DNA from: Billgrantia endophytica
GTDB lineage: Bacteria > Pseudomonadota > Gammaproteobacteria > Pseudomonadales > Halomonadaceae
Direction of reading: 5' to 3'
Length of the DNA stretch: 64,000 bases
Assembly: GCF_002879615.1 (NCBI RefSeq)
Contig: NZ_PNRF01000037.1
Span: 124,001-188,000 of the forward strand
Each line of letters opens with the position of its first letter. Position 1 is the first letter of the stretch. The notes beneath the pieces were generated by a model, which worked only from the letters and a program-made list of their open reading frames with translations, was not told the DNA's origin and made no database searches. The position numbers and the translations under genes are program-made. Shown here piece by piece: positions 1-64,000 of the stretch.

Positions 1-1518
1 CTGCCCAAGCGACGCTGGTTCGCTACCAAGCAGGCGCGTATCGACCAGGTACGCATGCTCTACGTGACTCGCCTCGAGCACAGCCAGCACTCCATGCTGA
101 TCACGGAGCTGGAGGTTCAACACGCTCACGGCATCGAACGCTACCAGCTGCCCCTGGCGTTTCTCGGCGAGGAGGAGCAAGAGCAGACCAGCGCCCTGAC
201 TCAGCAGCTCGCCATGGCCCGTGTCCGCCGCTTCCACGAGGTGGGATTGCTGACCGATGCGCTGACACTGGACGCTTTCGCCCTGGCGGTTCTCGACGCC
301 ATGCGCCGAAGCGCCAAACTGCCTTGCGACACTGGCGAGATCCGTTTTCTGCCCACCGCCATCTTCGCCGAGCTGGAACTGCCCGAATCCCCGGATGTCG
401 TGCACCAGACCGCGGAGCAGTCCAACAGCTCGGTGGTCATCGGCCGCCAGCTGGTAATCAAGCTGTTCCGGCGTCTGGAATCGGGCCTGCACCCCGAGGC
501 GGAGATCGGCCGCTATCTCACCGAGCGGGGCTTTTCCCATATCGCTGCGCTGCATGGCGAAGTGACCCGCTTCGATGAGCAGGGCACGCCACAGACGCTG
601 ATGATTCTGCAGAGTTTCATCGACAACCAGGGCGATGCCTGGGCGTGGACCCGTGCCACGCTGGGACGCTCGGTTCGCGAGGCAATGGCAGATCGGGAGT
701 TGGGGTACGACAGGAAACTCGATGAGACGGTTTACGGCGCCAGCGAGGAGCTGGAGGCTTTCGCCACCACGTTGGGCAAGCGCCTGGGCGAGATGCACGT
801 CGTGCTGGGCTCGCCCAGTGACGACCCGGCCTTCCGCCCTGAGATTGCCCATGGCGCCCATGTCGGGCAGTGGGCGCGCCGGGTGCGTGAACGCGTCGAG
901 GAGGCCCTGGTGCTGCTGGAGCGCCACCAGGCGTCCTGCACCGATGCCGAGCGGCAGCTGGCGGAACGGATCCTGGCCGGCCGCGACACTCTCTCGGCCG
1001 CCATCGACCCCATTGCGAACCTGGCCGAGGGCAGTCTCCTCATCCGTATTCACGGCGACCTGCACCTCGGCCAGGTGCTGGTGGCGCACGACGATGCCTA
1101 CATCATCGATTTCGAGGGCGAGCCGGCCCGGCCGCTGGAGGAGCGCCGGGCCAAGGACAGCCCGCTGAGAGACGTCGCGGGAATGCTGCGCTCCTTCGAC
1201 TACGCCTTTGCCCAGATGGAAGAGGCATACGCGGGCGGCGAAGGCGATGAGGCGCAGGCCGGCCATGACGCGGCGGAACACTGCCTGCTACGCGCTCGCC
1301 AGGCGTTCCTCAACGCCTATTGGCAGGCCACGCTGGCACTGCCGCACGAGTGGAAGCACCCGGCCGGCGCGGCCGCGGCGGTCGACCTGTTCGTCCTCGA
1401 GAAAACCGCCTATGAAATCACCTACGAGATGTTCAATCGCCCCGCCTGGCTGGGCGTGCCGCTGCGTGGCCTGGCAGCGATCGTCGAACAATTGAGCGAA
1501 GGAGAGCCACATGCCTGA
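1..1518 (+). CDS. treS: Trehalose synthase/maltokinase fusion, C-terminal maltokinase part (5' end outside window)
   Basis: The frame is open from base 1 ([14 protein letters not shown]...), so the gene starts upstream; the ATG at 55 lies inside the domain and is not a start. The RRWFATK stretch is typical of the start of a maltokinase domain, often fused behind trehalose synthase (TreS). The aminoglycoside-phosphotransferase-like kinase core shows the catalytic loop HGDLHLGQ (His codon 1051, Asp codon 1057) and the metal-binding DFEGEP about 15 residues later. Maltokinase makes maltose-1-phosphate from maltose and ATP, feeding GlgE. The stop overlaps the glgB start by 8 nt, so the two are translationally coupled, matching the usual glgE/treS-mak/glgB order. 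The TreS half is inferred; only the kinase half is visible. Confidence 0.88.
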
Positions 1519-3733
1519 TTTCACCACCAGGCCCATGCAGGACAAGACCCTGTGGCTACCGGAGGATGAAGCGGAGGCCCTGACGCGCGGCACGCACGGC
1601 AACCCGTTCTCGGTACTCGGTATCCATGAGAGCGACGACGGCCATTACCTGCGGACCTTCCTGCCCGGCGCGCTGGGGGTGGATGTCCTCGACCGCCAGG
1701 ACGGTTCCCTGTGCTGCTGCCTGACGGGCATGCAGGTGCCCGGGCTCTTCGCCGCCCGGCTGCCGCACACCGCCCCCTATACCCTGCGCATCCGCTGGAC
1801 CAGCGGGGAACAGCTTACCGAAGACCCTTACAGCTTCGGCCTGCTGCTCGGCGAAACGGACCTCTACCTCATTGGCGAGGGCACTCACCGCCGTCTGGGG
1901 CAATGCCTGGGCGCACAACCGATGGAGATCGAGGGTATCACGGGCGTACGTTTCGCCGTGTGGGCTCCCAACGCTCGTCGAGTCTCGGTTGTCGGCTCCT
2001 TCAACGACTGGGACGGGCGACGCCACGTGATGCGCCTGCGCCATCCCGCGGGGGTATGGGAGCTGTTCGTTCCGCGTATCGGTCCGCGGGAGTCCTACAA
2101 GTACGAAATCCTCGAGGCTAACGGCGCACTCGGCCTGCGGGCCGACCCGGTGGCGCTAGCCACCGAGACACCACCGGGCACCGCCTCGGTGATCGCCGAC
2201 ACCACGCCCTTCACCTGGCACGACGAGGCATGGCTCGCTCGGCGCCACTCGGTGCATGCGCCGAACCGGCCGCTCAGCATCTACGAGGTGCATGCCGCCT
2301 CATGGCGCAAGCACGGCGGCGACAACGGCGAGCTCTACAGCTGGCGCGAACTCGCCGAACACCTGGTCCCTTACGTGCTGGAGATGGGCTTCACCCACGT
2401 CGAGCTGCTGCCCATCATGGAACACCCCTTCGGCGGTTCCTGGGGTTACCAGCCGCTGAGCCAGTTCGCCCCCAGCGGACGCTTCGGCATGCCCGCCGAC
2501 TTCGCCTTCTTCGTCGATGCCTGCCACCGGGCGGGTCTCGGCGTGATTCTCGATTGGGTACCGGCTCACTTCCCCACCGACCCGCATGGCCTGGCACGCT
2601 TCGACGGCACTGCGCTTTACGAATACGAACACCCCTTCGAGGGCTTCCACCAGGACTGGGACACCTACATCTACAACCTGGGGAGACGCGAGGTCCATGG
2701 TTTCCTGCTGGCTTCGGCACTTCACTGGCTGCGGCATTTCCATGTCGATGCGCTGCGCGTCGACGCCGTTGCGTCGATGCTCTATCGCAACTACTCGCGC
2801 AATGAGGGCGAGTGGATTCCGAACAAGCATGGCGGCCATGAAAACCTCGAGACGATCGACTTTCTGCGTCACCTCAACGAGGTGGTAGCCAACGAAGTGC
2901 CCGGTGCCATGATGATCGCCGAGGAATCCACGGCCTGGCCCGGCGTCACCCGATCCACCGCCGAAGGTGCGCTAGGCTTCACCTACAAATGGAACATGGG
3001 CTGGATGCACGACACTCTGAACTATATCGGAGAGGACCCCATTCATCGCCGCCATCACCACCACAATATGACCTTTCCCATGGTCTATGCCTTCTCCGAG
3101 CGCTACGTGCTGCCGATCTCTCACGACGAAGTGGTCCACGGCAAGGGCTCGCTGATAGGAAAGATGCCCGGTGATGAGTGGCAGCAGTTCGCCAACCTGC
3201 GTGCCTACCTCGCCATCATGTGGACACAGCCCGGCAAGAAGCTGCTGTTCATGGGCTGCGAGTTCGGCCAGTGGCGCGAGTGGAGCCACGATCGCGAACT
3301 CGACTGGTCGCTGCTCGGCGAACCTCGCCATGCCGGCATTCGCCAGTTGCTTACCGACCTCAACCGGCTCTATGCGGAACATCCCGCGCTGCATGAATGC
3401 GACAGCGAGCCCCGGGGTTTCACCTGGGTGGTGAGCGACGATGACGATAATAGCGTCTTTGCCTGGCTACGCCTGAGCGCGACGGGCGAACCGATGCTGG
3501 TGGTCGCCAACATGACGCCGGTGCCCCGGGAGGGTTACCGCCTGGGCGTACCCCGCCCGGGATGCTGGGAAACCATCTTCAACAGCGACGCCGGGTGCTA
3601 TGGCGGCTCCAACCTGGGCGTCCCGGGCCAGTTGATGACGGATGACGCGCCTCTTCACGGCCAGATCGCCAGCCTATCGATGACGCTACCACCGCTGGCG
3701 GTGGTGATACTGCGACCTGCCGAGCCGGCCTGA
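1511..3733 (+). CDS. glgB: 1,4-alpha-glucan branching enzyme
   Basis: A 740-residue protein, the usual length for GlgB. Order: N-terminal domain (about 1-120), CBM48 (about 130-230, [20 protein letters not shown]), GH13 catalytic barrel (about 255-620), C-terminal all-beta domain. Catalytic motifs are intact: nucleophile Asp about 418 in DALRVDAV, acid/base Glu about 471 in MIAEES, and SHDEVVHGK for the third acidic residue. The enzyme adds alpha-1,6 branches to linear alpha-1,4 glucan. Position directly after a maltokinase points to the GlgE pathway from trehalose/maltose rather than the GlgC/GlgA route. The start overlaps the upstream gene, with GGAG (1500-1503) about 7 nt before the ATG. 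Confidence 0.97.
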
Positions 3734-3751
3734 GCCGGCCTGAGCCGGCCT
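3722..3751 (+). repeat. Three tandem copies of a 10-bp unit across the glgB stop codon
   Basis: The unit gagccggcct occurs three times head to tail (3722-3731, 3732-3741, 3742-3751). The first copy encodes the last codons of glgB and contributes the first base of the TGA at 3731-3733. This is probably slipped-strand duplication. It does not change the ORF because the stop falls at the first unit boundary. Confidence 0.9.
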
Positions 3752-3896
3752 GGTTGATCACGCGCCATCGTCGACGGTTCCCAGCCCGACCCGTTCGACG
3801 TCCCGGTTTCCATGAGGAACAGAAGCGCAAGCGGCTGGGCGAGGCGCATGGGACCGAAAGTCGGACGACCCAAGGCAACATGGAACCGGAAGTCCT

Positions 3897-4844
3897 TCAG
3901 TCGGCGTGCAGACGGGTCAAGGCGAAGCCTGCAATGGCGGTATCCTGGACACCGGTCCCCGTCAAGTCGCAGACGGTAATGGCCGCCTCCGTCACCCGCA
4001 GTTTCTGATTTTCCGCAACCACTCTTCCCAGTTCATGAACCTTGAACGGAGTCGCCCGACCGGCAAATGCCTTCAACTCACCGTTGTTCTCGCTCTGCGC
4101 ATGCGTGTCGCAGACGAAGGCGTCGGCACGGGTCAACACCGACGCGTCGAGCTCACGCTTCTCCGGGCTGTCGGAGCCCATGGCGGTGACATGCACGCCC
4201 TCGGGCAGGTCACGGGCATGCAGCAGCGGTACTCGCGACGGGGTGGTGGTGACGACGATATCGGCCTGTCGGCAGGCATCGTGCACGCGGTCATGGACAT
4301 GGACGGCGACCCCTTGCTCCCGCATGCGCTCGGCGCAGGCCTCGGCGGCCTCGCGACGGCGTGCCCAGATGTCGACGGTATCGATGTCGCGCACCAGACG
4401 AAGCGCTTCGACCTGCCGCTTCGCCTGCTCACCCGCTCCCAGCACCGCCACTCGACGGCTGTTCTTGCGGGACAGGTGCTTGGCGGCAATGGCCCCGGCC
4501 AGTGCCGTGCGCGCCATGGTCAGGTAGCCTTCGTCGAAGAGCACGGCTTCCACCAGCCCGGTCTCGGCGGAGAAGACCATCATCAGACCATTGAGACTCG
4601 GCAAGCCACGTTCGGGATTATCGAAGGCGCCGGTGCTGACCTTGATGGCATAGCGCTCCCATCCTGCTATGTGGGCGGTCTTGACGTCGACCTCGCTATT
4701 GAACTCCTCCATGGACATCGACAGGATCGGCGGCTGTACCGCCTCGCCCTGCCCTAGCGCGGCAAAGCCGGCCTCCACCCGGGCCAGGGCCTCCAGGTCG
4801 ATCTTGACCACCGCTTCGATGTCGGCGCGCTGGTAGAGCCGCAT
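3897..4844 (-). CDS. eutC: Ornithine cyclodeaminase-family protein of hydroxyectoine degradation (EutC)
   Basis: About 315 residues of the ornithine cyclodeaminase/mu-crystallin family. The NAD-binding Rossmann motif VAVLGAGEQAK is near residue 145, preceded by the family's YLTMARTALAGAIAAKHL segment. Such proteins occur beside EutB in ectoine/hydroxyectoine utilisation loci and are assigned to 5-hydroxyectoine breakdown; the exact reaction is not visible here. A GTG at 4850 would overlap the ribosome binding site, whereas the ATG at 4844 has AGGAGG (minus strand, 4855-4850) with 5 nt spacing, so the ATG was chosen. It lies 41 bp after eutB and is the last gene of the cluster. Confidence 0.88.
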   Translation of the reverse strand: MRLYQRADIEAVVKIDLEALARVEAGFAALGQGEAVQPPILSMSMEEFNSEVDVKTAHIAGWERYAIKVSTGAFDNPERGLPSLNGLMMVFSAETGLVEAVLFDEGYLTMARTALAGAIAAKHLSRKNSRRVAVLGAGEQAKRQVEALRLVRDIDTVDIWARRREAAEACAERMREQGVAVHVHDRVHDACRQADIVVTTTPSRVPLLHARDLPEGVHVTAMGSDSPEKRELDASVLTRADAFVCDTHAQSENNGELKAFAGRATPFKVHELGRVVAENQKLRVTEAAITVCDLTGTGVQDTAIAGFALTRLHAD

Positions 4845-4885
4845 GAACACCTCCTGGCTGTAGCCCGGTTGATGCTGTATTCACC

Positions 4886-5887
4886 CTATCGATTGGCCAT
4901 TCTCCGTGCCCGGTCGAAGGTTTCAAGGGACACGCCGTTGCCGGAGACGATCAGCGCCACGCGCTGCCCCCGCACCTCGATCTGGTGCTCGGCGATGGCG
5001 GCCAGGCCAACGGCGGCGGCACCTTCCACCAACATCTTCTCATGCTCGAGGAGATCGACCATGGCATGGGCGATTGCCGGCTCCGACACCTGATAATGGT
5101 CATCCATCACCTCATCCACCAGCGCCAGGGTGCAGCGATTGTCGAGCCCGATACCGCCACCCAGGGAGTCGCCCAGGCTCTCGATCTCCTCCACCTCGAC
5201 GGGGCGACCCGCCCTGAGGCTCTCCCACATCGCCGCCCCCCGGGAAAGGCTGACACCGGTGATCCGGGTACCGGGGCGAATGGCCTTGATCGCCGCGCCG
5301 ATGCCGCCCAGCAGCCCACCGCCGGAGAGCCCGACGATCACCTGGTCGAGTTCCGGTGCGTCTTCCATGAGTTCGATACCGATGGTGCCCTGCCCCGCGG
5401 CGATCAGCGGGTCGTCGAAAGGCGGGATCAGCGTCATGCCCTGATCGCGCACGAGGCGCTCGGCTTCACCGAAGGCCTCGTCCTGGCTCCGTCCGATGCG
5501 CCTGGCTTCGACACCCAACGCCTCGATGGCGGCCACCTTGTTGTCCGGCACCAGGCGCGAGAGACAGATCACCGCCGGCACGCCGAGGCGGGAAGCGGCA
5601 AGGGCCACCGCCCGACCATGATTGCCGGTGGAGGCAGTGGTGACGCCTGCATTGAGCGCATCGCGACCATGACGCTCGATCAGTGCCGCGATCATGTTGG
5701 TGGCACCCCGCAGCTTGAAGGCCCCGCTGGGCTGGCAGGTTTCCAGCTTCAGATGGATATCGGCATCGAAGCGTGCGGAGAGCGCCGCCGAGCGGACCAG
5801 CGGCGAGCGCACCACCCGGCCGGCGATGCGCTGGCGTGCCTCATAAACCAGGGCCGGCGTAACCCCATGACGTGGCAGCATGGTCAT
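4886..5887 (-). CDS. eutB: PLP-dependent threonine dehydratase-like enzyme of hydroxyectoine degradation (EutB)
   Basis: 333 residues of the serine/threonine dehydratase fold. The PLP lysine is Lys58 in PSGAFKLRGA, followed by the Asn loop TASTGNHGRAVALA and the glycine-rich phosphate cup GLSGGGLLGGIGAA. In hydroxyectoine users EutB acts with EutC on the hydroxylated diaminobutyrate branch, probably by beta-elimination of the hydroxyl group (family knowledge). The frame is open upstream, but homology begins only at MTMLPRHG; the ATG at 5887 has only a weak GAGAG before it. A strong stem-loop (5912-5944) lies in the 110-bp gap after doeD. A generic catabolic threonine dehydratase is less likely given the context. 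Confidence 0.88.
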   Translation of the reverse strand: MTMLPRHGVTPALVYEARQRIAGRVVRSPLVRSAALSARFDADIHLKLETCQPSGAFKLRGATNMIAALIERHGRDALNAGVTTASTGNHGRAVALAASRLGVPAVICLSRLVPDNKVAAIEALGVEARRIGRSQDEAFGEAERLVRDQGMTLIPPFDDPLIAAGQGTIGIELMEDAPELDQVIVGLSGGGLLGGIGAAIKAIRPGTRITGVSLSRGAAMWESLRAGRPVEVEEIESLGDSLGGGIGLDNRCTLALVDEVMDDHYQVSEPAIAHAMVDLLEHEKMLVEGAAAVGLAAIAEHQIEVRGQRVALIVSGNGVSLETFDRARRMANR

Positions 5888-5911
5888 CTCTCGCGATCGT
5901 ATCGGGTACGA

Positions 5912-5944
5912 ACCCAAGCCGGACCACAAGGGTCCGGCTTGGGT
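5912..5944 (-). promoter_or_regulatory. Perfect 14-bp stem-loop between doeD and eutB
   Basis: Arms 5912-5925 (acccaagccggacc) and 5931-5944 (ggtccggcttgggt) pair perfectly around the loop acaag. No T-run follows on the minus strand, so it is not a classical intrinsic terminator. It sits 24 bp before the eutB start and 53 bp after the doeD stop, a good place for mRNA processing, 3'-end protection or partial termination. Confidence 0.75.
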
Positions 5945-5997
5945 ACTGAACTCGAGTATAGCGACCCCTGCCGCGGCTCCCCACGGCAGAGTCACCG

Positions 5998-7422
5998 TCA
6001 GTTGACTGACATGGTGACCTCGAGAGCGCCTTCGCGGACCAGTTCGTCGGTCACCTTGTCCACCGCACGCCTGGCACGGGCAACGATCTCGTCGACTTCG
6101 GCGCGGGTGGTGGTCAGCGGTGGCGCAAAGCCCAGGATATCGCCCTGGGGCATGGCGCGCGCGATCAGGTTCTCGTCGAGTGCCGCGGCGGCAATACGCG
6201 GACCGACCTTGAGCGCCGGGTCGAAGTCCTCGCGACGGGTCGGGTCGGCGGAAAATTCCAGCGCCGCCAGCATGCCCACGCCACGCACGTTGCCCACCGC
6301 CGGGTGATCGCCGAAGGCGGCCTGCATCTGCCGCTGCAGGTAGGCGCCGGTCTCGGCGGCGTTCTGCGTCAAGCCTTCCCGCTCGATGATCGCCAGGTTG
6401 GCCAGGCCCGCGGCGCAGCCCAGGGCGTGACCGGAATAGGTCCAGCCGTGACCGATGGGACCGTACTCCCCGGTGCCCTGCTCGAGCACCGCCCACACCC
6501 GGTCGCCGACGATCACGCCGGAAAGCGGCTGGTAGGCGCTGGTCAGGCCCTTGGCCACGGTGATCAGGTCGGGCTTGATGCCGTAGTGGTGGCTGCCGAA
6601 GTCGGTGCCGATCCGCCCGAAGCCGCAGACCACCTCGTCGGCGATCAGCAGTATGTCGTACTTGGCCAGCACCGCCTGGATCTCGCTCCAGTAGCCTTCC
6701 GGCGGCGGCACGATACCGCCGGTGCCGAGCACCGGCTCGCCGATGAAGGCGGCCACGGTTTCCGGCCCCTCGGCCAGGATCATCTCCTCGAGCCTGGCCG
6801 CGCAGTGCGTCGAGAACTCGCGTTCGGTCATGCCTTCCAGCTCCGCGGCGCGCTGGTAGTAGAACGGCGCCTCGGTATGACGAATGGTATCGATGGGCAG
6901 GTCGAAGTGGTCGTGGAACGCCTTGAGGCCGGTCAACGAGCCGGAGGCGATACCGGAGCCGTGATAGCCGCGCATGCGCGAGATGACCTTCTTCTTCCGC
7001 GGACGACCCAGCACGTTGTTGTAGTAGCGCACGATCTTGAGCTGGGTCTCGTTGGCGTCAGAGCCTGACATGCCGTAGTAGACCTTGGACATGCCGGGAC
7101 CGGCGAGCTCGAGGATCTTCTCGGACAGCGCGATCTGCGGCTCGTTGGAGTGCCCCACATAGGTGTGATAGTAGGAAAGTTCGAGCGCCTGCTGGTAGAT
7201 GGCCTCGGCCACCTCGGTGCGGCCATAGCCGATGTTGACGCAGTACAGCCCGGCGAACCCGTCGATGAACTCGCGGCCGTCCTTGTCGACGATATGGATG
7301 CCCTTGCCACCGGTAATCACGCGACCCGGTGCATCGCCATGGGCGAAGTCGCGCAGGTGGGTGGAGGCGTGGAAGGTGACCTTGCGGTCACGCTCGATCA
7401 GATCGCGGTGCTGCTGGTTCAT
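5998..7422 (-). CDS. doeD: Diaminobutyrate transaminase of ectoine degradation (DoeD)
   Basis: 474 residues, class III PLP aminotransferase. Asp262 in ADEVVCGFGR would contact the PLP ring nitrogen and Lys291 in TVAKGLTSAY would form the Schiff base; SGSDANETQLKIVRYY (about 119-134) is the cofactor phosphate region. In Halomonas elongata DoeD converts L-2,4-diaminobutyrate to aspartate 4-semialdehyde, passed to DoeC. It lies between doeC and eutB on the same strand, with 102 bp to doeC. The start ATG at 7422 opens MNQQHRDLIERDRK, as in close homologues. Sequence alone would also allow another omega-transaminase; the context makes DoeD the clear choice. Confidence 0.93.
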   Translation of the reverse strand: MNQQHRDLIERDRKVTFHASTHLRDFAHGDAPGRVITGGKGIHIVDKDGREFIDGFAGLYCVNIGYGRTEVAEAIYQQALELSYYHTYVGHSNEPQIALSEKILELAGPGMSKVYYGMSGSDANETQLKIVRYYNNVLGRPRKKKVISRMRGYHGSGIASGSLTGLKAFHDHFDLPIDTIRHTEAPFYYQRAAELEGMTEREFSTHCAARLEEMILAEGPETVAAFIGEPVLGTGGIVPPPEGYWSEIQAVLAKYDILLIADEVVCGFGRIGTDFGSHHYGIKPDLITVAKGLTSAYQPLSGVIVGDRVWAVLEQGTGEYGPIGHGWTYSGHALGCAAGLANLAIIEREGLTQNAAETGAYLQRQMQAAFGDHPAVGNVRGVGMLAALEFSADPTRREDFDPALKVGPRIAAAALDENLIARAMPQGDILGFAPPLTTTRAEVDEIVARARRAVDKVTDELVREGALEVTMSVN

Positions 7423-7524
7423 GGTGCCCTCTATATTCGATTTGATAGCAGTTCTTTTCCCGCGGCTTCCCGGCGACAGGGGCCGCTCTTTCTCAAATTC
7501 TTAGGCCTGGCGAGCCCTGCATCC

Positions 7525-9018
7525 CTAACTGCCCGACACCGATGGCATGGCACCCAGGCAGTAGTACTTCGTCTCCAGGAACTCGTCGATGCCGGTGATA
7601 CCTCCTTCGCGCCCCAGCCCCGACTGCTTGACGCCGCCGAAGGGAACGGGCGGGCCGGTCATCTTCACCGAGTTGACGCTGACCATGCCGAACTCCAGCG
7701 CCCGCAGCAGCTTCCAGATACGGCGGATGTCATGGGTATAGACGTAGGCGGCGAGGCCATATTCGGTGTCGTTGGCCATCTCGATCACCTGGTCGTCGTC
7801 ACTGTACGCGGTCACACCGGCCACCGGTGCAAAATTCTCTTCCCGCCATACCGTCATCTTCGGCGTCACCCCGGTCAGCAGGGTGGGCATGAAGAAGTTG
7901 GGGCCTGGCGCCTGGCTCTGGTCGCCGGACACCAGGGTGGCGCCCCGGGAGATCGCATCGTCGACGATCGCGGCGGCCTTCTCCACGGCCTGACGATGAA
8001 TCAATGGCCCCAGGTCGATCTCGCTCTCCAGGCCATTGCCCACGGTCAGCGCCGCCATGCGCTCGGCGAAATGTTCGACGAACTCGTCATGGATCGACTC
8101 GTGCACCAGGATGCGGTTGGCTGCCAGGCAGTCCTGTCCGGCGGTCTGGAACTTGGCCGCCGCCGCGGCGAAGGCGGCCTCCCCGGGGTCCATGTCCGGT
8201 CCGACGATGAAGGGTGCGTTGCCGCCGAGCTCCATGGAGAGACGCTTGACGGTACCGGCGCTCTGCTCGATCAGCAGCTTTCCCACCCGGGTGGAGCCGG
8301 TGAATGACAGCGCCTTGACCCGCTCCTCGCCGCACAGGATCTTCGACACCTCGGCGGGCTCGCCCAGCACGACGTTGAACACCCCATCCGGAATGCCGGC
8401 ACGCTCGGCCAGTTCAGCCAGGGCCAGCGCCGAGAAGGGCGTTTCCCCGGCTGGCTTGACGATCACCGGGCAGCCCGCGGCCATGGCGGCGGCGGCCTTG
8501 CGGGTGATCATCGCCAGCGGGAAGTTCCAGGGCGTGATCAACGCCGCGATACCCACCGGCTCCTTGAGGGTGCCCAGTGCCGCATTGGGGATGTGGCTGG
8601 GAATGGTCTCGCCGAAGGTGCGCTTGCCCTCCTCGGCGAACCAGCGCACGAAGCTGGCGCCATACTCGACTTCACCGCGGGCATCCGGCAGCGGCTTGCC
8701 CTGCTCCAGGGTCATCAGCTTGGCCAGGTCCTCACGGTTGGCCTGCAACAGGTCGTACCAGGCCAGCAGGCGCTCGCAGCGCTCGTCGGCACGCAGCGCG
8801 CGCCAATGGACGAAGGCCGCCTCGGCAGCGTCCACGGCCTCGCGGATCTGATGGGCTTCCAACCAGGGAATATGGCCCAGCGCCTCGCCCGTGGCGGGAT
8901 CGAACACCGCCTCCTCCCGGCCGCCGTCACCATGGGTCCATTTGCCGTTCACATAGGCGTACTGGCGGAACAGGCGAGGATCGTCGAGTTGTACGGACGG
9001 AATAGTGGACAGTTTCAT
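7525..9018 (-). CDS. doeC: Aspartate-semialdehyde dehydrogenase of ectoine degradation (DoeC)
   Basis: 497 residues, NAD(P)-dependent aldehyde dehydrogenase of the succinate-semialdehyde dehydrogenase type. Catalytic Cys297 is in TAGQDCLAANR, the general-base Glu263 in SMELGGNAPF, and the cofactor site includes ITPWNFPLAM and FTGSTRVGK. DoeC oxidises aspartate semialdehyde to aspartate, the last step of ectoine catabolism. The ORF extends upstream, but the ATG at 9018 is preceded by GGGGAGG (about 9028-9022), and family homology starts there. The 204-bp gap to doeX suggests a separate promoter or an attenuation site for doeC. Confidence 0.93.
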   Translation of the reverse strand: MKLSTIPSVQLDDPRLFRQYAYVNGKWTHGDGGREEAVFDPATGEALGHIPWLEAHQIREAVDAAEAAFVHWRALRADERCERLLAWYDLLQANREDLAKLMTLEQGKPLPDARGEVEYGASFVRWFAEEGKRTFGETIPSHIPNAALGTLKEPVGIAALITPWNFPLAMITRKAAAAMAAGCPVIVKPAGETPFSALALAELAERAGIPDGVFNVVLGEPAEVSKILCGEERVKALSFTGSTRVGKLLIEQSAGTVKRLSMELGGNAPFIVGPDMDPGEAAFAAAAAKFQTAGQDCLAANRILVHESIHDEFVEHFAERMAALTVGNGLESEIDLGPLIHRQAVEKAAAIVDDAISRGATLVSGDQSQAPGPNFFMPTLLTGVTPKMTVWREENFAPVAGVTAYSDDDQVIEMANDTEYGLAAYVYTHDIRRIWKLLRALEFGMVSVNSVKMTGPPVPFGGVKQSGLGREGGITGIDEFLETKYYCLGAMPSVSGS

Positions 9019-9081
9019 GGGTACCTCCCCTGACACCGGCCCAACCTGATCGTGCTTAGCCGGCAATGACAAAAATGGCCA

Positions 9082-9099
9082 AGCAGCCCGATGGCTGCT
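9082..9099 (-). terminator. Short stem-loop with nearby T-run in the doeX-doeC gap
   Basis: On the minus strand a 7-bp stem (agcagcc/ggctgct, 9082-9088 with 9093-9099, 4-base loop) is followed by TGGCCATTTTTG. The five T residues begin several bases after the stem, so it is a weak intrinsic terminator or attenuator at best. It lies upstream of doeC and downstream of doeX. Confidence 0.4.
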
Positions 9100-9222
9100 C
9101 GATGTGTATAGGGTAAGGGCCAAGAGGCGTCAGGACTTTTCGATCACTGTCATGTCCGATTCGTTTTTTTTTGTCCTTTGCCGTTAAGTTGCGGTTTTTT
9201 CTGCGCCTCCACATTCCCGGGC

Positions 9223-9696
9223 TCAGGCCAGGCCTTCTGGCAACAGGTGCGGGCTCTTCTGCTTGACCGTCTTGGTCACGATGTAGGTGAAGTAGCGCTC
9301 GATACCGACGTCGGAAATCAACCACTCGTCGATCAGGCGCTGGTAGGCATCGACCGAACCGCTCTCCACCTTGATCAGGTAGTCGACGCCGCCACCCACC
9401 GCCACGCATTCCGTGACCTCGGGGGTTTCGTGCACCAGCGCCTCGAAGCGGGCGAAGCTGGCCGCATTGTGCTGCTTGAGCTCGATTTGAACCCACACCG
9501 GCGTGCGGCGCACCAGGGCATCGGGATTGATGCGGGCACTATAGCCTTCGATGATGCCGGCCTTTTCCAGGCGTCGTACCCGCTCCCAGCAGGGGCTGAC
9601 CGAAAGGCTGATGGCCTCGGCCAGCCTGGACTTGGTAATGCGCCCATCACGAGACAGTATTTCGAGGATTTTCAGGTCGTAGCGGTCGAGCTTCAT
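9223..9696 (-). CDS. doeX: Lrp/AsnC-family regulator of ectoine degradation (DoeX)
   Basis: 157 residues. The N-terminal winged helix-turn-helix (about 1-55, DLKILEILSRDGRITKSRLA...WERVRRLEKAGII) is followed by a Lrp effector/oligomerisation (RAM) domain with the glycine motif VGGGVDYLIKV. DoeX sits between doeB and doeC in Halomonas elongata and binds DNA of the doe locus. The ATG at 9696 (MKLDRYDLK) matches family N-termini; an upstream TTG at 9726 would add ten unlikely residues. It is 44 bp after doeB and probably co-transcribed with doeA-doeB. It is one of two regulators at this locus, with the MocR protein at 12204. Confidence 0.92.
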   Translation of the reverse strand: MKLDRYDLKILEILSRDGRITKSRLAEAISLSVSPCWERVRRLEKAGIIEGYSARINPDALVRRTPVWVQIELKQHNAASFARFEALVHETPEVTECVAVGGGVDYLIKVESGSVDAYQRLIDEWLISDVGIERYFTYIVTKTVKQKSPHLLPEGLA

Positions 9697-9740
9697 GTTC
9701 TTTTTCAGATTCCTTGCGTCTATCAAGAGTCCTGGGCTCC

Positions 9741-10754
9741 TTAACCCAGGCTGTCTACCACTTCGGCAATGACCGCAAGGGTGTCCCCCATACCGACCTG
9801 TGCCGGAAAACGCCGGGCCGCCAGGATGCCGCTGCGGCCCGCACGGTACTCCACGGGCGGAGTGCCGCTGCGGGTCATGTCATAGACCCGGGCGATCACC
9901 TGCCCCTTCTCCACCTCATCGCCCAGCGCCAGGGTCAGTTCGAGCAGACCCGAGTGCTCACTCTGCACGTAGCAGCTGGCATCGGGCATATCCAGGTACA
10001 CCTGGGGCTCGGCCGGCATTTCCACCTCGCCCTGAACCAGCCCGAAATGGATCAGGAAATTGCGTACGCCACGCTCGGTGATGGCCAGGCTTTCCGGTGT
10101 CGACGTGCCTCCGCCGCCCAGTTCGGTGGCCACGAACACCTTGCCCTGGCTCTCCACGGCGGTATCGAACAGCGCCGCGGCATCGAGCTCGAACATCATC
10201 ATGGCGTAGGGGGCGCCGAAAGCCTTGGCGCCTTCCAGCGCCTGTCGCTGCTGCTCGGGGTTTTCCAGCACATGCGAGGCGCCGAAGGGAATGATGTCCA
10301 GGGTACGCCCACCGGAGTGCAGATCAAGCACGACATCGCACATCGGCGTCATGACCCGGGTGAAATAGTCGGCGATCCTTTCCGTCACCGTGCCATCCGG
10401 GTCGCCCGGAAAGCTGCGATTGAGATTGCCTCCGTCCATTGGCGAGGTACGCCTGCCGGCCATGGCGGCCGGTGCATTCATCATCGGCACGATGATCACG
10501 CGGCCACTCACCTCCCCGGCCTCGAGCTCGCTGGCAAGCTTGAGCAGAGTCGTGATGCCCTCGTACTCATCTCCATGATTGCCGCCAGTCAGCAGGGCCG
10601 TGGGCCCCGCGCCATTCTTGACCACGGTGACGGGAATCATCACCGCCCCCCAGGCCGATTCATCGTGGGAAATCGGCAATTTGAGGAAGCCATGCTGGAC
10701 GCCATCGGCCTCGAAGTCGACAGTGGCGGAAATCGGGCTGGGTCGCTTGCTCAT
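9741..10754 (-). CDS. doeB: N-alpha-acetyl-L-2,4-diaminobutyrate deacetylase (DoeB)
   Basis: 337 residues, zinc-dependent aspartoacylase/succinylglutamate desuccinylase family. Zinc ligands are visible as His60 and Glu63 in GGNHGDEYEG and His146 in LDLHSGG. A C-terminal biotinyl-lipoyl-like beta region (about 260-330) follows, as in this family. DoeB removes the acetyl group from N-alpha-acetyl-diaminobutyrate made by DoeA. The ATG at 10754 has AAGGAG 8 nt upstream; the longer frame to 10898 overlaps doeA and is not used. It is 41 bp after doeA, clearly the same operon. Confidence 0.94.
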   Translation of the reverse strand: MSKRPSPISATVDFEADGVQHGFLKLPISHDESAWGAVMIPVTVVKNGAGPTALLTGGNHGDEYEGITTLLKLASELEAGEVSGRVIIVPMMNAPAAMAGRRTSPMDGGNLNRSFPGDPDGTVTERIADYFTRVMTPMCDVVLDLHSGGRTLDIIPFGASHVLENPEQQRQALEGAKAFGAPYAMMMFELDAAALFDTAVESQGKVFVATELGGGGTSTPESLAITERGVRNFLIHFGLVQGEVEMPAEPQVYLDMPDASCYVQSEHSGLLELTLALGDEVEKGQVIARVYDMTRSGTPPVEYRAGRSGILAARRFPAQVGMGDTLAVIAEVVDSLG

Positions 10755-10795
10755 GTTGCCTACTCCTTGTTTTCGAACAGCCTTGTCGAACCGCG

Positions 10796-11995
10796 TCATT
10801 TCACGAACAGCTGGCGGGGAAAGTTGGCCAGTGTCTCGCAACCGGTTTCGGTGATCAGGATACATTCCGTGATTTCCAGCCCCCACTCCTCGTCCCACAG
10901 GCCGGGCATGAAATGGAAGGTCATGCCGGGCTTAAGAATGGTTTCATCCGACGGGCGCAGGCTCATGGTGCGCTCCCCCCAGTCCGGCGGATAGCTGATA
11001 CCGATGGGATAACCGCAGCGGGCACCGCCACGGTCGAAGCCATACTTGTCCATGGCGGCGCCCAGCGCCATGGCGATATCCGCCGTGCGGTTGCCGGGCT
11101 TGGCCACGGCCAGGCCATTCTCGATGCCTTCGAGCAGCGCCGACTCGGCCCGTACGAATTCGGCGGGGGGCCTGCCGAGGAAAACCGTCCGCGACATGGG
11201 TGCATGGTAGCGCTTGTAGCAGCCGGCGATCTCGAAGAAGGTGCCTTCACCCTCGCGAAACGGCGTGTCGTCCCAGGTCAGATGGGGGGCCGCCGCATCC
11301 TTGCCGGTGGGCAGCATGGGCACGATGGCGGGATAGTCGCCGCCATGGACCTTGCCGTTCGCGTCGGTCCACCCCTCGATGCCCACCCGGTAGATCTCCG
11401 AGACGAGCTTGCTCTTGGGCAGCCCGGGTTCGACCATCTCGAGGATGCGTGAGTGCATCCCTTCGACGATCTTGCCGGCGACCCGCATGTAGGCGATTTC
11501 CTGCGGTGACTTGATCGACCGGCACCAGTTGACCAGCGAGTTGGCATCCATGAAGCGGGCATGGGGAAGCTCGCGCAACAGAGACTGGTAAGCCTTGGCG
11601 GAGAAATAGTAATTATCCATTTCCATGCCCACCACCCCTTCGTGCCAGCCCCGATCCGGCAGGATGGTCTGGGCGAGATAGTCCATGGGGTGCATGTCCG
11701 GATTCTGCACGTAGTAATCCGGGTAGTAGGTGATATTGTCCGGGTCCATCCAGCACGTGCGAAGCGCACCGTTCGCATCCATGCGCCGGCCATACCAGAC
11801 CGGCTCCCCTTCCAGGCCAAGCAGCACGCACTGGTGCACATAGAAGGACCAGCCGTCATAGCCGGTCAGCCAGGCCATGTTGGAAGGATCACTGATGATC
11901 AGCACGTCGATGCCTCGACCGGCCATCTCGGCCCGCACCTTCCATAGGCGGCTTGCATATTCCTCACGAGTGAAAGGCAGGTTTACCTGGATCAT
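10796..11995 (-). CDS. doeA: Ectoine hydrolase (DoeA)
   Basis: 399 residues, M24 (creatinase/prolidase-like) fold. The N-terminal domain (about 1-170, with ISDPSNMAWLTGYDGWSF) is followed by the pita-bread hydrolase domain ending in GLEITECILITETG. DoeA opens the ectoine ring to N-acetyl-diaminobutyrate, committing ectoine to catabolism; it acts in the cytoplasm. It is the first gene of the minus-strand cluster, with a 208-bp divergent promoter region shared with the MocR gene. ATG 11995 has no strong Shine-Dalgarno sequence, but MIQVNLPFTREEY matches the family N-terminus. Confidence 0.95.
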   Translation of the reverse strand: MIQVNLPFTREEYASRLWKVRAEMAGRGIDVLIISDPSNMAWLTGYDGWSFYVHQCVLLGLEGEPVWYGRRMDANGALRTCWMDPDNITYYPDYYVQNPDMHPMDYLAQTILPDRGWHEGVVGMEMDNYYFSAKAYQSLLRELPHARFMDANSLVNWCRSIKSPQEIAYMRVAGKIVEGMHSRILEMVEPGLPKSKLVSEIYRVGIEGWTDANGKVHGGDYPAIVPMLPTGKDAAAPHLTWDDTPFREGEGTFFEIAGCYKRYHAPMSRTVFLGRPPAEFVRAESALLEGIENGLAVAKPGNRTADIAMALGAAMDKYGFDRGGARCGYPIGISYPPDWGERTMSLRPSDETILKPGMTFHFMPGLWDEEWGLEITECILITETGCETLANFPRQLFVK

Positions 11996-12065
11996 GGGGC
12001 ACTCGCCATCGCATCACCAATAACCGGCCGTCTCCAGAAGGAGAGGGCCGGGCCACGGGGGAGCG

Positions 12066-12213
12066 GTCATTGTCAGCGATTCATGAACCGCCGTGATAAT
12101 TGTCATGATTCATCCTGCCAAAAGCCATGACAATTGCCAGTCAATGCCGCTAGGCGGATACTAGCACCACCCCTTGGTTGACGGTCAAAGGCTTTATTGC
12201 ATCATGACAATTG
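12066..12213. promoter_or_regulatory. Repeated ATGACAATT motif, candidate operator between doeA and the MocR gene
   Basis: The 9-mer ATGACAATT occurs at 12127-12135 and 12204-12212, and inverted (AATTGTCAT) at 12098-12106. A related CATTGTCA is at 12068-12075. The last copy contains the start codon of the MocR gene. MocR-type regulators commonly bind a pair of direct repeats plus an inverted copy in such divergent regions. It is therefore the likely operator for autoregulation and for doeA control. Assignment to MocR rather than DoeX is inference. Confidence 0.6.
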
Positions 12214-13610
12214 ATCTGACTCCGTACCTGACCGACACGGGCCCGAAGTACCTGGCCATCGCCCGCGCACTTTCCGAGGCGATTCGACAGGGTGAACTCA
12301 CCCCCGGTACGCGGCTGCCTCCTCATCGCCAGTTGGCCGAGAGCCTGGCGGTCAGCGTGCAGACCGTGTCGCGTGCCTATGCGCAGGCGGAAAAGATGGG
12401 CCTGCTACAGGCACGCGTTGGCAGCGGCACCTGGGTCAACGCCCTGGATGACGCCCGGGAAACCGCCTATCTGCGTGGCCACGAGCCGCGCCACGAGAGC
12501 CCCCTGATCGATCTTTCCATCGCTCACCCGGTCTGCCCGCCCAGCCATCACCTGCGCTTTCGGCAGGTGCTGGTCGAACTGGCCGACCACGCCAATCCGG
12601 ACGTCATCACCGCCTGCCGTCCGATTGCCGGGCTGCCGCATCAACGGGAGCGAGCCAGCGTCTGGCTCCAGACCCGGCTGGACGTACCCGGCGACATGGA
12701 AGACAGGGTCCTCTGCAATGGTGCCGCGCATGGGCTGATGCTGGCGGTCTCCAGCGTCGTGCAACACGGCGACCTGGTGCTGACCGAGGCTCTCACCGAC
12801 CACGGTCTGATCGCCCTGTCACGCACCCTGGGCTTCCAGCTGCGCGGGGTGGCCATCGATGCCGAAGGCGTCATTCCAGAAGCGCTGGAGTCGGCCTGCC
12901 ACCGCTTCAAACCACGCGCCGTCTACCTGACCCCGACCCAGCTCAACCCCACCGGCGCCACCATGAGCGAGGCGCGGCGTGACGCCGTGGCAGACGTGCT
13001 GATCCGCCACCGCGTCTGGTTGATCGAGGACGACGTTCACGCCTTGCTCGAAGCGCCCGGTCTGTCGCCGATCACGGCTCGCATTCCCCAGTTGGGCTTT
13101 CATGTCACCAGCCTGACCAAGGTCACCGTGCCGGGTGTGCGTGCCGGCTATCTCACCGTGCCTCGCGGCCAGCTGCATCACGCCCTGCCACGCATGCGGG
13201 CCACCACCTGGATGGCCACGCCACTGATCTTCGAGATCGCCGATCGCTGGATCGCCGATGGTACCGTGGAGGTGATGGCCGCCGAGCAGCGCGACCTGCT
13301 CGCGGAACGCCAGGCGCTGGCGGCCAGGCTGCTGGGACATCATGCGATGTTCTCCCGGCCGACCAGCCTGCACGTGTGGATAACGTTGCCCGATGCCTGG
13401 CGGGCCGAAGAGCTGCAGCAGCAGGCCGAGCAGGAGGGCCTGGCCATTACCACGGCAGTCCCGTTCATGGTGGAACAGACCCCGCCGCCGCGTCGCATCC
13501 GGGTGAGCCTGGGAGCCGAACAGGATATCGCTCGCCTGGAAGATGGCCTGAAACGGCTGGCCGTATTGCTCGACGAAGCACCGCCGCCCATGATGCAGAT
13601 CGTGTACTGA
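12204..13610 (+). CDS. MocR-family (GntR/aminotransferase) regulator, EnuR-like
   Basis: 468 residues. The N-terminal GntR winged helix (about 10-80, GTRLPPHRQLAESLAVSVQTVSRAY) joins a class I aminotransferase-like domain. The PLP lysine is probably Lys306 in SLTKVTVPGVRAG, with the IEDDVHALLE Asp pair near 276-277. In many ectoine users a MocR protein, EnuR, senses ectoine catabolic intermediates through PLP and controls the uptake/catabolic genes; divergence from doeA makes this its likely role. The ATG at 12204 was chosen; a TTG at 12174 in the same frame is possible. The gene name is not given because ectoine specificity is contextual. Confidence 0.85.
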   Translation: MTIDLTPYLTDTGPKYLAIARALSEAIRQGELTPGTRLPPHRQLAESLAVSVQTVSRAYAQAEKMGLLQARVGSGTWVNALDDARETAYLRGHEPRHESPLIDLSIAHPVCPPSHHLRFRQVLVELADHANPDVITACRPIAGLPHQRERASVWLQTRLDVPGDMEDRVLCNGAAHGLMLAVSSVVQHGDLVLTEALTDHGLIALSRTLGFQLRGVAIDAEGVIPEALESACHRFKPRAVYLTPTQLNPTGATMSEARRDAVADVLIRHRVWLIEDDVHALLEAPGLSPITARIPQLGFHVTSLTKVTVPGVRAGYLTVPRGQLHHALPRMRATTWMATPLIFEIADRWIADGTVEVMAAEQRDLLAERQALAARLLGHHAMFSRPTSLHVWITLPDAWRAEELQQQAEQEGLAITTAVPFMVEQTPPPRRIRVSLGAEQDIARLEDGLKRLAVLLDEAPPPMMQIVY

Positions 13611-13653
13611 TCCCACCGCACTGATCTTACCGACCCAAGGAGATGCCTTCGCC

Positions 13654-14589
13654 ATGCGTGTATTGCTCCATATCGACAACGCCGGAACCTGGCGCGACGC
13701 TCTGGCCGAACACCTGCCGGAGGCCGAGATCATCGTCAGCGATGACCTGGCCTCCCGACGCACGGGCGTGGATTACCTGGCGGCATGGAAGCCTCCCGCC
13801 GAGCTGCTGCGCGAGCAGACGCGCCTCAAGGGCATCATCAACCTGGGCGCCGGGGTCGACGCCCTGCTCAACAATCCCGGCCGGCCGAAGGGCGTTCCCA
13901 TCGTCAAGCTGCGCGATGCCGGCATGGCCAGCCTGATCGGCGACTACGTGCGCTACGGCGTCCTGCACTTCCAGCGTGACTTCGACCGCTACCGCCGACA
14001 GCAGGCGCGCACGGAATGGCGGGAACACGCCGTGGACGACAAGCAGGATTGGCCTGTCGGCGTACTCGGCCTCGGCGCCATCGGAGCCAAGGTGGCCGAC
14101 ATGGTCGCCACCGACGGCTTTCCCGTCCATGGATGGAGCCGCTCGCCCAAGCAGCTTGCGGGTATCGCCTGCCATCACGGCGACGCCGGCCTGGCCGAGC
14201 TGCTCGGCCAGGTGCGCACGCTGGTACTGCTGCTACCCGATACCCGTTCGACCCGGCACATCATCAATGCCGAGACACTGGCCGCCCTGCCGGAAGGCGC
14301 CAGCCTGGTCAATCCCGGGCGCGGCACCCTGATCGATGAAGCCGCACTGCTGGATGCGCTGGGCGAAGGAGAAGAGGAGGGTCGGCTGCGCGGCGCCATC
14401 CTGGATGCCTTCCCGGAAGAGCCGTTGCCCCGGGAGAGTCCGCTCTGGTCGCATCCACGAATCTGGGTGACACCGCACATGGCCGGACCGACTCCGTTGC
14501 GTGACGCCGTCGGCCAGGTCGCCGAGACGATCCGCGCCTTCGAGGCCGGCGACGAGGTGGAAACCGTCGACCTCGAGGCGGGCTATTGA
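13654..14589 (+). CDS. ghrA: Glyoxylate/hydroxypyruvate reductase A-like 2-hydroxyacid dehydrogenase
   Basis: 311 residues, matching GhrA (about 312). The NAD(P) Rossmann motif VLGLGAIGAKVADM lies near residue 135, followed by LLLPDTRSTRHIIN, the NPGRGTLID loop and the C-terminal TPHMAGPT containing the catalytic His. GhrA-type enzymes reduce glyoxylate and hydroxypyruvate. AAGGAG at about 13638 precedes the ATG by 11 nt. It follows the MocR gene by 43 bp on the same strand, so they may be co-transcribed; a link to ectoine breakdown is speculative. Substrate specificity within the family is uncertain. Confidence 0.85.
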   Translation: MRVLLHIDNAGTWRDALAEHLPEAEIIVSDDLASRRTGVDYLAAWKPPAELLREQTRLKGIINLGAGVDALLNNPGRPKGVPIVKLRDAGMASLIGDYVRYGVLHFQRDFDRYRRQQARTEWREHAVDDKQDWPVGVLGLGAIGAKVADMVATDGFPVHGWSRSPKQLAGIACHHGDAGLAELLGQVRTLVLLLPDTRSTRHIINAETLAALPEGASLVNPGRGTLIDEAALLDALGEGEEEGRLRGAILDAFPEEPLPRESPLWSHPRIWVTPHMAGPTPLRDAVGQVAETIRAFEAGDEVETVDLEAGY

Positions 14590-14600
14590 GTCAGTGCGTA

Positions 14601-14617
14601 CCGCCGCGCTGCGGCGG
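14601..14617. terminator. GC-rich hairpin between convergent ghrA and chemoreceptor genes
   Basis: ccgccgc (14601-14607) and gcggcgg (14611-14617) pair around a 3-base loop in the 48-bp convergent gap. There is no T-run, so it would be only a weak terminator. Confidence 0.4.
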
Positions 14618-14637
14618 CATGCAGGCGCTCAGACGAG

Positions 14638-16260
14638 TTAGGCCGGCCGCGGATCATACTCGAGCGCCGGCTGTCGAACCGCAGTCGTCTCCGCCGACCG
14701 GTGCTGTTGCGCTTCGATACGAAACCACATGACTTCCTGAACCAGCATCGCCACCTGGCTGCGCAGGGCTTCCGCTTCGCCGGCCGCCTGCTCGACCAGG
14801 GCTGCGTTCTGCTGTGTCACCCGGTCCATCTGGCCGACTGCGGTATTGACCTGCCCGATGCCGATGCGCTGTTCTCCCGATGCCGAGGCAATCTCCTCCA
14901 TCAGGTCGGTCACTCGCGTCACGGCACCGACGACCTCCTGGATGGTGCTGCCCGTCTTCTCGACGAGTTCCGCGCCCTGACCGACCCGCTGATGCGAAGA
15001 TTCGATCAGGACTCGAATCTCGCGTGAGGCGTCGGCGCTACGACTGGCCAGAGTACGCACTTCGCCAGCCACTACCGCGAAGCCACGGCCTTGTTCGCCT
15101 GCCCGGGCTGCTTCCACCGAGGCATTGAGAGCCAGAATGCTGGTCTGGAAGGCGATCGAGTCGATCACCTCGATGATGTCCTTCACCCGCCCCGCGCTCT
15201 GCGCAATGTCCTGCATCGTGGCGACGACGTTTTCCATCATCTCGCCGCCCTGATGCGCCGTCTGCCGGGCCTCGAGGGCCAACTGGCTGGCCACCTGAGC
15301 ATTCTCGGCATTCTGACCCACCGTCTGCGTCAACTCTTCCATGCTCGAGGCGGTCTCCTCGATCGACGCGGCTTGCTGCTCGGTGCGAGCGGAGAGGTTC
15401 TGGTTGCCGATCACGATCTGGTCAACCCCTTCATCGATTCTCTCGGTACCTCGATGAATGTTCTCGAGCGATGCCACCAAGCGCAGGCGCATGCTCTCGA
15501 TGCCTGCCAGCAAGCTGGTGTCGTCGCCGGCCCTGAGCGTCAGGGGTTGGGTCAGGTCGCCACCCGCGATCCGTCGCACCAATTCCCGGGCATGACGGGG
15601 GTCGCCGCCGAGACTCCTGAGCACGTCACGGATGATCCAGCCCATGGCCAGTGTAAGGAGTATGCCGATGCCAAGCAGCAGCAGTCCCAGTTCGATCAAG
15701 CTCTCCCAGAAGGCGGCATTGATGTCGTCCATGTAGACGCCCGCGACCAGGTCCCAATTCCAGCCGGGCACGCGCTGCACGTAGCTCATCTTCGGCACCT
15801 CCACCGAGCCGGCCTGGCTACGCTGGGACAGGTAGGCGACGAAACCGCCCGCCTGGGGGTCGCGGTCCGCCGCCGCCTTCAATTCCCGGTAGAGATAGAG
15901 CCCATTGTTGTCCTGGAAGTCGCGCATGGAGTCGCCCAGGGCTCGCCTGGGATGCGCCACGATCCGGATGTCGCTGTCGAAGGCGAAGATATAGCCATCC
16001 TCACCGAAACTGAGATTGGCCAGGCTCTCGATAGCCCTCGTCCGTGCCTCTTCGAGAGTCAGTTCACCACGCTCGGCGCGGGCGGAGAGGCTCGCCACCA
16101 TGTCGCGTGCGCTGCCCACGAAGTATTCGAGGCTGGCGATCCGTTCCTGCAGCAGCCCCGCCCGCTTGTCGTAGGCCGTCCAACCCACCAGGACCAGCAT
16201 ACCTATCCACATCAGCCCCAGTGTCGCCCATAGCTTGGTACTCGTTGCCCAATTACGCAT
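14638..16260 (-). CDS. Methyl-accepting chemotaxis protein with single Cache domain
   Basis: 540 residues. TM1 about 10-30, periplasmic sCache-type sensor about 35-185 (FGEDGYIFAFDSDIRIVAHP, WNWDLVAGVYMDDI), TM2 about 190-210, HAMP about 212-265, then the signalling domain with the conserved hairpin tip GRGFAVVAGEVRTLA near 395. The sensor type often binds small organic acids, but the ligand cannot be read. No C-terminal NWETF-like CheR tether is present. Start ATG 16260. It is monocistronic and convergent with ghrA. A 32-codon ORF lies 118 bp upstream on the same strand. Confidence 0.93.
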   Translation of the reverse strand: MRNWATSTKLWATLGLMWIGMLVLVGWTAYDKRAGLLQERIASLEYFVGSARDMVASLSARAERGELTLEEARTRAIESLANLSFGEDGYIFAFDSDIRIVAHPRRALGDSMRDFQDNNGLYLYRELKAAADRDPQAGGFVAYLSQRSQAGSVEVPKMSYVQRVPGWNWDLVAGVYMDDINAAFWESLIELGLLLLGIGILLTLAMGWIIRDVLRSLGGDPRHARELVRRIAGGDLTQPLTLRAGDDTSLLAGIESMRLRLVASLENIHRGTERIDEGVDQIVIGNQNLSARTEQQAASIEETASSMEELTQTVGQNAENAQVASQLALEARQTAHQGGEMMENVVATMQDIAQSAGRVKDIIEVIDSIAFQTSILALNASVEAARAGEQGRGFAVVAGEVRTLASRSADASREIRVLIESSHQRVGQGAELVEKTGSTIQEVVGAVTRVTDLMEEIASASGEQRIGIGQVNTAVGQMDRVTQQNAALVEQAAGEAEALRSQVAMLVQEVMWFRIEAQQHRSAETTAVRQPALEYDPRPA

Positions 16261-16378
16261 CTTTCTTACCCTTGAAGTTCGTCAGAGGAAAATCGAGGTC
16301 ATGCGAGAGAACCGAAAGCGCACCGGCGACCTCGGCTCGTTCATCGACGGACCTGGCGGCCCGTTCTCGTTGTGGAAG

Positions 16379-16477
16379 TCACGCCGGCTGCGGCAGCCAG
16401 GCGATCACCAATAGCGGTAACGTCAGCGCCAGTAGGAACTGGCGCGACATGGGAATGCGATGTAGGGGATTTTTCAT
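16379..16477 (-). CDS. Possible 32-residue single-pass membrane peptide
   Basis: ATG at 16477 is preceded by AGGAAGG with a short 3-nt gap (TAT). The peptide starts MKNPLHRIPMSRQF, then has one hydrophobic segment (about residues 14-28, LLALTLPLLVIAWL) and ends QPA. No homologue is recognised. It resembles the first transmembrane segment of a chemoreceptor, so it could be a relic of a duplicated receptor start or a genuine small membrane protein. Same strand as the chemoreceptor downstream. Confidence 0.35.
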   Translation of the reverse strand: MKNPLHRIPMSRQFLLALTLPLLVIAWLPQPA

Positions 16478-16815
16478 ATACCTTCCTGCCGAACGTGAAC
16501 GATATCGGAATGTGTCGGAACGTGGCTGACGTGGCGTGCCGTTGTTCTTGTGATAGTCGCCGGCGGCAGGTGCATGTCGGGCGGTCTACTTCGTGGCGAA
16601 CGTCGCCGTATGCATGACACCGCCATGCATACTTCGGCCTCAACCGAAGAAACTTGAGCTTTTCAGTCAGGTTCTGACAGCCGATTTGACCGGTGCCATG
16701 CTTCATCTCGACATTTTCCGCCTGCCTCGTGCCATCGCCCCTTTCGGCCTACACGCCCGGCACCAGAAGGGATACGCTGGGAGATACCACTCACCGACCT
16801 CCCCGGAGGCGCGCA
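16478..16815. other. 338-bp intergenic region with two adjacent dyads (16608-16649)
   Basis: No gene is supported here. A perfect 9-bp inverted repeat, GTATGCATG (16608-16616) and CATGCATAC (16624-16632) with a 7-base spacer, is directly followed by CTTCGG (16632-16637) and CCGAAG (16644-16649). The first looks like an operator, the second like a small hairpin. The flanking genes, the small ORF and pncA, diverge from this region, so it must hold promoters for one or both. Confidence 0.55.
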
Positions 16816-17382
16816 ATGACGATGCAAGTGGACTATGGCCCCCATGACGTACTGCTGGTCGTGGACATGCAGAACGATTTCTGCGAGGGCGGCGCTCTGG
16901 CGGTTACCGGCGGCAGCGCCCTGGTGCCGGGCATCAATGCCGAGATCCAGGCGGCCCGGGCGGGTGGTGCCCTGGTGGTCGCCTCCCGGGACTGGCATCC
17001 CGTCGACCATGTGAGCTTCACGCATCGCGGTGGCCCCTGGCCGGTACACTGCGTACAGGACACCCCCGGCGCCGCCTTTCACCCCGACCTTGCCCTGCCC
17101 GAAGAAGCGATACGGGTCAGCAAGGCCACCGCCTTCGATGCCGATGCCTACTCCGCCTTCGACGGTACCGGCCTGGACGGTTATCTGCGGGGTCGCGGCA
17201 TCAAGCGGGTCGTCCTCTGTGGCCTGGCCATGGACGTCTGCGTGCAGGCCACGGCTCAGGACGCCCGGCGGAAGGGGTTCGAGGTCCTGCTTCTCGCGCG
17301 GCTTACCGAACCTGTCGCAGGCGAAGCCCGGGACATCTGCAGCCGTGAACTCGAAGAGGCCGGTATCGAGGTCCAGACATGA
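16816..17382 (+). CDS. pncA: Nicotinamidase
   Basis: 188 residues, isochorismatase-like fold. The catalytic triad is visible as Asp17 (VVDMQNDF), Lys103 (VSKATAFDADAYSAF) and Cys142 (GLAMDVCVQAT). Metal ligands are probably Asp59, His61 and His65 (RDWHPVDH). PncA deamidates nicotinamide to nicotinate, which pncB, overlapping by 4 nt (ATGA), converts to the mononucleotide: the Preiss-Handler route to NAD. The start at 16816 has GGAGG 6 nt upstream; the frame extends to 16693 but without homology. Confidence 0.95.
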   Translation: MTMQVDYGPHDVLLVVDMQNDFCEGGALAVTGGSALVPGINAEIQAARAGGALVVASRDWHPVDHVSFTHRGGPWPVHCVQDTPGAAFHPDLALPEEAIRVSKATAFDADAYSAFDGTGLDGYLRGRGIKRVVLCGLAMDVCVQATAQDARRKGFEVLLLARLTEPVAGEARDICSRELEEAGIEVQT

Positions 17383-18764
17383 ACGGGCAGACTCCCGTTC
17401 AGGTCGAAGACGGCGAACTGGCCCTGCTCACCGACCTCTACCAGTTGACCATGCTGCAGGCCTACTGGAAGGAGGAGATGCACGAGCGAGCCACCTTCAG
17501 CCTGTACTTCCGCAAGCTGCCGCCTACCCGACGCTTCATGCTCGCCTGCGGCCAGCAACACGCCGCCGCCCTGGCCAGCCGGGTCCGCTTCTCGGCCTAT
17601 TCATTGAAGCAGTTGTCCGAAACCGGTCGGTTTGACGAGGCCTTTCTCCACTGGCTGGCCGGCTTTCGCTTCAGTGGAGACATCTGGGCCCTGCCGGAAG
17701 GTACACCGGTGTTCCAGAACGAACCCTTCCTGGAGGTGGACGCCCCGATCGCCGAGGCACAGCTGCTCGAGAGCCTGATCATGAATCTGGTACAGCTCGA
17801 GACCGTGCTGGCTTCCAAGGCGGTACGCATCGTAATGGCCGCCCGGGGTCGCCCCGTCGTCGACTTCGGGCTGCGCCGCATGCATGGCGTCGATGCCGCC
17901 GTACGCGGCGTGCGCGCCTACCGCACCGCGGGGCTGGCGGGCACCAGCAACGTACTGGGAGGGCTGCGCCACGGCCTGCCCCTGAGCGGTACCATGGCGC
18001 ACAGCTATGTGCTGGCCCACGACGACGAGCGCGATTCCTTCCGTTCCTTCGCTCGCCACTATCCGGGCACCACCCTGCTGGTGGACACCCACGATACCCT
18101 CGAGGGCGTGCGCAAGATCATCGAACTGATGGAGGAAGAGCCCGGGCTTGGCATCAGTGCCATCAGGCTGGACTCCGGCGACCTGGGCATCCTCGCTCAC
18201 CGCGCCCGCGCCCTGCTCGATGAAGCCGGCCTCGACACCATCGGGATCATAGCCAGCAGCGGCCTCGACGAACACCAGATAGAGGCGCTGATCGCTGACG
18301 ATACCCCCATCGATGCCTTCGGCGTCGGTACCCAGATGGGCGTCTCGGCCGATGCCCCGGTCATCGACCTCTCCTACAAGCTGGTGGAATATGCCGGGAT
18401 ACCGCGGGTCAAGCACTCAACGGGCAAGATCAACCTGCCCGGGCGCAAGCAGCTCTTCCGCCGGCGGGATGCCGACGGCACCTATCTGGGCGATATCATT
18501 GCCCGTCGCGAAGAGAGCATCGACGGCGCCGTGCCGCTGCTGGTGCCGCTGGTATGCGAGGGAAGGGTCGATCAGGAGCACATGGCCGGCGCCGAGCGGG
18601 CCCGCGAGCGGGTCGCGCAGGCCCTGACCCAGCTGCCGGCCGACCTGCGCCGCCTCGACCCGGGTGAAACCGACTACCCGGTGGAACTGAGCCCGGCGCT
18701 GCAACGCCTGCAGTCGGAACTGTCGCTCGCGCCTCTGAAACGCAAACGGCCCCGCGAACGATAG
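17379..18764 (+). CDS. pncB: Nicotinate phosphoribosyltransferase
   Basis: 461 residues, PncB family. Family segments include LLTDLYQLTMLQAYW near the start, the VVDFGLRRMHG motif, GTMAHSYVLAH with the histidine that is phosphorylated in PncB, and RLDSGDLGILAH. It couples nicotinate, PRPP and ATP to nicotinate mononucleotide. The ATGA overlap with pncA shows a two-gene NAD salvage operon with translational coupling. At 461 residues it resembles the longer bacterial type with an extended C-terminus. Confidence 0.95.
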   Translation: MNGQTPVQVEDGELALLTDLYQLTMLQAYWKEEMHERATFSLYFRKLPPTRRFMLACGQQHAAALASRVRFSAYSLKQLSETGRFDEAFLHWLAGFRFSGDIWALPEGTPVFQNEPFLEVDAPIAEAQLLESLIMNLVQLETVLASKAVRIVMAARGRPVVDFGLRRMHGVDAAVRGVRAYRTAGLAGTSNVLGGLRHGLPLSGTMAHSYVLAHDDERDSFRSFARHYPGTTLLVDTHDTLEGVRKIIELMEEEPGLGISAIRLDSGDLGILAHRARALLDEAGLDTIGIIASSGLDEHQIEALIADDTPIDAFGVGTQMGVSADAPVIDLSYKLVEYAGIPRVKHSTGKINLPGRKQLFRRRDADGTYLGDIIARREESIDGAVPLLVPLVCEGRVDQEHMAGAERARERVAQALTQLPADLRRLDPGETDYPVELSPALQRLQSELSLAPLKRKRPRER

Positions 18765-18859
18765 GCGCACGAGAAGACGGCGCTGGTCGAGAGTGGGGAA
18801 CCCAATCCGTTTCCTCGCGTTCACACCCTAGTCTCTTCACGACTCCAGGCGGATCTCCC

Positions 18860-19573
18860 ATGACCCGATCGATGCGTCTCCGTTGCATGCTGTCCTTGGC
18901 ATTCTCCCTGCTTCTGGTTCCGGGGGTCGCCCCGGCTGGTGTGGCGGAGTCGGCCAATGACGACATGTCGGCGCAAGCCGCCTCCCCGCAACCCTTCAGC
19001 GCCAGGTATCGCCTGGAGGTGAGCGGCTGGCCCAATGCCACCATCGATCATCAGCTGATCCGCGAAAGCGGACACTGGCAAAGCCGGATGAAGGCGGCCA
19101 TCGCCGTGGCACGAGGCAACGAGCGCAGCCGCTTCGTCATTACCCCGGAGGGTGCCCGTTCGGTGAACTACGCCAGTGGCTATTCGCTGCTCGGCATCGG
19201 CGGTGACTACCGGCTTGGAAGCGACGACCTTGCCGATCGCCCCGATCGCCAAACGGCGCTGTTCGAACTCTCTCGACGCGCCGTGAATGGCGATTGCAGG
19301 CAGGGGGCCGAATGCCGCCTGGTCTATCAGGATCATCGCGGCCGGGAGGAGATTCTCGATTATCGGGTACTGGACCGTGAACACCTGCAACTGCCGGCCG
19401 GTGAGTTCGATGCGGTCAAGGTCGAGGTCATCGATCGTGAAACCCCCGATCGTCAGATGATCTTCCACTTCCACCCCGAACTCCCCGGGCTGCTCCTGGC
19501 CGTGGACTATCGTCGCGACGGCAAGCGCAGCAGCCGGCTTTCACTCACTTCGCTGGACGTGAAGAGCCGGTAA
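18860..19573 (+). CDS. DUF3108 periplasmic protein
   Basis: 237 residues. An N-terminal signal peptide (basic start, hydrophobic SLAFSLLLVPGVAPA, cleavage probably after about residue 29) precedes a beta-rich domain with the DUF3108 pattern: FSARYRLEVSGWP near the start, LVYQDHRGREEILDYRVLDRE and FHFHPELPGLLLAVDYRRDGK near the end. The function is unknown; members resemble outer-membrane-barrel or lipoprotein-carrier folds. It is a single gene between pncB and lysO, 95 bp after pncB. Confidence 0.8.
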   Translation: MTRSMRLRCMLSLAFSLLLVPGVAPAGVAESANDDMSAQAASPQPFSARYRLEVSGWPNATIDHQLIRESGHWQSRMKAAIAVARGNERSRFVITPEGARSVNYASGYSLLGIGGDYRLGSDDLADRPDRQTALFELSRRAVNGDCRQGAECRLVYQDHRGREEILDYRVLDREHLQLPAGEFDAVKVEVIDRETPDRQMIFHFHPELPGLLLAVDYRRDGKRSSRLSLTSLDVKSR

Positions 19574-19709
19574 GCGCGACCGGGTCCTCGCCCTTGACTC
19601 TCCCTGATGCCACCCACTTGCGCCCGGTACGCAGCGGGCCTGCATAAAGGCTGTTAAAGTGGGGCGCTTTTTCGCCGCCCTGGCGGCCATGACGAGGGAA
19701 GAGGTCTCG

Positions 19710-20636
19710 ATGCTGACCGGGCTGTTGATCGTTCTATTGCCGCTGCTGTTGGGCTATCTGGTGCCGGTACGCCATGCCGGGCTGATGAATCTGATCAACC
19801 GCGGCGTCAACGCCTCGGTCTATGTCATCCTGCTGCTGATGGGAGTGAGCCTGGCCGGCCTCGACAACCTGGCACGGGAGCTGTCGCGCATGGGGGAGCA
19901 GGCGCTGCTGCTGTTCAGCGTCATTACCGCCGTGAACCTGACGGCATTGTGGTGGCTGTCCCGCCGACTCGGGCTTCGCTTCGCCCCCTCCCCGGTCGTC
20001 GCGAATGCGCCGACCACCAAGCTTGCCGCCATGGTCGGCTCCCTGTCGCTGGTGGCGGTCGTGGTCTTCGGAGTGCTGATTGGGCTTGCCCTGAGCTGGC
20101 TTGGCGGCCAGGGTGTCTTCACCGGCGCCGAACGGCTGGCCGAATGGGCACTCTATGCCCTGCTGGCCCTGATCGGCTGTCAGCTGCGCAACTCGGGCAT
20201 GCCACTCAAGCAGATTCTCCTCAATCGGCACGGCCTGGCCATTGCCACGACCCTGGCAGCCAGTTCCCTGATCGGTGGTCTGATCGCGGCACCGCTACTC
20301 GGCCTGCACTGGAACGAAGGGTTGGCGCTGGCTTCGGGATTCGGCTGGTACTCGCTGTCCGGCATTCTGGTCGGCGATCAGCTTGGGCCCCTGCTGGGCG
20401 GCGTGGCCTTCTTCAATGACCTGGCCCGAGAGCTGCTGGCCTTCATCCTGATTCCGCTGCTGATCCAGCGTCACGCCCCCTTGACCATCGGCTATGGCGG
20501 GGCGACTTCCATGGATTTCACCCTGCCGGTGATCCAACAGCACGGCGGCGTGGCCTGCGTACCCATCGCCGTGGTCAGCGGCTTCATCCTGTCGCTGCTA
20601 TCGCCGCCATTGATCCTCTTCTTCCTGTCGTTCTGA
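19710..20636 (+). CDS. lysO: LysO-like lysine exporter
   Basis: 308 residues with about eight hydrophobic segments, LysO (YbjE, DUF340) family: GLLIVLLPLLLGYLVPV at the start, NAPTTKLAAMVGSLSLVAVVVFG, then GFGWYSLSGILVGDQLGPLLGGVAFFNDLARELLAF, a signature region of LysO, and GGATSMDFTLPVIQQHGG. LysO exports L-lysine in E. coli. The ATG at 19710 has AAGAGG 6 nt before it; an in-frame ATG at 19689 is possible. E. coli LysO is about 299 residues, close to this start. Single gene with its own promoter region. Confidence 0.87.
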   Translation: MLTGLLIVLLPLLLGYLVPVRHAGLMNLINRGVNASVYVILLLMGVSLAGLDNLARELSRMGEQALLLFSVITAVNLTALWWLSRRLGLRFAPSPVVANAPTTKLAAMVGSLSLVAVVVFGVLIGLALSWLGGQGVFTGAERLAEWALYALLALIGCQLRNSGMPLKQILLNRHGLAIATTLAASSLIGGLIAAPLLGLHWNEGLALASGFGWYSLSGILVGDQLGPLLGGVAFFNDLARELLAFILIPLLIQRHAPLTIGYGGATSMDFTLPVIQQHGGVACVPIAVVSGFILSLLSPPLILFFLSF

Positions 20637-20650
20637 GCCGTGGGGATAAC

Positions 20651-20690
20651 TTGCACACTGCTTGCATGATTCATGACTATTGGCTGCATG
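20651..20690. promoter_or_regulatory. 11-bp-phased TGCA repeats upstream of the RND efflux operon
   Basis: TTGCA at 20651, TTGCA at 20662, the weaker ATGAC at 20673 and CTGCA at 20684 are spaced by exactly 11 bp. The segment TTGCATGATTCATG (20662-20675) matches 27379-27392 upstream of the Spy-like gene at 13 of 14 positions. OmpR/PhoB-type regulators bind tandem half-sites of about 10-11 bp, so this is a candidate site for the response regulator encoded at 26545. It also argues against adaptor starts at 20673 or 20688, which lie inside it. Confidence 0.6.
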
Positions 20691-20735
20691 GCGTACCGCG
20701 ACACTGTCGGGGCCCCTTCTCCCCATGAGCCCGCC

Positions 20736-21992
20736 ATGCCCATTCCCACCGCTTCTCCGCGAGCGCTTCATCGCGCCTTTCCTATCGCTCGACAGAGAGG
20801 CCGCTTTCACCTTGGAGCCCTGCTTGCCCTGCTGGTATCGGCCGTGGGTCTGGCCACGGCATGGTGGCTGATCAGCCAGCCCCCCAGGGTGGAGAGGCGG
20901 ATGGCTGTCGAAACACCACCGCCACTGGTCGATGTCGTCGTCGCCCAGCAGCGCGCTGCGGCGCCCGCCCTGCACGGTTTTGGCCGGGTCATCGCCGAAC
21001 GCGAGGCACACCTGGCAAGCCGCGTCGCCGGACAGCTGTTGGACTTCGCCCCCGGTACACTACCCGGCATGGTGGTGGAGGCTGGCGCCCCGCTGGCTCA
21101 CCTGGATGATGCCGACCTTCGCCTGGCCCTGCGTGAAGCCGAAGCGGCACTGGTACAGGCCCAGGCGCAGTTGGCCATGGAGCGCGGCGAACAGCAACGA
21201 GCCCAGGCGGAATATCAGAGTTTCGGCCGCGACCTGCCGGCCGACCGGCGTGCCCTGGTTCTGCGTGAGCCCCAATTGCGTGTCGCCGAGGCAGAAGTCG
21301 AGCGGGCCAGCACCGCCCGCGACAGGGCACGCCTCGATCTGGAACGCGCCACCCTGTCCGCCCCGTGGCGCGGTATGGTGCAGGCACGCCTGTTGGGTGC
21401 CGGCAGCGAGGTGACCAGTGGTACCGAACTGCTGCACCTGGTCGACGTGTCGCGTTTCTGGGTACGGGCATCGCTTCCTGGCGAAGCGCTCGCCTGGCTC
21501 GCTCCCGCCGCGGGAGAAGAGTCCGGCAGCCCGGTCGCGCTGACCAGCCGGGGCTGGCCCATCGGACACGAGCGGCATGGTGCATTGATCGCCGTGCTGC
21601 CAGCGCTGGAAGAGAATGGCCTGCAGGCGCAGCTCCTGGTCGCGGTGGACGATCCCCTTGGCCTGGACGGCAAGGCCCCGCCCCTTCGTCTCGGCGACGT
21701 GGTGCGGTTGGATTTCACCACGAACCCTCAGGCCGACCTGTTCGTTCTGCCTGCCGCCGCCCTGCGCCCCGGCGATGAGGTCTGGGTCCTGGATGAGGAT
21801 AACCGGCTGCGCCGACGATCCGTGGACGTCGTTCATCTCAGCGACGACCGGGTGCTGCTGGGCGCCGGACTGGAGAATGATCTGCAGGTGGTGGTTTCCC
21901 AGCTCGGCCAGCCCCGCGAGGGGATGCGTCTGCGGCCTCGAGTGGCCGATGGCGAACGCCCGGCCGGTGCCGACAGGGAGCCCGCCACATGA
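20736..21992 (+). CDS. RND efflux periplasmic adaptor (HlyD/AcrA family)
   Basis: About 418 residues. One N-terminal membrane anchor (about 27-45, GALLALLVSAVGLATAWWLI), a lipoyl half (GRVIAEREAHLASRVAGQL), an alpha-helical hairpin rich in Ala/Glu/Gln (about 120-200) and the second lipoyl half (ATLSAPWRGMVQARLLGAG), then beta-barrel domains. Adaptors link an inner-membrane RND pump to an outer-membrane channel; no TolC-like gene is adjacent. The start is uncertain (20673, 20688 or 20736); 20736 leaves the phased repeats outside the gene. The 4-nt ATGA overlap with the pump shows an operon. Confidence 0.9.
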   Translation: MPIPTASPRALHRAFPIARQRGRFHLGALLALLVSAVGLATAWWLISQPPRVERRMAVETPPPLVDVVVAQQRAAAPALHGFGRVIAEREAHLASRVAGQLLDFAPGTLPGMVVEAGAPLAHLDDADLRLALREAEAALVQAQAQLAMERGEQQRAQAEYQSFGRDLPADRRALVLREPQLRVAEAEVERASTARDRARLDLERATLSAPWRGMVQARLLGAGSEVTSGTELLHLVDVSRFWVRASLPGEALAWLAPAAGEESGSPVALTSRGWPIGHERHGALIAVLPALEENGLQAQLLVAVDDPLGLDGKAPPLRLGDVVRLDFTTNPQADLFVLPAAALRPGDEVWVLDEDNRLRRRSVDVVHLSDDRVLLGAGLENDLQVVVSQLGQPREGMRLRPRVADGERPAGADREPAT

Positions 21993-24900
21993 TGCGCCGC
22001 GGCCCCATTGCCTGGATGGTCAACCACGGCGTGGCCCCCAACCTTTTGATGCTGCTGCTCATCATCGGGGGGCTGATGGCATCGATGACCATCAAGAAGG
22101 AGGTGTTCCCCGACTTCGAGCTGGAAATCATCCATGTTGCCATCGGCTACCCCGGCGCCACCCCCGAGGAGGTGGAGCGCAGCCTATTGCTGCCCATGGA
22201 GGCGGCACTGGCCGACGTGGACGGTATCGACGAGCTGACCGCCACGGCCAACGAGAGCGCCGGCCGGGTTTCCGCCACCCTGGTCGATGGCGTCGAGGTG
22301 ATGCGGGTCTATCAGGAGATCCAGCAGGCCATCAACGCCATCACCATTCTGCCCGCTGCCGCCGACCCGCCGCGCTTCAGCCTCGCCGGACGCTCGCGTA
22401 GCGTCATGAGCCTGCAGGTCCATGGCTGGGTGGACGAGCGCCTGCTCCACGATGTCGCCGAGGACATCCGGGCCGACCTGCAGGCCTCTCCCGGCATCTC
22501 CCGGGTGGAGCTTTCCGGCAATCGCGATCGCGAGATCCAGGTGCAGCTCGACGAGGAGGCCATGCGGCGATATGGCATCGATCACCGTCAGATGGCGAGC
22601 CGCATCAGCGACGAAGCCCTCGATCTGGCCAGCGGCCGACTGGCCACCAGCGAGGGGGAGTGGCTGATCCGCTACCAGGGACGCCGCGACGAAGCCCGGG
22701 AATTCGCCAATCTGCCAATCATCGGCACACAGGATGGCGGACAACTGAGGCTGGGCGATATCGCCAGGGTCGCAGACGGCTTCGCCGAAACCGACAGCGA
22801 GGTGCTGTTCAACGGGGACCCCGGCATCAGTCTGGAGGTCTACCAGATCGGCAACCAGACACCGATCGGCATTTCCGACGCCGTTGCGGCACAACTCGAC
22901 CGGCTGCGGGCGAGCCTGCCCGAAGGGGTCAGCCTGAGCGTGTCGCGGGACAACTCCGAGGTCTACCGCGACCGCCTCTCCCTGCTGCTCAAGAACGCCT
23001 GGCAGGGATTGGCACTGGTGCTGGTGTTGATGGCGCTGTTTCTCGAGGCTCGCCTGGCCTTCTGGGTCACTCTGGGCATCCCTACCGCCTTCCTCGGCGC
23101 CATGTTGTTCCTCCCCTGGTTGGGCGTATCGCTCAACATGATGTCGATGTTCGCCTTCATCATCGCGCTGGGCATCGTGGTCGATGACGCCATCATGGTC
23201 GGTGAAAACATCCACAGCTACCGTGAACAGGGCCATTCGCTGCGCGAAGCCGCGGTGCGCGGAGCTCGTGAAATGGCGGTGCCGATCAGCTTCGCCATCC
23301 TTTCCAACATCGTCGCCTTCCTGCCGCTGCTGTTCCTGCCCGGCTTCCTGGGCATGATCTTCGCCGTGGTCCCGGTGGTGGTGGTCACGGTGTTCCTCGT
23401 CTCCTGGCTGGAGGCGCTGTTCATCCTGCCAGGCCACCTGGCACACCGGGCCGGGGGCCGCCAGAGCCCTGCCTGGCTGCAGCCGCTGGATCGCCTGCGC
23501 CGGGGCCTGCAGGGAGGTCTCGCACATTTCACCCACCACCAGTTCGCCCCTTTCCTGCAGCGGGCCCTGGATCAGCGACTGCTGACCGTGAGCCTGGCCA
23601 TCACCGTGCTGATGATTTCCATCGCCTGGTCCATGAGTGGCCGACTGGGCTTTTCGCTGATGCCGCGAGCGGAGTCCGACCGGGTTCAGGCCACGGTGAC
23701 GCTGCCCGTCGGCAGCCCCATCAGCGAGGACCGAAGAGTACGCGACCAGTTGTTGGGCAGCGCACTGTCGCTGAGCGAGCAGGACGACGGCCCACGTTTT
23801 TCTTCCACCCGAGCCCAGATCGACGGCGACCGGCTGAATGTGCGTCTCACCCTGGCAAGCGACAGCCTGGACGACTGGCCGCCCTCCCGGGTGGCGGCTG
23901 CATGGCGCGAGGCGGCCGGCGACTTTACGGGCGTGCAATCGGTACGCTTCGAGTCGGACGTTGGCGGCCCAGGCCAGGGCGCCGGCCTGACCCTGAGGCT
24001 CTCGCACCCGGATAGCCGGGCACTCGAGGCCGCGGCCCTCCGGCTGGCCGATGAGCTGGAGGAGCTCGAGGGGCTCACCGATATCGATAGCGGGCTGGCG
24101 GATGGCAAGCCACAGCTGGAGATGCGCCTGTCGGCCGAAGGCCGCTCCCTGGGCTTGACCGGCGCTGACCTGGCCGGCCAGTTGCGCGGCCCTCTGCAGG
24201 GTGTCACCGCGGTGGAACAATTCGTGGGACGTCACGAGATCAGCGTGGTGGTCAGGCTTCCCCGAGACGACAGGAACAGCCTGAGCGACCTGTACCTGCT
24301 GTCGATACGTACGCCGGATGGCCTGGAAGTGCCGCTGCATCGGGTGGCCGAGATCCACCTGGGCAAGGCCGCCACCACGCTGGAACGTATCGACGGCCGT
24401 CGCAGTATCAGCGTGACCGCCGAGGTCGACAGCGAAACCCAGGTCAATCAGATTCTGGGCACGCTGCAGGCCGATATCGTTCCTGCCCTGCAAGCAGGCT
24501 GGCCGGGCCTGGAAGTCGCGCCGGGTGGCCGTCAGCAGGAAACGGAGGATAATCTCTCGACACTGTCCCAGGCCGCCTGGCTGACGCTGATCGCACTCTA
24601 TGCGCTGCTGGCGATTCCCTTCCGCAGCTATCTGCAGCCGCTGCTGATACTGGTCGCGATTCCCTTTGGCATCATTGGCGCCATGGCCGGCCACATGATC
24701 ATGGGCTATGGCCTGTCGGTGATCAGCCTGATGGGCATGCTGGCACTCTCCGGAGTGGTCATCAACGATGCCCTGGTCCTCATCGATTATGCCAACCGAC
24801 GCCGCCGGGAAGGCATGGGCGCACGCGAAGCCATCGTCGCTGCGGCTACACGGCGCATGCGTCCCATCTTGATGACGACCATGACGACCTTCCTGGGGCT

Positions 24901-25093
24901 TGCACCCATGATCTTCGAAACCTCTCGCCAGGCCCGTTTCATGATTCCCATGGCCATCTCGCTGGGTTTCGGCATGCTCTTCGCCACCGTGATCCTGCTG
25001 GTACTGGTACCCTGCCTCTACCTGATGCTGGAACGCCTGCGTGAACGCCTGGCCGGTCATGCCCACCCCTCTTCACAGGAGCCGACGCGATGA
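21989..25093 (+). CDS. RND-family multidrug efflux permease (HAE-1 like)
   Basis: 1034 residues, the full AcrB-like length. TM1 follows MVNHGVAPNLLMLLLIIGG; the TM4 proton-relay pair is in GIVVDDAIMVGENIH; the second half repeats the layout with GMLALSGVVINDALVLIDYANRRR. Two large periplasmic loops lie between TM1-2 and TM7-8. Such pumps export drugs, dyes or toxic compounds by proton antiport. It overlaps the adaptor upstream and the sensor-kinase gene downstream by ATGA, so pump and regulators are made from one transcript. Substrates cannot be inferred. Confidence 0.95.
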   Translation: MMRRGPIAWMVNHGVAPNLLMLLLIIGGLMASMTIKKEVFPDFELEIIHVAIGYPGATPEEVERSLLLPMEAALADVDGIDELTATANESAGRVSATLVDGVEVMRVYQEIQQAINAITILPAAADPPRFSLAGRSRSVMSLQVHGWVDERLLHDVAEDIRADLQASPGISRVELSGNRDREIQVQLDEEAMRRYGIDHRQMASRISDEALDLASGRLATSEGEWLIRYQGRRDEAREFANLPIIGTQDGGQLRLGDIARVADGFAETDSEVLFNGDPGISLEVYQIGNQTPIGISDAVAAQLDRLRASLPEGVSLSVSRDNSEVYRDRLSLLLKNAWQGLALVLVLMALFLEARLAFWVTLGIPTAFLGAMLFLPWLGVSLNMMSMFAFIIALGIVVDDAIMVGENIHSYREQGHSLREAAVRGAREMAVPISFAILSNIVAFLPLLFLPGFLGMIFAVVPVVVVTVFLVSWLEALFILPGHLAHRAGGRQSPAWLQPLDRLRRGLQGGLAHFTHHQFAPFLQRALDQRLLTVSLAITVLMISIAWSMSGRLGFSLMPRAESDRVQATVTLPVGSPISEDRRVRDQLLGSALSLSEQDDGPRFSSTRAQIDGDRLNVRLTLASDSLDDWPPSRVAAAWREAAGDFTGVQSVRFESDVGGPGQGAGLTLRLSHPDSRALEAAALRLADELEELEGLTDIDSGLADGKPQLEMRLSAEGRSLGLTGADLAGQLRGPLQGVTAVEQFVGRHEISVVVRLPRDDRNSLSDLYLLSIRTPDGLEVPLHRVAEIHLGKAATTLERIDGRRSISVTAEVDSETQVNQILGTLQADIVPALQAGWPGLEVAPGGRQQETEDNLSTLSQAAWLTLIALYALLAIPFRSYLQPLLILVAIPFGIIGAMAGHMIMGYGLSVISLMGMLALSGVVINDALVLIDYANRRRREGMGAREAIVAAATRRMRPILMTTMTTFLGLAPMIFETSRQARFMIPMAISLGFGMLFATVILLVLVPCLYLMLERLRERLAGHAHPSSQEPTR

Positions 25094-26529
25094 GCCTTCG
25101 CCTGCCCCGACTCGCCATCTCGCACCTGGGCGTCAAGCTGTTCGTGATTATCCTGGTGGTCAACGTGGGGATTGCCGGACTGGTTTTTCTTGCGGTGTCA
25201 CGCAGCCTCGACCGCGGCTTCATCGACTACCTGGAAACGACCCAGGCCAGCCGGGCCGAGACCCTGGCCGAAGGGCTGGGCCAGGAATGGGCGCGGCGTG
25301 GCGGCTGGCAGTGGCTGCGCGACTCGCCTCCCGCCTGGCAGGGCCTGGTTCGCCAGCAGCTGTGGCCTGGCGAGGGGCCACCCGCCCATGGCATCGAGCG
25401 GCGCTTGGGCGATGCCCGGGATTTCGTGCTGCACGATTCCGAAGGGCTGCCGGTCATCGGCCTGTCTCCCGGCGGCCGCGAGATGGCCGCGGAGCTGCAC
25501 TGGCTCCCCATCGAGCACGATGGCCAGCAGGTGGGCACGCTTGGCTATCGGCCGCCCCAGCAGTTGATGGCGCGGATGGATCGCATCTTTCTTGCGCGTC
25601 AGCAGCGCAATCTGGGTATCATCACCGCGGCCCTGAGCATGGCCTCGCTGCTGCTTGCCGGCGGGCTGGCCTGGTGGCTGGGACGCCGCACCCGCAGCAT
25701 GGCCCTGGCCACCCGTCGGCTCACCGAAGGGGACTACAGCACTCGCCTGCCCGAGCAAGGGCGCGACGAGCTCTCGCGCCTGGCCAGCGACTTCAACGTG
25801 CTGGCCGCCACCCTGGAAGCCAGCCGTGAGGCCCGGGCCCGCTGGGTCTCGGATATCGCCCATGAGCTGCGCACGCCCCTGGCGGTCCTGCGCGGCGAGA
25901 TCGAAGCCATGCAGGACGGTATACGCCCCTTCGATGAGGACAATCTTTACTCGCTCTCGCAAGAGGTGGGCCAATTGGAGCGCCTGGTTGCCGACTTGCG
26001 CCTGCTTTCCCAGAGCGATGCCGGTGCCCTCGAGGTACAGCTGGCTCCCCTGGACCTGGCCGAGAGCCTCGCCTCACGGCTCGATGAGGCCACCGGATGG
26101 CTCGACGACAGCGGCCTCGAGCTCGCCGTGTCAGTCCACAAGCCGGCCTGGATTCGCGGCGATGCCCGGCGTTTGCGCCAGCTGTGGACCATCCTGCTCG
26201 ACAACAGCTGCGCCTATACCAATCCACCGGGCTTGCTGGAGGTCAGTCTGTCCCACCAGGGCGACCGGGTACGCATCATCTGGCAGGATAGCCCTCCCGG
26301 TGTGCCCGAAGCGGCCCTCGACCGGCTCACCGAGCGGCTCTACCGGGTCGAGGGTTCGCGTAACCGTGCCAGTGGGGGCAGTGGCCTGGGATTATCCATC
26401 GCCAGTGCACTGGTCAAGAGTCACGGCGGCACCATGCAGGCCTCCGCCTCCCCTCTGGGTGGGTTATGCTGGACCATTGAATTTCCCGTCCTGGAAAATG
26501 ACCGTCGAAGCCGACAAGAAGCCGATTGA
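25090..26529 (+). CDS. Sensor histidine kinase, BaeS-like
   Basis: 479 residues. TM1 about 15-36, periplasmic sensor about 40-170, TM2 about 177-198, HAMP about 200-250 (LTEGDYSTRLPEQGRDELSRLASDFN), HisKA with phospho-acceptor His258 in DIAHELRTPLAVLRGE, and an HATPase domain with LDNSCAY and GGSGLGLSIASALVKSHGG. By architecture and its response-regulator partner it is an envelope-stress type kinase like BaeS. The ATGA overlap with the pump couples sensing to efflux. The stimulus is unknown. Confidence 0.92.
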   Translation: MSLRLPRLAISHLGVKLFVIILVVNVGIAGLVFLAVSRSLDRGFIDYLETTQASRAETLAEGLGQEWARRGGWQWLRDSPPAWQGLVRQQLWPGEGPPAHGIERRLGDARDFVLHDSEGLPVIGLSPGGREMAAELHWLPIEHDGQQVGTLGYRPPQQLMARMDRIFLARQQRNLGIITAALSMASLLLAGGLAWWLGRRTRSMALATRRLTEGDYSTRLPEQGRDELSRLASDFNVLAATLEASREARARWVSDIAHELRTPLAVLRGEIEAMQDGIRPFDEDNLYSLSQEVGQLERLVADLRLLSQSDAGALEVQLAPLDLAESLASRLDEATGWLDDSGLELAVSVHKPAWIRGDARRLRQLWTILLDNSCAYTNPPGLLEVSLSHQGDRVRIIWQDSPPGVPEAALDRLTERLYRVEGSRNRASGGSGLGLSIASALVKSHGGTMQASASPLGGLCWTIEFPVLENDRRSRQEAD

Positions 26530-26544
26530 GGCTGGAGCAAACCC

Positions 26545-27264
26545 ATGCGCGACCCCCATTCCCCCCGCGATACGCTGCTGATCGTCGAGGACGAACCCAA
26601 GATCGCCCGATTGGTGGCCGATTACCTCGAAGGCAGTGGTTTCACCACACACCATATCGACCATGGCGACGACGTCCTGCCCTGGCTGCAGAAACGCATG
26701 GCCGGTGACCTCATACCGGCCCTGGTGCTTCTCGACCTGATGCTGCCGGGCACCGACGGCCTGACACTTTGTCGCGAGATTCGTCAGCGCTGGCCGACAC
26801 TGGCCGTGATCATGCTTACCGCCCGAGTGGAAGAAGTCGACCGCCTGCTGGGCCTGGAACTCGGCGCCGATGACTATATCTGCAAACCCTTCAGCCCACG
26901 GGAGGTGGTGGCCCGAGTCAAGGCAGTGCTTCGCCGCAGTCAGGCCGCACAGTATCCGGGGACGGTCAACGGCAGCAACCTGGAGCTGGACGACGATGGC
27001 TGGCGCGCCCTGGCCGACGGCAACGACCTGGGGCTGACCGCGGTGGAATACCAGTTGCTCAAGGTGATGATGCAGGCCCCGGGGCGTATCTTCTCCCGCG
27101 ACCAATTGATGGACCGCATGTATCGCGACCATCGCATCGTCTCCGAGCGTACCGTGGACAGCCATGTGAAAAAGCTGCGCAAGAAGATCGCCGACGCCTG
27201 GCCGGAGCGCGAGATCATTCGCTCCGTCTATGGCGTGGGCTACAAGTACCAGCCGGAGGAATGA
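26545..27264 (+). CDS. OmpR/PhoB-family response regulator, BaeR-like
   Basis: 239 residues. The receiver domain has acidic Glu15/Asp16 (IVEDEPK), phospho-acceptor Asp64 (LLDLMLPGTDG), a conserved Thr in MLTAR and Lys in CKPFSPRE. The C-terminal winged helix (about 140-239) ends in the typical ERTVDSHVKKLRKKI and SVYGVGYKY. It lies 15 bp after the kinase gene. Two candidate sites with 11-bp TGCA repeats flank the module, before the adaptor (20651) and before the Spy-like gene (27379), so it probably activates both. Confidence 0.93.
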   Translation: MRDPHSPRDTLLIVEDEPKIARLVADYLEGSGFTTHHIDHGDDVLPWLQKRMAGDLIPALVLLDLMLPGTDGLTLCREIRQRWPTLAVIMLTARVEEVDRLLGLELGADDYICKPFSPREVVARVKAVLRRSQAAQYPGTVNGSNLELDDDGWRALADGNDLGLTAVEYQLLKVMMQAPGRIFSRDQLMDRMYRDHRIVSERTVDSHVKKLRKKIADAWPEREIIRSVYGVGYKYQPEE

Positions 27265-27378
27265 CAGGCCCGGTCGCTCTCGCCTCACATTGGCGGCGTG
27301 CGCCGAGAATTGGGGTTCGCGGTGAACGAATGCGCGAAGAAAACTGCCCTATACCCAGCCACTCGGAATCGTCATTGA

Positions 27379-27410
27379 TTGCATGATTCGTGCACGCTAG
27401 GTGCACAGGG
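27379..27410. promoter_or_regulatory. 11-bp-phased TGCA repeats upstream of the Spy-like gene
   Basis: TTGCATGATTC (27379-27389), GTGCACGCTAG (27390-27400) and GTGCACAGGG (27401-27410) form three consecutive 11-bp units, each starting with a NTGCA box. The first unit is identical to 20662-20672 before the RND operon. This is the expected layout of a tandem OmpR-family binding site and links the Spy-like gene to the response regulator just upstream. Confidence 0.6.
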
Positions 27411-27474
27411 ATCAACGACACTGAATGCATCAACAGAGCGCAAACTTTCTTTGCACCGTAAAAGGAGTGACCCC

Positions 27475-28131
27475 ATGCTTCGACTGACCCAACACAAACT
27501 TCTGCTGCCCGCCCTGCTCGCCATCGCCATCGCCCCGATGTCGCTCGCTGCCGCTGCCGCACCCGGCCAAGGCGACAGCAGCTGGAGTGAGCAGCGCCAG
27601 GAACGCTTCGAGGAGCAGCGCCAGGCCCTGTTCGAGCGTGCCGGCATCGATGACGAGACACGCGCCAGCCTGGAGGAAGCCCATGGCGAGCATCACCAGG
27701 CACTTCGCGAGCTGCACGAACAGCACCGCGAACGGATGGACGAGATCCTCGATGACGAACAGCGTGAGGCCCTGCGCGACGCCAAGCGGGAGATGCGCAA
27801 GGGGCACCATGCCGAGCGCCGTGATAGCCATCGACAGGGCATGCAGGAGCGCTTGAGCACCCTGGTCGACAGCTGGGAGCTCTCCGACGAGGAGCGCGAG
27901 CGGCTGACTGAGCTTCGCGAATCCCTCTATGCCGACATGCAGGAGCTGCGTGGCCAGAGCTTCGATTCCCGCGAGGAGCGTCGCGAGGCCTGGCAGGCGC
28001 TGCGTGACGAGCACCGGGAAGCGCTTGGCGAGCTGCTGACCGAAGAGCAGATCGAGGCGATGAAGGCCATGATGCAGCCGAGCGGCCACAAGGGCCACGG
28101 CAAGGGGCATGGCAAGCACCGCTCAAGCTGA
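27475..28131 (+). CDS. Spy/CpxP-like periplasmic protein
   Basis: 218 residues. Signal peptide of about 29 residues (hydrophobic LLLPALLAIAIAPMSLAAAAA), then an almost fully helical, highly charged protein rich in Glu, Arg and Gln, with repeated helices and an LTEEQIEAM motif close to the C-terminus, resembling the LTxxQ motifs of Spy/CpxP. The tail is His/Gly/Lys rich (HKGHGKGHGKH), possibly metal binding. Spy-like proteins act as ATP-independent periplasmic chaperones or stress dampers. AAGGAG lies 7 nt before the ATG at 27475. At 218 residues it is longer than Spy or CpxP (about 160). Confidence 0.82.
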   Translation: MLRLTQHKLLLPALLAIAIAPMSLAAAAAPGQGDSSWSEQRQERFEEQRQALFERAGIDDETRASLEEAHGEHHQALRELHEQHRERMDEILDDEQREALRDAKREMRKGHHAERRDSHRQGMQERLSTLVDSWELSDEERERLTELRESLYADMQELRGQSFDSREERREAWQALRDEHREALGELLTEEQIEAMKAMMQPSGHKGHGKGHGKHRSS

Positions 28132-28149
28132 CTATCGATACCCGCCGTA

Positions 28150-28187
28150 AACGCATCAGGCCCGACTCGTGTCGGGCCTGATGCGTT
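28150..28187. terminator. 17-bp perfect hairpin between convergent Spy-like and TRAP genes
   Basis: Arms 28150-28166 (aacgcatcaggcccgac) and 28171-28187 pair perfectly around tcgt. It lies in the 87-bp convergent gap and can serve both transcripts. There is no clear T-run on either side, but stem length and position make it a likely terminator or 3'-end stabiliser. Confidence 0.75.
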
Positions 28188-28218
28188 GCGGAGAGCGTCA
28201 GTCCATCACGCCGGGCGG

Positions 28219-29538
28219 CTAGCCATACAGCACGCCCGGCAGCCAGAAGACGATATCCGGCACCACGTAGAGGATGAACATGGCCACGAACACCATCAGC
28301 AGGAAGGGAGTGACGCCGAGGAAGATGTCGTTGAGTTCGACTCCCTTGGGGGCGACACCCTTGAGATAGAACGCCGACATGGCCATGGGCGGCGTCATGA
28401 ACGACGTCTGGATGTTCAACGCCACCAGCACGCCGAAGAACAGTGGATCGATGCCGAACATGTACAGCAGCGGCAGGAAGATCGGCACGAAGATGATGAT
28501 GATCTCGGTCCACTCCAGCGGCCAGCCGAGCAGGAAGATCATCAACTGAGCCAGCAACAGGAATTGTAGCGGTGTCAGCGCCAGCCCGCTGATCCAGTGC
28601 TCGATCAACGAGTGACCGTCGAGCAGCGAGAACACCGAGGAGAAGATCCAGGAACCGACGAACAGCCAGCACACCATGGCGCTGGTACGCGCGGTGAGGA
28701 ACACCGCCTCGCGCAGCCGGGCCAGGGTCAGCTGCCGGTAGGCCGCTGCCAGCAGGATGGCCCCCAGCGCCCCGATTCCAGCCGCTTCATGGGGCGTGGC
28801 CAGACCGAACAGGATCGCTCCCAGCACCGACATGATCAGGACGAACAGGGGGACGAAAGAGGTCAGCAATCCCCAGTAGACCCGCCCCAGCGGCACATTC
28901 AGTTTCTCGGCGGAAAGCTTGGGCGCCACCTTGGGGTTGATCATCGCCCGGCCCATCACATAGACGATGTACAGCCCCGCCAGCAGCAGGCCCGGCAGCA
29001 GCGCCGCGGCATAGAGTCGTACCACCGACACCCCTGCCATTGCCCCGTAGAGGATCAGCATGATGCTCGGCGGAATCAGGATGCCGAGACACCCCCCCGC
29101 ACAGATCACCCCACTGGACAGACGCTTGTCGTAGCCGGCGTTGAGCATGGCCGGCAGTGCCAACAGGCCCATCAGCGTTACGACGGCCCCCACGATGCCC
29201 GTTGCCGTGGCAAAGAGGGCACAGGTGGCCAGGCTGGCCACTGCCAGTGAAGCCGGCATGCCGCGGGCCGCCAGTTGCAGGCTCAAGAACAACCTGTCGA
29301 GGATATTCGCCCGCTCGACCATGTATCCCATGAAAAGGAAGAGAGGCACCGCGATCAGCACGTCGTTGGACATGACGCCGTAGGCTCGCTGCACCAGCAG
29401 CGAGAAGATGATATCGCCGATGGCGAAGTAGCCGAACCCGATACCCATGGCGATCAGCGTGAAGGCGATGGGAAAGCCAAGCATGATCAGAATGACCAGT
29501 GTGCCCAGCATCAGGATACCGATTTCCGGTTCACTCAT
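28219..29538 (-). CDS. TRAP transporter large permease (DctM family)
   Basis: 439 residues with about 12 hydrophobic segments. DctM features include FLFMGYMVERANILDRLF, GGCLGILIPPSIMLILYGAMAGVSVVRLY and LNIQTSFMTPPMAMSAFYLKG near the C-terminus. It forms the sodium-driven membrane channel that takes substrate from the periplasmic binding protein encoded upstream (30232-31422), with the small subunit DctQ, which it overlaps by 4 nt. Last gene of its operon. The substrate depends on the binding protein. Confidence 0.93.
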   Translation of the reverse strand: MSEPEIGILMLGTLVILIMLGFPIAFTLIAMGIGFGYFAIGDIIFSLLVQRAYGVMSNDVLIAVPLFLFMGYMVERANILDRLFLSLQLAARGMPASLAVASLATCALFATATGIVGAVVTLMGLLALPAMLNAGYDKRLSSGVICAGGCLGILIPPSIMLILYGAMAGVSVVRLYAAALLPGLLLAGLYIVYVMGRAMINPKVAPKLSAEKLNVPLGRVYWGLLTSFVPLFVLIMSVLGAILFGLATPHEAAGIGALGAILLAAAYRQLTLARLREAVFLTARTSAMVCWLFVGSWIFSSVFSLLDGHSLIEHWISGLALTPLQFLLLAQLMIFLLGWPLEWTEIIIIFVPIFLPLLYMFGIDPLFFGVLVALNIQTSFMTPPMAMSAFYLKGVAPKGVELNDIFLGVTPFLLMVFVAMFILYVVPDIVFWLPGVLYG

Positions 29539-30131
29539 TGCCTGTTCTCCCCTGACTGTTTCCGGGCGGCGAGGATTTCATCCTGTTTGTTGATCGGAAT
29601 GGCGATCTCTTCCACATCGCCGAGGCGACGTGGCCATAGGCCGTTTTTCAGGCACAGGATGCAGCGGCTGACCTCGGCGACGCCCTGCAGCGCCAGCAGG
29701 GCGGCACAGGCGGGGATCACGAACTTGTAGGGGTAGATCGGCGGCCCCCCCGGGGTGTAGGAGCTATGCTCGTTCTGGCGCAAGGAGACGGAAAAGAAAT
29801 CCCAGCCGTAGAACAGCAAGGCAAAGATGCCCGGATAGAAAAAGACCAGATAGAGCGCGAGGTCCAAGCCTGCCTGGACCCGCAGCGGAAAGTGACGTGA
29901 GACCACGTCGGCCCGTACATGGGCATTGTGGGCCAGGGCATAGGCACCGCTCATCATGAACAGGGTGCCGTAGAGCATATAGCTGGTGTCATAGGCCCAG
30001 GTCGTCGGCGCTCCCATCGCGTAGCGCATGAAGACTTCGTAGCTGACCACGAAGGTCAGGATCAGGATCGCCCAGGCGAACGTCTTGCCCACCCAGGTAC
30101 TGACATGGTCAATGAAGAAGATGAAGCGCAT
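29535..30131 (-). CDS. TRAP transporter small permease (DctQ family)
   Basis: 198 residues with four hydrophobic segments, typical of DctQ; IDHVSTWVGKTFAWAILILTFVVSYEVFMRYAMGAPTTWAYD at the start is the usual DctQ TM1-TM2 region. It pairs with the large permease it overlaps by 4 nt. GAGGGG lies 5 nt before the ATG at 30131. A stem-loop (30148-30181) lies between this gene and the binding-protein gene. Confidence 0.9.
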   Translation of the reverse strand: MRFIFFIDHVSTWVGKTFAWAILILTFVVSYEVFMRYAMGAPTTWAYDTSYMLYGTLFMMSGAYALAHNAHVRADVVSRHFPLRVQAGLDLALYLVFFYPGIFALLFYGWDFFSVSLRQNEHSSYTPGGPPIYPYKFVIPACAALLALQGVAEVSRCILCLKNGLWPRRLGDVEEIAIPINKQDEILAARKQSGENRQ

Positions 30132-30147
30132 GCGAACCCCTCACCAA

Positions 30148-30181
30148 CGGCTGCATCACCATCGGACGGATGATGCAGCCG
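30148..30181 (-). promoter_or_regulatory. Intercistronic stem-loop between TRAP binding-protein and permease genes
   Basis: cggctgcatca (30148-30158) and tgatgcagccg (30171-30181) form an 11-bp perfect stem with a 12-base loop. It lies 50 bp after the dctP stop and just before the small-permease ribosome binding site. A direct repeat ccgagagacgga (starting 30179 and 30209) lies beside it. It is probably a 3'-protecting or partial-termination element; the other two TRAP operons carry equivalents. Confidence 0.65.
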
Positions 30182-30231
30182 AGAGACGGACCCGGCGCCC
30201 TCCTGGCACCGAGAGACGGACGGCCCATGGC

Positions 30232-31422
30232 CTAAAGGACGGTGGAGGTATCCGTTGGCAACTTTCCATAGAAGTGCTGGTAGGCGGGCTCCTTCGGCGT
30301 GTTCCCCTCGAGATGGAAACCCACTACACGCTCGCAGTACTCGCGCTGGTGGTCGACCACCTTCTTGAAGAACGGATTCCGGGACTCGCGCTCGATGACC
30401 ACATCCCACGCCTCGAGCTGGGCCTGGAGTACCGAGTCTGGCGTAATGTAGGTCTGCACGCCCTGCTCCTCGCGCATGCCGTTGAGGTCCCGCGGGTAGC
30501 GCTCCATCGCCTTCCAGTACATTTCAGATGAGGCCGCCTTGGCGGCGTATTCGAGGATCGCCTGGAATTCGTCGGGCAGGCTGTCGTGCCGGGTCTTGTT
30601 GAAGATGATCTCGAAGGCCTCGCAGTCCTGATGGTAGCTGCGCAGCATCCAGGTCTTGCTGACATCGGGGAAGCCGAGCAGGCGATCCGAGGAGGGGTTG
30701 TTGAACTCGGCCCCATCGAGCAGGCCGCGGTCCATGGCGGGCACGATGTCGCCGCCACCCATGATGGTCACCGCCGCGCCGAACTCGTTCATCAGATCGG
30801 CGCCGAGACCCACCGTGCGGTACTTGAGACCGCGCAGGTCGTCGGCGCTGGTGATCGGCTCCTTGAACCAACCCAGGGCCTGGGTCGGCATGGGCCCGGT
30901 CTGGTAGCCTACCAGCGGCAGCTCCAGCATCTCCAGCAGCTCGGCATACAGTTCACTGCCACCACCGGTCCAGAACCAGGCCAGGAACTGATGTGCATCC
31001 CACCCAAAGGGCGGTGGAGTGCCGAACAGCGAAAACGCCTTGTGCTTGCCGTACCAGTAGGCCGTCACCCCATGACCGCCATCCAGTGCACCAGAGATGA
31101 CCGCGTCCTGCAGTTGCAGCGCCCCCACCACCGCGCCGGCCGGTAACAGGTTGAGCCGCAGCCGACCACCGGACATCTCGTTGACGATGCGTACGTAATC
31201 GCCGGCAAACTCATGAAAGATATCCTGGTTCGGCCAGGTGCTCTGGAAGCGCAGCGTGGTGGTCTGGGCCACGGCTATGCTGGGAAAGCCTACGGCCGCA
31301 ACGGCGCCGGCTCCTACTGCTGCGGCGGAACCCGTAAGGAAGCGGCGGCGCGATTGGCGATCGATGGCGGTGACTGTCTTGCTTTCGTCCGACTGAGCGG
31401 CCGGTGTCTGATCGTGTGCCAT
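30232..31422 (-). CDS. TRAP transporter periplasmic binding protein, Tat-exported, keto-acid-type (TakP-like)
   Basis: 396 residues. The N-terminus carries a twin-arginine signal (SRRRFLTGSAAAVGAGAVAAVGFPSIAVA, RR at about 25-26), so it is exported folded. The mature part is the DctP fold with TLRFQSTWPN, WYGKHKAFSLFGTPPPFGW, LRGLKYRTVGLGADLM and GGDIVPAMDRGLLDGAEF, similar to the TakP/keto-acid-binding branch; Tat export is common in that branch. The substrate is therefore probably a small 2-oxo or hydroxy acid, sometimes with a metal ion; this is inference. First gene of the operon, divergent from betT. CGGAG lies before the ATG at 31422. Confidence 0.87.
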   Translation of the reverse strand: MAHDQTPAAQSDESKTVTAIDRQSRRRFLTGSAAAVGAGAVAAVGFPSIAVAQTTTLRFQSTWPNQDIFHEFAGDYVRIVNEMSGGRLRLNLLPAGAVVGALQLQDAVISGALDGGHGVTAYWYGKHKAFSLFGTPPPFGWDAHQFLAWFWTGGGSELYAELLEMLELPLVGYQTGPMPTQALGWFKEPITSADDLRGLKYRTVGLGADLMNEFGAAVTIMGGGDIVPAMDRGLLDGAEFNNPSSDRLLGFPDVSKTWMLRSYHQDCEAFEIIFNKTRHDSLPDEFQAILEYAAKAASSEMYWKAMERYPRDLNGMREEQGVQTYITPDSVLQAQLEAWDVVIERESRNPFFKKVVDHQREYCERVVGFHLEGNTPKEPAYQHFYGKLPTDTSTVL

Positions 31423-31860
31423 TGGGTACTCCGGAAATTATCGTTGTTCTGGTGTGTACCCGACAGGCCGAGCTGCGGCCTGATCGGTCGTCCCGAAGGC
31501 ATCCCTGTCACCGCTGGCGCGGCACGCTCAAGCTACCTGCTTGCAGTCGGTTACATTATGTATAGCCGGGGCAACAGCTTATGCAAGACGTTTCCCCCCT
31601 TTTCTTGACAGTCGATGGCAGGACAGGACACGGGGTTGAAGCCTTGGCAGGATATGCGTATTTTATTTGAACGTTCATTTAAAAAAACGACCCCCGTCTT
31701 GGCATCATGGGTCCTTGTCAACCGCACCAGAAAGGGACCGACCGGCCTGTAGCCCGGCTTGATCCAGGCGTGCTTTCGATTGTGCGGAACAATCCACAGC
31801 GCGTCTCGCAGCCAAAGAAAAGACGGGAGGTATGTATCCACCAGACAGGAGTTCGCCTGC
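31423..31860. other. 438-bp divergent intergenic region between TRAP dctP and betT
   Basis: No gene is supported. The part near betT is AT-rich and carries the promoter/operator described separately (31636-31677). A second TTGACA at 31605-31610 has no good -10 at the right distance. The part near dctP must hold the minus-strand TRAP promoter, which is not recognised. Confidence 0.6.
31636..31677 (+). promoter_or_regulatory. Sigma-70-like promoter with BetI-like operator for betT
   Basis: TTGAAG (31636-31641), a 17-bp spacer and TATTTT (31659-31664) form a good promoter. The perfect palindrome TGAACGTTCA (31668-31677) covers the expected transcription start. BetI repressors, which respond to choline, bind TTGAACGTTCAA-like sites in gammaproteobacteria, so choline-responsive repression is likely. 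No betI gene is in this window. Confidence 0.65.
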
Positions 31861-33906
31861 ATGGCGCACGACAATCCTCCCGGACGACGCGACCGGCTCA
31901 ATGCCGTGGTGTTCCACGGCTCGGTATCCGGCATCCTGGTTTTTCTCATTCTCACCATGATTTATACCGAGGAGGCCGGGGCCTTCTTCGACACCGGACT
32001 GGCCTGGGTCAGCCAAACCTTCGGCTGGTACTACATGCTGGCCATCGTGGCCTATCTAGTCTTCGTGATACTGATCGGCTGCTCGCGCTTCGGCAGTATA
32101 CGTCTGGGCCCCGACCACTCCCGGCCCGAGTTCTCACTGCTCTCCTGGTCCGCGATGCTGTTCGCCGCGGGTATCGGCATCGATCTGCTGTTCTTCAGTG
32201 TTGCCGAGCCGGTGGCCCATTACCTGGCACCGCCGGACATGACACCGGAAAGTCAGGAGGCGATGCGTGCCGCCGTGGTGCAAACCTTCATGCACTGGGG
32301 GCTGTCGGGCTGGGGTCTCTACGTGCTGGTGGGAATGGCACTGGCCTACTTCAGCTATCGCCATCGTCTGCCACTGGCCATCCGCAGCGCACTCTATCCA
32401 CTACTGGGCAAGCGCATCCATGGTCCCATCGGACACGCCGTGGATATCACGGCCGTTATCTCGACCGTTTTCGGTATCGCCACCAGCCTGGGTATCGGCG
32501 TGATGCAGCTCAATTACGGGCTCGCCTATATGTTCGATGTGCCCGAAAGCCTCTCTGTCCAGGTGCTGCTGATCGGCCTGGTCGTGATATTGGCCACTAT
32601 TTCAGTGGTCAGCGGCGTGGAAAAGGGCATCCGCCGTCTGTCGGAATTCAATATGCTCCTGGCACTGGCCCTGCTGCTGTTCGTGCTGTTCCAGGGTCAC
32701 ACTCTGCAATTGCTCGACATGGCGGTGAACAATATCGGTGACTACCTGGCCGGCTTCGTGGCGAAGAGCTTCGATACCTACGCCTTCGCGGGTGAGGAAG
32801 CCAACGAGTGGAAGATGTGGTGGACGATCTTCTTCTGGGGCTGGTGGATCGCCTGGACACCGTTCGTCGGCCTGTTTCTGGCACGTATCTCACGTGGGCG
32901 TACGATTCGCGAATTCGTCGCCGGGGCGCTCGGTATCCCGTTGGCCTTCATGATGGTGTGGATGTCGGTATTCGGTAACAGTGGCATCGATCTGGTCGCC
33001 AACCAGGGGATCATCGAACTCGGCGAACAAGCGCTGAACACCCCCCAGACCACGATGTATACCCTGCTGGAGCACTACCCCTACATGGGCCTGACTGCCG
33101 CAGTAGTCACCGTGCTGGGTATCGTCTTCTTCATCACATCGGCGGATTCAGGGGCCCTGGTACTGGCCAACTTCACCTCGATCCTGTCCGACGTGAACCA
33201 TGATGCCCCGGTATCCCTGCGCATCTTCTGGTCGGCTGTCATTGGCCTGGTCACGGTTGCCCTGTTGATGGCCGGTGGCCTGGCGGCCCTTCAGAGCGCC
33301 GTCGTCGTCACTGCCCTGCCCTTCTCGCTGGTGCTCTTCGCTATCATGCTGGGCATGGTCAAGGCATTGAAGCTGGAAGGCCGCAAGGCGGAAGCGCGGC
33401 GCCAGATCGCCGGGACCGCTCCTGGCGGTGACTGGCGCGAACGTCTCGACCGGGCACTGGACACTTCCACCCGAGCCGGGGCTGCCGCCACCATCGAACA
33501 TGCCATCCGTCCGGCACTGACCCAGTTCGCCCAGGAACTGGAGAGTCGCGGCCAGAGCGCCAATGTCACCGAGGCACATATCGAAGGCGAGCCGCTATCG
33601 AGCCTTACCCTGCAAGTGGACCTGGAGAATGCGGCAAGCTTCGTCTATCAGGTGAGCCCCCACCGGATGCGTACCCCGAGCTTCCTGCCGGCCGATGACG
33701 ACTACTATGTACGCCTCGATGTCTACCTCTCCGAAGGGGGGCTGGAGAAGGATCTCAATGGCTATACCCGAGGCCAGGTGATCGGTGACGTACTGTCGGA
33801 GTACGAGCGTCACCTGCATTTCCTGGCGCTTGCCGGTCAAGGCGGCTCCGTGCAGGCAATGCCCGGCTCCGTGGGTGAGCCTCCGCTGGAGGCGGCCCGA
33901 TCCTGA
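31861..33906 (+). CDS. betT: BCCT-family choline/betaine transporter, BetT-like
   Basis: 681 residues with 12 predicted membrane segments (about 15-510) and a long hydrophilic C-terminal domain (about 520-681). The BCCT signature is in WWTIFFWGWWIAWTPFVGLFLARISRGRTIREF, and the sodium/betaine path region in GIATSLGIGVMQLNYGL. E. coli BetT (choline, proton-driven) also has about 677 residues with a long C-terminal tail for osmotic control. AGGAG lies 9 nt before ATG 31861; the frame is open to 31759 without homology. The BetI-like operator supports choline uptake for glycine betaine synthesis, the other main solute besides ectoine. Confidence 0.9.
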   Translation: MAHDNPPGRRDRLNAVVFHGSVSGILVFLILTMIYTEEAGAFFDTGLAWVSQTFGWYYMLAIVAYLVFVILIGCSRFGSIRLGPDHSRPEFSLLSWSAMLFAAGIGIDLLFFSVAEPVAHYLAPPDMTPESQEAMRAAVVQTFMHWGLSGWGLYVLVGMALAYFSYRHRLPLAIRSALYPLLGKRIHGPIGHAVDITAVISTVFGIATSLGIGVMQLNYGLAYMFDVPESLSVQVLLIGLVVILATISVVSGVEKGIRRLSEFNMLLALALLLFVLFQGHTLQLLDMAVNNIGDYLAGFVAKSFDTYAFAGEEANEWKMWWTIFFWGWWIAWTPFVGLFLARISRGRTIREFVAGALGIPLAFMMVWMSVFGNSGIDLVANQGIIELGEQALNTPQTTMYTLLEHYPYMGLTAAVVTVLGIVFFITSADSGALVLANFTSILSDVNHDAPVSLRIFWSAVIGLVTVALLMAGGLAALQSAVVVTALPFSLVLFAIMLGMVKALKLEGRKAEARRQIAGTAPGGDWRERLDRALDTSTRAGAAATIEHAIRPALTQFAQELESRGQSANVTEAHIEGEPLSSLTLQVDLENAASFVYQVSPHRMRTPSFLPADDDYYVRLDVYLSEGGLEKDLNGYTRGQVIGDVLSEYERHLHFLALAGQGGSVQAMPGSVGEPPLEAARS

Positions 33907-34054
33907 CTGGGTTCCTGGGGTCTGCAGCATCGGAACGGCGTCTCCCCCGGCGGGGTTTTCATTGCTCTTCGCCCGCCTCATACCTTGGCCGCCTTGTGGC
34001 AAGCCGTTGCCACGGCGTAGCGTAATGAACCACAGTTCGTCATCAGGAACCGTC

Positions 34055-35800
34055 ATGTCTCTCCATCGCGACAAGTCCAGTTACCACCTCCCTGTCCCCG
34101 GCAGCGCCCTGATCTCGGCATGGCGTGAAGGCTACGGGCTGGCCGAGTTGAAGCGCGACCTGATGGCCGGCCTGACCATCGGCATCGTCGCCGTGCCGCT
34201 CTCCATGGCCCTGGCCATCGCCACGGGCGTGCCTCCCCAGCATGGGCTTTATACCGCCATCGTAGCCGGCGCCATCATTGCACTGACCGGCGGCTCACGC
34301 TTCAATATCTCCGGCCCCACCGCCGCCTTCGTGGTGATCCTGTTTCCCATCGTCGCCAGCCATGGTATCGGCGGGCTACTGATCGCCACCCTGATGGCAG
34401 GCATGATCCTGGTGGCACTGGGGCTGGCCCGTCTGGGTAGCCTCATACAGTTCGTGCCCTACCCGGTGGTGCTGGGTTTCACCGCCGGCATCGCGGTCGT
34501 GATAGCACTGCTGCAGATACCGGACTTCCTGGGCCTGGCCGGGGTCGAACTCGGCGATAGCACGCTCGACAACCTGGCCGTGATCGCCCGCGCCGTGCCG
34601 ACCCTGGCGCCCGCCGAACTGGGGGTGGGCCTGGTCACGCTGGCCACCCTGATTCTCTGGCCGCGCCTCAAGCTACCGGTGCCGGCGCCCCTGGCCGGGC
34701 TGCTCATCGGTACGCTGGCCGCGTTGGCGATCAACCCGCTGGGGGTCGAAATCGATACCATCGCATCACGCTTCACCTGGGAGTTCCAAGGACAGAGCGG
34801 CAACGGTATCCCGCCCTTCGCTCCCGGCCTGGTCGTACCATGGCGCCTGCCGGGACCGGATGGCACCCCCCTGGTGGTGGACTTCGCGCTCATTCGCGAA
34901 CTGCTCGGCCCGGCACTGGCGATTGCCATGCTGGCGGCCATCGAATCGCTGCTCTGTGCGGTCGTCGCGGATGGCCTGACCCGTACCCGACATGACCCCA
35001 ATGCCGAATTGGTGGGACAGGGGGTGGGCAACATGGTGGTACCCTTCTTCGGCGGCATCACGGCCACCGCGGCGCTGGCTCGCACCGCCACCAATATCCG
35101 CAGCGGTGCCTTTTCGCCGGTCGCCGCCGTGGTGCACTCGCTGGTGGTGCTGCTGGCGGTAGTGGCATTCGCCGGCGTGCTGGGGCTCGTCCCCATGGCG
35201 GCACTGGCGGCACTGCTGTTCATCATTGCCTGGAACATGAGCGAGGCACGCCACTTCGCCCATACCTTGAAGAGCGCCCCGGGCAGCGACGTCGCCATAC
35301 TCGTGATCTGCTTCGTGCTGACCGTGATCTTCGACATGGTGCTGGCGGTAGCGGTGGGGATCGGTCTCGCCGCGGCGCTGTTCATCCGACGCATGGCCGG
35401 GCTTACCCATGCCCGCCGGCTCGAACCCGGCGACAGTGACCAGGCCAGGGACCTGCCGCGGCAAGTCGCTCTCTATGACGTCAATGGCCCCCTCTTCTTC
35501 GGCGCTGCCGAGAAAGCCATCTCATCGCTGCGCGTGGTGGACCCGGAAGTGAAAGTGGTGATGCTGGACATGCGCGACGTACCGAGCCTCGACACCACCG
35601 CCATCGTCGCCCTGCAATCGCTGGTCGAGGAGCTACGCACACGGGAAGTGGGGCTGATCTTCATCGCCATGCCGGCACGCATGGTGATGAAGCTGCGCCG
35701 TGCCGGACTCTACCGGGAAACCGGACGGCTCGCCGCCGTGCGCCACCTGGATCATGCCCGTCGCCTGGCCGACCATTGGCTGGCCGAGCGGGAGACGTGA
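34055..35800 (+). CDS. SulP-family anion transporter with STAS domain
   Basis: 581 residues. The membrane domain (about 25-430) shows GLTIGIVAVPLSMALAIATGVPPQHGLYTAIVAG and SRFNISGPTAAFVVIL, the conserved SulP start; AAIESLLCAVVADGLTRTRHDPNAELVGQGVGN is the TM8 signature. The C-terminal STAS domain (about 460-565) has MLDMRDVPSLDTTAIVAL. It resembles the DauA/YchM branch, which transports C4-dicarboxylates, while others carry sulfate or bicarbonate, so substrate is open. ATG 34055 has AGGAA 5 nt upstream; ATG 34025 is in frame. Single gene, ending 1 bp from the convergent yjbQ. Confidence 0.9.
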   Translation: MSLHRDKSSYHLPVPGSALISAWREGYGLAELKRDLMAGLTIGIVAVPLSMALAIATGVPPQHGLYTAIVAGAIIALTGGSRFNISGPTAAFVVILFPIVASHGIGGLLIATLMAGMILVALGLARLGSLIQFVPYPVVLGFTAGIAVVIALLQIPDFLGLAGVELGDSTLDNLAVIARAVPTLAPAELGVGLVTLATLILWPRLKLPVPAPLAGLLIGTLAALAINPLGVEIDTIASRFTWEFQGQSGNGIPPFAPGLVVPWRLPGPDGTPLVVDFALIRELLGPALAIAMLAAIESLLCAVVADGLTRTRHDPNAELVGQGVGNMVVPFFGGITATAALARTATNIRSGAFSPVAAVVHSLVVLLAVVAFAGVLGLVPMAALAALLFIIAWNMSEARHFAHTLKSAPGSDVAILVICFVLTVIFDMVLAVAVGIGLAAALFIRRMAGLTHARRLEPGDSDQARDLPRQVALYDVNGPLFFGAAEKAISSLRVVDPEVKVVMLDMRDVPSLDTTAIVALQSLVEELRTREVGLIFIAMPARMVMKLRRAGLYRETGRLAAVRHLDHARRLADHWLAERET

Positions 35801-35801
35801 A

Positions 35802-36218
35802 TCACTCCCCCTGGAAGGTGGCGATCAGCCGACGGGAGCCGCCATCGTCGCGATGCTCACCAAGCCAGATACCCTGCCAGGTGCCCAGCGCCAGGCGGCC
35901 GTCGCGCACCGCCAGGCTCAACTGGGTGCCGAGCAGGCTGGCACAGACATGGGCCGGCATGTCGTCGGGACCTTCCAGAGTGTGGCGAAAATAGGGCAGG
36001 TCGCCGGGAATGCGATCCCGCAGGAAGGCGTCCATATCGTGGCGAACATCCGGATCGGCATTCTCGTTGAGGGTCAGCGATGCCGAGGTGTGCAGCAGTT
36101 GCAGGTGCAGCAGGCCCACCGATACCTCACGCAGCCATGGCAGGCCGGCGACCTCCCCGGTAATCAGATGAAAGCCGCGAGAACGCGGCGTCAAGCGCAG
36201 CTCCTGCTGTTTCCACAT
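35802..36218 (-). CDS. yjbQ: YjbQ-family (UPF0047) protein
   Basis: 138 residues, complete. Family motifs: RGFHLITGEV near the start, LLHLQLLHTSASLTLNENADPDVRHDM in the middle, and LALGTWQGIWLGEHRDDGGSRRLIATFQGE at the end, a very conserved YjbQ tail. Members were reported to have weak thiamin-phosphate-synthase-like activity; the real role is unclear. It ends 1 bp from the convergent SulP stop, so the two mRNAs would overlap. The ATG at 36218 lacks a strong ribosome binding site. Confidence 0.9.
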   Translation of the reverse strand: MWKQQELRLTPRSRGFHLITGEVAGLPWLREVSVGLLHLQLLHTSASLTLNENADPDVRHDMDAFLRDRIPGDLPYFRHTLEGPDDMPAHVCASLLGTQLSLAVRDGRLALGTWQGIWLGEHRDDGGSRRLIATFQGE

Positions 36219-36324
36219 GGTCAGTACCCTGGGGTGAGTGTTGTCGCCATGCTAGCGAAGTTCATGCTCCCTCGACCAGTTCGAAACGCGCCAGTTGGGT
36301 GGCTCGCACGCTGACCTCCGCCCC

Positions 36325-36756
36325 TTAGTCGGTGCCACGCCGACGCTCCCAAATCAGATGCACGGCCAGCGGCGCCAGCACCACGGCGGGCACCAGCAGC
36401 GTGAAACCGACCCGGGCATGATAGACCGACGACAGCACGTTCTGCTCAATGGCCACCACGCTACTGGCGATGCCGATGGCAACGGCCGCCAGCACCAGCA
36501 CGAACCAAACCAGATGCGCCCGACGCAGGCTGCTGACACCGAAGCGCAGGAAGCCCACCGCAAGCCGCCAGGCCGCCAGGATGCCGAGCAGCTTGACCAG
36601 CATGCCCAAATCGAACGCCAGCAGCGTCGCTTGCATCTGCGGAATCGGGTAGGCCACATAGGTGAGCGGAACGAGCAGCGCCATCAGCAGGGTCAGCGGC
36701 AGGAGCAGCAGCACTACCTCGGCGAGCACTATCCACTTTCTGCCAGCCAGCATCAT
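36325..36756 (-). CDS. Small four-helix membrane protein, function unknown
   Basis: 143 residues with four hydrophobic segments (about 10-33, 42-66, 80-104 and 113-135) and a basic tail (WERRRGTD). No family is recognised with confidence; the layout resembles DUF2214-type membrane proteins. Its start overlaps the end of the upstream hydrolase gene by 4 nt, so they are translationally coupled. The partner is an exported lipoprotein, which suggests a joint envelope role. Confidence 0.65.
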   Translation of the reverse strand: MMLAGRKWIVLAEVVLLLLPLTLLMALLVPLTYVAYPIPQMQATLLAFDLGMLVKLLGILAAWRLAVGFLRFGVSSLRRAHLVWFVLVLAAVAIGIASSVVAIEQNVLSSVYHARVGFTLLVPAVVLAPLAVHLIWERRRGTD

Positions 36757-37706
36757 GCGTTCTCCTCCATGAAGACACGGGTGGCATCGGCCAGTTGAAC
36801 CGGTGCAGTGAACACCAGCGTGTGGGCGATGTTCGGCAGCACCTGCAGTTCCCCCCGCGGCAGGCGCCGTGCAAGCATTTCGGCGAAGGCCTGGTGGGTG
36901 ATCGGATCGTACTCGCCACGGATCACCAGGGCCGGCGCCTCGACCTCGCGCACCTTCTCCTCGATGGGGTCGGTCACCTGAAAGACATAGGAGCGAATCA
37001 TGCGCCAGATCCCCGCCTTGCCGTACTCGGGCATCGTGACCTCGCCCAGCATCTCGGGGTTATAGGGCTCGTTCTGTCGCCAACGGACGAACTGCCAGAA
37101 GGTCGAGCGCTCGTCAGGCGGCGTGGTGGGCCCCTGCAGGATCAGGCGATCGGCCCGCTCGGGATAGCGCATGGCCAGGTCGACGATGACCTGACAGCCG
37201 AAGGAGTTACCGAGAAAGGAGGCACGCTCGAGGCCGATTGCGTCCATCCAGGCCACCAGCCACTCCGACATCCGGGGGATGCTGAGCACCTCGCCGGGGT
37301 CGCCGCTGTCGCCATAGCCCGGTATGTCGGGCACATAGACAGGAAAGTCGGAAGCCAGCTCACGGGCGGTGGGAATCATGTAGCGCCCGGAAAGGCCAGA
37401 GCCATGTATCAACACCAGCGGTGGCGCACCGGGCGGTGCAGCCTCGGTTGCCACCAGGGCGTGTAGCGAGACGCCGCGCACCTGCGTTCGCTGTGGCTCG
37501 AGCGGTCCACGGTCCAACCATTCATCCAACGGTGGCAGCGCCGGCGCGAAGAGCGCGTCGTCATTGTCGCCGCAGCCGACCAGCGCCAATGTGGCTCCGC
37601 CGATACCGAGCCGAAGAAAACGGCGGCGGCTCATGGCACTCGGCCGCCGCCGATCGTTTTCGCTGATGCCTCGAGGCATCTCCCTGGCATCGTATGGGGT
37701 CGTCAT
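36753..37706 (-). CDS. Alpha/beta hydrolase with Tat-lipoprotein signal
   Basis: 317 residues. The N-terminus has a twin-arginine motif and a lipobox: MSRRRFLRLGIGGATLALVGC, with Arg in a basic run at about 26-29 and Cys at about 46. This predicts Tat export and lipid anchoring. The hydrolase core has LVLIHGSGLSGR, nucleophile Ser in FLGNSFGCQV, acid Asp in RGEYDPITH and His in PNIAHTLVF. Substrate is unknown; the closest-looking enzymes are C-C bond or epoxide/ester hydrolases. ATG 37706 has GGGAG upstream; the frame extends to 37760 without homology. Confidence 0.82.
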   Translation of the reverse strand: MTTPYDAREMPRGISENDRRRPSAMSRRRFLRLGIGGATLALVGCGDNDDALFAPALPPLDEWLDRGPLEPQRTQVRGVSLHALVATEAAPPGAPPLVLIHGSGLSGRYMIPTARELASDFPVYVPDIPGYGDSGDPGEVLSIPRMSEWLVAWMDAIGLERASFLGNSFGCQVIVDLAMRYPERADRLILQGPTTPPDERSTFWQFVRWRQNEPYNPEMLGEVTMPEYGKAGIWRMIRSYVFQVTDPIEEKVREVEAPALVIRGEYDPITHQAFAEMLARRLPRGELQVLPNIAHTLVFTAPVQLADATRVFMEENA

Positions 37707-37738
37707 CCTGACTCCCTGTTGCCTGCATGCCTTCCCAT

Positions 37739-37782
37739 GGCTCGACCACCAGATGACCAAGTGGCCATCTGGTGGTCGAGCC
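37739..37782 (-). terminator. 17-bp perfect hairpin after the alcohol dehydrogenase gene
   Basis: ggctcgaccaccagatg (37739-37755) pairs with 37766-37782 around a 10-base loop. It lies between the adh stop (37905) and the hydrolase start (37706), both on the minus strand. No T-run follows. It is probably an adh terminator or processing site and may insulate the hydrolase gene. Confidence 0.6.
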
Positions 37783-37904
37783 TCGCTCTAGTGACACTAG
37801 CCAGCCATCAGGCTGGTGTCCAACGCAGCGACCTGCCGCCGTCGGGATGACTCGTCGGTGACGACGACCCTTCTCGACGAAATCTCGGCAGCAACGCCCC
37901 GGCC

Positions 37905-38933
37905 TCAACCGGTCATGTCGAGAACGATTCGCCCCTCTATCTGGCCATCGATCATGCGTTGGAAGACATCGTTGATGTTTTCCAGCCTGTCGGTAGCCAC
38001 CGTGGCCTTCACCTTGCCCTCGCCGGCGAAATCCAATGCCTCCTGCAGGTCGCTTCGGGTCCCGACGATGGAGCCCCGGATAGTGATGCCATTGAGTACG
38101 GTCTCGAAGATCGGCAGCGGAAAGTCACCTGGCGGCAGGCCGTTGAGCACCAGGGTGCCTCCGCGGCGCAGCATGCGCTGCGCCTGGTCGAAGGCCTTCG
38201 GCGACACCGCAGTGACCAGGGCCCCGTGAGCGCCACCGATCTCCTGCTTGAGGTAAACGGCGGGATCGGTCTCGAGGGCATTGACCGTGACGGTCGCACC
38301 CAGACGCTCGGCCAGTGCCAGCTTGCCGTCGTCGATATCCACCGCCGCCACGTTGAGTCCCATGGCCTTGGCGTACTGCACGGCCATGTGCCCCAGGCCA
38401 CCGATGCCGGAGATCACCACCCACTGCCCCGGGCGGGTATCGGTCATCTTCAGGCCCTTGTAGACCGTGACCCCGGCGCACAGCACCGGTGCGATCTCGA
38501 GGAAGTCGATATTGTCCGGCAACAGCCCCACGAAGCCGGCATCCGCCAGGGTATAGTCGGCAAACCCGCCGTTGACCGAATAGCCCGTGTTCTGCTGCGA
38601 TTCGCACAGGGTTTCCCAGCCACCCAGGCAGTGCTCGCAGTAACCACAGGCAGAATACAGCCAGGGCACCCCGACCCGGTCGCCCTCCTTGACATGCTTG
38701 ACGCCCTGTCCAACCGCCACGATGTGGCCGACGCCTTCGTGTCCCGGAATGAAGGGCGGATTCGGCTTGACCGGCCAGTCACCATGGGCGGCATGCAGGT
38801 CGGTATGACATACCCCGGACGCCGCCACCTTGACCAGTATCTCACCGGCCTGCGGTCGAGGCACCTCGACCTCCTCGATGACCAGCGGCTCTCCGAATTT
38901 CCTTACCACAGCGGCTTTCATTGTTGTGTCCAT
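37905..38933 (-). CDS. adhP: Zinc-dependent alcohol dehydrogenase (AdhP-like)
   Basis: 342 residues, medium-chain dehydrogenase. Catalytic zinc ligands lie in [15 protein letters not shown] and [12 protein letters not shown]; structural zinc cysteines are in [17 protein letters not shown]; the NAD site is [22 protein letters not shown] with acidic AVDIDD, indicating NAD rather than NADP. Length and motifs match the ethanol dehydrogenase AdhP/AdhT group. AAGGAG lies 7 nt before ATG 38933. With the aldehyde dehydrogenase just upstream on the same strand it gives a route from primary alcohol to carboxylic acid. Confidence 0.92.
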
Positions 38934-39035
38934 CTTGCATCTCCTTGGTTGTCGGGCAGCGAGGCGCCACCCGGTACTTGCGGATCGCCAGGGGGGTCAT
39001 GGAGCGGTGGTCCGCTCACGCGTGGTCTGTCATGA

Positions 39036-39062
39036 GACGCCCGGGTTGCGAACCCGGGCGTC
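39036..39062 (-). terminator. 12-bp GC-rich hairpin after the aldehyde dehydrogenase gene
   Basis: gacgcccgggtt (39036-39047) and aacccgggcgtc (39051-39062) pair perfectly around gcg, 15 bp after the aldehyde dehydrogenase stop. There is no T-run on the minus strand. It could end most transcripts or protect the 3' end while some read-through reaches adhP. Confidence 0.65.
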
Positions 39063-39077
39063 GGTAGAATGGAGGTA

Positions 39078-40598
39078 TTAGAAGAAGCCCAGCGGATTGG
39101 TATCGTAGCTCACCAGCAGGTTCTTGGTCTGCTGGTAGTGCTCGAGCGCGACCTTGTGGGTCTCGCGGCCGACGCCGGACTTCTTGTAGCCACCGAAAGC
39201 GGCGTGAGCCGGGTACTGGTGGTAACAGTTGGTCCAGACACGACCGGCCTGGATGCCGCGCCCCATGCGGAAGGCGACATTCATGTCACGGCTCCAGACC
39301 CCGGCGCCGAGGCCAAACTCGGTATCGTTGGCAATGGCCAGGGCCTCTTCCTCGTCCTTGAAGGTGGTCACGGCCACGACCGGGCCGAAGATCTCCTCCT
39401 GGAAGACGCGCATCCGGTTGTTGCCCTTGAGCAGGGTCGGCTGGATGTAGAAGCCTTTGTCGTAGGCGGGGTCGAAGCTCTCCTTGTCCCCGCCGGTGAG
39501 AAACTCGGCGCCCTCCTCACGGGCGATGTCCATGTAGGACATGATCTTGTCGAACTGTTCCTGGGAGGCCTGGGCGCCGACCTGCACGTCGGTATCCAGC
39601 GGATTCCCCCGCTTGATGGCACGGGTACGCTCCATGACCTTGGTCATGAAGTCCTCGTACATGCTCTCCTGGATCAGCGCCCGGGAGGGGCAGGTGCACA
39701 CCTCGCCCTGATTGAAGAAGGCCAGTACCAGGCCCTCCACCGCCTTGTCGATGAATTCGGGCTCGGCATTCATGATGTCGGCGAAGTAGATGTTCGGCGA
39801 CTTGCCCCCCAGCTCCACCGTCGAGGGGATGATGTTCTCGGCGGCGCACTTGAGGATATGCGAGCCCACCGGGGTGGAGCCGGTGAAGGCGATCTTGGCG
39901 ATACGCTTGCTGGTGGCCAGGGCCTGGCCGGCCTCGGCGCCGTAGCCGTTGACGATATTGACCACACCGGCCGGCAGCAGGTCGCCGACCAGCTCCATCA
40001 GTTTGAGGATCGACGCCGGCGTCTGTTCGGCGGGCTTGAGCACCACGCAGTTGCCCGCGGCCAGCGCCGGGGCCAGCTTCCAGGTGGCCATCAGCAGCGG
40101 GAAATTCCAGGGGATGATCTGCCCCACCACGCCCAGCGGCTCATGAAAATGGTAGGCCACGGTATTGGCATCGATGTCGGCGGCGGTGCCCTCCTGGGCG
40201 CGGATGCAACTCGCGAAATACCGGAAGTGGTCGACGGCCAGCGGAATATCGGCGTTGAGCGTCTCGCGCACCGCCTTGCCGTTGTCCCAGGTTTCGGCGA
40301 CGGCAAGCATTTCCAGATTCTGTTCGATACGGTCGGCTATCTTGAGCAGGATGTTGCTGCGCTCCGCCGCCGAGGTCTTGCCCCAGGCGGGGGCGGACTG
40401 GTGGGCGGCATCCAGCGCCTTCTCGATATCCTCGGCGGTGGAACGGGGAATCTCGCAGATCACCTCCCCGTTGACCGGGCTGATATTGTCGAAGTATTGC
40501 CCCTTCACCGGCGGGACGAACTCACCACCGATATAGTTGCCATAGCGCTTCTCGAAGGTGACGACCGAGCCGGAGTGACCGGGATTGGCATAGATCAT
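39078..40598 (-). CDS. exaC: NAD-dependent aldehyde dehydrogenase (ExaC/AldB-like)
   Basis: 506 residues. The catalytic Cys is in [17 protein letters not shown] (about residue 303) and the base Glu in [31 protein letters not shown] and FTGSTPVGS form the cofactor site. The ending YDTNPLGFF is characteristic of acetaldehyde dehydrogenases such as ExaC. It oxidises acetaldehyde and related aldehydes from the neighbouring alcohol dehydrogenase. AGGAG lies 7 nt before ATG 40598. The divergent LuxR-type regulator 124 bp away probably controls it. Confidence 0.9.
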
Positions 40599-40722
40599 GG
40601 CGTTGCTCCTGATATTATCGTTATGGGTAGTGACAACACTCAGTATTGGTCAACGAAGCAAAGTGCGACATACTCCCGTCGCAGGAGATGGGCTCGTTCC
40701 TTGGTAGGAGAGTTGACAGGAG

Positions 40723-41388
40723 ATGCCCCCCATACACACCCTGATGGTCGCCGACGACCATCCTCTATTTCGTGACGCCCTCGGCGCCGTGCTTGCCATG
40801 GGGCTGCCCCAGTGTCGTCTTCTCGAGGCGGGCAGTCTGGCCGGCGCCCTGCATCAGCTAGCCGATCATGACGACCTCGATCTGTTACTGCTGGATCTGG
40901 ATCTGCCCGATGCCGAAGGGTTGGCGGGTCTTGCGCAGCTTCGCGATGCCCTGCCCGATCTGCCGGTCGCCATTCTCTCCGCCGAACAGGACCGGCGTAT
41001 CGTGCTCGAAGCCATCGACATGGGAGCCGTCGGGTATATCCCCAAGTCCACCCCTCGCGATGCCTTGCTGGCTGCCCTCACCCACATCCTGGCGGGACAG
41101 GTGTATCTTCCCCCGGCCATCATGCGGCGACCTCCGCCCATCCTGTCCGCCGAACCTCCCACGCCAGGAGCCGCCATCACCCCTCGCCTCGCCTCGCTGA
41201 CCGGCAAGCAGCTGGAGGTGCTGGAGCAGATGGCGAAAGGGGAATCCAACAAGCAGATCGCCCGGGAGCTCGGCATTGCCGAAACCACGGTGAAGACTCA
41301 CGTCTCGGCCATACTCCGCAAGCTTGGCGTCAACAGTCGCGTCCAGGCCATCGTGGCCGCCAGAGACTGGCCGCAGGAACCGCGCTAG
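40723..41388 (+). CDS. NarL/LuxR-family response regulator (ErbR/AgmR-like)
   Basis: 221 residues. The receiver domain has Asp11/Asp12 (VADDHPLF), phospho-acceptor Asp58 (LLLLDLDLPDAEG) and Lys in GYIPKSTPRDAL. The C-terminal LuxR helix-turn-helix (about 155-215) has LTGKQLEVLEQMAKGESNKQIARELGIAETTVKTHVS. It is divergent from the aldehyde dehydrogenase and close to a hybrid kinase and FIST protein, as in Pseudomonas ethanol-oxidation loci where ErbR/AgmR activates exa genes. The ATG has CAGGAG directly against it and TAGGAG 12 nt upstream, so initiation may be inefficient. Confidence 0.87.
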   Translation: MPPIHTLMVADDHPLFRDALGAVLAMGLPQCRLLEAGSLAGALHQLADHDDLDLLLLDLDLPDAEGLAGLAQLRDALPDLPVAILSAEQDRRIVLEAIDMGAVGYIPKSTPRDALLAALTHILAGQVYLPPAIMRRPPPILSAEPPTPGAAITPRLASLTGKQLEVLEQMAKGESNKQIARELGIAETTVKTHVSAILRKLGVNSRVQAIVAARDWPQEPR

Positions 41389-41523
41389 CCAGCCGGAGTT
41401 CCTCGGTTGCCTCGACTCCCTCCTTGTTCTATAGAGCCCGCTTTCCTACGCTGAAGCTGGGCAGGCGATCACGCGTTCCTTTCTCCTCCCACCTTCGACA
41501 TCGCCTGCAAGGAGCAACGCGAC

Positions 41524-42792
41524 ATGGTACGAAAAGGACTCTTCCCCTCTATGTCCCCCGCCCTTCGTGTCTTCCCTCTCTCGCGACTCGCCCTGGGCAT
41601 TGCGGTCGGCATGGGGGTCAGCGGCCTGGCCCATGCCGAGGTAGAGATCGTCAACGACGAGGTGGCCTCGGCCGTGGAAACAGAAGAAAACACGATTCGC
41701 ATCGTGCAGGTGGCCAGCAGCCTGGAACACCCCTGGTCGGTGGCCTGGCTGCCAGATGGCCGAATGCTCGTCACGGAGCGACCCGGCAACCTGTATCTGA
41801 TCGATGATGACGAGGTAACCCAGGTCGGCAATCTGCCCAAGATCGATACCGACGAGGATCAATTGACGGCACCCGAAGGCGGCAACCAGGGTGGGTTGCT
41901 GGATATCGCCGTACATCCGGACTACGAGGAAAACGGCTGGATCTACTTCACCTACTCCAGCCCGGGTGACGACGATTCCGTCATGGGAGACGAGGAGTAC
42001 GGCACCGGCACGGCCCTTAGCCGAGCTCGGCTAAGTGACGATGGCAGCGAACTCGTCGACGTCGAGCCGATCTATGCCCAGGTGCCGCGGACGGCCCCGG
42101 GCCGCCACTACGGCTCACGCATCGTCTTCCCTGGAGACGGCAGCGTGATGTTCTCCATTGGCGACCGCGGCATTCGCTATCCGTCCCAGGATCTTACCGA
42201 CCCGGGCGGCTCGATTCTTCGCCTCCACGAGGATGGCGGGGCACATGAAGACAATCCATTCGTCAACATGGAGCCCGGCAACCTGCGCCCCGAGATCTTC
42301 TCCTTTGGCCACCGCAATAACCAGGGCCTGGCCCTGCACCCGGAAACCGGCGTCCTGTGGGCGACGGACCACGGGCCCTCGGGTGGTGGCGACCAGGTCT
42401 ACCAGGTCGAGGCGGGCAACAATCATGGTTGGCCTCAGGTCTCGTTCGGCACGGAGTACGATACCGATGAATTCATCGGTATCGGTCAGGAAGCCCCCGG
42501 CGTCGTACCCCCGGTGCACTGGTGGGACTATACCGTGGCACCGTCGGGCATGGCCTTCTATACCGGTGAGGAGATCCCCGGCTGGCAAGGAAACCTGTTC
42601 GTCGGCTCGCTCTATGCGGAACAGCTGCACCGCCTGGTGCTGAATGGCGACAGCGTGGAACATGAGGAGATCCTGCTGGAGGAAGATGGCGTGGGACGCA
42701 TCCGCGACGTGCGCCAAGGCCCCGATGGGCTGCTCTACTTCCTGACCGATGAGGAGGATGGCGGCCTGTATCGTCTGGAGCCCGACGCCTGA
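41524..42792 (+). CDS. PQQ-dependent soluble aldose/sorbosone dehydrogenase family protein
   Basis: 422 residues, exported (signal peptide to about residue 38, ALGIAVGMGVSGLAHA). Six-bladed beta-propeller of the soluble glucose dehydrogenase/YliI family: SLEHPWSVAWLPDGRMLVTERPG, GNQGGLLDIAVHPDYEENGWIYFTY, TAPGRHYGSRIVF (candidate catalytic His), SFGHRNNQGLALHPETG and DHGPSGGGDQVY. It would oxidise sugars in the periplasm if PQQ is available; no pqq genes are in the window. AAGGAG lies 9 nt before the ATG. Its role in the neighbouring alcohol oxidation region is only suggested by position. Confidence 0.88.
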   Translation: MVRKGLFPSMSPALRVFPLSRLALGIAVGMGVSGLAHAEVEIVNDEVASAVETEENTIRIVQVASSLEHPWSVAWLPDGRMLVTERPGNLYLIDDDEVTQVGNLPKIDTDEDQLTAPEGGNQGGLLDIAVHPDYEENGWIYFTYSSPGDDDSVMGDEEYGTGTALSRARLSDDGSELVDVEPIYAQVPRTAPGRHYGSRIVFPGDGSVMFSIGDRGIRYPSQDLTDPGGSILRLHEDGGAHEDNPFVNMEPGNLRPEIFSFGHRNNQGLALHPETGVLWATDHGPSGGGDQVYQVEAGNNHGWPQVSFGTEYDTDEFIGIGQEAPGVVPPVHWWDYTVAPSGMAFYTGEEIPGWQGNLFVGSLYAEQLHRLVLNGDSVEHEEILLEEDGVGRIRDVRQGPDGLLYFLTDEEDGGLYRLEPDA

Positions 42793-42796
42793 GCCT

Positions 42797-42827
42797 GCGG
42801 CTAGCCCCTCGCCAAGGGGCTAGCCGC
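42797..42827. terminator. Bidirectional terminator between PQQ dehydrogenase and hybrid kinase
   Basis: gcggctagcccct (42797-42809) and aggggctagccgc (42815-42827) form a 13-bp stem with a 5-base loop, followed on the plus strand by TTTCC. The convergent kinase gene ends inside the right arm: its TAG is 42822-42820 on the minus strand. Confidence 0.75.
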
Positions 42828-44289
42828 TTTCCTGCGCTCGCTGGTGGCTCGAGAGATGCTGCAGGAGTGCCATGCGCAACCGGAGTGGCTTGAGCGGCTT
42901 CAGCAGACAGCCGAACCCCTGCTCCCTGGCGCGACCCTTGAGCGCGGCATCGTGGTTGGCCGTGATCACCAATACCGGCAGGGATGGAAAACGCTCTCGT
43001 ACCAGGGCAGCCACTTCCAGTCCATCCGGCTCTCCCTCCGTCAAGTGATAGTCCACGATCAGCATATCCGGGGCCGGCGCCGACCCGAGCCCGGACAGGC
43101 CGGCGGATGTCGTTACCCGACATCCCCAGCCGCCGAGCAGCGCCTCCATTCCTTCACAGATGGCAGGGTCGTTATCGATCACCCAGATCCGCGCCCCTTC
43201 GAGCAGGCGCGTGCCTGAATGGGGCTCGTGTCGCGGCCACGTCATTACCGTATCGAGCTGCCCGTAGGGCACCAGAATCGAGAATTGCGAGCCGATATCC
43301 GGGCTCGACACCAGCGAAAGCCGATGCCCCAGCATGCCCGTGATGCGATCGACGATGGCCAGGCCAAGCCCCAATCCCCGATCGGCCTGACCCTTCCCCG
43401 CACTGCCACGGCGAAATTCGAGGAAGATTTCCTCACGCTGGGACTCGTGAATGCCGCTGCCGGTATCGGCCACCAGAATCTCGAGGCCATCAAGGCGTCT
43501 GCGACACCCCAACAGCACACGCCCTCTTTCGGTATAGCGAATCGCATTGCTGAGCAGGTTGCGGATCACCCGTGCCAACAGCGCCAGGTCGGAATTCACC
43601 ACCCTATTGCTGCATACGTAACGCAATTCCAGATTCCTGGCCGCCGCGATCTGACGGTATTCATCGGCCAGCACATCCAGTAGCTCGTTGACACGAAAGG
43701 CCGCAATATCCGGCTTGAGCACACCGGCGTCGAGACGAGAGATATCCACCAGGGTACCAAGCAACGTCTCCACATCCTTGAGGGATCGACCGATGTGCCC
43801 TACCAGGCGCTGTGAATCGGCCGGCACCTCATGCTCACTCAGTGCGCTGGTGAAGAGCCGGGCGGCGTTCAGGGGCTGCAGCAGATCATGACTGACCGCA
43901 GCCAGGAACTTGGTCTTCGACAGGTTGGCCGCCTCCGCCTCGGCCTTGGCATCCCGCAGGCGCCGCTCGGTTTCACAGCGTACCGCTATCTCCTCACGGA
44001 GCTTGGCATTGACGTCACCCAGCTCGGCATTCGCCTGCCCCAGGGCGTTGTTCACCTGGCCAAGCTCCCCAAGGGTTCGCTGCAGTGTCTCGGTACGCTC
44101 ACGCACCTGCTCGGCCAACAGGACGGAATGCTCGAAGGCCGCGTAGGGCGCGCCACCCGCCATGCCGCCTGACTCGACCCGCTCGATCAACGAGGCACAG
44201 ATCCGCCTCAAGCGAGCATTCTCGTCCTGCAGCGCCCGCTCCCGCTCGCCGGGCTCCCGGGGCAGTTCAGGCGGGTGGACAAGATCCAA
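42820..44289 (-). CDS. Cytoplasmic hybrid histidine kinase with C-terminal receiver
   Basis: About 489 residues. Long coiled coil (about 10-110), HisKA with phospho-His in FLAAVSHDLLQPLNAARLF, HATPase with NLLSNAIRYT, DTGSGIHESQ and RGLGLGLAIVDRI, then a receiver domain with phospho-Asp in MLIVDYHLTEG and KPLKPLRL. No membrane segment is visible. The frame is open to 44820, but that part is the shadow of the FIST gene; the TTG at 44289 is the most likely start, overlapping the FIST gene by 23 nt, though an internal ATG near 44160 is possible. The arrangement resembles ErcS'-type kinases next to FIST proteins in Pseudomonas exa loci. Confidence 0.82.
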   Translation of the reverse strand: MDLVHPPELPREPGERERALQDENARLRRICASLIERVESGGMAGGAPYAAFEHSVLLAEQVRERTETLQRTLGELGQVNNALGQANAELGDVNAKLREEIAVRCETERRLRDAKAEAEAANLSKTKFLAAVSHDLLQPLNAARLFTSALSEHEVPADSQRLVGHIGRSLKDVETLLGTLVDISRLDAGVLKPDIAAFRVNELLDVLADEYRQIAAARNLELRYVCSNRVVNSDLALLARVIRNLLSNAIRYTERGRVLLGCRRRLDGLEILVADTGSGIHESQREEIFLEFRRGSAGKGQADRGLGLGLAIVDRITGMLGHRLSLVSSPDIGSQFSILVPYGQLDTVMTWPRHEPHSGTRLLEGARIWVIDNDPAICEGMEALLGGWGCRVTTSAGLSGLGSAPAPDMLIVDYHLTEGEPDGLEVAALVRERFPSLPVLVITANHDAALKGRAREQGFGCLLKPLKPLRLRMALLQHLSSHQRAQESG

Positions 44290-45466
44290 TGGCGACCCCG
44301 GTGAACGTCTGGTTGATATGCATGCCATGGAGCTGTTCCCCGTAGGTATTGAAACCAACGACTCTCGACCACCCCAATAGCCGTGACGCCTCGTCCACCT
44401 GCGCCAGCGCTTCCAGCTCGAGGCGCCGGAGGAAGCAGTCGCATCCAATGACGACCACCGGCTCACCCAGGCGTTCACGGAGCCCCTGCAAGGTGGCCTG
44501 CAGATCGTCCAGCAGTGGAGCCGGCTGCATGGCAGTGAGTACGATGCCGTTTTCCACGGCGCAGTAGAAACTGAGGCTGCCGTCAGCATTGACGCTCTGG
44601 ATGGAACGGACATAGTGCTGATCACCGATGCGTACCGCCAGCGGATGGCGGGCGAAGGTATCCGATTCCAGGGCGGCGACCGGAAGCCCCACCAGGCGGG
44701 CGTATTCCTCGGCGGCCGGAGCGGCATTGAGTTCCAGCACACGCCGCCGCTCACGGTCCGCTCGAGTGACGACCAGTTTTTCCTCTCGCGCCCGAAGATG
44801 GTGAGTGGTGAAGACGTCAAAGGGCAAGCGGGTACGGAACATCACCACCACGGCCGCTTCACTATGGAACCGTCCATCGCTGTAGACATGGGTATGGGCC
44901 AGCCGGTTGTCGTCACCGGCAGAGCCGCCGAAGCTGGGTATGCTGCCCAGGGCCGTATCGAGGGTAGCCAACACCTGCTCTTCACTGCTGGAGAGGCCAT
45001 CGAGCAGTGTCAGGGCAAAGCTTCCTCCCCGCTCGAGTGCCGGTGACGCCTGTCGGCAGGTTTCCAGCAATTCGCTGGTCAGCCGCTGTGCCTGGAGCAG
45101 GTCGAAACCCTCCAGGTCCGTGATCAAGACATGGGAGATGGCAAAGGCGCGGCAGTCGAAACCGATGGCCACGATACAGCCCCGGCAATAACCGGCCGGG
45201 GTGATTTCTCCTGCCGTGGTACAGCCACAGAGCGCCACGCCACCGAAGGCTTCGCTCATGGCATCACCCAGCGTCGTCAGCGAATACTCCGCGCTGCAGA
45301 AGAACAGCACGAAGCCGAGCTCGGGATGGCGCAGCGCCACGGCCAGTTCACGAGCCGCAGCGTACGGGTCCCGCTGGGAACTGTAAGCGGTACCGACTGG
45401 CGGAACCTGGGTCAGCGGTTCAGGAGCCAAGATTTCGGTGACAAGAGGGTCCATGGCAAGACTCAT
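44267..45466 (-). CDS. FIST-domain sensory protein
   Basis: 399 residues. FIST N (about 35-230) with FVLFFCSAEYSLTTLGDAMSEAFGGVALCGCTTAGEITPAGY, the conserved FIST signature, and FIST C (about 240-385) with GCDCFLRRLELEAL and VVGFNTYGEQLHGMHINQTFTGVAIG. FIST domains are proposed to sense small ligands such as amino acids. There is no signal peptide, so it acts in the cytoplasm, presumably feeding the kinase encoded in the overlapping downstream gene. ATG 45466 has no clear ribosome binding site; an ATG at 45454 is an alternative. Confidence 0.88.
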   Translation of the reverse strand: MSLAMDPLVTEILAPEPLTQVPPVGTAYSSQRDPYAAARELAVALRHPELGFVLFFCSAEYSLTTLGDAMSEAFGGVALCGCTTAGEITPAGYCRGCIVAIGFDCRAFAISHVLITDLEGFDLLQAQRLTSELLETCRQASPALERGGSFALTLLDGLSSSEEQVLATLDTALGSIPSFGGSAGDDNRLAHTHVYSDGRFHSEAAVVVMFRTRLPFDVFTTHHLRAREEKLVVTRADRERRRVLELNAAPAAEEYARLVGLPVAALESDTFARHPLAVRIGDQHYVRSIQSVNADGSLSFYCAVENGIVLTAMQPAPLLDDLQATLQGLRERLGEPVVVIGCDCFLRRLELEALAQVDEASRLLGWSRVVGFNTYGEQLHGMHINQTFTGVAIGSCPPA

Positions 45467-45510
45467 CGGTTGTTTTCATCAGTGTAGGTTTCTTCGTGAC
45501 GGTACGCCGA

Positions 45511-47727
45511 CTACCTACCGTGACCATTGTCGCCCTCGACAGGCTTCGCCATTCGCTCTGCCAGCCATCGTTCCAGCGCCAGCAGAGTCGAAGGGATGGT
45601 GTTTTCGAGGGTCAGCAGTTCAGCCGCCGCCTCCCCGTGGCGCTCCTGATGGGCCCGCAGTTCCAGGCGCTGGGCCACGGCCGCGAGTTCGCGGGCACCC
45701 AGGCTGGCGGACTCCCCCCTGAGGCGATGTGCCACCGCCGCAAGGTCCGGCATGTCGCCCTCGGCAACGGCGGTCATCATGGCTTGGCTATACGACTGCA
45801 ACTGGTCCCGATGCACGGCCATCAGTGACGCCAGTGCCGTGGCACCCAGGGAGTCCAGAAGCTCGTCGAGGGCTTGCTGATCCAGCTCGGCACCAGGAGA
45901 CGCACCTTCCATTGCCTCGCGGGACGCCGGCTCGGGAAGGAAGCGCCGCAGGCAGTCCGCCAACTGTGCACGGCTGAGCGGCTTGGTCAGGTAATCGGTC
46001 ATGCCCGCCGCCAGGCAGCGCGCACGTTCCGCCCCGGGCCCGCCAGCGGTCATCGCCACGATCGGCACCCCACTGCGCCAACCACCCATTTCACGTAGGT
46101 GGCGGGCCGTTTCCAGTCCATCCATTCCCGGCATCTGTACGTCCAGGAAGATCAGGTCAAAACCGTTCCGCCGAACCGCGTCCAGCGCGTCGGGCCCACT
46201 GCTGGTCACCTCGACCCGACACCCCAGGCGTTCCAGCATCGCCACCGCCACCTGCTGATTGACCGGATTGTCCTCCACCAGCAGCACATCGCCACCCACC
46301 TCCGGCGGCTGAACCAGGGCCGCTGGCATGCCTTCCGGGGAAACCTCGGCAGGCTCCAGGGGCAGCTCGACCCAGAATCGGCTGCCCTCCCCGGGCTGGC
46401 TGTCGACACCGATCTTCCCTCCCATGGCTTCCACCAGCCGTCGGGAAATGGCCAGGCCAAGCCCGGTACCTCCGTAGCGGCGTGCCGTGGAGGCATCGCC
46501 CTGACGGAAAGGTTCGAACAGCCAGTCGCGCTGATTCTCGACAATGCCAGGCCCGGTATCGCATACGGCAAGATCGAGCCATCCATCGACGGTCGTTCTT
46601 GCCTCGATGCGCACTTCACCATGATCCGTGAACTTGATGGCATTGGAGAGCAGATTGAGCAGAACCTGCCGCAAGCGAGCCGGGTCACCCATCATCCGGG
46701 TCGGCAAGGAGGGTGACAGCCGGGTCTTCAATGTCAGCCCCTTGGCTTCGGCATGAGGTGTGAACAGGTGGCAGGCATCCTCGATGAGGGTGGCCAACGA
46801 TATCGGGTGACGCTCCAGCTCCAGCCGACCGGATTCGATCTTCGAGAAATCGAGTATGTCGTTGATCAGTTCCAGCAGCCGATCGGCACTGGTATGAAGG
46901 ATTCGGGCGTACTCCCGGGAGCGCGAGTCCAGCGGCTGATCCATCAGCAGGTCGCTCATGCCGATAACCCCATTGAGGGGGGTACGTATCTCGTGGCTGA
47001 CCGTGGCAAGAAATTCGGATTTCGCCTGGTTTGCCGACTCGGCACGATGGGCGGTGGCCTGGAGGTCGTGGCTGAGCGTCTCCAGCGAGCGTCGGGCGGC
47101 AGCGTTGTCACGCACCTCCCGCACCAGGAAGATCACCATCAGCAGCCCCGCCAGGCTCATGTTCACGATCATGGCCAACAGTAGGGCATACAGTGACTGC
47201 AGCACCCGGCGGTCCCGAGTGGCCGACTCGGCAAGATAACCGTTGATGGCGATGATCAACTGTTCGGTGATCGCACCGACGCTCTCCAGTTGGGTATCCA
47301 GTGCATGACGCCCGGCGCTATCGAGGCGCTCGAACGCTTGTAGCATGGCGTCGATCTCGTCCAGCTTCGCCACCAGTTCGGGAAACAGGCGGCGCACGGC
47401 GGGAATCCGGTCGAGCAGGTCGGTGACATCCCCCCGTTGGAGGAGATTGATACGACTATAGATCAGCTCGAAGCGCAGCCTGAGAGTGTCCGGTGCCTGG
47501 GCGTTTTCCAACCCCAGCGCCAGGTCACTGCGCAGTTGGATGATATCGCGGTCGAGCTTGTAAGCGTGCCAGGCGGCATCGCTGCCCACCGCCTGGTAGA
47601 GCCCTTCCTGACGCCAGGCAGCCAGCCCCACCACGACCAGGGCCGCGGCAAAGAACAGCACCACGGCCACGGCCCTAAGCTTGAATTTGAGGGGAAAGCG
47701 CCGCATGGCGTAGGCCATCTTCCGCAT
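45511..47727 (-). CDS. Hybrid histidine kinase: TM sensor, HisKA, HATPase, receiver, Hpt
   Basis: 738 residues. TM1 about 17-38, periplasmic helical sensor about 40-178, TM2 about 180-203, coiled linker, HisKA with His245 ([23 protein letters not shown]), HATPase ([24 protein letters not shown]), receiver with Asp529 ([13 protein letters not shown]), Hpt with His668 ([13 protein letters not shown]). All four phosphorelay residues are present, so phosphate can reach an unlinked response regulator; none is directly adjacent. It starts 9 bp after the SUOX-fold gene and is co-transcribed with it, which makes that periplasmic protein a likely sensing partner. Confidence 0.92.
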
Positions 47728-47736
47728 CAGCCACGA

Positions 47737-48261
47737 TCAGGGCACATGGATGGTGCCCACATGCCAGACCGAGCGAAAGCGAATGGTTTCAGTGAGCAGT
47801 TCGGGGTGATCGTCGAAGGGATAAAGAACGAACACCGGCCCCAGATCGCGCACCGCGATGGCCTCGCCATCACGCTCGATCGCAAGAATGACATCGTAAT
47901 CATGGAAATCGGTGACCGGGATTTCCGCCTCGAAGCCATTCAGGGCGTGTACCCGCGCGGTATCGCCACGCGCTCCAGCGGCATCGAGAATGGCGCGTAC
48001 CAGCGGTCCCTTGAAGCGACCGACACCCTCGGTCCACGGTGTCTCGGTCTCGATGACCGACGGAGAGAGCGACATCAGCAGCGTTCTATCCAGATGCAGC
48101 TCGTCTCCCATGTTGGGGTGCTCGATGTCACCGGTCACACGCAGCATGACGTCTCCTTCCGGAGGCGGCAACGGCCCGGCAAGAGCTGGTACCGGCATGG
48201 CCCCGGCCAGCATGAGACTGAAGATGAACGCAAAACGGCAACGCTTTACTCGAGATATCAT
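47737..48261 (-). CDS. Periplasmic SUOX-fold (oxidoreductase molybdopterin-domain-like) protein
   Basis: 174 residues. Signal peptide to about residue 28 (AFIFSLMLAGAMPVPALA). The mature domain looks like the sulfite-oxidase molybdopterin-binding fold (VLRVTGDIEHPN, RFKGPLVRAILDAAGA, VHALNGFEAEIPVTDF, VRDLGPVFVLYPFDD). It contains no cysteine after the signal peptide, so the usual Mo-ligating Cys is absent and catalysis by Moco is unlikely. It is probably a ligand-binding relative serving the downstream sensor kinase, 9 bp away. The family assignment is moderately sure; the sensor role is inference. Confidence 0.72.
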   Translation of the reverse strand: MISRVKRCRFAFIFSLMLAGAMPVPALAGPLPPPEGDVMLRVTGDIEHPNMGDELHLDRTLLMSLSPSVIETETPWTEGVGRFKGPLVRAILDAAGARGDTARVHALNGFEAEIPVTDFHDYDVILAIERDGEAIAVRDLGPVFVLYPFDDHPELLTETIRFRSVWHVGTIHVP

Positions 48262-48334
48262 GGCAGCTCACAGGTCACTGATAGTGCCGCCAAGGTTACG
48301 CGAAACGCAAAAAAAGGTCAGGCAGGAAAAGAGA

Positions 48335-48356
48335 CTGGGGGGCCATGGCCCCCCAG
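48335..48356 (-). terminator. 22-bp palindrome, terminator of the DUF2189 gene
   Basis: A palindrome with arms ctggggggcca and tggccccccag forms a GC-rich stem 10 bp after the DUF2189 stop. On the minus strand it is followed by TCTCTTTTCC and, further on, a run of seven T, so it is a plausible intrinsic terminator. Confidence 0.7.
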
Positions 48357-48366
48357 GGTGACACGG

Positions 48367-49182
48367 TCAGGTGGTGACCTTATCGACCGGCTCACAGCGT
48401 ACCAGGTCCTCGTAGGCGTGCCAGCTGGCGTGCCCCAGTACCGGAAGGATCAGCGCCAGCCCGATGTAGAAGGTCAGCACCCCCACCAGCACACAGCCCG
48501 TCAGAATCACGGCCCAGAGCAACATGGGACGGAAATTCCGGGCCACCGAGCGCACACTCGCTTCGATGCCTTCCATGAAGGTCAGGTCCTGATCCATCAG
48601 AGTCGGAATGGCTACCACGCTGATGGTAAAGGCCCCAAAGGCCAGGACCGCGCCGATGGCCGTCCCCACGGCGATCAAGCCGAGACCTTGCGGCGTCGTG
48701 AGCAGCGATGCGTAGAGGGCCGCGGGCCCGGGTGCCTCGAAGCCGTAGAACAGCGCAAACAGCAACGTCGCCAGGCGAATCCAGGCCAGGAAGAAGATCA
48801 TCATCATCAGACCCATCATCGCCAGCTGACCGGCGTGCGGGCGCCACGCGTTGAAGGCATCTCCCAGGTGGGGGGATCGATTGGCTTCAAGCGCCCGGCT
48901 GATGCCGTAGGAGCCCACCGCCACCAGCGGCCCGAGGAACATGAAGCCCGCCATCAGGGGCAGTAGCCAATGCCAGAGATCGAGCATGACGGCACCAAGG
49001 GTTATCGCAATGCTCAAACCGACCCAGAACATGCCGTAGGCCAGGCTGACGGCCGTTGCCTGGCGGAAATCCTCGAAGCCCGCGGCCAGCCAGGCCCTGG
49101 GTCTATCCATGCCAATGGGGTTGATCGTGATCTTCACAGTGGGCACCGATGACTGCCCCGTTGATCTTGTTGTTGCGTTCAT
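48367..49182 (-). CDS. DUF2189 integral membrane protein
   Basis: 271 residues with about six hydrophobic segments. The family N-terminal pattern is visible: PRAWLAAGFEDFRQATAVSLAYGMFWV, followed by LLPLMAGFMFLGPLVAVGSYGISRALE and LMDQDLTFMEGIEASVRSVARNFRPMLLWAVI, and the C-terminal HASWHAYEDLV. DUF2189 proteins occur beside respiratory or cytochrome genes; function unknown. ATG 49182 gives MNATTRS; an earlier start at 49206 is possible. It is divergent from the sulfur module. Confidence 0.85.
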   Translation of the reverse strand: MNATTRSTGQSSVPTVKITINPIGMDRPRAWLAAGFEDFRQATAVSLAYGMFWVGLSIAITLGAVMLDLWHWLLPLMAGFMFLGPLVAVGSYGISRALEANRSPHLGDAFNAWRPHAGQLAMMGLMMMIFFLAWIRLATLLFALFYGFEAPGPAALYASLLTTPQGLGLIAVGTAIGAVLAFGAFTISVVAIPTLMDQDLTFMEGIEASVRSVARNFRPMLLWAVILTGCVLVGVLTFYIGLALILPVLGHASWHAYEDLVRCEPVDKVTT

Positions 49183-49513
49183 ATGCTTACCCCGTATGGT
49201 CGCCATGAGAAGGGACGAAGAAAGCGCCTTTCCAGTCGGGCTCCGGATGACGTCTTGTTATCTTCATACACGATCAATGTAGTTGACCTGACGCAAGAAT
49301 GCCGGTCAGAAGTATCAACGCAGCCCTCGACGTAAGCACGATTGACTTCTGTCGGATAGGCGATCACTTGAACGGCCTAAAGGGCATAAGCGACAAGCAT
49401 ATATGCGCGCACTGGAATAACGGAATGCCAAAGGGTTCCTTCCTGGCAGCGTCATGAAGGAAGTAACATTCCGTAGCAAACTCCGACAAGAACTCCGATG
49501 AGGGAGCCTTACG
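49183..49513. other. 331-bp divergent intergenic region before the sulfur module
   Basis: No gene is supported. The part near the cytochrome gene holds nested inverted repeats (49420-49474, separate entry). The rest is moderately AT-rich and must carry divergent promoters for DUF2189 and the cytochrome operon; no convincing -35/-10 pair was identified. Confidence 0.55.
49420..49474. promoter_or_regulatory. Nested inverted repeats upstream of the cytochrome c gene
   Basis: Outer arms ACGGAATG (49420-49427) and CATTCCGT (49467-49474) enclose inner arms TTCCTTC (49436-49442) and GAAGGAA (49456-49462). They can fold as a two-tier hairpin about 40 bp before the ATG at 49514, or act as operator half-sites. 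A sulfide- or thiosulfate-responsive control element is possible but not shown. Confidence 0.5.
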
Positions 49514-49849
49514 ATGAAACGGGTTTTCCACACGGCAGCGATGCTGTCGACGAGTACGTTGCTCCTGATGGGCATGGCCCCGCTGGCTGTCGCCGAGGAA
49601 ACGTTCTCGAGCGCCCAACTCGACGTCATGGCGGGAAGCTGTGCCAACTGTCATGGCACCGATGGCCGCCTTTCCGGAAGCGTGCCCCCGATTGCCGGTC
49701 GACCTGCCACGCTGCTGGAATCACGCCTATTGGGCTTCAAGAATGATGAGGTGGCCGACACCACCATCATGAATCGCATTGCCGCCGGCTTCAGCGACGA
49801 CGAACTCGCCGCTCTGGCGAAACACTTCTCCAATATCGATCCTCAATAG
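49514..49849 (+). CDS. Small single-heme cytochrome c, likely partner of FCSD
   Basis: 111 residues. Signal peptide to about residue 27 (STLLLMGMAPLAVA). One heme site Cys43-Ala-Asn-Cys46-His47, probable sixth ligand Met86 (DTTIMNRIAAGFSDDELAALAKHF). This is the class I pattern of FccA-type subunits, here with one heme rather than two. It passes electrons from sulfide oxidation in the periplasm. The flavoprotein gene follows 15 bp later, so the two make a flavocytochrome c sulfide dehydrogenase. Confidence 0.88.
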   Translation: MKRVFHTAAMLSTSTLLLMGMAPLAVAEETFSSAQLDVMAGSCANCHGTDGRLSGSVPPIAGRPATLLESRLLGFKNDEVADTTIMNRIAAGFSDDELAALAKHFSNIDPQ

Positions 49850-49864
49850 CAAGGGAGCGCCAAC

Positions 49865-51175
49865 ATGAGCCAGCAGCACAAACGTGACGGGTTTTCCCGC
49901 CGCCAGCTGATCAAGGGCATGGGTGCGGCCTCCCTGCTGCCGCTGATCGGCGGTGTGGCACCGTTCGCCATCGGTGGCCAGCATGCCGGACGTGTCGTCG
50001 TCGTCGGTGGCGGCTTCGGGGGAGCCACGGCCGCCAAGTACCTCAAGCGTGCCAACCCGGCCATCGAAGTCATTCTGGTGGAGCCGGCCGAGACCTTCTA
50101 TACCTGTCCGTTCAGCAACCTGTACCTTGGCGGGCTGCGTGACATGCGCTCCATTGCACATGGTTATGACGAGCTCACCGACCGTTACGGCGTCCGGGTG
50201 ATCCATGCCATGGCGGAAGATGTGGATACCGACTCCCGTGAGGTGATTCTTTCCACCGGCAGGCATCTCGACTATGACCGACTGGTGCTGTCTCCCGGTA
50301 TCGACATCCGCTGGAACGCCCTTGAAGGCTACGATGAAGACGCCGCCGACAAGGCGCCACACGCCTGGAAGGCCGGCCCCCAGACCGAGCTGCTGCGCAG
50401 CCAGCTGCAAGACATGGAAGATGGCGGCACCTTCGTGATGGTGGCACCGGACAATCCCTTCCGCTGCCCACCGGGGCCCTATGAGCGTGCCAGCATGGTG
50501 GCTCACTACCTCTCGCAGCATAAACCCAGGTCCAAGGTGCTGATCCTCGACGCCAAGGACAACTTCTCCAAGCAGGGCCTGTTCACCGCCGGCTGGGAAC
50601 AGCTTTATGGCGACCGCATCGAATGGGTCGGCCTCTCGAATGACGGCCGCGTGACTCGGGTCGATGCCGGCAGACTGGAAGTGGAAACCGAGTTCGGCAC
50701 CGTTCACAAGGCCGACGTACTCAACGTGATCCCTCCCCAGAAGGCTGGCTGGATCGCCGAACGCGCCGGTGTCACCGACGACTCCGGATGGGTACCGGTG
50801 AAACCCGACACCTTCGAGTCTCGGCAGGTCGAGAATGTCTATGTGGTGGGAGACGCCACCGTGGCGGCACCGATGCCGAAATCCGGTTTCTGCGCCAATG
50901 CCCAGGCCAAGGTGGTGGCCGCGGCCATTGCCGCTTCCCTGGAGTCGCGTCCGGCTCCCGAAGCCTACTGGACCAACACCTGCTATAGCCTGATCGGCCC
51001 CGAGTACGGCATCTCGGTAGCGGGGGTCTATCGGGTCCAGGAGGGCGCGATCGCCGAGGTATCCGGCGGATTGAGTCCCGCTGATGCGCCTGCGGAGACC
51101 CGGGCCCTGGAGGCCGAATATGCCGTGGGCTGGTACAATGCCATCTGCCAGGATACCTGGGGGACCAGTACCTGA
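49865..51175 (+). CDS. fccB: Flavocytochrome c sulfide dehydrogenase, flavoprotein subunit
   Basis: 436 residues. Tat signal ([20 protein letters not shown]), FAD dinucleotide fold [17 protein letters not shown] near 43-60, [15 protein letters not shown] segment with Cys81, Cys201 in [24 protein letters not shown]-binding motif near 326, and a C-terminal FCSD flavin-binding domain with Cys373 ([13 protein letters not shown]). Cys201 and Cys373 are the candidates for the redox disulfide of the family. It oxidises sulfide to sulfur/polysulfide in the periplasm and gives electrons to the cytochrome encoded just before. SoxF is the same family. Confidence 0.92.
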
Positions 51176-51280
51176 GACTCGCAGTGAGGCCATCGGTATA
51201 ATGTGCGGGCCATCTGAACGATGGCCCCTTTTTCATTCACTGGGTTGTTACCTGTTCATTTCGACAAGGACCCCATCGTC

Positions 51281-52306
51281 ATGAGCCATACCGAGCTGGT
51301 GGTCTGGGCGGGTCTTGCGATCGGCGTGCTGTTCGGCGCCGCCGGCCAGGCCTCCGGCTTCTGCCTGATGCGCGGCCTGGCCAACCGCTGGACCCGCCGG
51401 GACAGCAACAAGTTACGCAGCTTCGCCCTGGCCATGGCTACCGCCCTGCTTGGTAGCCAGGCACTGGAAGCCGTCGGCCTGGTGTCCCTGGGTAACTCCT
51501 TGTATCCCACCCCCGCTCCCTCCTGGCTGGCCATTCCGCTGGGTGGCGTGCTGTTCGGCTACGGCATGGTGCTGGCCAACGGCTGCGGCGCCCGCTCCCT
51601 GGTACTGCTGGGCAGCGGCAACCTGCGCAGCTTCGTGGTGCTGGTCTGCCTGGGGCTGGCCGCCTACATGGCGCTTTCCGGCGTCCTGGCCCCGCTGCGA
51701 ATCCGGCTGGAGGACGCCACCACGCTCGCCCTTCCGGCCCGCGACCTGCCGCAGCTGGCCGGTGTGCCGGGTTGGCTGCCCGCACTCGTACTGGGCGGCG
51801 GACTGCTACTCTGGGTCATGCGTTCGAGCCAGTTTCGCGCCTCGCCACGGGAATGGCTGGGCGGGCTCCTCATCGGTGCCTTGGTGCCGGCAGGCTGGTA
51901 CGTCACCGGGGTGCTCGGTTTCGATGATTTCGAACCGGTTCGCCTGGCCAGCCTGACGTTCATCGCCCCCATTGGCGAATCCCTGCAGTACCTGATGCTT
52001 TCCACCGGCACCCGGCTCGGCTTCGGCGTCAGCGTGGCAGGAGGTGTCATCGCAGGGGCACTGGCCACGGCCCTGGTACGCCGTGACTTCCACTGGCAGG
52101 GCTTCACCGGCCCCGGCCACATGGGCCGCAGCATGGCCGGGGGAACCTTGATGGGCATCGGAGGCGTCATGTCCCTGGGCTGTTCCATCGGCCAGGGACT
52201 GTCCGGTTTCTCGACACTCTCCCTGGCCACTTTCGCCGCATTGGCGGGTATCGTTGCCGGCGCTCGACTGGGAATCACCGGTCCCCTGTCACTGTCCAAG
52301 ATCTGA
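51281..52306 (+). CDS. YeeE/YedE-family sulfur-compound transporter
   Basis: 341 residues with about nine to ten hydrophobic segments. Conserved cysteines of the family lie in ASGFCLMRG, VLANGCGARSLVLLGSGNLRSF and MSLGCSIGQGLSGFST. YeeE (TsuA) takes up thiosulfate through a line of such cysteines. ATG 51281 has AAGGA 10 nt upstream; the frame opens at 51221 without homology. Its place between flavocytochrome and SoxYZ suggests movement of sulfane sulfur or thiosulfate across the inner membrane, in or out. Confidence 0.88.
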   Translation: MSHTELVVWAGLAIGVLFGAAGQASGFCLMRGLANRWTRRDSNKLRSFALAMATALLGSQALEAVGLVSLGNSLYPTPAPSWLAIPLGGVLFGYGMVLANGCGARSLVLLGSGNLRSFVVLVCLGLAAYMALSGVLAPLRIRLEDATTLALPARDLPQLAGVPGWLPALVLGGGLLLWVMRSSQFRASPREWLGGLLIGALVPAGWYVTGVLGFDDFEPVRLASLTFIAPIGESLQYLMLSTGTRLGFGVSVAGGVIAGALATALVRRDFHWQGFTGPGHMGRSMAGGTLMGIGGVMSLGCSIGQGLSGFSTLSLATFAALAGIVAGARLGITGPLSLSKI

Positions 52307-52326
52307 CCCTTTACCTGGAGGAACCC

Positions 52327-53154
52327 ATGCGCTCGCCCCGTCCCGCTCGCCATGATGCTCTTCGCCGCCGGCTGTTGCGTAGCCTGGTTGCCACCCTGAC
52401 GGGTATCGGCCTGTTCGGCCTGACCCTGCCGGCCCTGGCAGACGGGCCCTGGCAGCGCCTGGAGGCCACCCAGGCGGTACTGGGCGGCGCCACCCCCAGT
52501 ACCAGGGGTCTGGTTCTCGACCTCCCCCACGTGTCGGAAGACGGTTCGGCCGTTGCCCTGACGGTTGGTTTCGACGGCGAACTGGAGGAGAACGATTACA
52601 TCGAGCGGATCGACCTGTTTGCGGTCGACAACCCCTCTCCCGAGATAGCGACGTTCCACTTCACACCCATGAATGGCAAGCCGGAGGTCTCCACCCGAGT
52701 GAGGCTAAACGAAACCCAGGATGTGATTGCCATCGCCACCAGCCATCAAGGGGAGCGTTTCGCCACGGCAAGAGAGGTGCGCATCACCGTCAGCGGCTGC
52801 CTGATGCGCAACGGGAATGACCAGCCGGAGCCGCTATCCAGCCCGCGTGTCAGCGTCCCGTCCAGCTTCTCCGTCGGGGAACCGGAGGAGATTCGCACCC
52901 TCATCAACCACCCCATGGAAACCGGGCTGCGCGAAGGACCGGATGGCGAAACCCTGCCGCGCCATATCATCGAGCGCTTCACCGTGAGCGTGAACGGCGA
53001 AACCGCCTTCGAGGCCGAACTGCACCAGTCGGTCTCCGCCAACCCCTACCTGCGTTTCCATCTTGCCCCCGAGAACAGCGGCGAGGCACTCTTCGAATGG
53101 TTCGACGACAGCGGGGAGAGCGCCCGGCATGAGGTGGAGCTTTCCGTTGGCTGA
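52327..53154 (+). CDS. Fused SoxY-SoxZ sulfur carrier
   Basis: 275 residues. Signal peptide to about residue 39. The SoxY-like half (about 40-160) ends in VRITVSGC, with Cys158 in the place of the carrier cysteine of SoxY (normally near the protein's end as GGCGG); the SoxZ half (about 172-275) begins RVSVPSSFSVGEPEEIRTLINHPMETGLR. Here the carrier Cys is internal, before a linker to SoxZ. SoxYZ carries sulfur intermediates during thiosulfate oxidation; fused versions occur outside full sox operons. It follows the YeeE gene by 20 bp. No soxAX, soxB or soxCD are in the window. Confidence 0.85.
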   Translation: MRSPRPARHDALRRRLLRSLVATLTGIGLFGLTLPALADGPWQRLEATQAVLGGATPSTRGLVLDLPHVSEDGSAVALTVGFDGELEENDYIERIDLFAVDNPSPEIATFHFTPMNGKPEVSTRVRLNETQDVIAIATSHQGERFATAREVRITVSGCLMRNGNDQPEPLSSPRVSVPSSFSVGEPEEIRTLINHPMETGLREGPDGETLPRHIIERFTVSVNGETAFEAELHQSVSANPYLRFHLAPENSGEALFEWFDDSGESARHEVELSVG

Positions 53155-53159
53155 TGCTT

Positions 53160-53438
53160 TCAAGTCGTCACCCTGCCCGGCACCGCTTGCTCATCCAGGC
53201 GGATATCCTCCGCTATCGCACCTTTGTTCAGTCGGATCACGCGCTGGGCAAAGGCAATGGTTTCATTACGGTGGGCGATAGTGATGCGCGTCATGGGAAG
53301 TCCGCCCAGCAACTGCACCACATGCTGTTCGCTATGCAGATCAAGATGACTGGTTGCCTCATCCAGCGCAAGAATGCGCGGCTTCTTGTAAAGCGCCCGC
53401 GCCAGCAGCACGCGCTGCTTCTGTCCGCCGGGTCGCAC
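53160..53438 (-). pseudogene. C-terminal remnant of a peptide-exporting ABC transporter
   Basis: About 92 codons remain: the ABC signature end (PGGQKQRVLLARALYKKPR), Walker B (ILALDEATSHLD) and the H-loop region (MTRITIAHRNETIAFAQRVI). The leader peptidase domain, membrane domain and Walker A are missing, so it cannot function. The usual Ser-Gly-Gly start of the signature is replaced at the fusion point with the JmjC-like gene, near 53438-53448. By context it was the CvaB-like exporter for the microcin. It ends 5 bp from the SoxYZ stop. Confidence 0.82.
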
Positions 53439-53439
53439 C

Positions 53440-53730
53440 CTTGCGCATATAATCGTAGATCACCGGCTTGATATAACGATATTCCAGTCGTCCCACATTG
53501 ACGTAGGATTCGAGATACTCCTCTTTTGGCACCTCATAGCCATTCATCAACTTGAAACTACGATCAGCAGCATCCGCCCGCTCGTAAATTTCGCTGATCT
53601 GGCCCCAGGAGATATCTATCCCCTGGATAGCTTTCCTGAACAGGCAAGGCTTCTTGTAGAGGTATTCAGAAGAAAATTCCTTCTTATCAATCCCAAAGTC
53701 AACATCTAATTTGTTTTCTATAAAATTCAC
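53440..53730 (-). pseudogene. Truncated JmjC/cupin-like protein gene, fused to the ABC remnant
   Basis: From a GTG at 53730 (AAGGG about 8 nt upstream) the frame reads MNFIENKLDVDFGIDKKEF..., with SEYLYKKPCLFRKAI and YRYIKPVIYDYMRKGA, like the N-terminal part of JmjC/Cupin_8 oxygenase-like proteins, sometimes found near peptide-modifying genes. The iron-binding core is lost: after about 97 codons the sequence enters ABC-transporter DNA in a foreign frame, giving a 123-codon chimera that ends near 53359. Family assignment is moderate because only the N-terminus remains. Confidence 0.6.
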
Positions 53731-53818
53731 TATTTAAACCCTTGTTCTTTAGCAGATTAACACATAAAAAAACATACCAAGCAGTCATGAAAAGCCAACT
53801 TTTCTTCTTTCCATACAT
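53699..53818 (-). CDS. Possible small membrane ORF between immunity-like and JmjC-like genes
   Basis: 39 codons from ATG 53818 (MYGKKKSWLF...) with one hydrophobic segment and a basic tail, or 48 codons from a GTG at 53845. It overlaps the JmjC-like start by 32 bp. The aromatic, basic start faintly recalls lasso-B2-type protein N-termini, but nothing longer is present. It may be a relic or chance. Confidence 0.25.
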   Translation of the reverse strand: MYGKKKSWLFMTAWYVFLCVNLLKNKGLNSEFYRKQIRC

Positions 53819-53870
53819 ATTAAGAGTGGCATCACGGAAAAACACTCTCCCAAGCCGAATTTCTATGACT

Positions 53871-54068
53871 TTATTTTTCTGACTTATGGTCTTTTATCAT
53901 CCTATCAACAAGAAACATTCCCACCAAGGATGAGACAGCACTTGCATTTCTTTGATAGGCATCACCACTTATTTCAAAGTATAATGTTGAAACTGCACAA
54001 ATCAAAGTCAAGGCAGTAAAAAAACAAATCATAAAAAACCTTAAAGCATCAATTTTTTCCGACATCAT
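53871..54068 (-). CDS. Putative microcin immunity protein (two membrane segments)
   Basis: 65 residues from ATG 54068 (AGG about 5 nt upstream; GTG 54074 and ATG 54065 are alternatives). Two hydrophobic segments: about 9-32 (FFMICFFTALTLICAVSTLYF) and about 42-56, then a basic-acidic tail (RMIKDHKSEK). Size, topology and position 74 bp after the microcin gene fit an immunity protein, but no homologue is recognised. AT-rich codon use unlike the surrounding chromosome. It seems intact, which is expected if immunity outlasts production. Confidence 0.5.
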   Translation of the reverse strand: MMSEKIDALRFFMICFFTALTLICAVSTLYFEISGDAYQRNASAVSSLVGMFLVDRMIKDHKSEK

Positions 54069-54142
54069 CAACACCTATTTACTTGGTTAAAAACACCTAA
54101 CAACCAAGTAGCACTATAGAGTGCTACTTGGCCCCATATTAA

Positions 54143-54448
54143 TTAATAGCTGGTTCCATCCCCATAGTCAGTTCCATCAAATACTTGGCTAACAGCATAT
54201 CCTCCTAGGCCGGCTCCAGCTCCACCACCCAAAAACCTCCCTATATATCGACCGGCCACCACTCCAGTAACCGCTCCCGCTGGACCAAGCGCCGACCCTA
54301 TCGCACCTCCCACATAACCTCCTACAGCACTTCCAGCGACTTGCCCCGCCTTTGCTGCTACCGCCCCTCCCACTCCTACTGCCGCAGCTTGAGCAGTACT
54401 ATCACCACCCCCGACCAAACTCAACTATTGAACACTAAGCTCGCGCAC
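54143..54448 (-). pseudogene. Colicin-V-like double-glycine microcin precursor with stop codon in the leader
   Basis: GTG at 54448 has AAGGAG 6 nt upstream and reads MRELSVQ, then TAG (54427-54425), then LSLVGGG followed by DSTAQAAA.... Aligned to the double-glycine leader, the residues are Leu(-12), stop(-8), Leu(-7), Val(-4), Gly(-2), Gly(-1): the stop is exactly at the conserved Glu(-8), one base from GAG. The mature part is about 86 residues, rich in Gly/Ala with many GxxxG steps (VGGYVGGAIGSALG), a membrane-inserting pattern like colicin V, ending DGTDYGDGTSY. A TTG at 54424 could start a leader-truncated product. Without suppression no exportable precursor is made. Confidence 0.78.
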
Positions 54449-54708
54449 TGTTTTCTCCTTTTATAAATTTAATAGCAGTAACATATAGACTCACCACGCC
54501 GATCCCCGAGAAAAGAAGACCATATGTAATAGATGAGTAGCTCTTACCAAAATACTCAGGAACAATCATCAAAAACGCTCCCCCTACCACTATAAGCCCA
54601 CCCCCGGCGGAAACACTCTTGCAAATATCTTTTGCTTTTGGTTTATAACAAAAAATCTTTTCATCACTTTCTCTCCAAGATATTATACATAAAAATCACT
54701 TTACTCAC
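54435..54708 (-). pseudogene. Frameshifted small two-helix membrane protein gene before the microcin gene
   Basis: GTG 54708 with AGGGGAG 5 nt upstream reads MSKVIFMYNI, then meets a stop in frame. Shifting one base near 54685-54690 gives a long open frame: WRESDEKIFCYKPKAKD..., two hydrophobic segments (GGGLIVVGGAFLMIV and TYGLLFSGIGVVSLYVTAI) and an end KGENSARA, with the stop overlapping the microcin start by 14 nt. The coupled spacing and good ribosome binding site suggest a once-real gene, perhaps another immunity protein. Family unknown. Confidence 0.5.
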
Positions 54709-54772
54709 AGACACTCCCCTTAAGCCTTACCCAATCTTAAAGTATTTAACAACCCCCATAAAAACAATAACT

Positions 54773-55645
54773 TCATTCGGTAAAAGTCTCCCGCTTTCCT
54801 ATCACGGAATAAACTGGTTCCAATGCCCACTCATAGAGTCGGCGCCGATCCTGCACGATATCGGCCTCCAACAGCATGCCGGTCTGCAAAGGCTGCGGTG
54901 CGCCATAGACATTGATAAATTGCGCATCCAGTTCCACCGTGATCCGGTAGTAGAGATCGGCGCTTTCCGACGTTTCCGTCAGGGCGCTGGCGATATGCAC
55001 AGGAAGCTCTTGGAGTGCATAAGGCGTCATCACCAGTTGCGTGACCGTTCCCCGGGTCATGCCGAAACGCTGGTAAGGATAGGCGGCGTGGCGCATCAGC
55101 TCTTGCTGGCGCTGTAGTTGCTGTTCGGCGAGGGCAGCACGGCGCTGTAAAAGCCGCAGCTCACCAGTGAAGCCTTCGTGTTCCTCATCGATAGTGCGTA
55201 GTCGGTTGTCCAGCATGCGCGACTGGCCTTCCAGACGCTCATCGGCCAAGAGGCGGTTGCGCTCCAGCAGTAGAAGTCGCTGGTTGAGTTGTTTGGCGAT
55301 CAACTGCTCGGTGCCGCCCGCACCGCTGAAGCGCTCACCGGAGATAGTGAATAGTGTGTCACCAGACTCGACCGCTTGCCCCTCGATCACCTCGATGCTG
55401 GAAAGCACACCCGCCGTATGAGCCGTCAGGCGCAGTACGCCCTGCTCAGGCATGAGCAACCCAACCACAGTGGCCTTGCGGGTATAAGTACCGAAGTAAC
55501 CAAAGGCCGCCACCAAGGCAGTGAACAGCAATGCCAACATGGCGGCTACCGTGTAACCCCAAGGCTGGTGAATCTGGACACTGCCGAGCTTTCTCGACAC
55601 CCCGACCCTCGCCGCCGTTCGAAACAGACCCGATGGCTCGCCCAT
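54773..55645 (-). pseudogene. HlyD/CvaA-type bacteriocin secretion protein with internal deletion
   Basis: 290 codons from ATG 55645 (GGGAGG 5 nt upstream; the frame extends to 55687). Basic cytoplasmic start, one TM (about 28-50), lipoyl part (RKATVVGLLMPEQGVLRLTAHTAGVLSSIEVIEGQAVESGDTLF) and coiled coil (about 115-190). It then jumps at about residue 185 (QELMR, near 55090) directly to AAYPYQRFGMTRGTVTQLV, which in full-length relatives follows a second coiled helix, lipoyl half and beta-barrel start. Roughly 110-130 residues seem missing in frame (relatives about 400-430). The C-terminus ending ALEPVYSVIGKRE is normal. Probably non-functional. Confidence 0.75.
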
Positions 55646-55984
55646 CACCGCCTCCCTTGCGTACATCCACCTGTCAGAGCCAGGCAATCTTCATGTTCTT
55701 TTGGTATCTTTTATACACAAACCTTAAAGATAATCAATCTCAATAGCGTTTAAAAATCAAATTGAGGAAAATGTCGCGATGGACGAATGACTAAACGAGG
55801 TGGGGCTTGTTGCCCTGGGAGGAGGATGTTCTGACATCCCGCATAGGCAAGGCATGTAAGCCAGACATGTGGAAAAGGCTCGCGATGCCAGTGAACTAGA
55901 GGTTTGCTGAGGCCAGCCCCCATGACGCAAATGCCCCGGCCGCTTACACGACCGGGGCGCCTGCGTTACGTGGGGTGCTGCCAA
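55646..55984. other. 339-bp intergenic region between microcin remnants and uspA
   Basis: The left half (about 55688-55780) is AT-rich and probably holds the old promoter of the secretion genes. No ORF here has a recognisable product. A hairpin at 55933-55958 is given separately as the uspA terminator. Confidence 0.55.
55933..55958 (-). terminator. Hairpin after uspA
   Basis: gccccgg (55933-55939) and ccggggc (55952-55958) pair around a 12-base loop, which may pair further by two bases. It lies 27 bp after the uspA stop, with ATTTG following on the minus strand. A likely but weak-tailed terminator of the TAXI-TRAP operon. Confidence 0.5.
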
Positions 55985-56413
55985 TCAACGCACGATCATG
56001 ACCGACATCTTCGAGTGATGAACCACGTGTTCGGCGTTGGGTCCGAGCACGTAGTCGGCGAACTTGCGCTTGTTGTGCGACGCCATCACGATCAGGTCGA
56101 CATCAAGTTTCTTTGCCATCTTGATGATCGCCTCCCAGGGCGAGCCATCGACGATCACGGACTGCACCTTGATGTCGTCCGGCACGTGCTCGGCAATGAA
56201 GCGATGCTGCGCTTCCGACAGCGCCTCATGCGCCTTTTTCGAGAAATCGCGCGGGAAGTAGGAGCCCACCAGCGGCATGTGGTAGTCCGGCAGAACCGTC
56301 ACCACATGCAGCGAGGCACCGAAGGTACGGCACAGGGTCAATGCCACGGGTAGCGCCTTGCCCCAGGAGCTCTCCTCGTTGAGATCCACCGACAGCAGAA
56401 TCTTCTTGTACAT
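55985..56413 (-). CDS. Universal stress protein (UspA family), TRAP-associated
   Basis: 142 residues, single Usp domain: KKILLSVDLNEESSWGKALPVAL at the start, VDGSPWEAIIKMAKKLDVDLIVMASHNKRK and LGPNAEHVVHHSKMSVMIVR at the end. The ATP-binding pattern G-x2-G-x9-G-S/T is changed (SHNKRKFADYVLGPNAE), so nucleotide binding is uncertain. In H. elongata the Usp protein TeaD belongs to the TRAP operon teaABCD and modulates uptake; this gene, 12 bp after a TRAP permease gene, may do the same. GAGGAGGGGAG precedes ATG 56413. Confidence 0.9.
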   Translation of the reverse strand: MYKKILLSVDLNEESSWGKALPVALTLCRTFGASLHVVTVLPDYHMPLVGSYFPRDFSKKAHEALSEAQHRFIAEHVPDDIKVQSVIVDGSPWEAIIKMAKKLDVDLIVMASHNKRKFADYVLGPNAEHVVHHSKMSVMIVR

Positions 56414-56425
56414 GGTCTCCCCTCC

Positions 56426-59020
56426 TCAGGTGGCGCCGGCCACCGATGGTTGATGCCGGCGACGGCGCTGCAACAACACGACCAGGCCGAACACCAGGAA
56501 GCCCGGTATCCACATCCACTCCCTGGCCCAGCGGTCGACCGGCGCCAGAACCTCGATGATCTCCTGGTCGAAGTCAAAGCCGAGGTCAGCCGCGAGGCTG
56601 CCGAACTCGACGAAGTCGACCAGGGTCTGGTCGCCATCGACCCACAGTTCCATGCCCAGACGCTCCATTCGCTCCTCGGCCGTGTCGCCACGCGGCACCG
56701 GCACCAGGAGGTAAGTGGTCATGGAATCGCCGAAGGCGTCCTCACCGGCGATCCGTACCCGCAATTGACTGCCGTCATCCACCTCCGACAACGCCTGGGC
56801 GAACTCGCTCGGCGGCACCGATTCGTAGGGATCGTGGATCCTGTCCATCCAGAAACCGGGGCGGAACAGGGTGAACGCCACCAGCAGCAGCAGCAGCGAC
56901 TCGTACCAGCGGCTACGCACCAGAAGATACCCCTGGGTACCCGCTGCGAAGATCAGCATGGCGATGGTGGCCACGATGAACACCACGATGCCCTGCAACC
57001 ACCCCACATCGATCAGCAGTAAATCGGTATTGAAGATGAACAGGAACGGCAATGCCGCAGTACGCAGACTATAGTAGAACGCCTGGAAGCCAGTACGCAG
57101 CGGATCGCCGCCTGACACCGCCGCTGCGGCAAACGAGGCCAGCCCCACGGGAGGTGTCACGTCAGCCATGATGCCGAAGTAGAACACGAACAGGTGCACC
57201 GCGATAAGAGGCACGATCAGGCCGCTCTGTTGCCCCAGCAGCACGACCACCGGCGCCATCAGCGCCGATACCACGATGTAGTTGGCGGTGGTGGGCAGGC
57301 CCATGCCGAGAATCAGGCTGAGCAGCGCAGTCAGCAGCAGAACCAGCATCAGGTTGCCCATGGAGAGGATCTCCACCACATCGGCCAGGACCAGGCCCAC
57401 GCCAGTCTGGGAGACCGCCCCTACCACGATGCCCGCGGTGGCGGTGGCGATACCGATGCCGATCATGTTGCGAGCCCCCGCCACCAGGCCCTCCCACAGG
57501 TCGAGGAAGCCTTCCTTGATATCGGCGATCAGGCTACTGCGACCGCGGAAGAAGGCGGTGATGGGGCGCTGGGTGATCATGATGAAAATCATGAGTACCG
57601 TGGCCCAGAAAGCCGACAGGCCTGGCGACAGACGCTCGACCATCAGACACCAGACCAGCACGATGACCGGCAGGATATAGTGCAGACCGACCATCAACGT
57701 GGGCTTCGTCCGGGGCAGCTTGAGAACCTTGGAATTCGGGTCGTCGAGCTCCAGTTCGGGGTAGTAGGAGCCGAGCTTGAGCAGCCCCACGTAAACCACG
57801 GTCAGCCCGCCCCCGATCACCCAGGGCGTGGCATTGCCCAGGAGAGGCTTGAGCCAGCCGAGTCCGTAGTAGACGGCAAATGACAGGGCCATCAACAGGA
57901 TCAGGCCGGTGAGGAAACCAAGCACCTTGTTGAGGAAAGGCCGCGCCGGGTTGCTCGACGGCAACCCCTTCATGTCGGCCTTGAGCGCCTCCAGGTGAAC
58001 GATGTACAAGAGGGCGATATAGGAGATCATCGCCGGCAGGAAGGCATGCCGGATGACTTCGACGTAGGGAATGCCGACATACTCGACCATCAGGAAGGCC
58101 GCTGCCCCCATCACCGGCGGCATGATCTGGCCATTGACCGAGGCGGCCACCTCCACCGCCCCGGCCTTCTCGGCAGGGTAGCCGACCCGTTTCATCATCG
58201 GAATGGTGAAAGTGCCGGTGGTGACGGTATTGGCTATGGAAGAACCGGAAATCAAGCCGGTCATGCCCGATGCCACCACGGCCGCCTTGGCGGGCCCGCC
58301 CTTGTAGTGTCCGAGCAGCGAGAAGGCCACCTTGATGAAATAGTTACCGGCGCCTGCCTTGTCCAGCAGGGCACCAAACAGGACGAAGAGAAAAACGAAG
58401 CTGGTCGATACCCCCAGGGCAATGCCAAAGACCCCCTGGGCGGTCAGCCACTGGTGATTGATCAGGCCGTAGAAACTGACCCCGCGGTGGGCGAGAATGC
58501 CCGGCATATAGGGGCCGAACAGCGAATAAAGGAGAAATACCGTGGCAACGATCATCAGCGGCGGGCCAAGGGCGCGTCGGGTGGCCTCGAGCAGCACCAG
58601 AATACCGACGATACCGATGATCACGTCCTGCAGCAGCGGCGACCCTGGTCGGTCGGAGAGCTCGGCATAGAAGAGAAACAGATAGGCCGCGCAGAAGGCA
58701 CCGACCAGCGCCAGTATCCAATCCTGGATCGGTATGCGATCGCGGGGTGAACGCTTCAGCGCCGGATAGGCCATGAATGCCAGGAACATGGCGAAGGCAA
58801 GGTGGATCGACCTCGCTTCCGTGGCATTGAACACCCCGAAGCGGAAGATATAGGGTAGCGGCGAGGCAATCCAGAGCTGGAACAACGACCAGGCGGCGGC
58901 CACCCCAACCAGCAGTTTGCCGGGGGCTCCCAACGGCTTTCGCGCCCCGGTGTCGCTGGACGCGACCATGTCCTCGAGGTCGACCTCGGGTTGTCGGGAT
59001 ATCGTCTTTTCATCAGTCAT
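56426..59020 (-). CDS. Fused 4TM/12TM TRAP permease (TAXI type) with C-terminal DUF3394-like domain
   Basis: 864 residues. N-terminal DctQ-like part (about 30-170), DctM-like part (about 180-690) with GFALGVSTSFVFLFVLFGALLDKAGAGNYF-type region, GMTGLISGSSIANTVTTGTFTIPMMKRVGYPAEKAGAVE and NGQIMPPVMGAAAFLM. The last about 170 residues form an extra domain with one TM after a soluble stretch (DPYESVPPSEFAQALSEV... WMWIPGFLVFGLVVLLQRRRRH), like DUF3394. Works with the TAXI binding protein encoded upstream. AGGACG precedes ATG 59020. A stem-loop lies in the 132-bp gap to the binding-protein gene. Confidence 0.92.
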   Translation of the reverse strand: MTDEKTISRQPEVDLEDMVASSDTGARKPLGAPGKLLVGVAAAWSLFQLWIASPLPYIFRFGVFNATEARSIHLAFAMFLAFMAYPALKRSPRDRIPIQDWILALVGAFCAAYLFLFYAELSDRPGSPLLQDVIIGIVGILVLLEATRRALGPPLMIVATVFLLYSLFGPYMPGILAHRGVSFYGLINHQWLTAQGVFGIALGVSTSFVFLFVLFGALLDKAGAGNYFIKVAFSLLGHYKGGPAKAAVVASGMTGLISGSSIANTVTTGTFTIPMMKRVGYPAEKAGAVEVAASVNGQIMPPVMGAAAFLMVEYVGIPYVEVIRHAFLPAMISYIALLYIVHLEALKADMKGLPSSNPARPFLNKVLGFLTGLILLMALSFAVYYGLGWLKPLLGNATPWVIGGGLTVVYVGLLKLGSYYPELELDDPNSKVLKLPRTKPTLMVGLHYILPVIVLVWCLMVERLSPGLSAFWATVLMIFIMITQRPITAFFRGRSSLIADIKEGFLDLWEGLVAGARNMIGIGIATATAGIVVGAVSQTGVGLVLADVVEILSMGNLMLVLLLTALLSLILGMGLPTTANYIVVSALMAPVVVLLGQQSGLIVPLIAVHLFVFYFGIMADVTPPVGLASFAAAAVSGGDPLRTGFQAFYYSLRTAALPFLFIFNTDLLLIDVGWLQGIVVFIVATIAMLIFAAGTQGYLLVRSRWYESLLLLLVAFTLFRPGFWMDRIHDPYESVPPSEFAQALSEVDDGSQLRVRIAGEDAFGDSMTTYLLVPVPRGDTAEERMERLGMELWVDGDQTLVDFVEFGSLAADLGFDFDQEIIEVLAPVDRWAREWMWIPGFLVFGLVVLLQRRRRHQPSVAGAT

Positions 59021-59088
59021 TTAACGTCCTGCCCACTATCGCTTGACTTGAGGATAGCCTGAACATTCCACATGAATTGGCCCAAACA

Positions 59089-59118
59089 GATGCGCGGACC
59101 CCCTTGGGTCCGCGCATC
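59089..59118 (-). promoter_or_regulatory. Intercistronic stem-loop between TAXI binding-protein and permease genes
   Basis: gatgcgcggaccc (59089-59101) and gggtccgcgcatc (59106-59118) form a perfect 13-bp stem with loop cctt, 34 bp after the binding-protein stop and 68 bp before the permease start. No T-run. Same position as the hairpins in the two other TRAP operons. Confidence 0.7.
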
Positions 59119-59152
59119 CTTCACCGGAGGGTCAGCACCCTCTGGCCAAAGC

Positions 59153-60133
59153 TTACTCGATCCAGCCACGCTCACGATAGTAGCGCTCCGCGCCATCATG
59201 CAGCGGTGCGGTCAGACCATCGGAGATCATCTCTTCCTCGGTGAGGCCCTCGAACGCCGGATGCAGTCGCTTGAAGCGATCGAAGTTCTCGAATACGGCC
59301 TTGACGGTTTCGTAGACGATCTCTTCGTCGAGATCTGCATGAGTGACGAAGGTCGCCGCCACGCCGAAGGTCTCGATGTCTTCATCGTTGCCGCGATAGA
59401 GACCACCCGGGATCACCGACCGGGTGTAGTACGGGTATTCGTCGAGCAGGGCATCGATCTCGTCACCGGTAACCGGGATCAGCCTGGCATCGATAGTCGT
59501 CGTGGCTTCCTGGATGGACCCGTTGGGATGTCCTACCACATAGACCATGGCATCGATGTTGTTGTCCGACAGCGCGGCGGCCTGCTCGGCGGCATCCAGC
59601 TGAGAGGCCAGCGAGAAGGTATCGGTGTCCCAGCCCATGGCGTCCATCACCAGGTTCATGGTGTTGCGCTGACCGGAGCCCGGGTTGCCGATGTTGACAC
59701 GCTTGTCGGGGAAATCGCTGAAGTGCTCGATGCCGGAGTCGGCACGGGCGACGACGGTCAGCGGCTCGCCATGCATGGTGAACACGGCACGCATGTCTTC
59801 CCAGGCGCCATCGGATTCGAAATTGGCCTCACCATGATAGGAACGATACTGGACGTCGGACTGCACGACACCCATGTCCAGTTCGCCGCTCCTCATGCCG
59901 TTGACGTTGGCCACGGAGCCACCAGTGGACGGGGCGTTGCAGCGAATGTTGTGCTCGTCGCTGCCGCGGTTGACCATACGACAGACGGACTGGCCGACGA
60001 CGTAGTAGACGCCGGTCTGGCCACCAGTGCCGATGGTGATGTAGCGATCCTGCGCCACGGCCGGAGCAGAGAACATCGCTGCACCCAGCAGAGCACCGGA
60101 GAAGGTAGCCGCAGAAAAAACATGGCGTTTCAT
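59153..60133 (-). CDS. TAXI-family TRAP binding protein
   Basis: 326 residues. Signal peptide to about residue 27 (AATFSGALLGAAMFSAPAVA), then the TAXI opening YITIGTGGQTGVYYVVGQSVCRMVNRG, NVNGMRSGELDMGVVQSD, VNIGNPGSGQRNTM and YVVGHPNGSIQEA. TAXI proteins bind small organic acids or glutamate/glutamine; the ligand cannot be told here. ATG 60133 has AGAGGTG 5 nt upstream; the longer frame to 60193 would hide the signal peptide. First gene of the TAXI-permease-Usp operon. Confidence 0.93.
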   Translation of the reverse strand: MKRHVFSAATFSGALLGAAMFSAPAVAQDRYITIGTGGQTGVYYVVGQSVCRMVNRGSDEHNIRCNAPSTGGSVANVNGMRSGELDMGVVQSDVQYRSYHGEANFESDGAWEDMRAVFTMHGEPLTVVARADSGIEHFSDFPDKRVNIGNPGSGQRNTMNLVMDAMGWDTDTFSLASQLDAAEQAAALSDNNIDAMVYVVGHPNGSIQEATTTIDARLIPVTGDEIDALLDEYPYYTRSVIPGGLYRGNDEDIETFGVAATFVTHADLDEEIVYETVKAVFENFDRFKRLHPAFEGLTEEEMISDGLTAPLHDGAERYYRERGWIE

Positions 60134-60415
60134 GAACACACCTCTTGACGTTGTAAGCAAGCTGACGTTGCCGTAGCAACGTCTTGATAGCAATCGTAAC
60201 CCACGACCGCTAGCGGTCTTGACCGCTTCCCTCTACTTTAGCGAAAAAAACGCCTGCTTGATGAGTATCTTGACCAACGAAGACAAGTGTAACCATCCTT
60301 GACGTTTAGTGGGCGTTAATTTTTCCGCCTACGCACAGGCCAGGCGGCATCGTTGCAAGTTCCTGGCCATATTCGCAACGAATGTCGCCGAACGAGAGGG
60401 AAAACGGCACACGTT

Positions 60416-60757
60416 CTAGCGGCAGGCGCGCCGATAGCGTGCCTCCAGCTCGCGGCGCTCGCGTAGCTGACGAGTTCCCACCACACTGCCATCGCGCAGC
60501 AGCGCGATACGCTCGGCCAGGTCGCGGCAGTCCAGCACCGGGGGCTCATCGGGCACGCCCGGCGCGGCGGGGCTCGCTGGCGTGGCGGGCTCGCCCGACT
60601 GCGGCAGGACCTCCAGCGGGATCACCACCTCCACCTTGGGGCGCGGCCGCGCGTCCGGGTTACGTTCGCTGTGACGCTGCGCCTCGGCCTGCGGGGCAAC
60701 GACCATCGGCGTCAGCACGAGAACGGCAGCGAGCCGGAAATAGTGGCCTTGCGGCAT
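60416..60757 (-). CDS. Small exported protein, function unknown
   Basis: 113 residues. Signal peptide to about residue 26 (LAAVLVLTPMVVAPQAEA), a Pro/Ala-rich linker (about 50-72) and a charged C-terminal helix with two cysteines (LDCRDLAERIALLRDGS, YRRACR) that could form a disulfide. AAGGA lies upstream of ATG 60757. No family is recognised. It lies 57 bp after the TRAP large permease gene on the same strand and could be read through from it. Confidence 0.6.
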   Translation of the reverse strand: MPQGHYFRLAAVLVLTPMVVAPQAEAQRHSERNPDARPRPKVEVVIPLEVLPQSGEPATPASPAAPGVPDEPPVLDCRDLAERIALLRDGSVVGTRQLRERRELEARYRRACR

Positions 60758-60814
60758 CAGCCTTCCTTATCATCAATGCGTTTATCCCCAGCTTAGCGCC
60801 TGCCGGCCACCGGG

Positions 60815-62119
60815 TCAGATGTTGTAGCCCAGCACACCGGGCAGCCACAAGGCAATCTGGGGAAAGATCGCGACGAGCGCCAGCGCACTGGCCATGGCCA
60901 GCACGAACAGCAGTGACCAGCCGATGGTCTGTTCCAGGCGGATCTTGGCAATCTCGGTGGTCACCATCAGGTTCACCGCCACGGGCGGCGTGAACTGACC
61001 TATGGCAATGTTCATCGCCAACAGGATTCCGAACCAGACCGGGTTCCATTCGAAGTGCTGCATCACCGGAATGAGGATCGGCATCATGATCAGGTAGATG
61101 GAAATGGCATCGAGCAGCATGCCGGCCACCAGTACCGCCAGCATGATCAGGACCAGCAACAGCACTCCGCTGTCGGACAGACCGATGATCCACTCCGCCA
61201 GGTGGCGGAAGGTACCGAGCATGGTACCCGCCCAGGCAAAGATGCCCGCCAAGGAGATGATCAACATGACCACGCCGGAAATCACTGCCGCTTCACCAAA
61301 CAGTCCCCAGAGATCCTTGAGGCCGATCTCGCGAGTCAGGAACAGTCCCACCAGGATGCCGTAGGCCACGGCGACCACGGCGGCCTCGGTGGGCGTGAAG
61401 AGCCCGGAGCGCAGGCCGCCCAGGATCAGCACCGGGGCAAAGAGTGCCGGCAGGGCCTGCTTGAAGGTCTCCCCCACTTTCAGCTGTTCTGCCTGGGGCA
61501 TGGCATGGCGGCCTTCCCAGCCATAGCGTTTCGAGACCAGTAGAGCCGGCACCAGCAGGGCCAGGCCGGCGAGAATGCCGGGTAACAGGCCGGCGGCGAA
61601 CAGGGCCCGCAGATCGACGCCCGGCACCACGATGGAGTAGAGAATCAGCGCCACCGAAGGCGGGATCAGAATCGCCGTGGACGCCGATGCCGCAATCAGC
61701 GTGGCCGAGAAGGGTTTCGGGTAGCCGGCCTTGGTCATGCTGGGCAGCATGACCATCGCCACCGCGGCGGCATCCGCTGGCCCCGAGCCGCTCATCCCGC
61801 CCATGATCATGCAGACCAGCACCGCCACCAGCGCCAAGCCGCCATGGCGTTGGCCGATCAGGGCCTGAGCGAAGCGCACCAGGCGCAGCGCCACTCCGGC
61901 GCGTTCGAAGATCAGCCCCGTCATGATGAACAGTGGAATAGCGATCAGGGGATACTTGGCAATGCTGTTGTAGGTGTTGGTACCCAGTGTGGCCAGCATC
62001 TCGGGCGATAGTCCGATGAGGATGCCAACGGCACCCGACAGCGCCAACGAGAAGGCCACCGGCACCCCGGCGACAAGCAGCCCGGCAAAGGCCAGGATCA
62101 TCCACAGGTCAGGGCTCAT
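60815..62119 (-). CDS. TRAP transporter large permease (DctM family)
   Basis: 434 residues, about 12 hydrophobic segments: LSGAVGILIGLSPEM, FIMTGLIFERAGVALRLVRFAQALIGQRHGGLALVAVLVCMIMGGMSGSGPADAAAVAMVMLPSM (typical of DctM), SASTAILIPPSVALILYSIVVPGVDLRALFAAGLLPG. It overlaps the small permease gene by 11 nt. Works with DctQ (62109) and DctP (62649) for sodium-driven uptake of an organic acid. Confidence 0.94.
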   Translation of the reverse strand: MSPDLWMILAFAGLLVAGVPVAFSLALSGAVGILIGLSPEMLATLGTNTYNSIAKYPLIAIPLFIMTGLIFERAGVALRLVRFAQALIGQRHGGLALVAVLVCMIMGGMSGSGPADAAAVAMVMLPSMTKAGYPKPFSATLIAASASTAILIPPSVALILYSIVVPGVDLRALFAAGLLPGILAGLALLVPALLVSKRYGWEGRHAMPQAEQLKVGETFKQALPALFAPVLILGGLRSGLFTPTEAAVVAVAYGILVGLFLTREIGLKDLWGLFGEAAVISGVVMLIISLAGIFAWAGTMLGTFRHLAEWIIGLSDSGVLLLVLIMLAVLVAGMLLDAISIYLIMMPILIPVMQHFEWNPVWFGILLAMNIAIGQFTPPVAVNLMVTTEIAKIRLEQTIGWSLLFVLAMASALALVAIFPQIALWLPGVLGYNI

Positions 62120-62588
62120 TGGCGAGCCTCCCGCTCAGACGATCGAGGGTCTGCTGGACCAGGCGTACCAGCATCGCCACCGCCAGTAGCGGCAACCACA
62201 GCAGATACCACCACTGCGGCAGGCCGAGCCCCGGCGACAGAGACCCCCACTGGTACTCCTCCCAGGTCAGCTTGCCGCCGAACCAGACGATCAGTCCCAG
62301 CACGCAGGCGCCGCAGAGTCCCTGGAAGAAAATCAGGGCCTTGCGCGGCCCCGGAGGCAGGGCGCGTTCGACCATCCCGATACGGATATGGCCATTGCGG
62401 CGAAGTGCCACCGAGGCACCGGCGAAGGACAGGACCACCAGCAGGAACACCGAGAACTCCTCGGTGAAGGCCAACGAACCGCCGGTCACATAACGGGTCA
62501 CGACATTACCCAGGCTGATCAGCGAGATGATCGCCAGCGCCAGCGAGCCCAGCCAGCGCTCCGGCCTGGCATCAGGAGAATACTTCAT
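62109..62588 (-). CDS. TRAP transporter small permease (DctQ family)
   Basis: 159 residues with four hydrophobic segments: ALAIISLISLGNVVTRYV, LAFTEEFSVFLLVVLSFAGASVALRRNGHIRIGMVERAL (the DctQ signature), a third near 90-106, and a fourth near 128-146. Overlap with the large permease by 11 nt. GAGG lies before ATG 62588. A stem-loop separates it from the binding-protein gene. Confidence 0.92.
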   Translation of the reverse strand: MKYSPDARPERWLGSLALAIISLISLGNVVTRYVTGGSLAFTEEFSVFLLVVLSFAGASVALRRNGHIRIGMVERALPPGPRKALIFFQGLCGACVLGLIVWFGGKLTWEEYQWGSLSPGLGLPQWWYLLWLPLLAVAMLVRLVQQTLDRLSGRLANEP

Positions 62589-62608
62589 GGGAGCCTCGCG
62601 GAAAGCAG

Positions 62609-62631
62609 GCTGGCCCCGTGCAGGGGCCAGC
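62609..62631 (-). promoter_or_regulatory. Intercistronic stem-loop between DctP and DctQ genes
   Basis: gctggcccc (62609-62617) and ggggccagc (62623-62631) form a perfect 9-bp stem with loop gtgca in the 60-bp gap, 17 bp after the dctP stop. Third case of the same layout in this window. Confidence 0.7.
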
Positions 62632-62648
62632 AGGGTTGGCGGAGCGGA

Positions 62649-63659
62649 TCAGCGCGCGTCGATCGCTTCCTGCGCCGTATCGACCAGTTCCTTGCCGATT
62701 CGCGGACTCCACTTGTCGTAGACGCTGGCAGTCGCCTGCACGAACGCCTCATGCTGCTCCTCGGTCAGCTCGGTGACCTGCACGCCGCGCTCCCGGATGG
62801 CGGCCAGGCGCTCGCTCTCCTCCTCGCGAGTCATGGCGATCTCCCACTCGCCGGCTTCGACGGCGGTTTCGCGAAGGATTTCCCGGTCCTCTGCCGACAG
62901 GGAATCCCAGACGCGCTGGTTCACCGCAAAGATGAGCGGATCATTCATGTAGTTCCAGAGCGTGAGGTATTCCTGGCCAACCTGGTCGATACGCGACACA
63001 TCGAATACCGACAGCGGGTTCTCCTGGCCATCGACGGCACCGGTGGTCAATGCCGGCTGTGCATCGGTCCAGCTCATCTGGGTAGGGTCGGCCCCCAGTG
63101 TGTTGAACGTGTCCTGGAACAGCGGAGAACCCACCACACGAATCTTCAGCCCATCCAGGTCACCGGGTTCGCTGATCGGACCGCGGGAATTGGAGAGCTG
63201 GCGGAAGCCATTCTCGCCCCACGCCAGCGGGATCACGCCGCGGGACTCGATGGCCTCGAAGATCATGTCGCCGGCCTCGCCCCCGGTCACGGCATCCACC
63301 GCATCCTCATCCGGCATGAAGAACGGCAGCGAGAACAGGTTGAGCTCCGGCACCTGGGGCGACCAGTTGATAGTGGACCCCACTGCCATATCGATCAAAC
63401 CAGAGCGCATGGCGGAAAATTCCCGGGTCTGGTCGCCGGCCACCAGCTGGGAGTTGGGATAGACGCGCAGGGTCAGGCGACCCTCGGTGCGCTCTTCCAC
63501 CAGCTCGGCCCACTTCTCGGCGGCCTGGCCCCAGGGAAAGGCGTCGGACAATACGGTGGATACGGAAAGCTCACGGGCCTGGGCGGACAGCGAGGCGGTG
63601 AGCATGGCGGCGCCGGCCAGGGCCGCGGCGAAACGGGTGAGTGGTCTGGCGGATGTCAT
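62649..63659 (-). CDS. TRAP transporter binding protein (DctP family)
   Basis: 336 residues. Signal peptide to about residue 27 (FAAALAGAAMLTASLSAQA), then the DctP fold: FPWGQAAEKWAELVEERTEGRLTLRVYPNSQL, LKIRVVGSPLFQDTFNTLGADPTQMSW with the conserved carboxylate-binding Arg, and AVDGQENPLSVFD. It belongs to the dicarboxylate/sugar-acid DctP branch. AAGGA lies 6 nt before ATG 63659; the longer frame has no homology. The LacI-family regulator just upstream suggests a sugar-acid substrate. Confidence 0.93.
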   Translation of the reverse strand: MTSARPLTRFAAALAGAAMLTASLSAQARELSVSTVLSDAFPWGQAAEKWAELVEERTEGRLTLRVYPNSQLVAGDQTREFSAMRSGLIDMAVGSTINWSPQVPELNLFSLPFFMPDEDAVDAVTGGEAGDMIFEAIESRGVIPLAWGENGFRQLSNSRGPISEPGDLDGLKIRVVGSPLFQDTFNTLGADPTQMSWTDAQPALTTGAVDGQENPLSVFDVSRIDQVGQEYLTLWNYMNDPLIFAVNQRVWDSLSAEDREILRETAVEAGEWEIAMTREEESERLAAIRERGVQVTELTEEQHEAFVQATASVYDKWSPRIGKELVDTAQEAIDAR

Positions 63660-63799
63660 GACGTGTCCTTGCAACAGGGGCCGGTACAGGAAAGCACGGC
63701 CGTGATTATCGTTCTGGGCTGATGCCTCTGATGTTATGACGTGCTGGATCGTGCCACGGCTTCGATATTCCATGAAGTCGCACGTTGAATGCCAGCGTC

Positions 63800-64000
63800 T
63801 CATGCTACCGGGCCAGGAGGGCTCCTGCGGGCCGGACGTCGCGTACTGCGCCGAACCATGGGGGCTACCGGCAGCTTGATATATTGTGGCTCCGTCTGGC
63901 TCCCGTGGATCTGGGCCAGCAACAGCTCCGTCGCCTTCATTATCATTTCATCGACGGGTTGCCTGAGGGTGGTCAACGAGTGACTCGGCCAGGCCGCCAT
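63800..64000 (-). CDS. LacI-family regulator, C-terminal end (continues beyond window)
   Basis: 66 codons visible, the frame running off the right edge. The end AAWPSHSLTTLRQPVDEMIMKATELLLAQI...KLPVAPMVRRSTRRP matches the C-terminus of LacI/PurR-type repressors, where SLTTxRQPVxEM and the VRRST ending are conserved. It lies 140 bp upstream of the TRAP dctP gene on the same strand and probably controls it in response to a sugar or sugar acid. Confidence 0.8.
   Translation of the reverse strand: MAAWPSHSLTTLRQPVDEMIMKATELLLAQIHGSQTEPQYIKLPVAPMVRRSTRRPARRSPPGPVA

What the first reader, a model, noticed from the sequence alone, without database searches (positions are those of the whole stretch)
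54143..54448. Microcin precursor with a stop codon exactly at the conserved leader Glu(-8)
Directly seen: GTG start with a good ribosome binding site, MRELSVQ, TAG, LSLVGGG, then a Gly/Ala-rich GxxxG core. Known: double-glycine leaders have Leu(-12), Glu(-8), Leu(-7), Val(-4), Gly-Gly. The TAG takes position -8 and is one base from GAG. Inference: a once active colicin-V-like microcin was silenced by one substitution, or is expressed only by amber suppression or from the downstream TTG.
Basis: partly seen in the sequence, partly recalled or inferred. Interest (0 to 1): 0.75.

Follow-up and report, generated by a model that had tools for sequence, protein, structure and literature searches.

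The report
Decayed microcin cluster with oxygenase remnant
A bacterium carries the wreck of a gene cluster for a small antibacterial peptide, silenced by a stop codon and several deletions, and its intact relatives in other bacteria pair a conserved peptide tail with an oxygen-using enzyme that may decorate it.

Summary
The minus-strand frame 54448-54143 starts GTG after AGGAG, has TAG at codon 8, and runs on open through a Gly/Ala-rich core. Six of 6 relatives of this core that keep a leader have Glu there: a broken double-glycine leader. But the stop is one of at least four lesions: HlyD lacks about 138 residues, an upstream membrane protein aligns only from residue 90, and a 2.77-kb deletion joins the start of a JmjC oxygenase to the end of the exporter. 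No other good exporter and no amber-suppressor tRNA was found. The cluster is a low-GC insert, absent from 10 of 10 informative congeners. It is a dead microcin locus.

The more interesting result is its family: precursors beside this oxygenase end in G-x-x-Y (14 of 18 leader ORFs, against 0 of 31 around oxygenase-free exporters), across 11 core groups without mutual matches. I infer that the oxygenase modifies this tail; a published study instead reads a homologous cupin gene as immunity.

The parts
54143..54448 (-). Microcin precursor frame: GTG start, TAG at codon 8, Gly/Ala-rich core, G-x-x-Y tail, TAA
   Evidence: homologues
54455..54459 (-). Shine-Dalgarno AGGAG, 6 bases before GTG
54425..54427 (-). 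In-frame TAG at leader position -8
   Evidence: Glu in 6 of 6 leader-bearing relatives of this core
54146..54175 (-). C-terminal tail GTDYGDGTSY, the signature of precursors beside the JmjC oxygenase
53871..54074 (-). 67-aa membrane protein, open, in the position of a cognate immunity gene; weakly like the V. olivaria one (29%, E 0.004)
   Evidence: membrane character by eye, immunity role is inference
54435..54590 (-). Remnant of the 140-150-aa membrane protein before the precursor; homology runs 54620-54438 and covers residues 90-150 only
   Evidence: E 2e-11 to the V. sedimenti protein
54773..55687 (-). HlyD/CvaA-type adaptor, 304 aa, lacking about 138 internal residues
53432..53730 (-). 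Start of the JmjC oxygenase, to residue 93 of the relatives; the HxD...H iron site is gone
53160..53431 (-). End of the C39 peptidase/ABC exporter, from about residue 611 of 699
53429..53432 (-). Deletion junction joining oxygenase and exporter; about 2.77 kb missing relative to V. sedimenti
53155..55984 (.). Whole insert between two conserved genes (52327-53154 and usp 55985-56413), which are adjacent in 10 of 10 informative congeners

Best explanation
This is a dead class II microcin cluster, acquired as a low-GC insert, that decayed by several separate events. In intact relatives the precursor has a 14-15-residue double-glycine leader, a JmjC oxygenase is encoded beside it, and a C39-peptidase ABC exporter with a HlyD adaptor removes the leader and exports the peptide. 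In the window the stop cuts translation after 7 residues, the adaptor is internally deleted, and oxygenase and exporter are fused stumps, so no mature peptide can be made or sent out. The 67-aa membrane gene may survive as an orphan immunity gene. Shown by sequence: the stop, its place in the leader, the deletions, the insert. Inferred: the biochemical roles, that the locus is silent, and that the intact state came first.
For: Stop in an otherwise intact leader; Glu in 6 of 6 leader-bearing relatives of the core. HlyD 304 aa against 415 and 431 in two relatives, one gap of 138 columns. Oxygenase aligns only to residue 93 and exporter only from about residue 611 of 699; junction at 53429-53432. 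Upstream protein aligns only from residue 90. No other good C39 exporter in the own genome: one match at 3.3e-5, against 1.6e-39, 5.5e-34 and 3.5e-33 in the three same-family genomes with intact clusters and 66 places at 1e-27 or better in 390 genomes of the order; its domain shows no catalytic Cys or His by eye. No CTA anticodon among 52 typed tRNAs. Empty site in 10 of 10 informative congeners.
Against: Apart from the stop, the 101-codon frame and its tail look undamaged and HlyD is still open after an in-frame deletion, so decay is recent or something is still selected. One assembly only: the stop could be a sequencing error. An exporter on unassembled DNA cannot be excluded (50 contigs).
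Confidence: 0.88

Rival explanations
1. The microcin is still made by read-through of the TAG (a suppressor tRNA or natural leakiness), giving a little full precursor.
For: The frame after the stop is open and keeps its tail; leakiness of this stop context was not tested.
Against: 52 typed tRNAs, no CTA anticodon (one weak match of 34.8 bits untyped); exporter and HlyD broken in the same cluster; no other good C39 exporter.
Confidence: 0.03
2. Translation restarts at TTG 54424 right after the stop and makes a leaderless core that stays in the cell.
For: TTG abuts the stop, where re-initiation is possible; 93-codon frame with coding-like GC by position.
Against: No Shine-Dalgarno before the TTG by eye; leader present in 6 relatives. 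The one leaderless relative, P0123, begins inside the core, matches the V. sedimenti core and looks like a gene-calling fragment.
Confidence: 0.05
3. Sequencing or assembly error at codon 8: the precursor is intact in the cell.
For: Only one assembly was seen.
Against: The other lesions are deletions of about 0.4 and 2.77 kb that a base-call error does not explain; the cluster would still lack an exporter.
Confidence: 0.04
4. For the family, not the window: the JmjC/cupin protein is the immunity protein, not a peptide-modifying enzyme.
For: In A. baumannii ATCC 17978 the cupin-like gene mcaB alone protected a cluster-deleted strain from Mcc17978 (PMC10333792, passages read).
Against: Iron-site residues H137, D139, H202 are invariant in 33 of 33 chosen proteins and the best matches among solved structures are hydroxylases; separate small membrane proteins, the usual kind of immunity gene, lie beside precursors; the tail tracks the enzyme across core groups, which immunity to the core would not predict. 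Both roles could hold.
Confidence: 0.25

Closest known systems
Mcc17978 system, Acinetobacter baumannii (mcaABCD; PMC10333792)
   Same: Leader precursor, cupin-like gene, HlyD, C39 ABC exporter in one locus (paper passages). An A. baumannii plasmid has oxygenase, HlyD, exporter and a 61-aa precursor ending GNDYCEDGGNY (L052).
   Different: Functional; gene order differs from the window's; the authors read the cupin as immunity. I did not see the Mcc17978 peptide sequence or compare its cupin with this oxygenase, so that link rests on species, gene set and gene order.
McbC system, Moraxella catarrhalis pLQ510 (mcbABCI; PMC2761928)
   Same: HlyD, C39 exporter, double-glycine bacteriocin, immunity gene (passages); an oxygenase homologue lies on the plasmid.
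   Different: McbC has no G-x-x-Y tail, and there the oxygenase is annotated as two frames of 252 and 102 aa (the second judged its C-terminal part by eye). The paper does not use the word cupin.
Microcin V (PF17508) and class II microcins
   Same: Leader and Gly-rich core; Pfam MccV matches below the curated cut-off for precursors of V. sedimenti (E 9e-6), V. olivaria (1e-4) and P0001 (2.9e-5).
   Different: No Pfam match for the window core; a JmjC gene in MccV clusters is not known to me (recalled, not searched).
Class IIb siderophore-microcins (E492, H47, M)
   Same: A conserved C-terminal stretch apart from the core (recalled); uptake through catechol receptors, as reported for Mcc17978 (PMC10333792, passages).
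   Different: Class IIb tails are Ser-rich and carry an enterobactin derivative added by other enzymes (recalled).
BipG, JmjC ornithine hydroxylase of biphenomycin (PMC12707348)
   Same: JmjC enzyme hydroxylating a ribosomal precursor peptide (passages).
   Different: Other substrate residue and peptide class; sequence relation not tested.

Membership tests
Class II microcin (double-glycine leader) | Leader with Leu(-12), Glu(-8), Leu/Met(-7), Val(-4), Gly-Gly | tested here: met
   All positions but -8, which is a stop in the window; motif in relatives
Class II microcin (double-glycine leader) | Uninterrupted precursor frame | tested here: not met
   TAG at codon 8: the window gene is a pseudogene of the family, not a working member
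Class II microcin (double-glycine leader) | Dedicated C39 peptidase/ABC exporter and HlyD adaptor | tested here: not met
   Only remnants in the window; present in relatives' loci
Class II microcin (double-glycine leader) | Antibacterial activity of the secreted peptide | not testable with these tools
   No bench data for this peptide
Oxygenase-associated G-x-x-Y-tail microcins (group described here) | C-terminal G-x-x-Y | tested here: met
   Window ends GTDYGDGTSY; 14 of 18 leader ORFs beside the oxygenase, 0 of 31 in oxygenase-free clusters
Oxygenase-associated G-x-x-Y-tail microcins (group described here) | JmjC_2 (PF08007) oxygenase gene in the cluster | tested here: met
   N-terminal remnant 53432-53730; whole in V. 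sedimenti, E 1e-27 to PF08007. The remnant itself has no Pfam match
Class IIb siderophore-microcins | Ser-rich C-terminal tail | tested here: not met
   Window tail has one Ser in ten residues
Class IIb siderophore-microcins | Siderophore-linking enzymes in the cluster | not tested
   No search was made for them

The most novel reading that the evidence does not exclude
The window preserves a fossil of a post-translationally modified class II microcin group in which a ROX-type JmjC oxygenase hydroxylates the invariant Tyr of the C-terminal G-x-x-Y repeats (to a catechol), so that the peptide makes its own iron-binding, siderophore-like tail from ribosomal residues and enters prey through catechol receptors such as Fiu/PiuA.
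Probability: 0.2. Interest if true: 0.85.

Novelty: new variant of a known kind. Interest (0 to 1): 0.5.

Why it matters
Class II microcins are described as carrying little or no modification except the siderophore of class IIb (PMC10333792, passages). A tail that tracks a JmjC oxygenase across 11 core groups without mutual matches, in Gamma- and Betaproteobacteria, suggests a further modified group with a directly testable reaction, and offers another reading of the cupin-like gene of Mcc17978, now taken as immunity. The window itself shows how such a cluster dies: stop in the leader, stumps of enzyme and exporter, a possible immunity gene left over.

Tried and rejected
Amber suppression: no CTA anticodon in the 52 of 53 tRNA matches of the own genome that ARAGORN typed (31 loci given, which cover all 53 by my reading). 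Rescue by another exporter: only a weak C39 match without catalytic residues by eye (family scans that included pieces of that gene failed on coordinates). Fur boxes (consensus recalled; some gene starts are only frame starts): the best 19-base match before hlyD is 14/19 in the window, V. olivaria and G634 (background fraction 0.023, 0.017, 0.05) but 9-13/19 in the seven other hlyD genes scanned, and 10-13/19 before the precursors; suggestive at most. Asp/Asn hydroxylation as the obligate reaction: the residue before the last Tyr varies (S 5, N 5, D 5, G 2, P 1, A 1 of 19 tails), so Gly and Tyr are the only fixed positions; these 19 were picked because they have the tail. Relatives of P0001 in viral contigs: none. 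In one search the matches beyond G158, G232, G223 and the window were set aside by eye as glycine-rich composition. Structure prediction of the oxygenase never started (machine full). No selection test on the core: no DNA of a near relative was at hand.

Limits of the tail count. The 16 oxygenase loci were collected by oxygenase homology (13, two plasmids, one), the 64 control loci by C39 homology: five congeners and 59 of the 66 places (left out: the oxygenase-bearing G634, two second matches within a cluster already taken, and G306, G335, G276, G379). Neither set is phylogenetically even. The oxygenase loci gave 18 leader ORFs in 15 loci; L041 was missed by the pattern but ends GDGCDY, and L049 was counted tailless although a second frame there ends GTSYSDGTGY. 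Of the controls L187 was dropped for lack of a strong exporter match; leader ORFs were seen in 22 loci, and several of the 31 are probably spurious. The four tailless ORFs beside the oxygenase are L043 (ends GSNYCSDK), a second short peptide in L045, a 50-codon frame in L049, and McbC in L053. L054 (cluster at a record edge) and the remaining plasmid hits were not scanned into the count.

Full report
Observation. The frame exists as described: AGGAG, six bases, GTG at 54448, six codons, TAG at 54427-54425, TTG, and 93 codons to TAA at 54145-54143. The core is not a chance frame: 0.33% of 20,000 Markov sequences stay open that long, and GC by codon position is 0.73/0.63/0.34.

Is the stop in a real leader? 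A search of 5.8 billion proteins with the 93-residue core gave one protein at E <= 1e-3, P0001, 62% identical, beginning MRNLTINELELVGGGDS. A profile search with four relatives gave 6 proteins; four carry the leader (P0001, P0122, P0124 and, starting a few residues later, P0125); P0124 and P0125 have changed or short cores; P0123 starts inside the core and P0126 looks unrelated. Whole-genome searches: with the window core, 1 of 90 genomes of the genus matches, the window's own; with P0001, 45 of 275 genomes of the family match at E <= 1e-3, most by glycine-rich composition. The relatives by leader and cluster are G158 (contig length and peptide of Oceanospirillum maris DSM 6286, L045), G232 (Vreelandella sedimenti, L038) and, with another core, G223 (V. 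olivaria, L039). Glu stands at codon 8 in 6 of 6 leader-bearing relatives of this core (four proteins, G158, G232). Among the 18 leader ORFs of the wider group I read Glu in 14, Asp in 3, Asn in 1.

The cluster. Intact relatives show HlyD, in two cases an M16 peptidase, a 140-150-aa membrane protein, precursor, a small membrane protein, a JmjC_2/cupin oxygenase of about 382 aa and a C39/ABC exporter of about 699 aa. The window keeps the order but not the genes: HlyD 304 aa with one gap of 138 alignment columns; upstream membrane protein only from residue 90; oxygenase to residue 93, then out of frame; exporter from about residue 611. The oxygenase-exporter junction lies at 53429-53432 and removes about 2.77 kb relative to V. 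sedimenti. The 67-aa membrane gene is open. With the stop, that is at least four lesions. The single C39 match elsewhere in the genome is weak and lacks the catalytic residues by eye, so nothing obvious could replace the exporter.

Origin. GC falls to 36-52% over 53.4-55.0 kb, against 60-70% on one side and 53-65% on the other. The flanking genes, 52327-53154 (SoxYZ-like by eye) and the universal stress protein, are 84-115 bases apart in 10 of 10 congeners where both could be seen (L133-L141, L143; L142 lies at a contig edge; loci were fetched for 11 of the 19 other matching genomes). The cluster is an insert. In V. olivaria an intact cluster of the group sits on the other side of the same TAXI/TRAP/usp block.

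Suppression. 53 tRNA matches; ARAGORN types 52, none with CTA. The draft may lack some tRNAs.

The family. The oxygenase search in GTDB contigs gave 13 loci (Gamma- and Betaproteobacteria, classes recalled), 434 proteins (120 listed), 115 plasmid records, 15 of them covering 80% or more and some of these only about 22-26% identical, and 1 of 390 genomes of the order at E <= 1e-50. Most precursors beside it end in G-x-x-Y: 14 of 18 leader ORFs in 12 of 15 loci, against 0 of 31 in 0 of 22 loci around C39 exporters without the oxygenase (Fisher p 4.5e-9 by ORF, 2.5e-7 by locus; not corrected for relatedness; limits under Tried and rejected). Among 19 tail-bearing peptides chosen as such, 17 have two copies. 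With leader and last 13 residues removed, 17 cores fall into 11 groups with no BLAST match at E <= 1e-3 between groups; all are Gly-rich or small, so distant kinship is not excluded. One tailless case, McbC, is on a plasmid whose oxygenase is in two frames. The oxygenase keeps H137, D139, H202 in 33 of 33 chosen proteins. Its best matches among solved structures are ribosomal L16 arginine hydroxylase and NO66 (E about 3e-8), then C2orf60, MINA and FIH; the 27 hits also include a cupin glucose-6-phosphate isomerase (E 8e-5). Inference: it hydroxylates the tail; Gly and Tyr are the only invariant residues of the last copy (19 of 19), so Tyr is my first candidate. Mcc17978, whose locus has the same gene set, uses the catechol transporter Fiu or PiuA and is induced by low iron (PMC10333792, passages), which fits a catechol tail but does not show it. 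The same paper found that the cupin gene alone protects against the microcin, which speaks for immunity. Mcc1229 of E. coli also needs a cupin-domain gene and enters by CirA (PMC8853679, passages); its relation to this oxygenase was not tested.

In print. Searches: microcin + JmjC (3 papers), class II microcin + double-glycine + Halomonas (0), bacteriocin + Moraxella catarrhalis + McbC (3), microcin + A. baumannii + type I secretion + double-glycine (3), microcin + cupin (14), two of bacteriocin, JmjC, peptidase C39 (24, 20 listed), microcin + tyrosine + hydroxyl + catechol + siderophore receptor (2), Mcc17978 (2), bacteriocin + JmjC (2). Their listings and the passages that I opened in four papers (PMC10333792, PMC8853679, PMC2761928, PMC12707348) show no statement of the tail-oxygenase link; no paper was read whole, and the library holds open-licence papers only.

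Verdict. The window holds an ordinary fate, a decayed bacteriocin cluster. The value lies in the group it belongs to.

Noticed in passing
L043 228-491; P0124; L049 8139-8291: Other decayed-looking precursors: Marinomonas polaris keeps the leader but the core changes and loses the tail (frameshift by eye); M. shanghaiensis has a leader ORF of only 50 codons.
   Followed up: partly
L035 539-13448: V. olivaria has an intact cluster beside the same TAXI/TRAP/usp block that borders the decayed one in the window, but on the other side.
   Followed up: partly
L034 473-3205; L035 9443-12169: A 908-910-aa M16-type peptidase frame (Pfam match shown for the V. sedimenti one) lies between HlyD and the precursor in the two Vreelandella clusters; role unknown.
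   Followed up: no
hits H5, H6 (A. baumannii plasmids): An ISAba10 transposase is annotated within the span of the oxygenase match, which is in two pieces.
   Followed up: no
L046 10374-12403: Neisseria dentiae has two tail-bearing precursors and a third short tail-bearing frame in one cluster.
   Followed up: no
L127-L131: C39/HlyD clusters without oxygenase in five congeners carry leader peptides of two other kinds (ending LPELP/LPDLP or DGLSPL), on the strand opposite to the exporter.
   Followed up: partly
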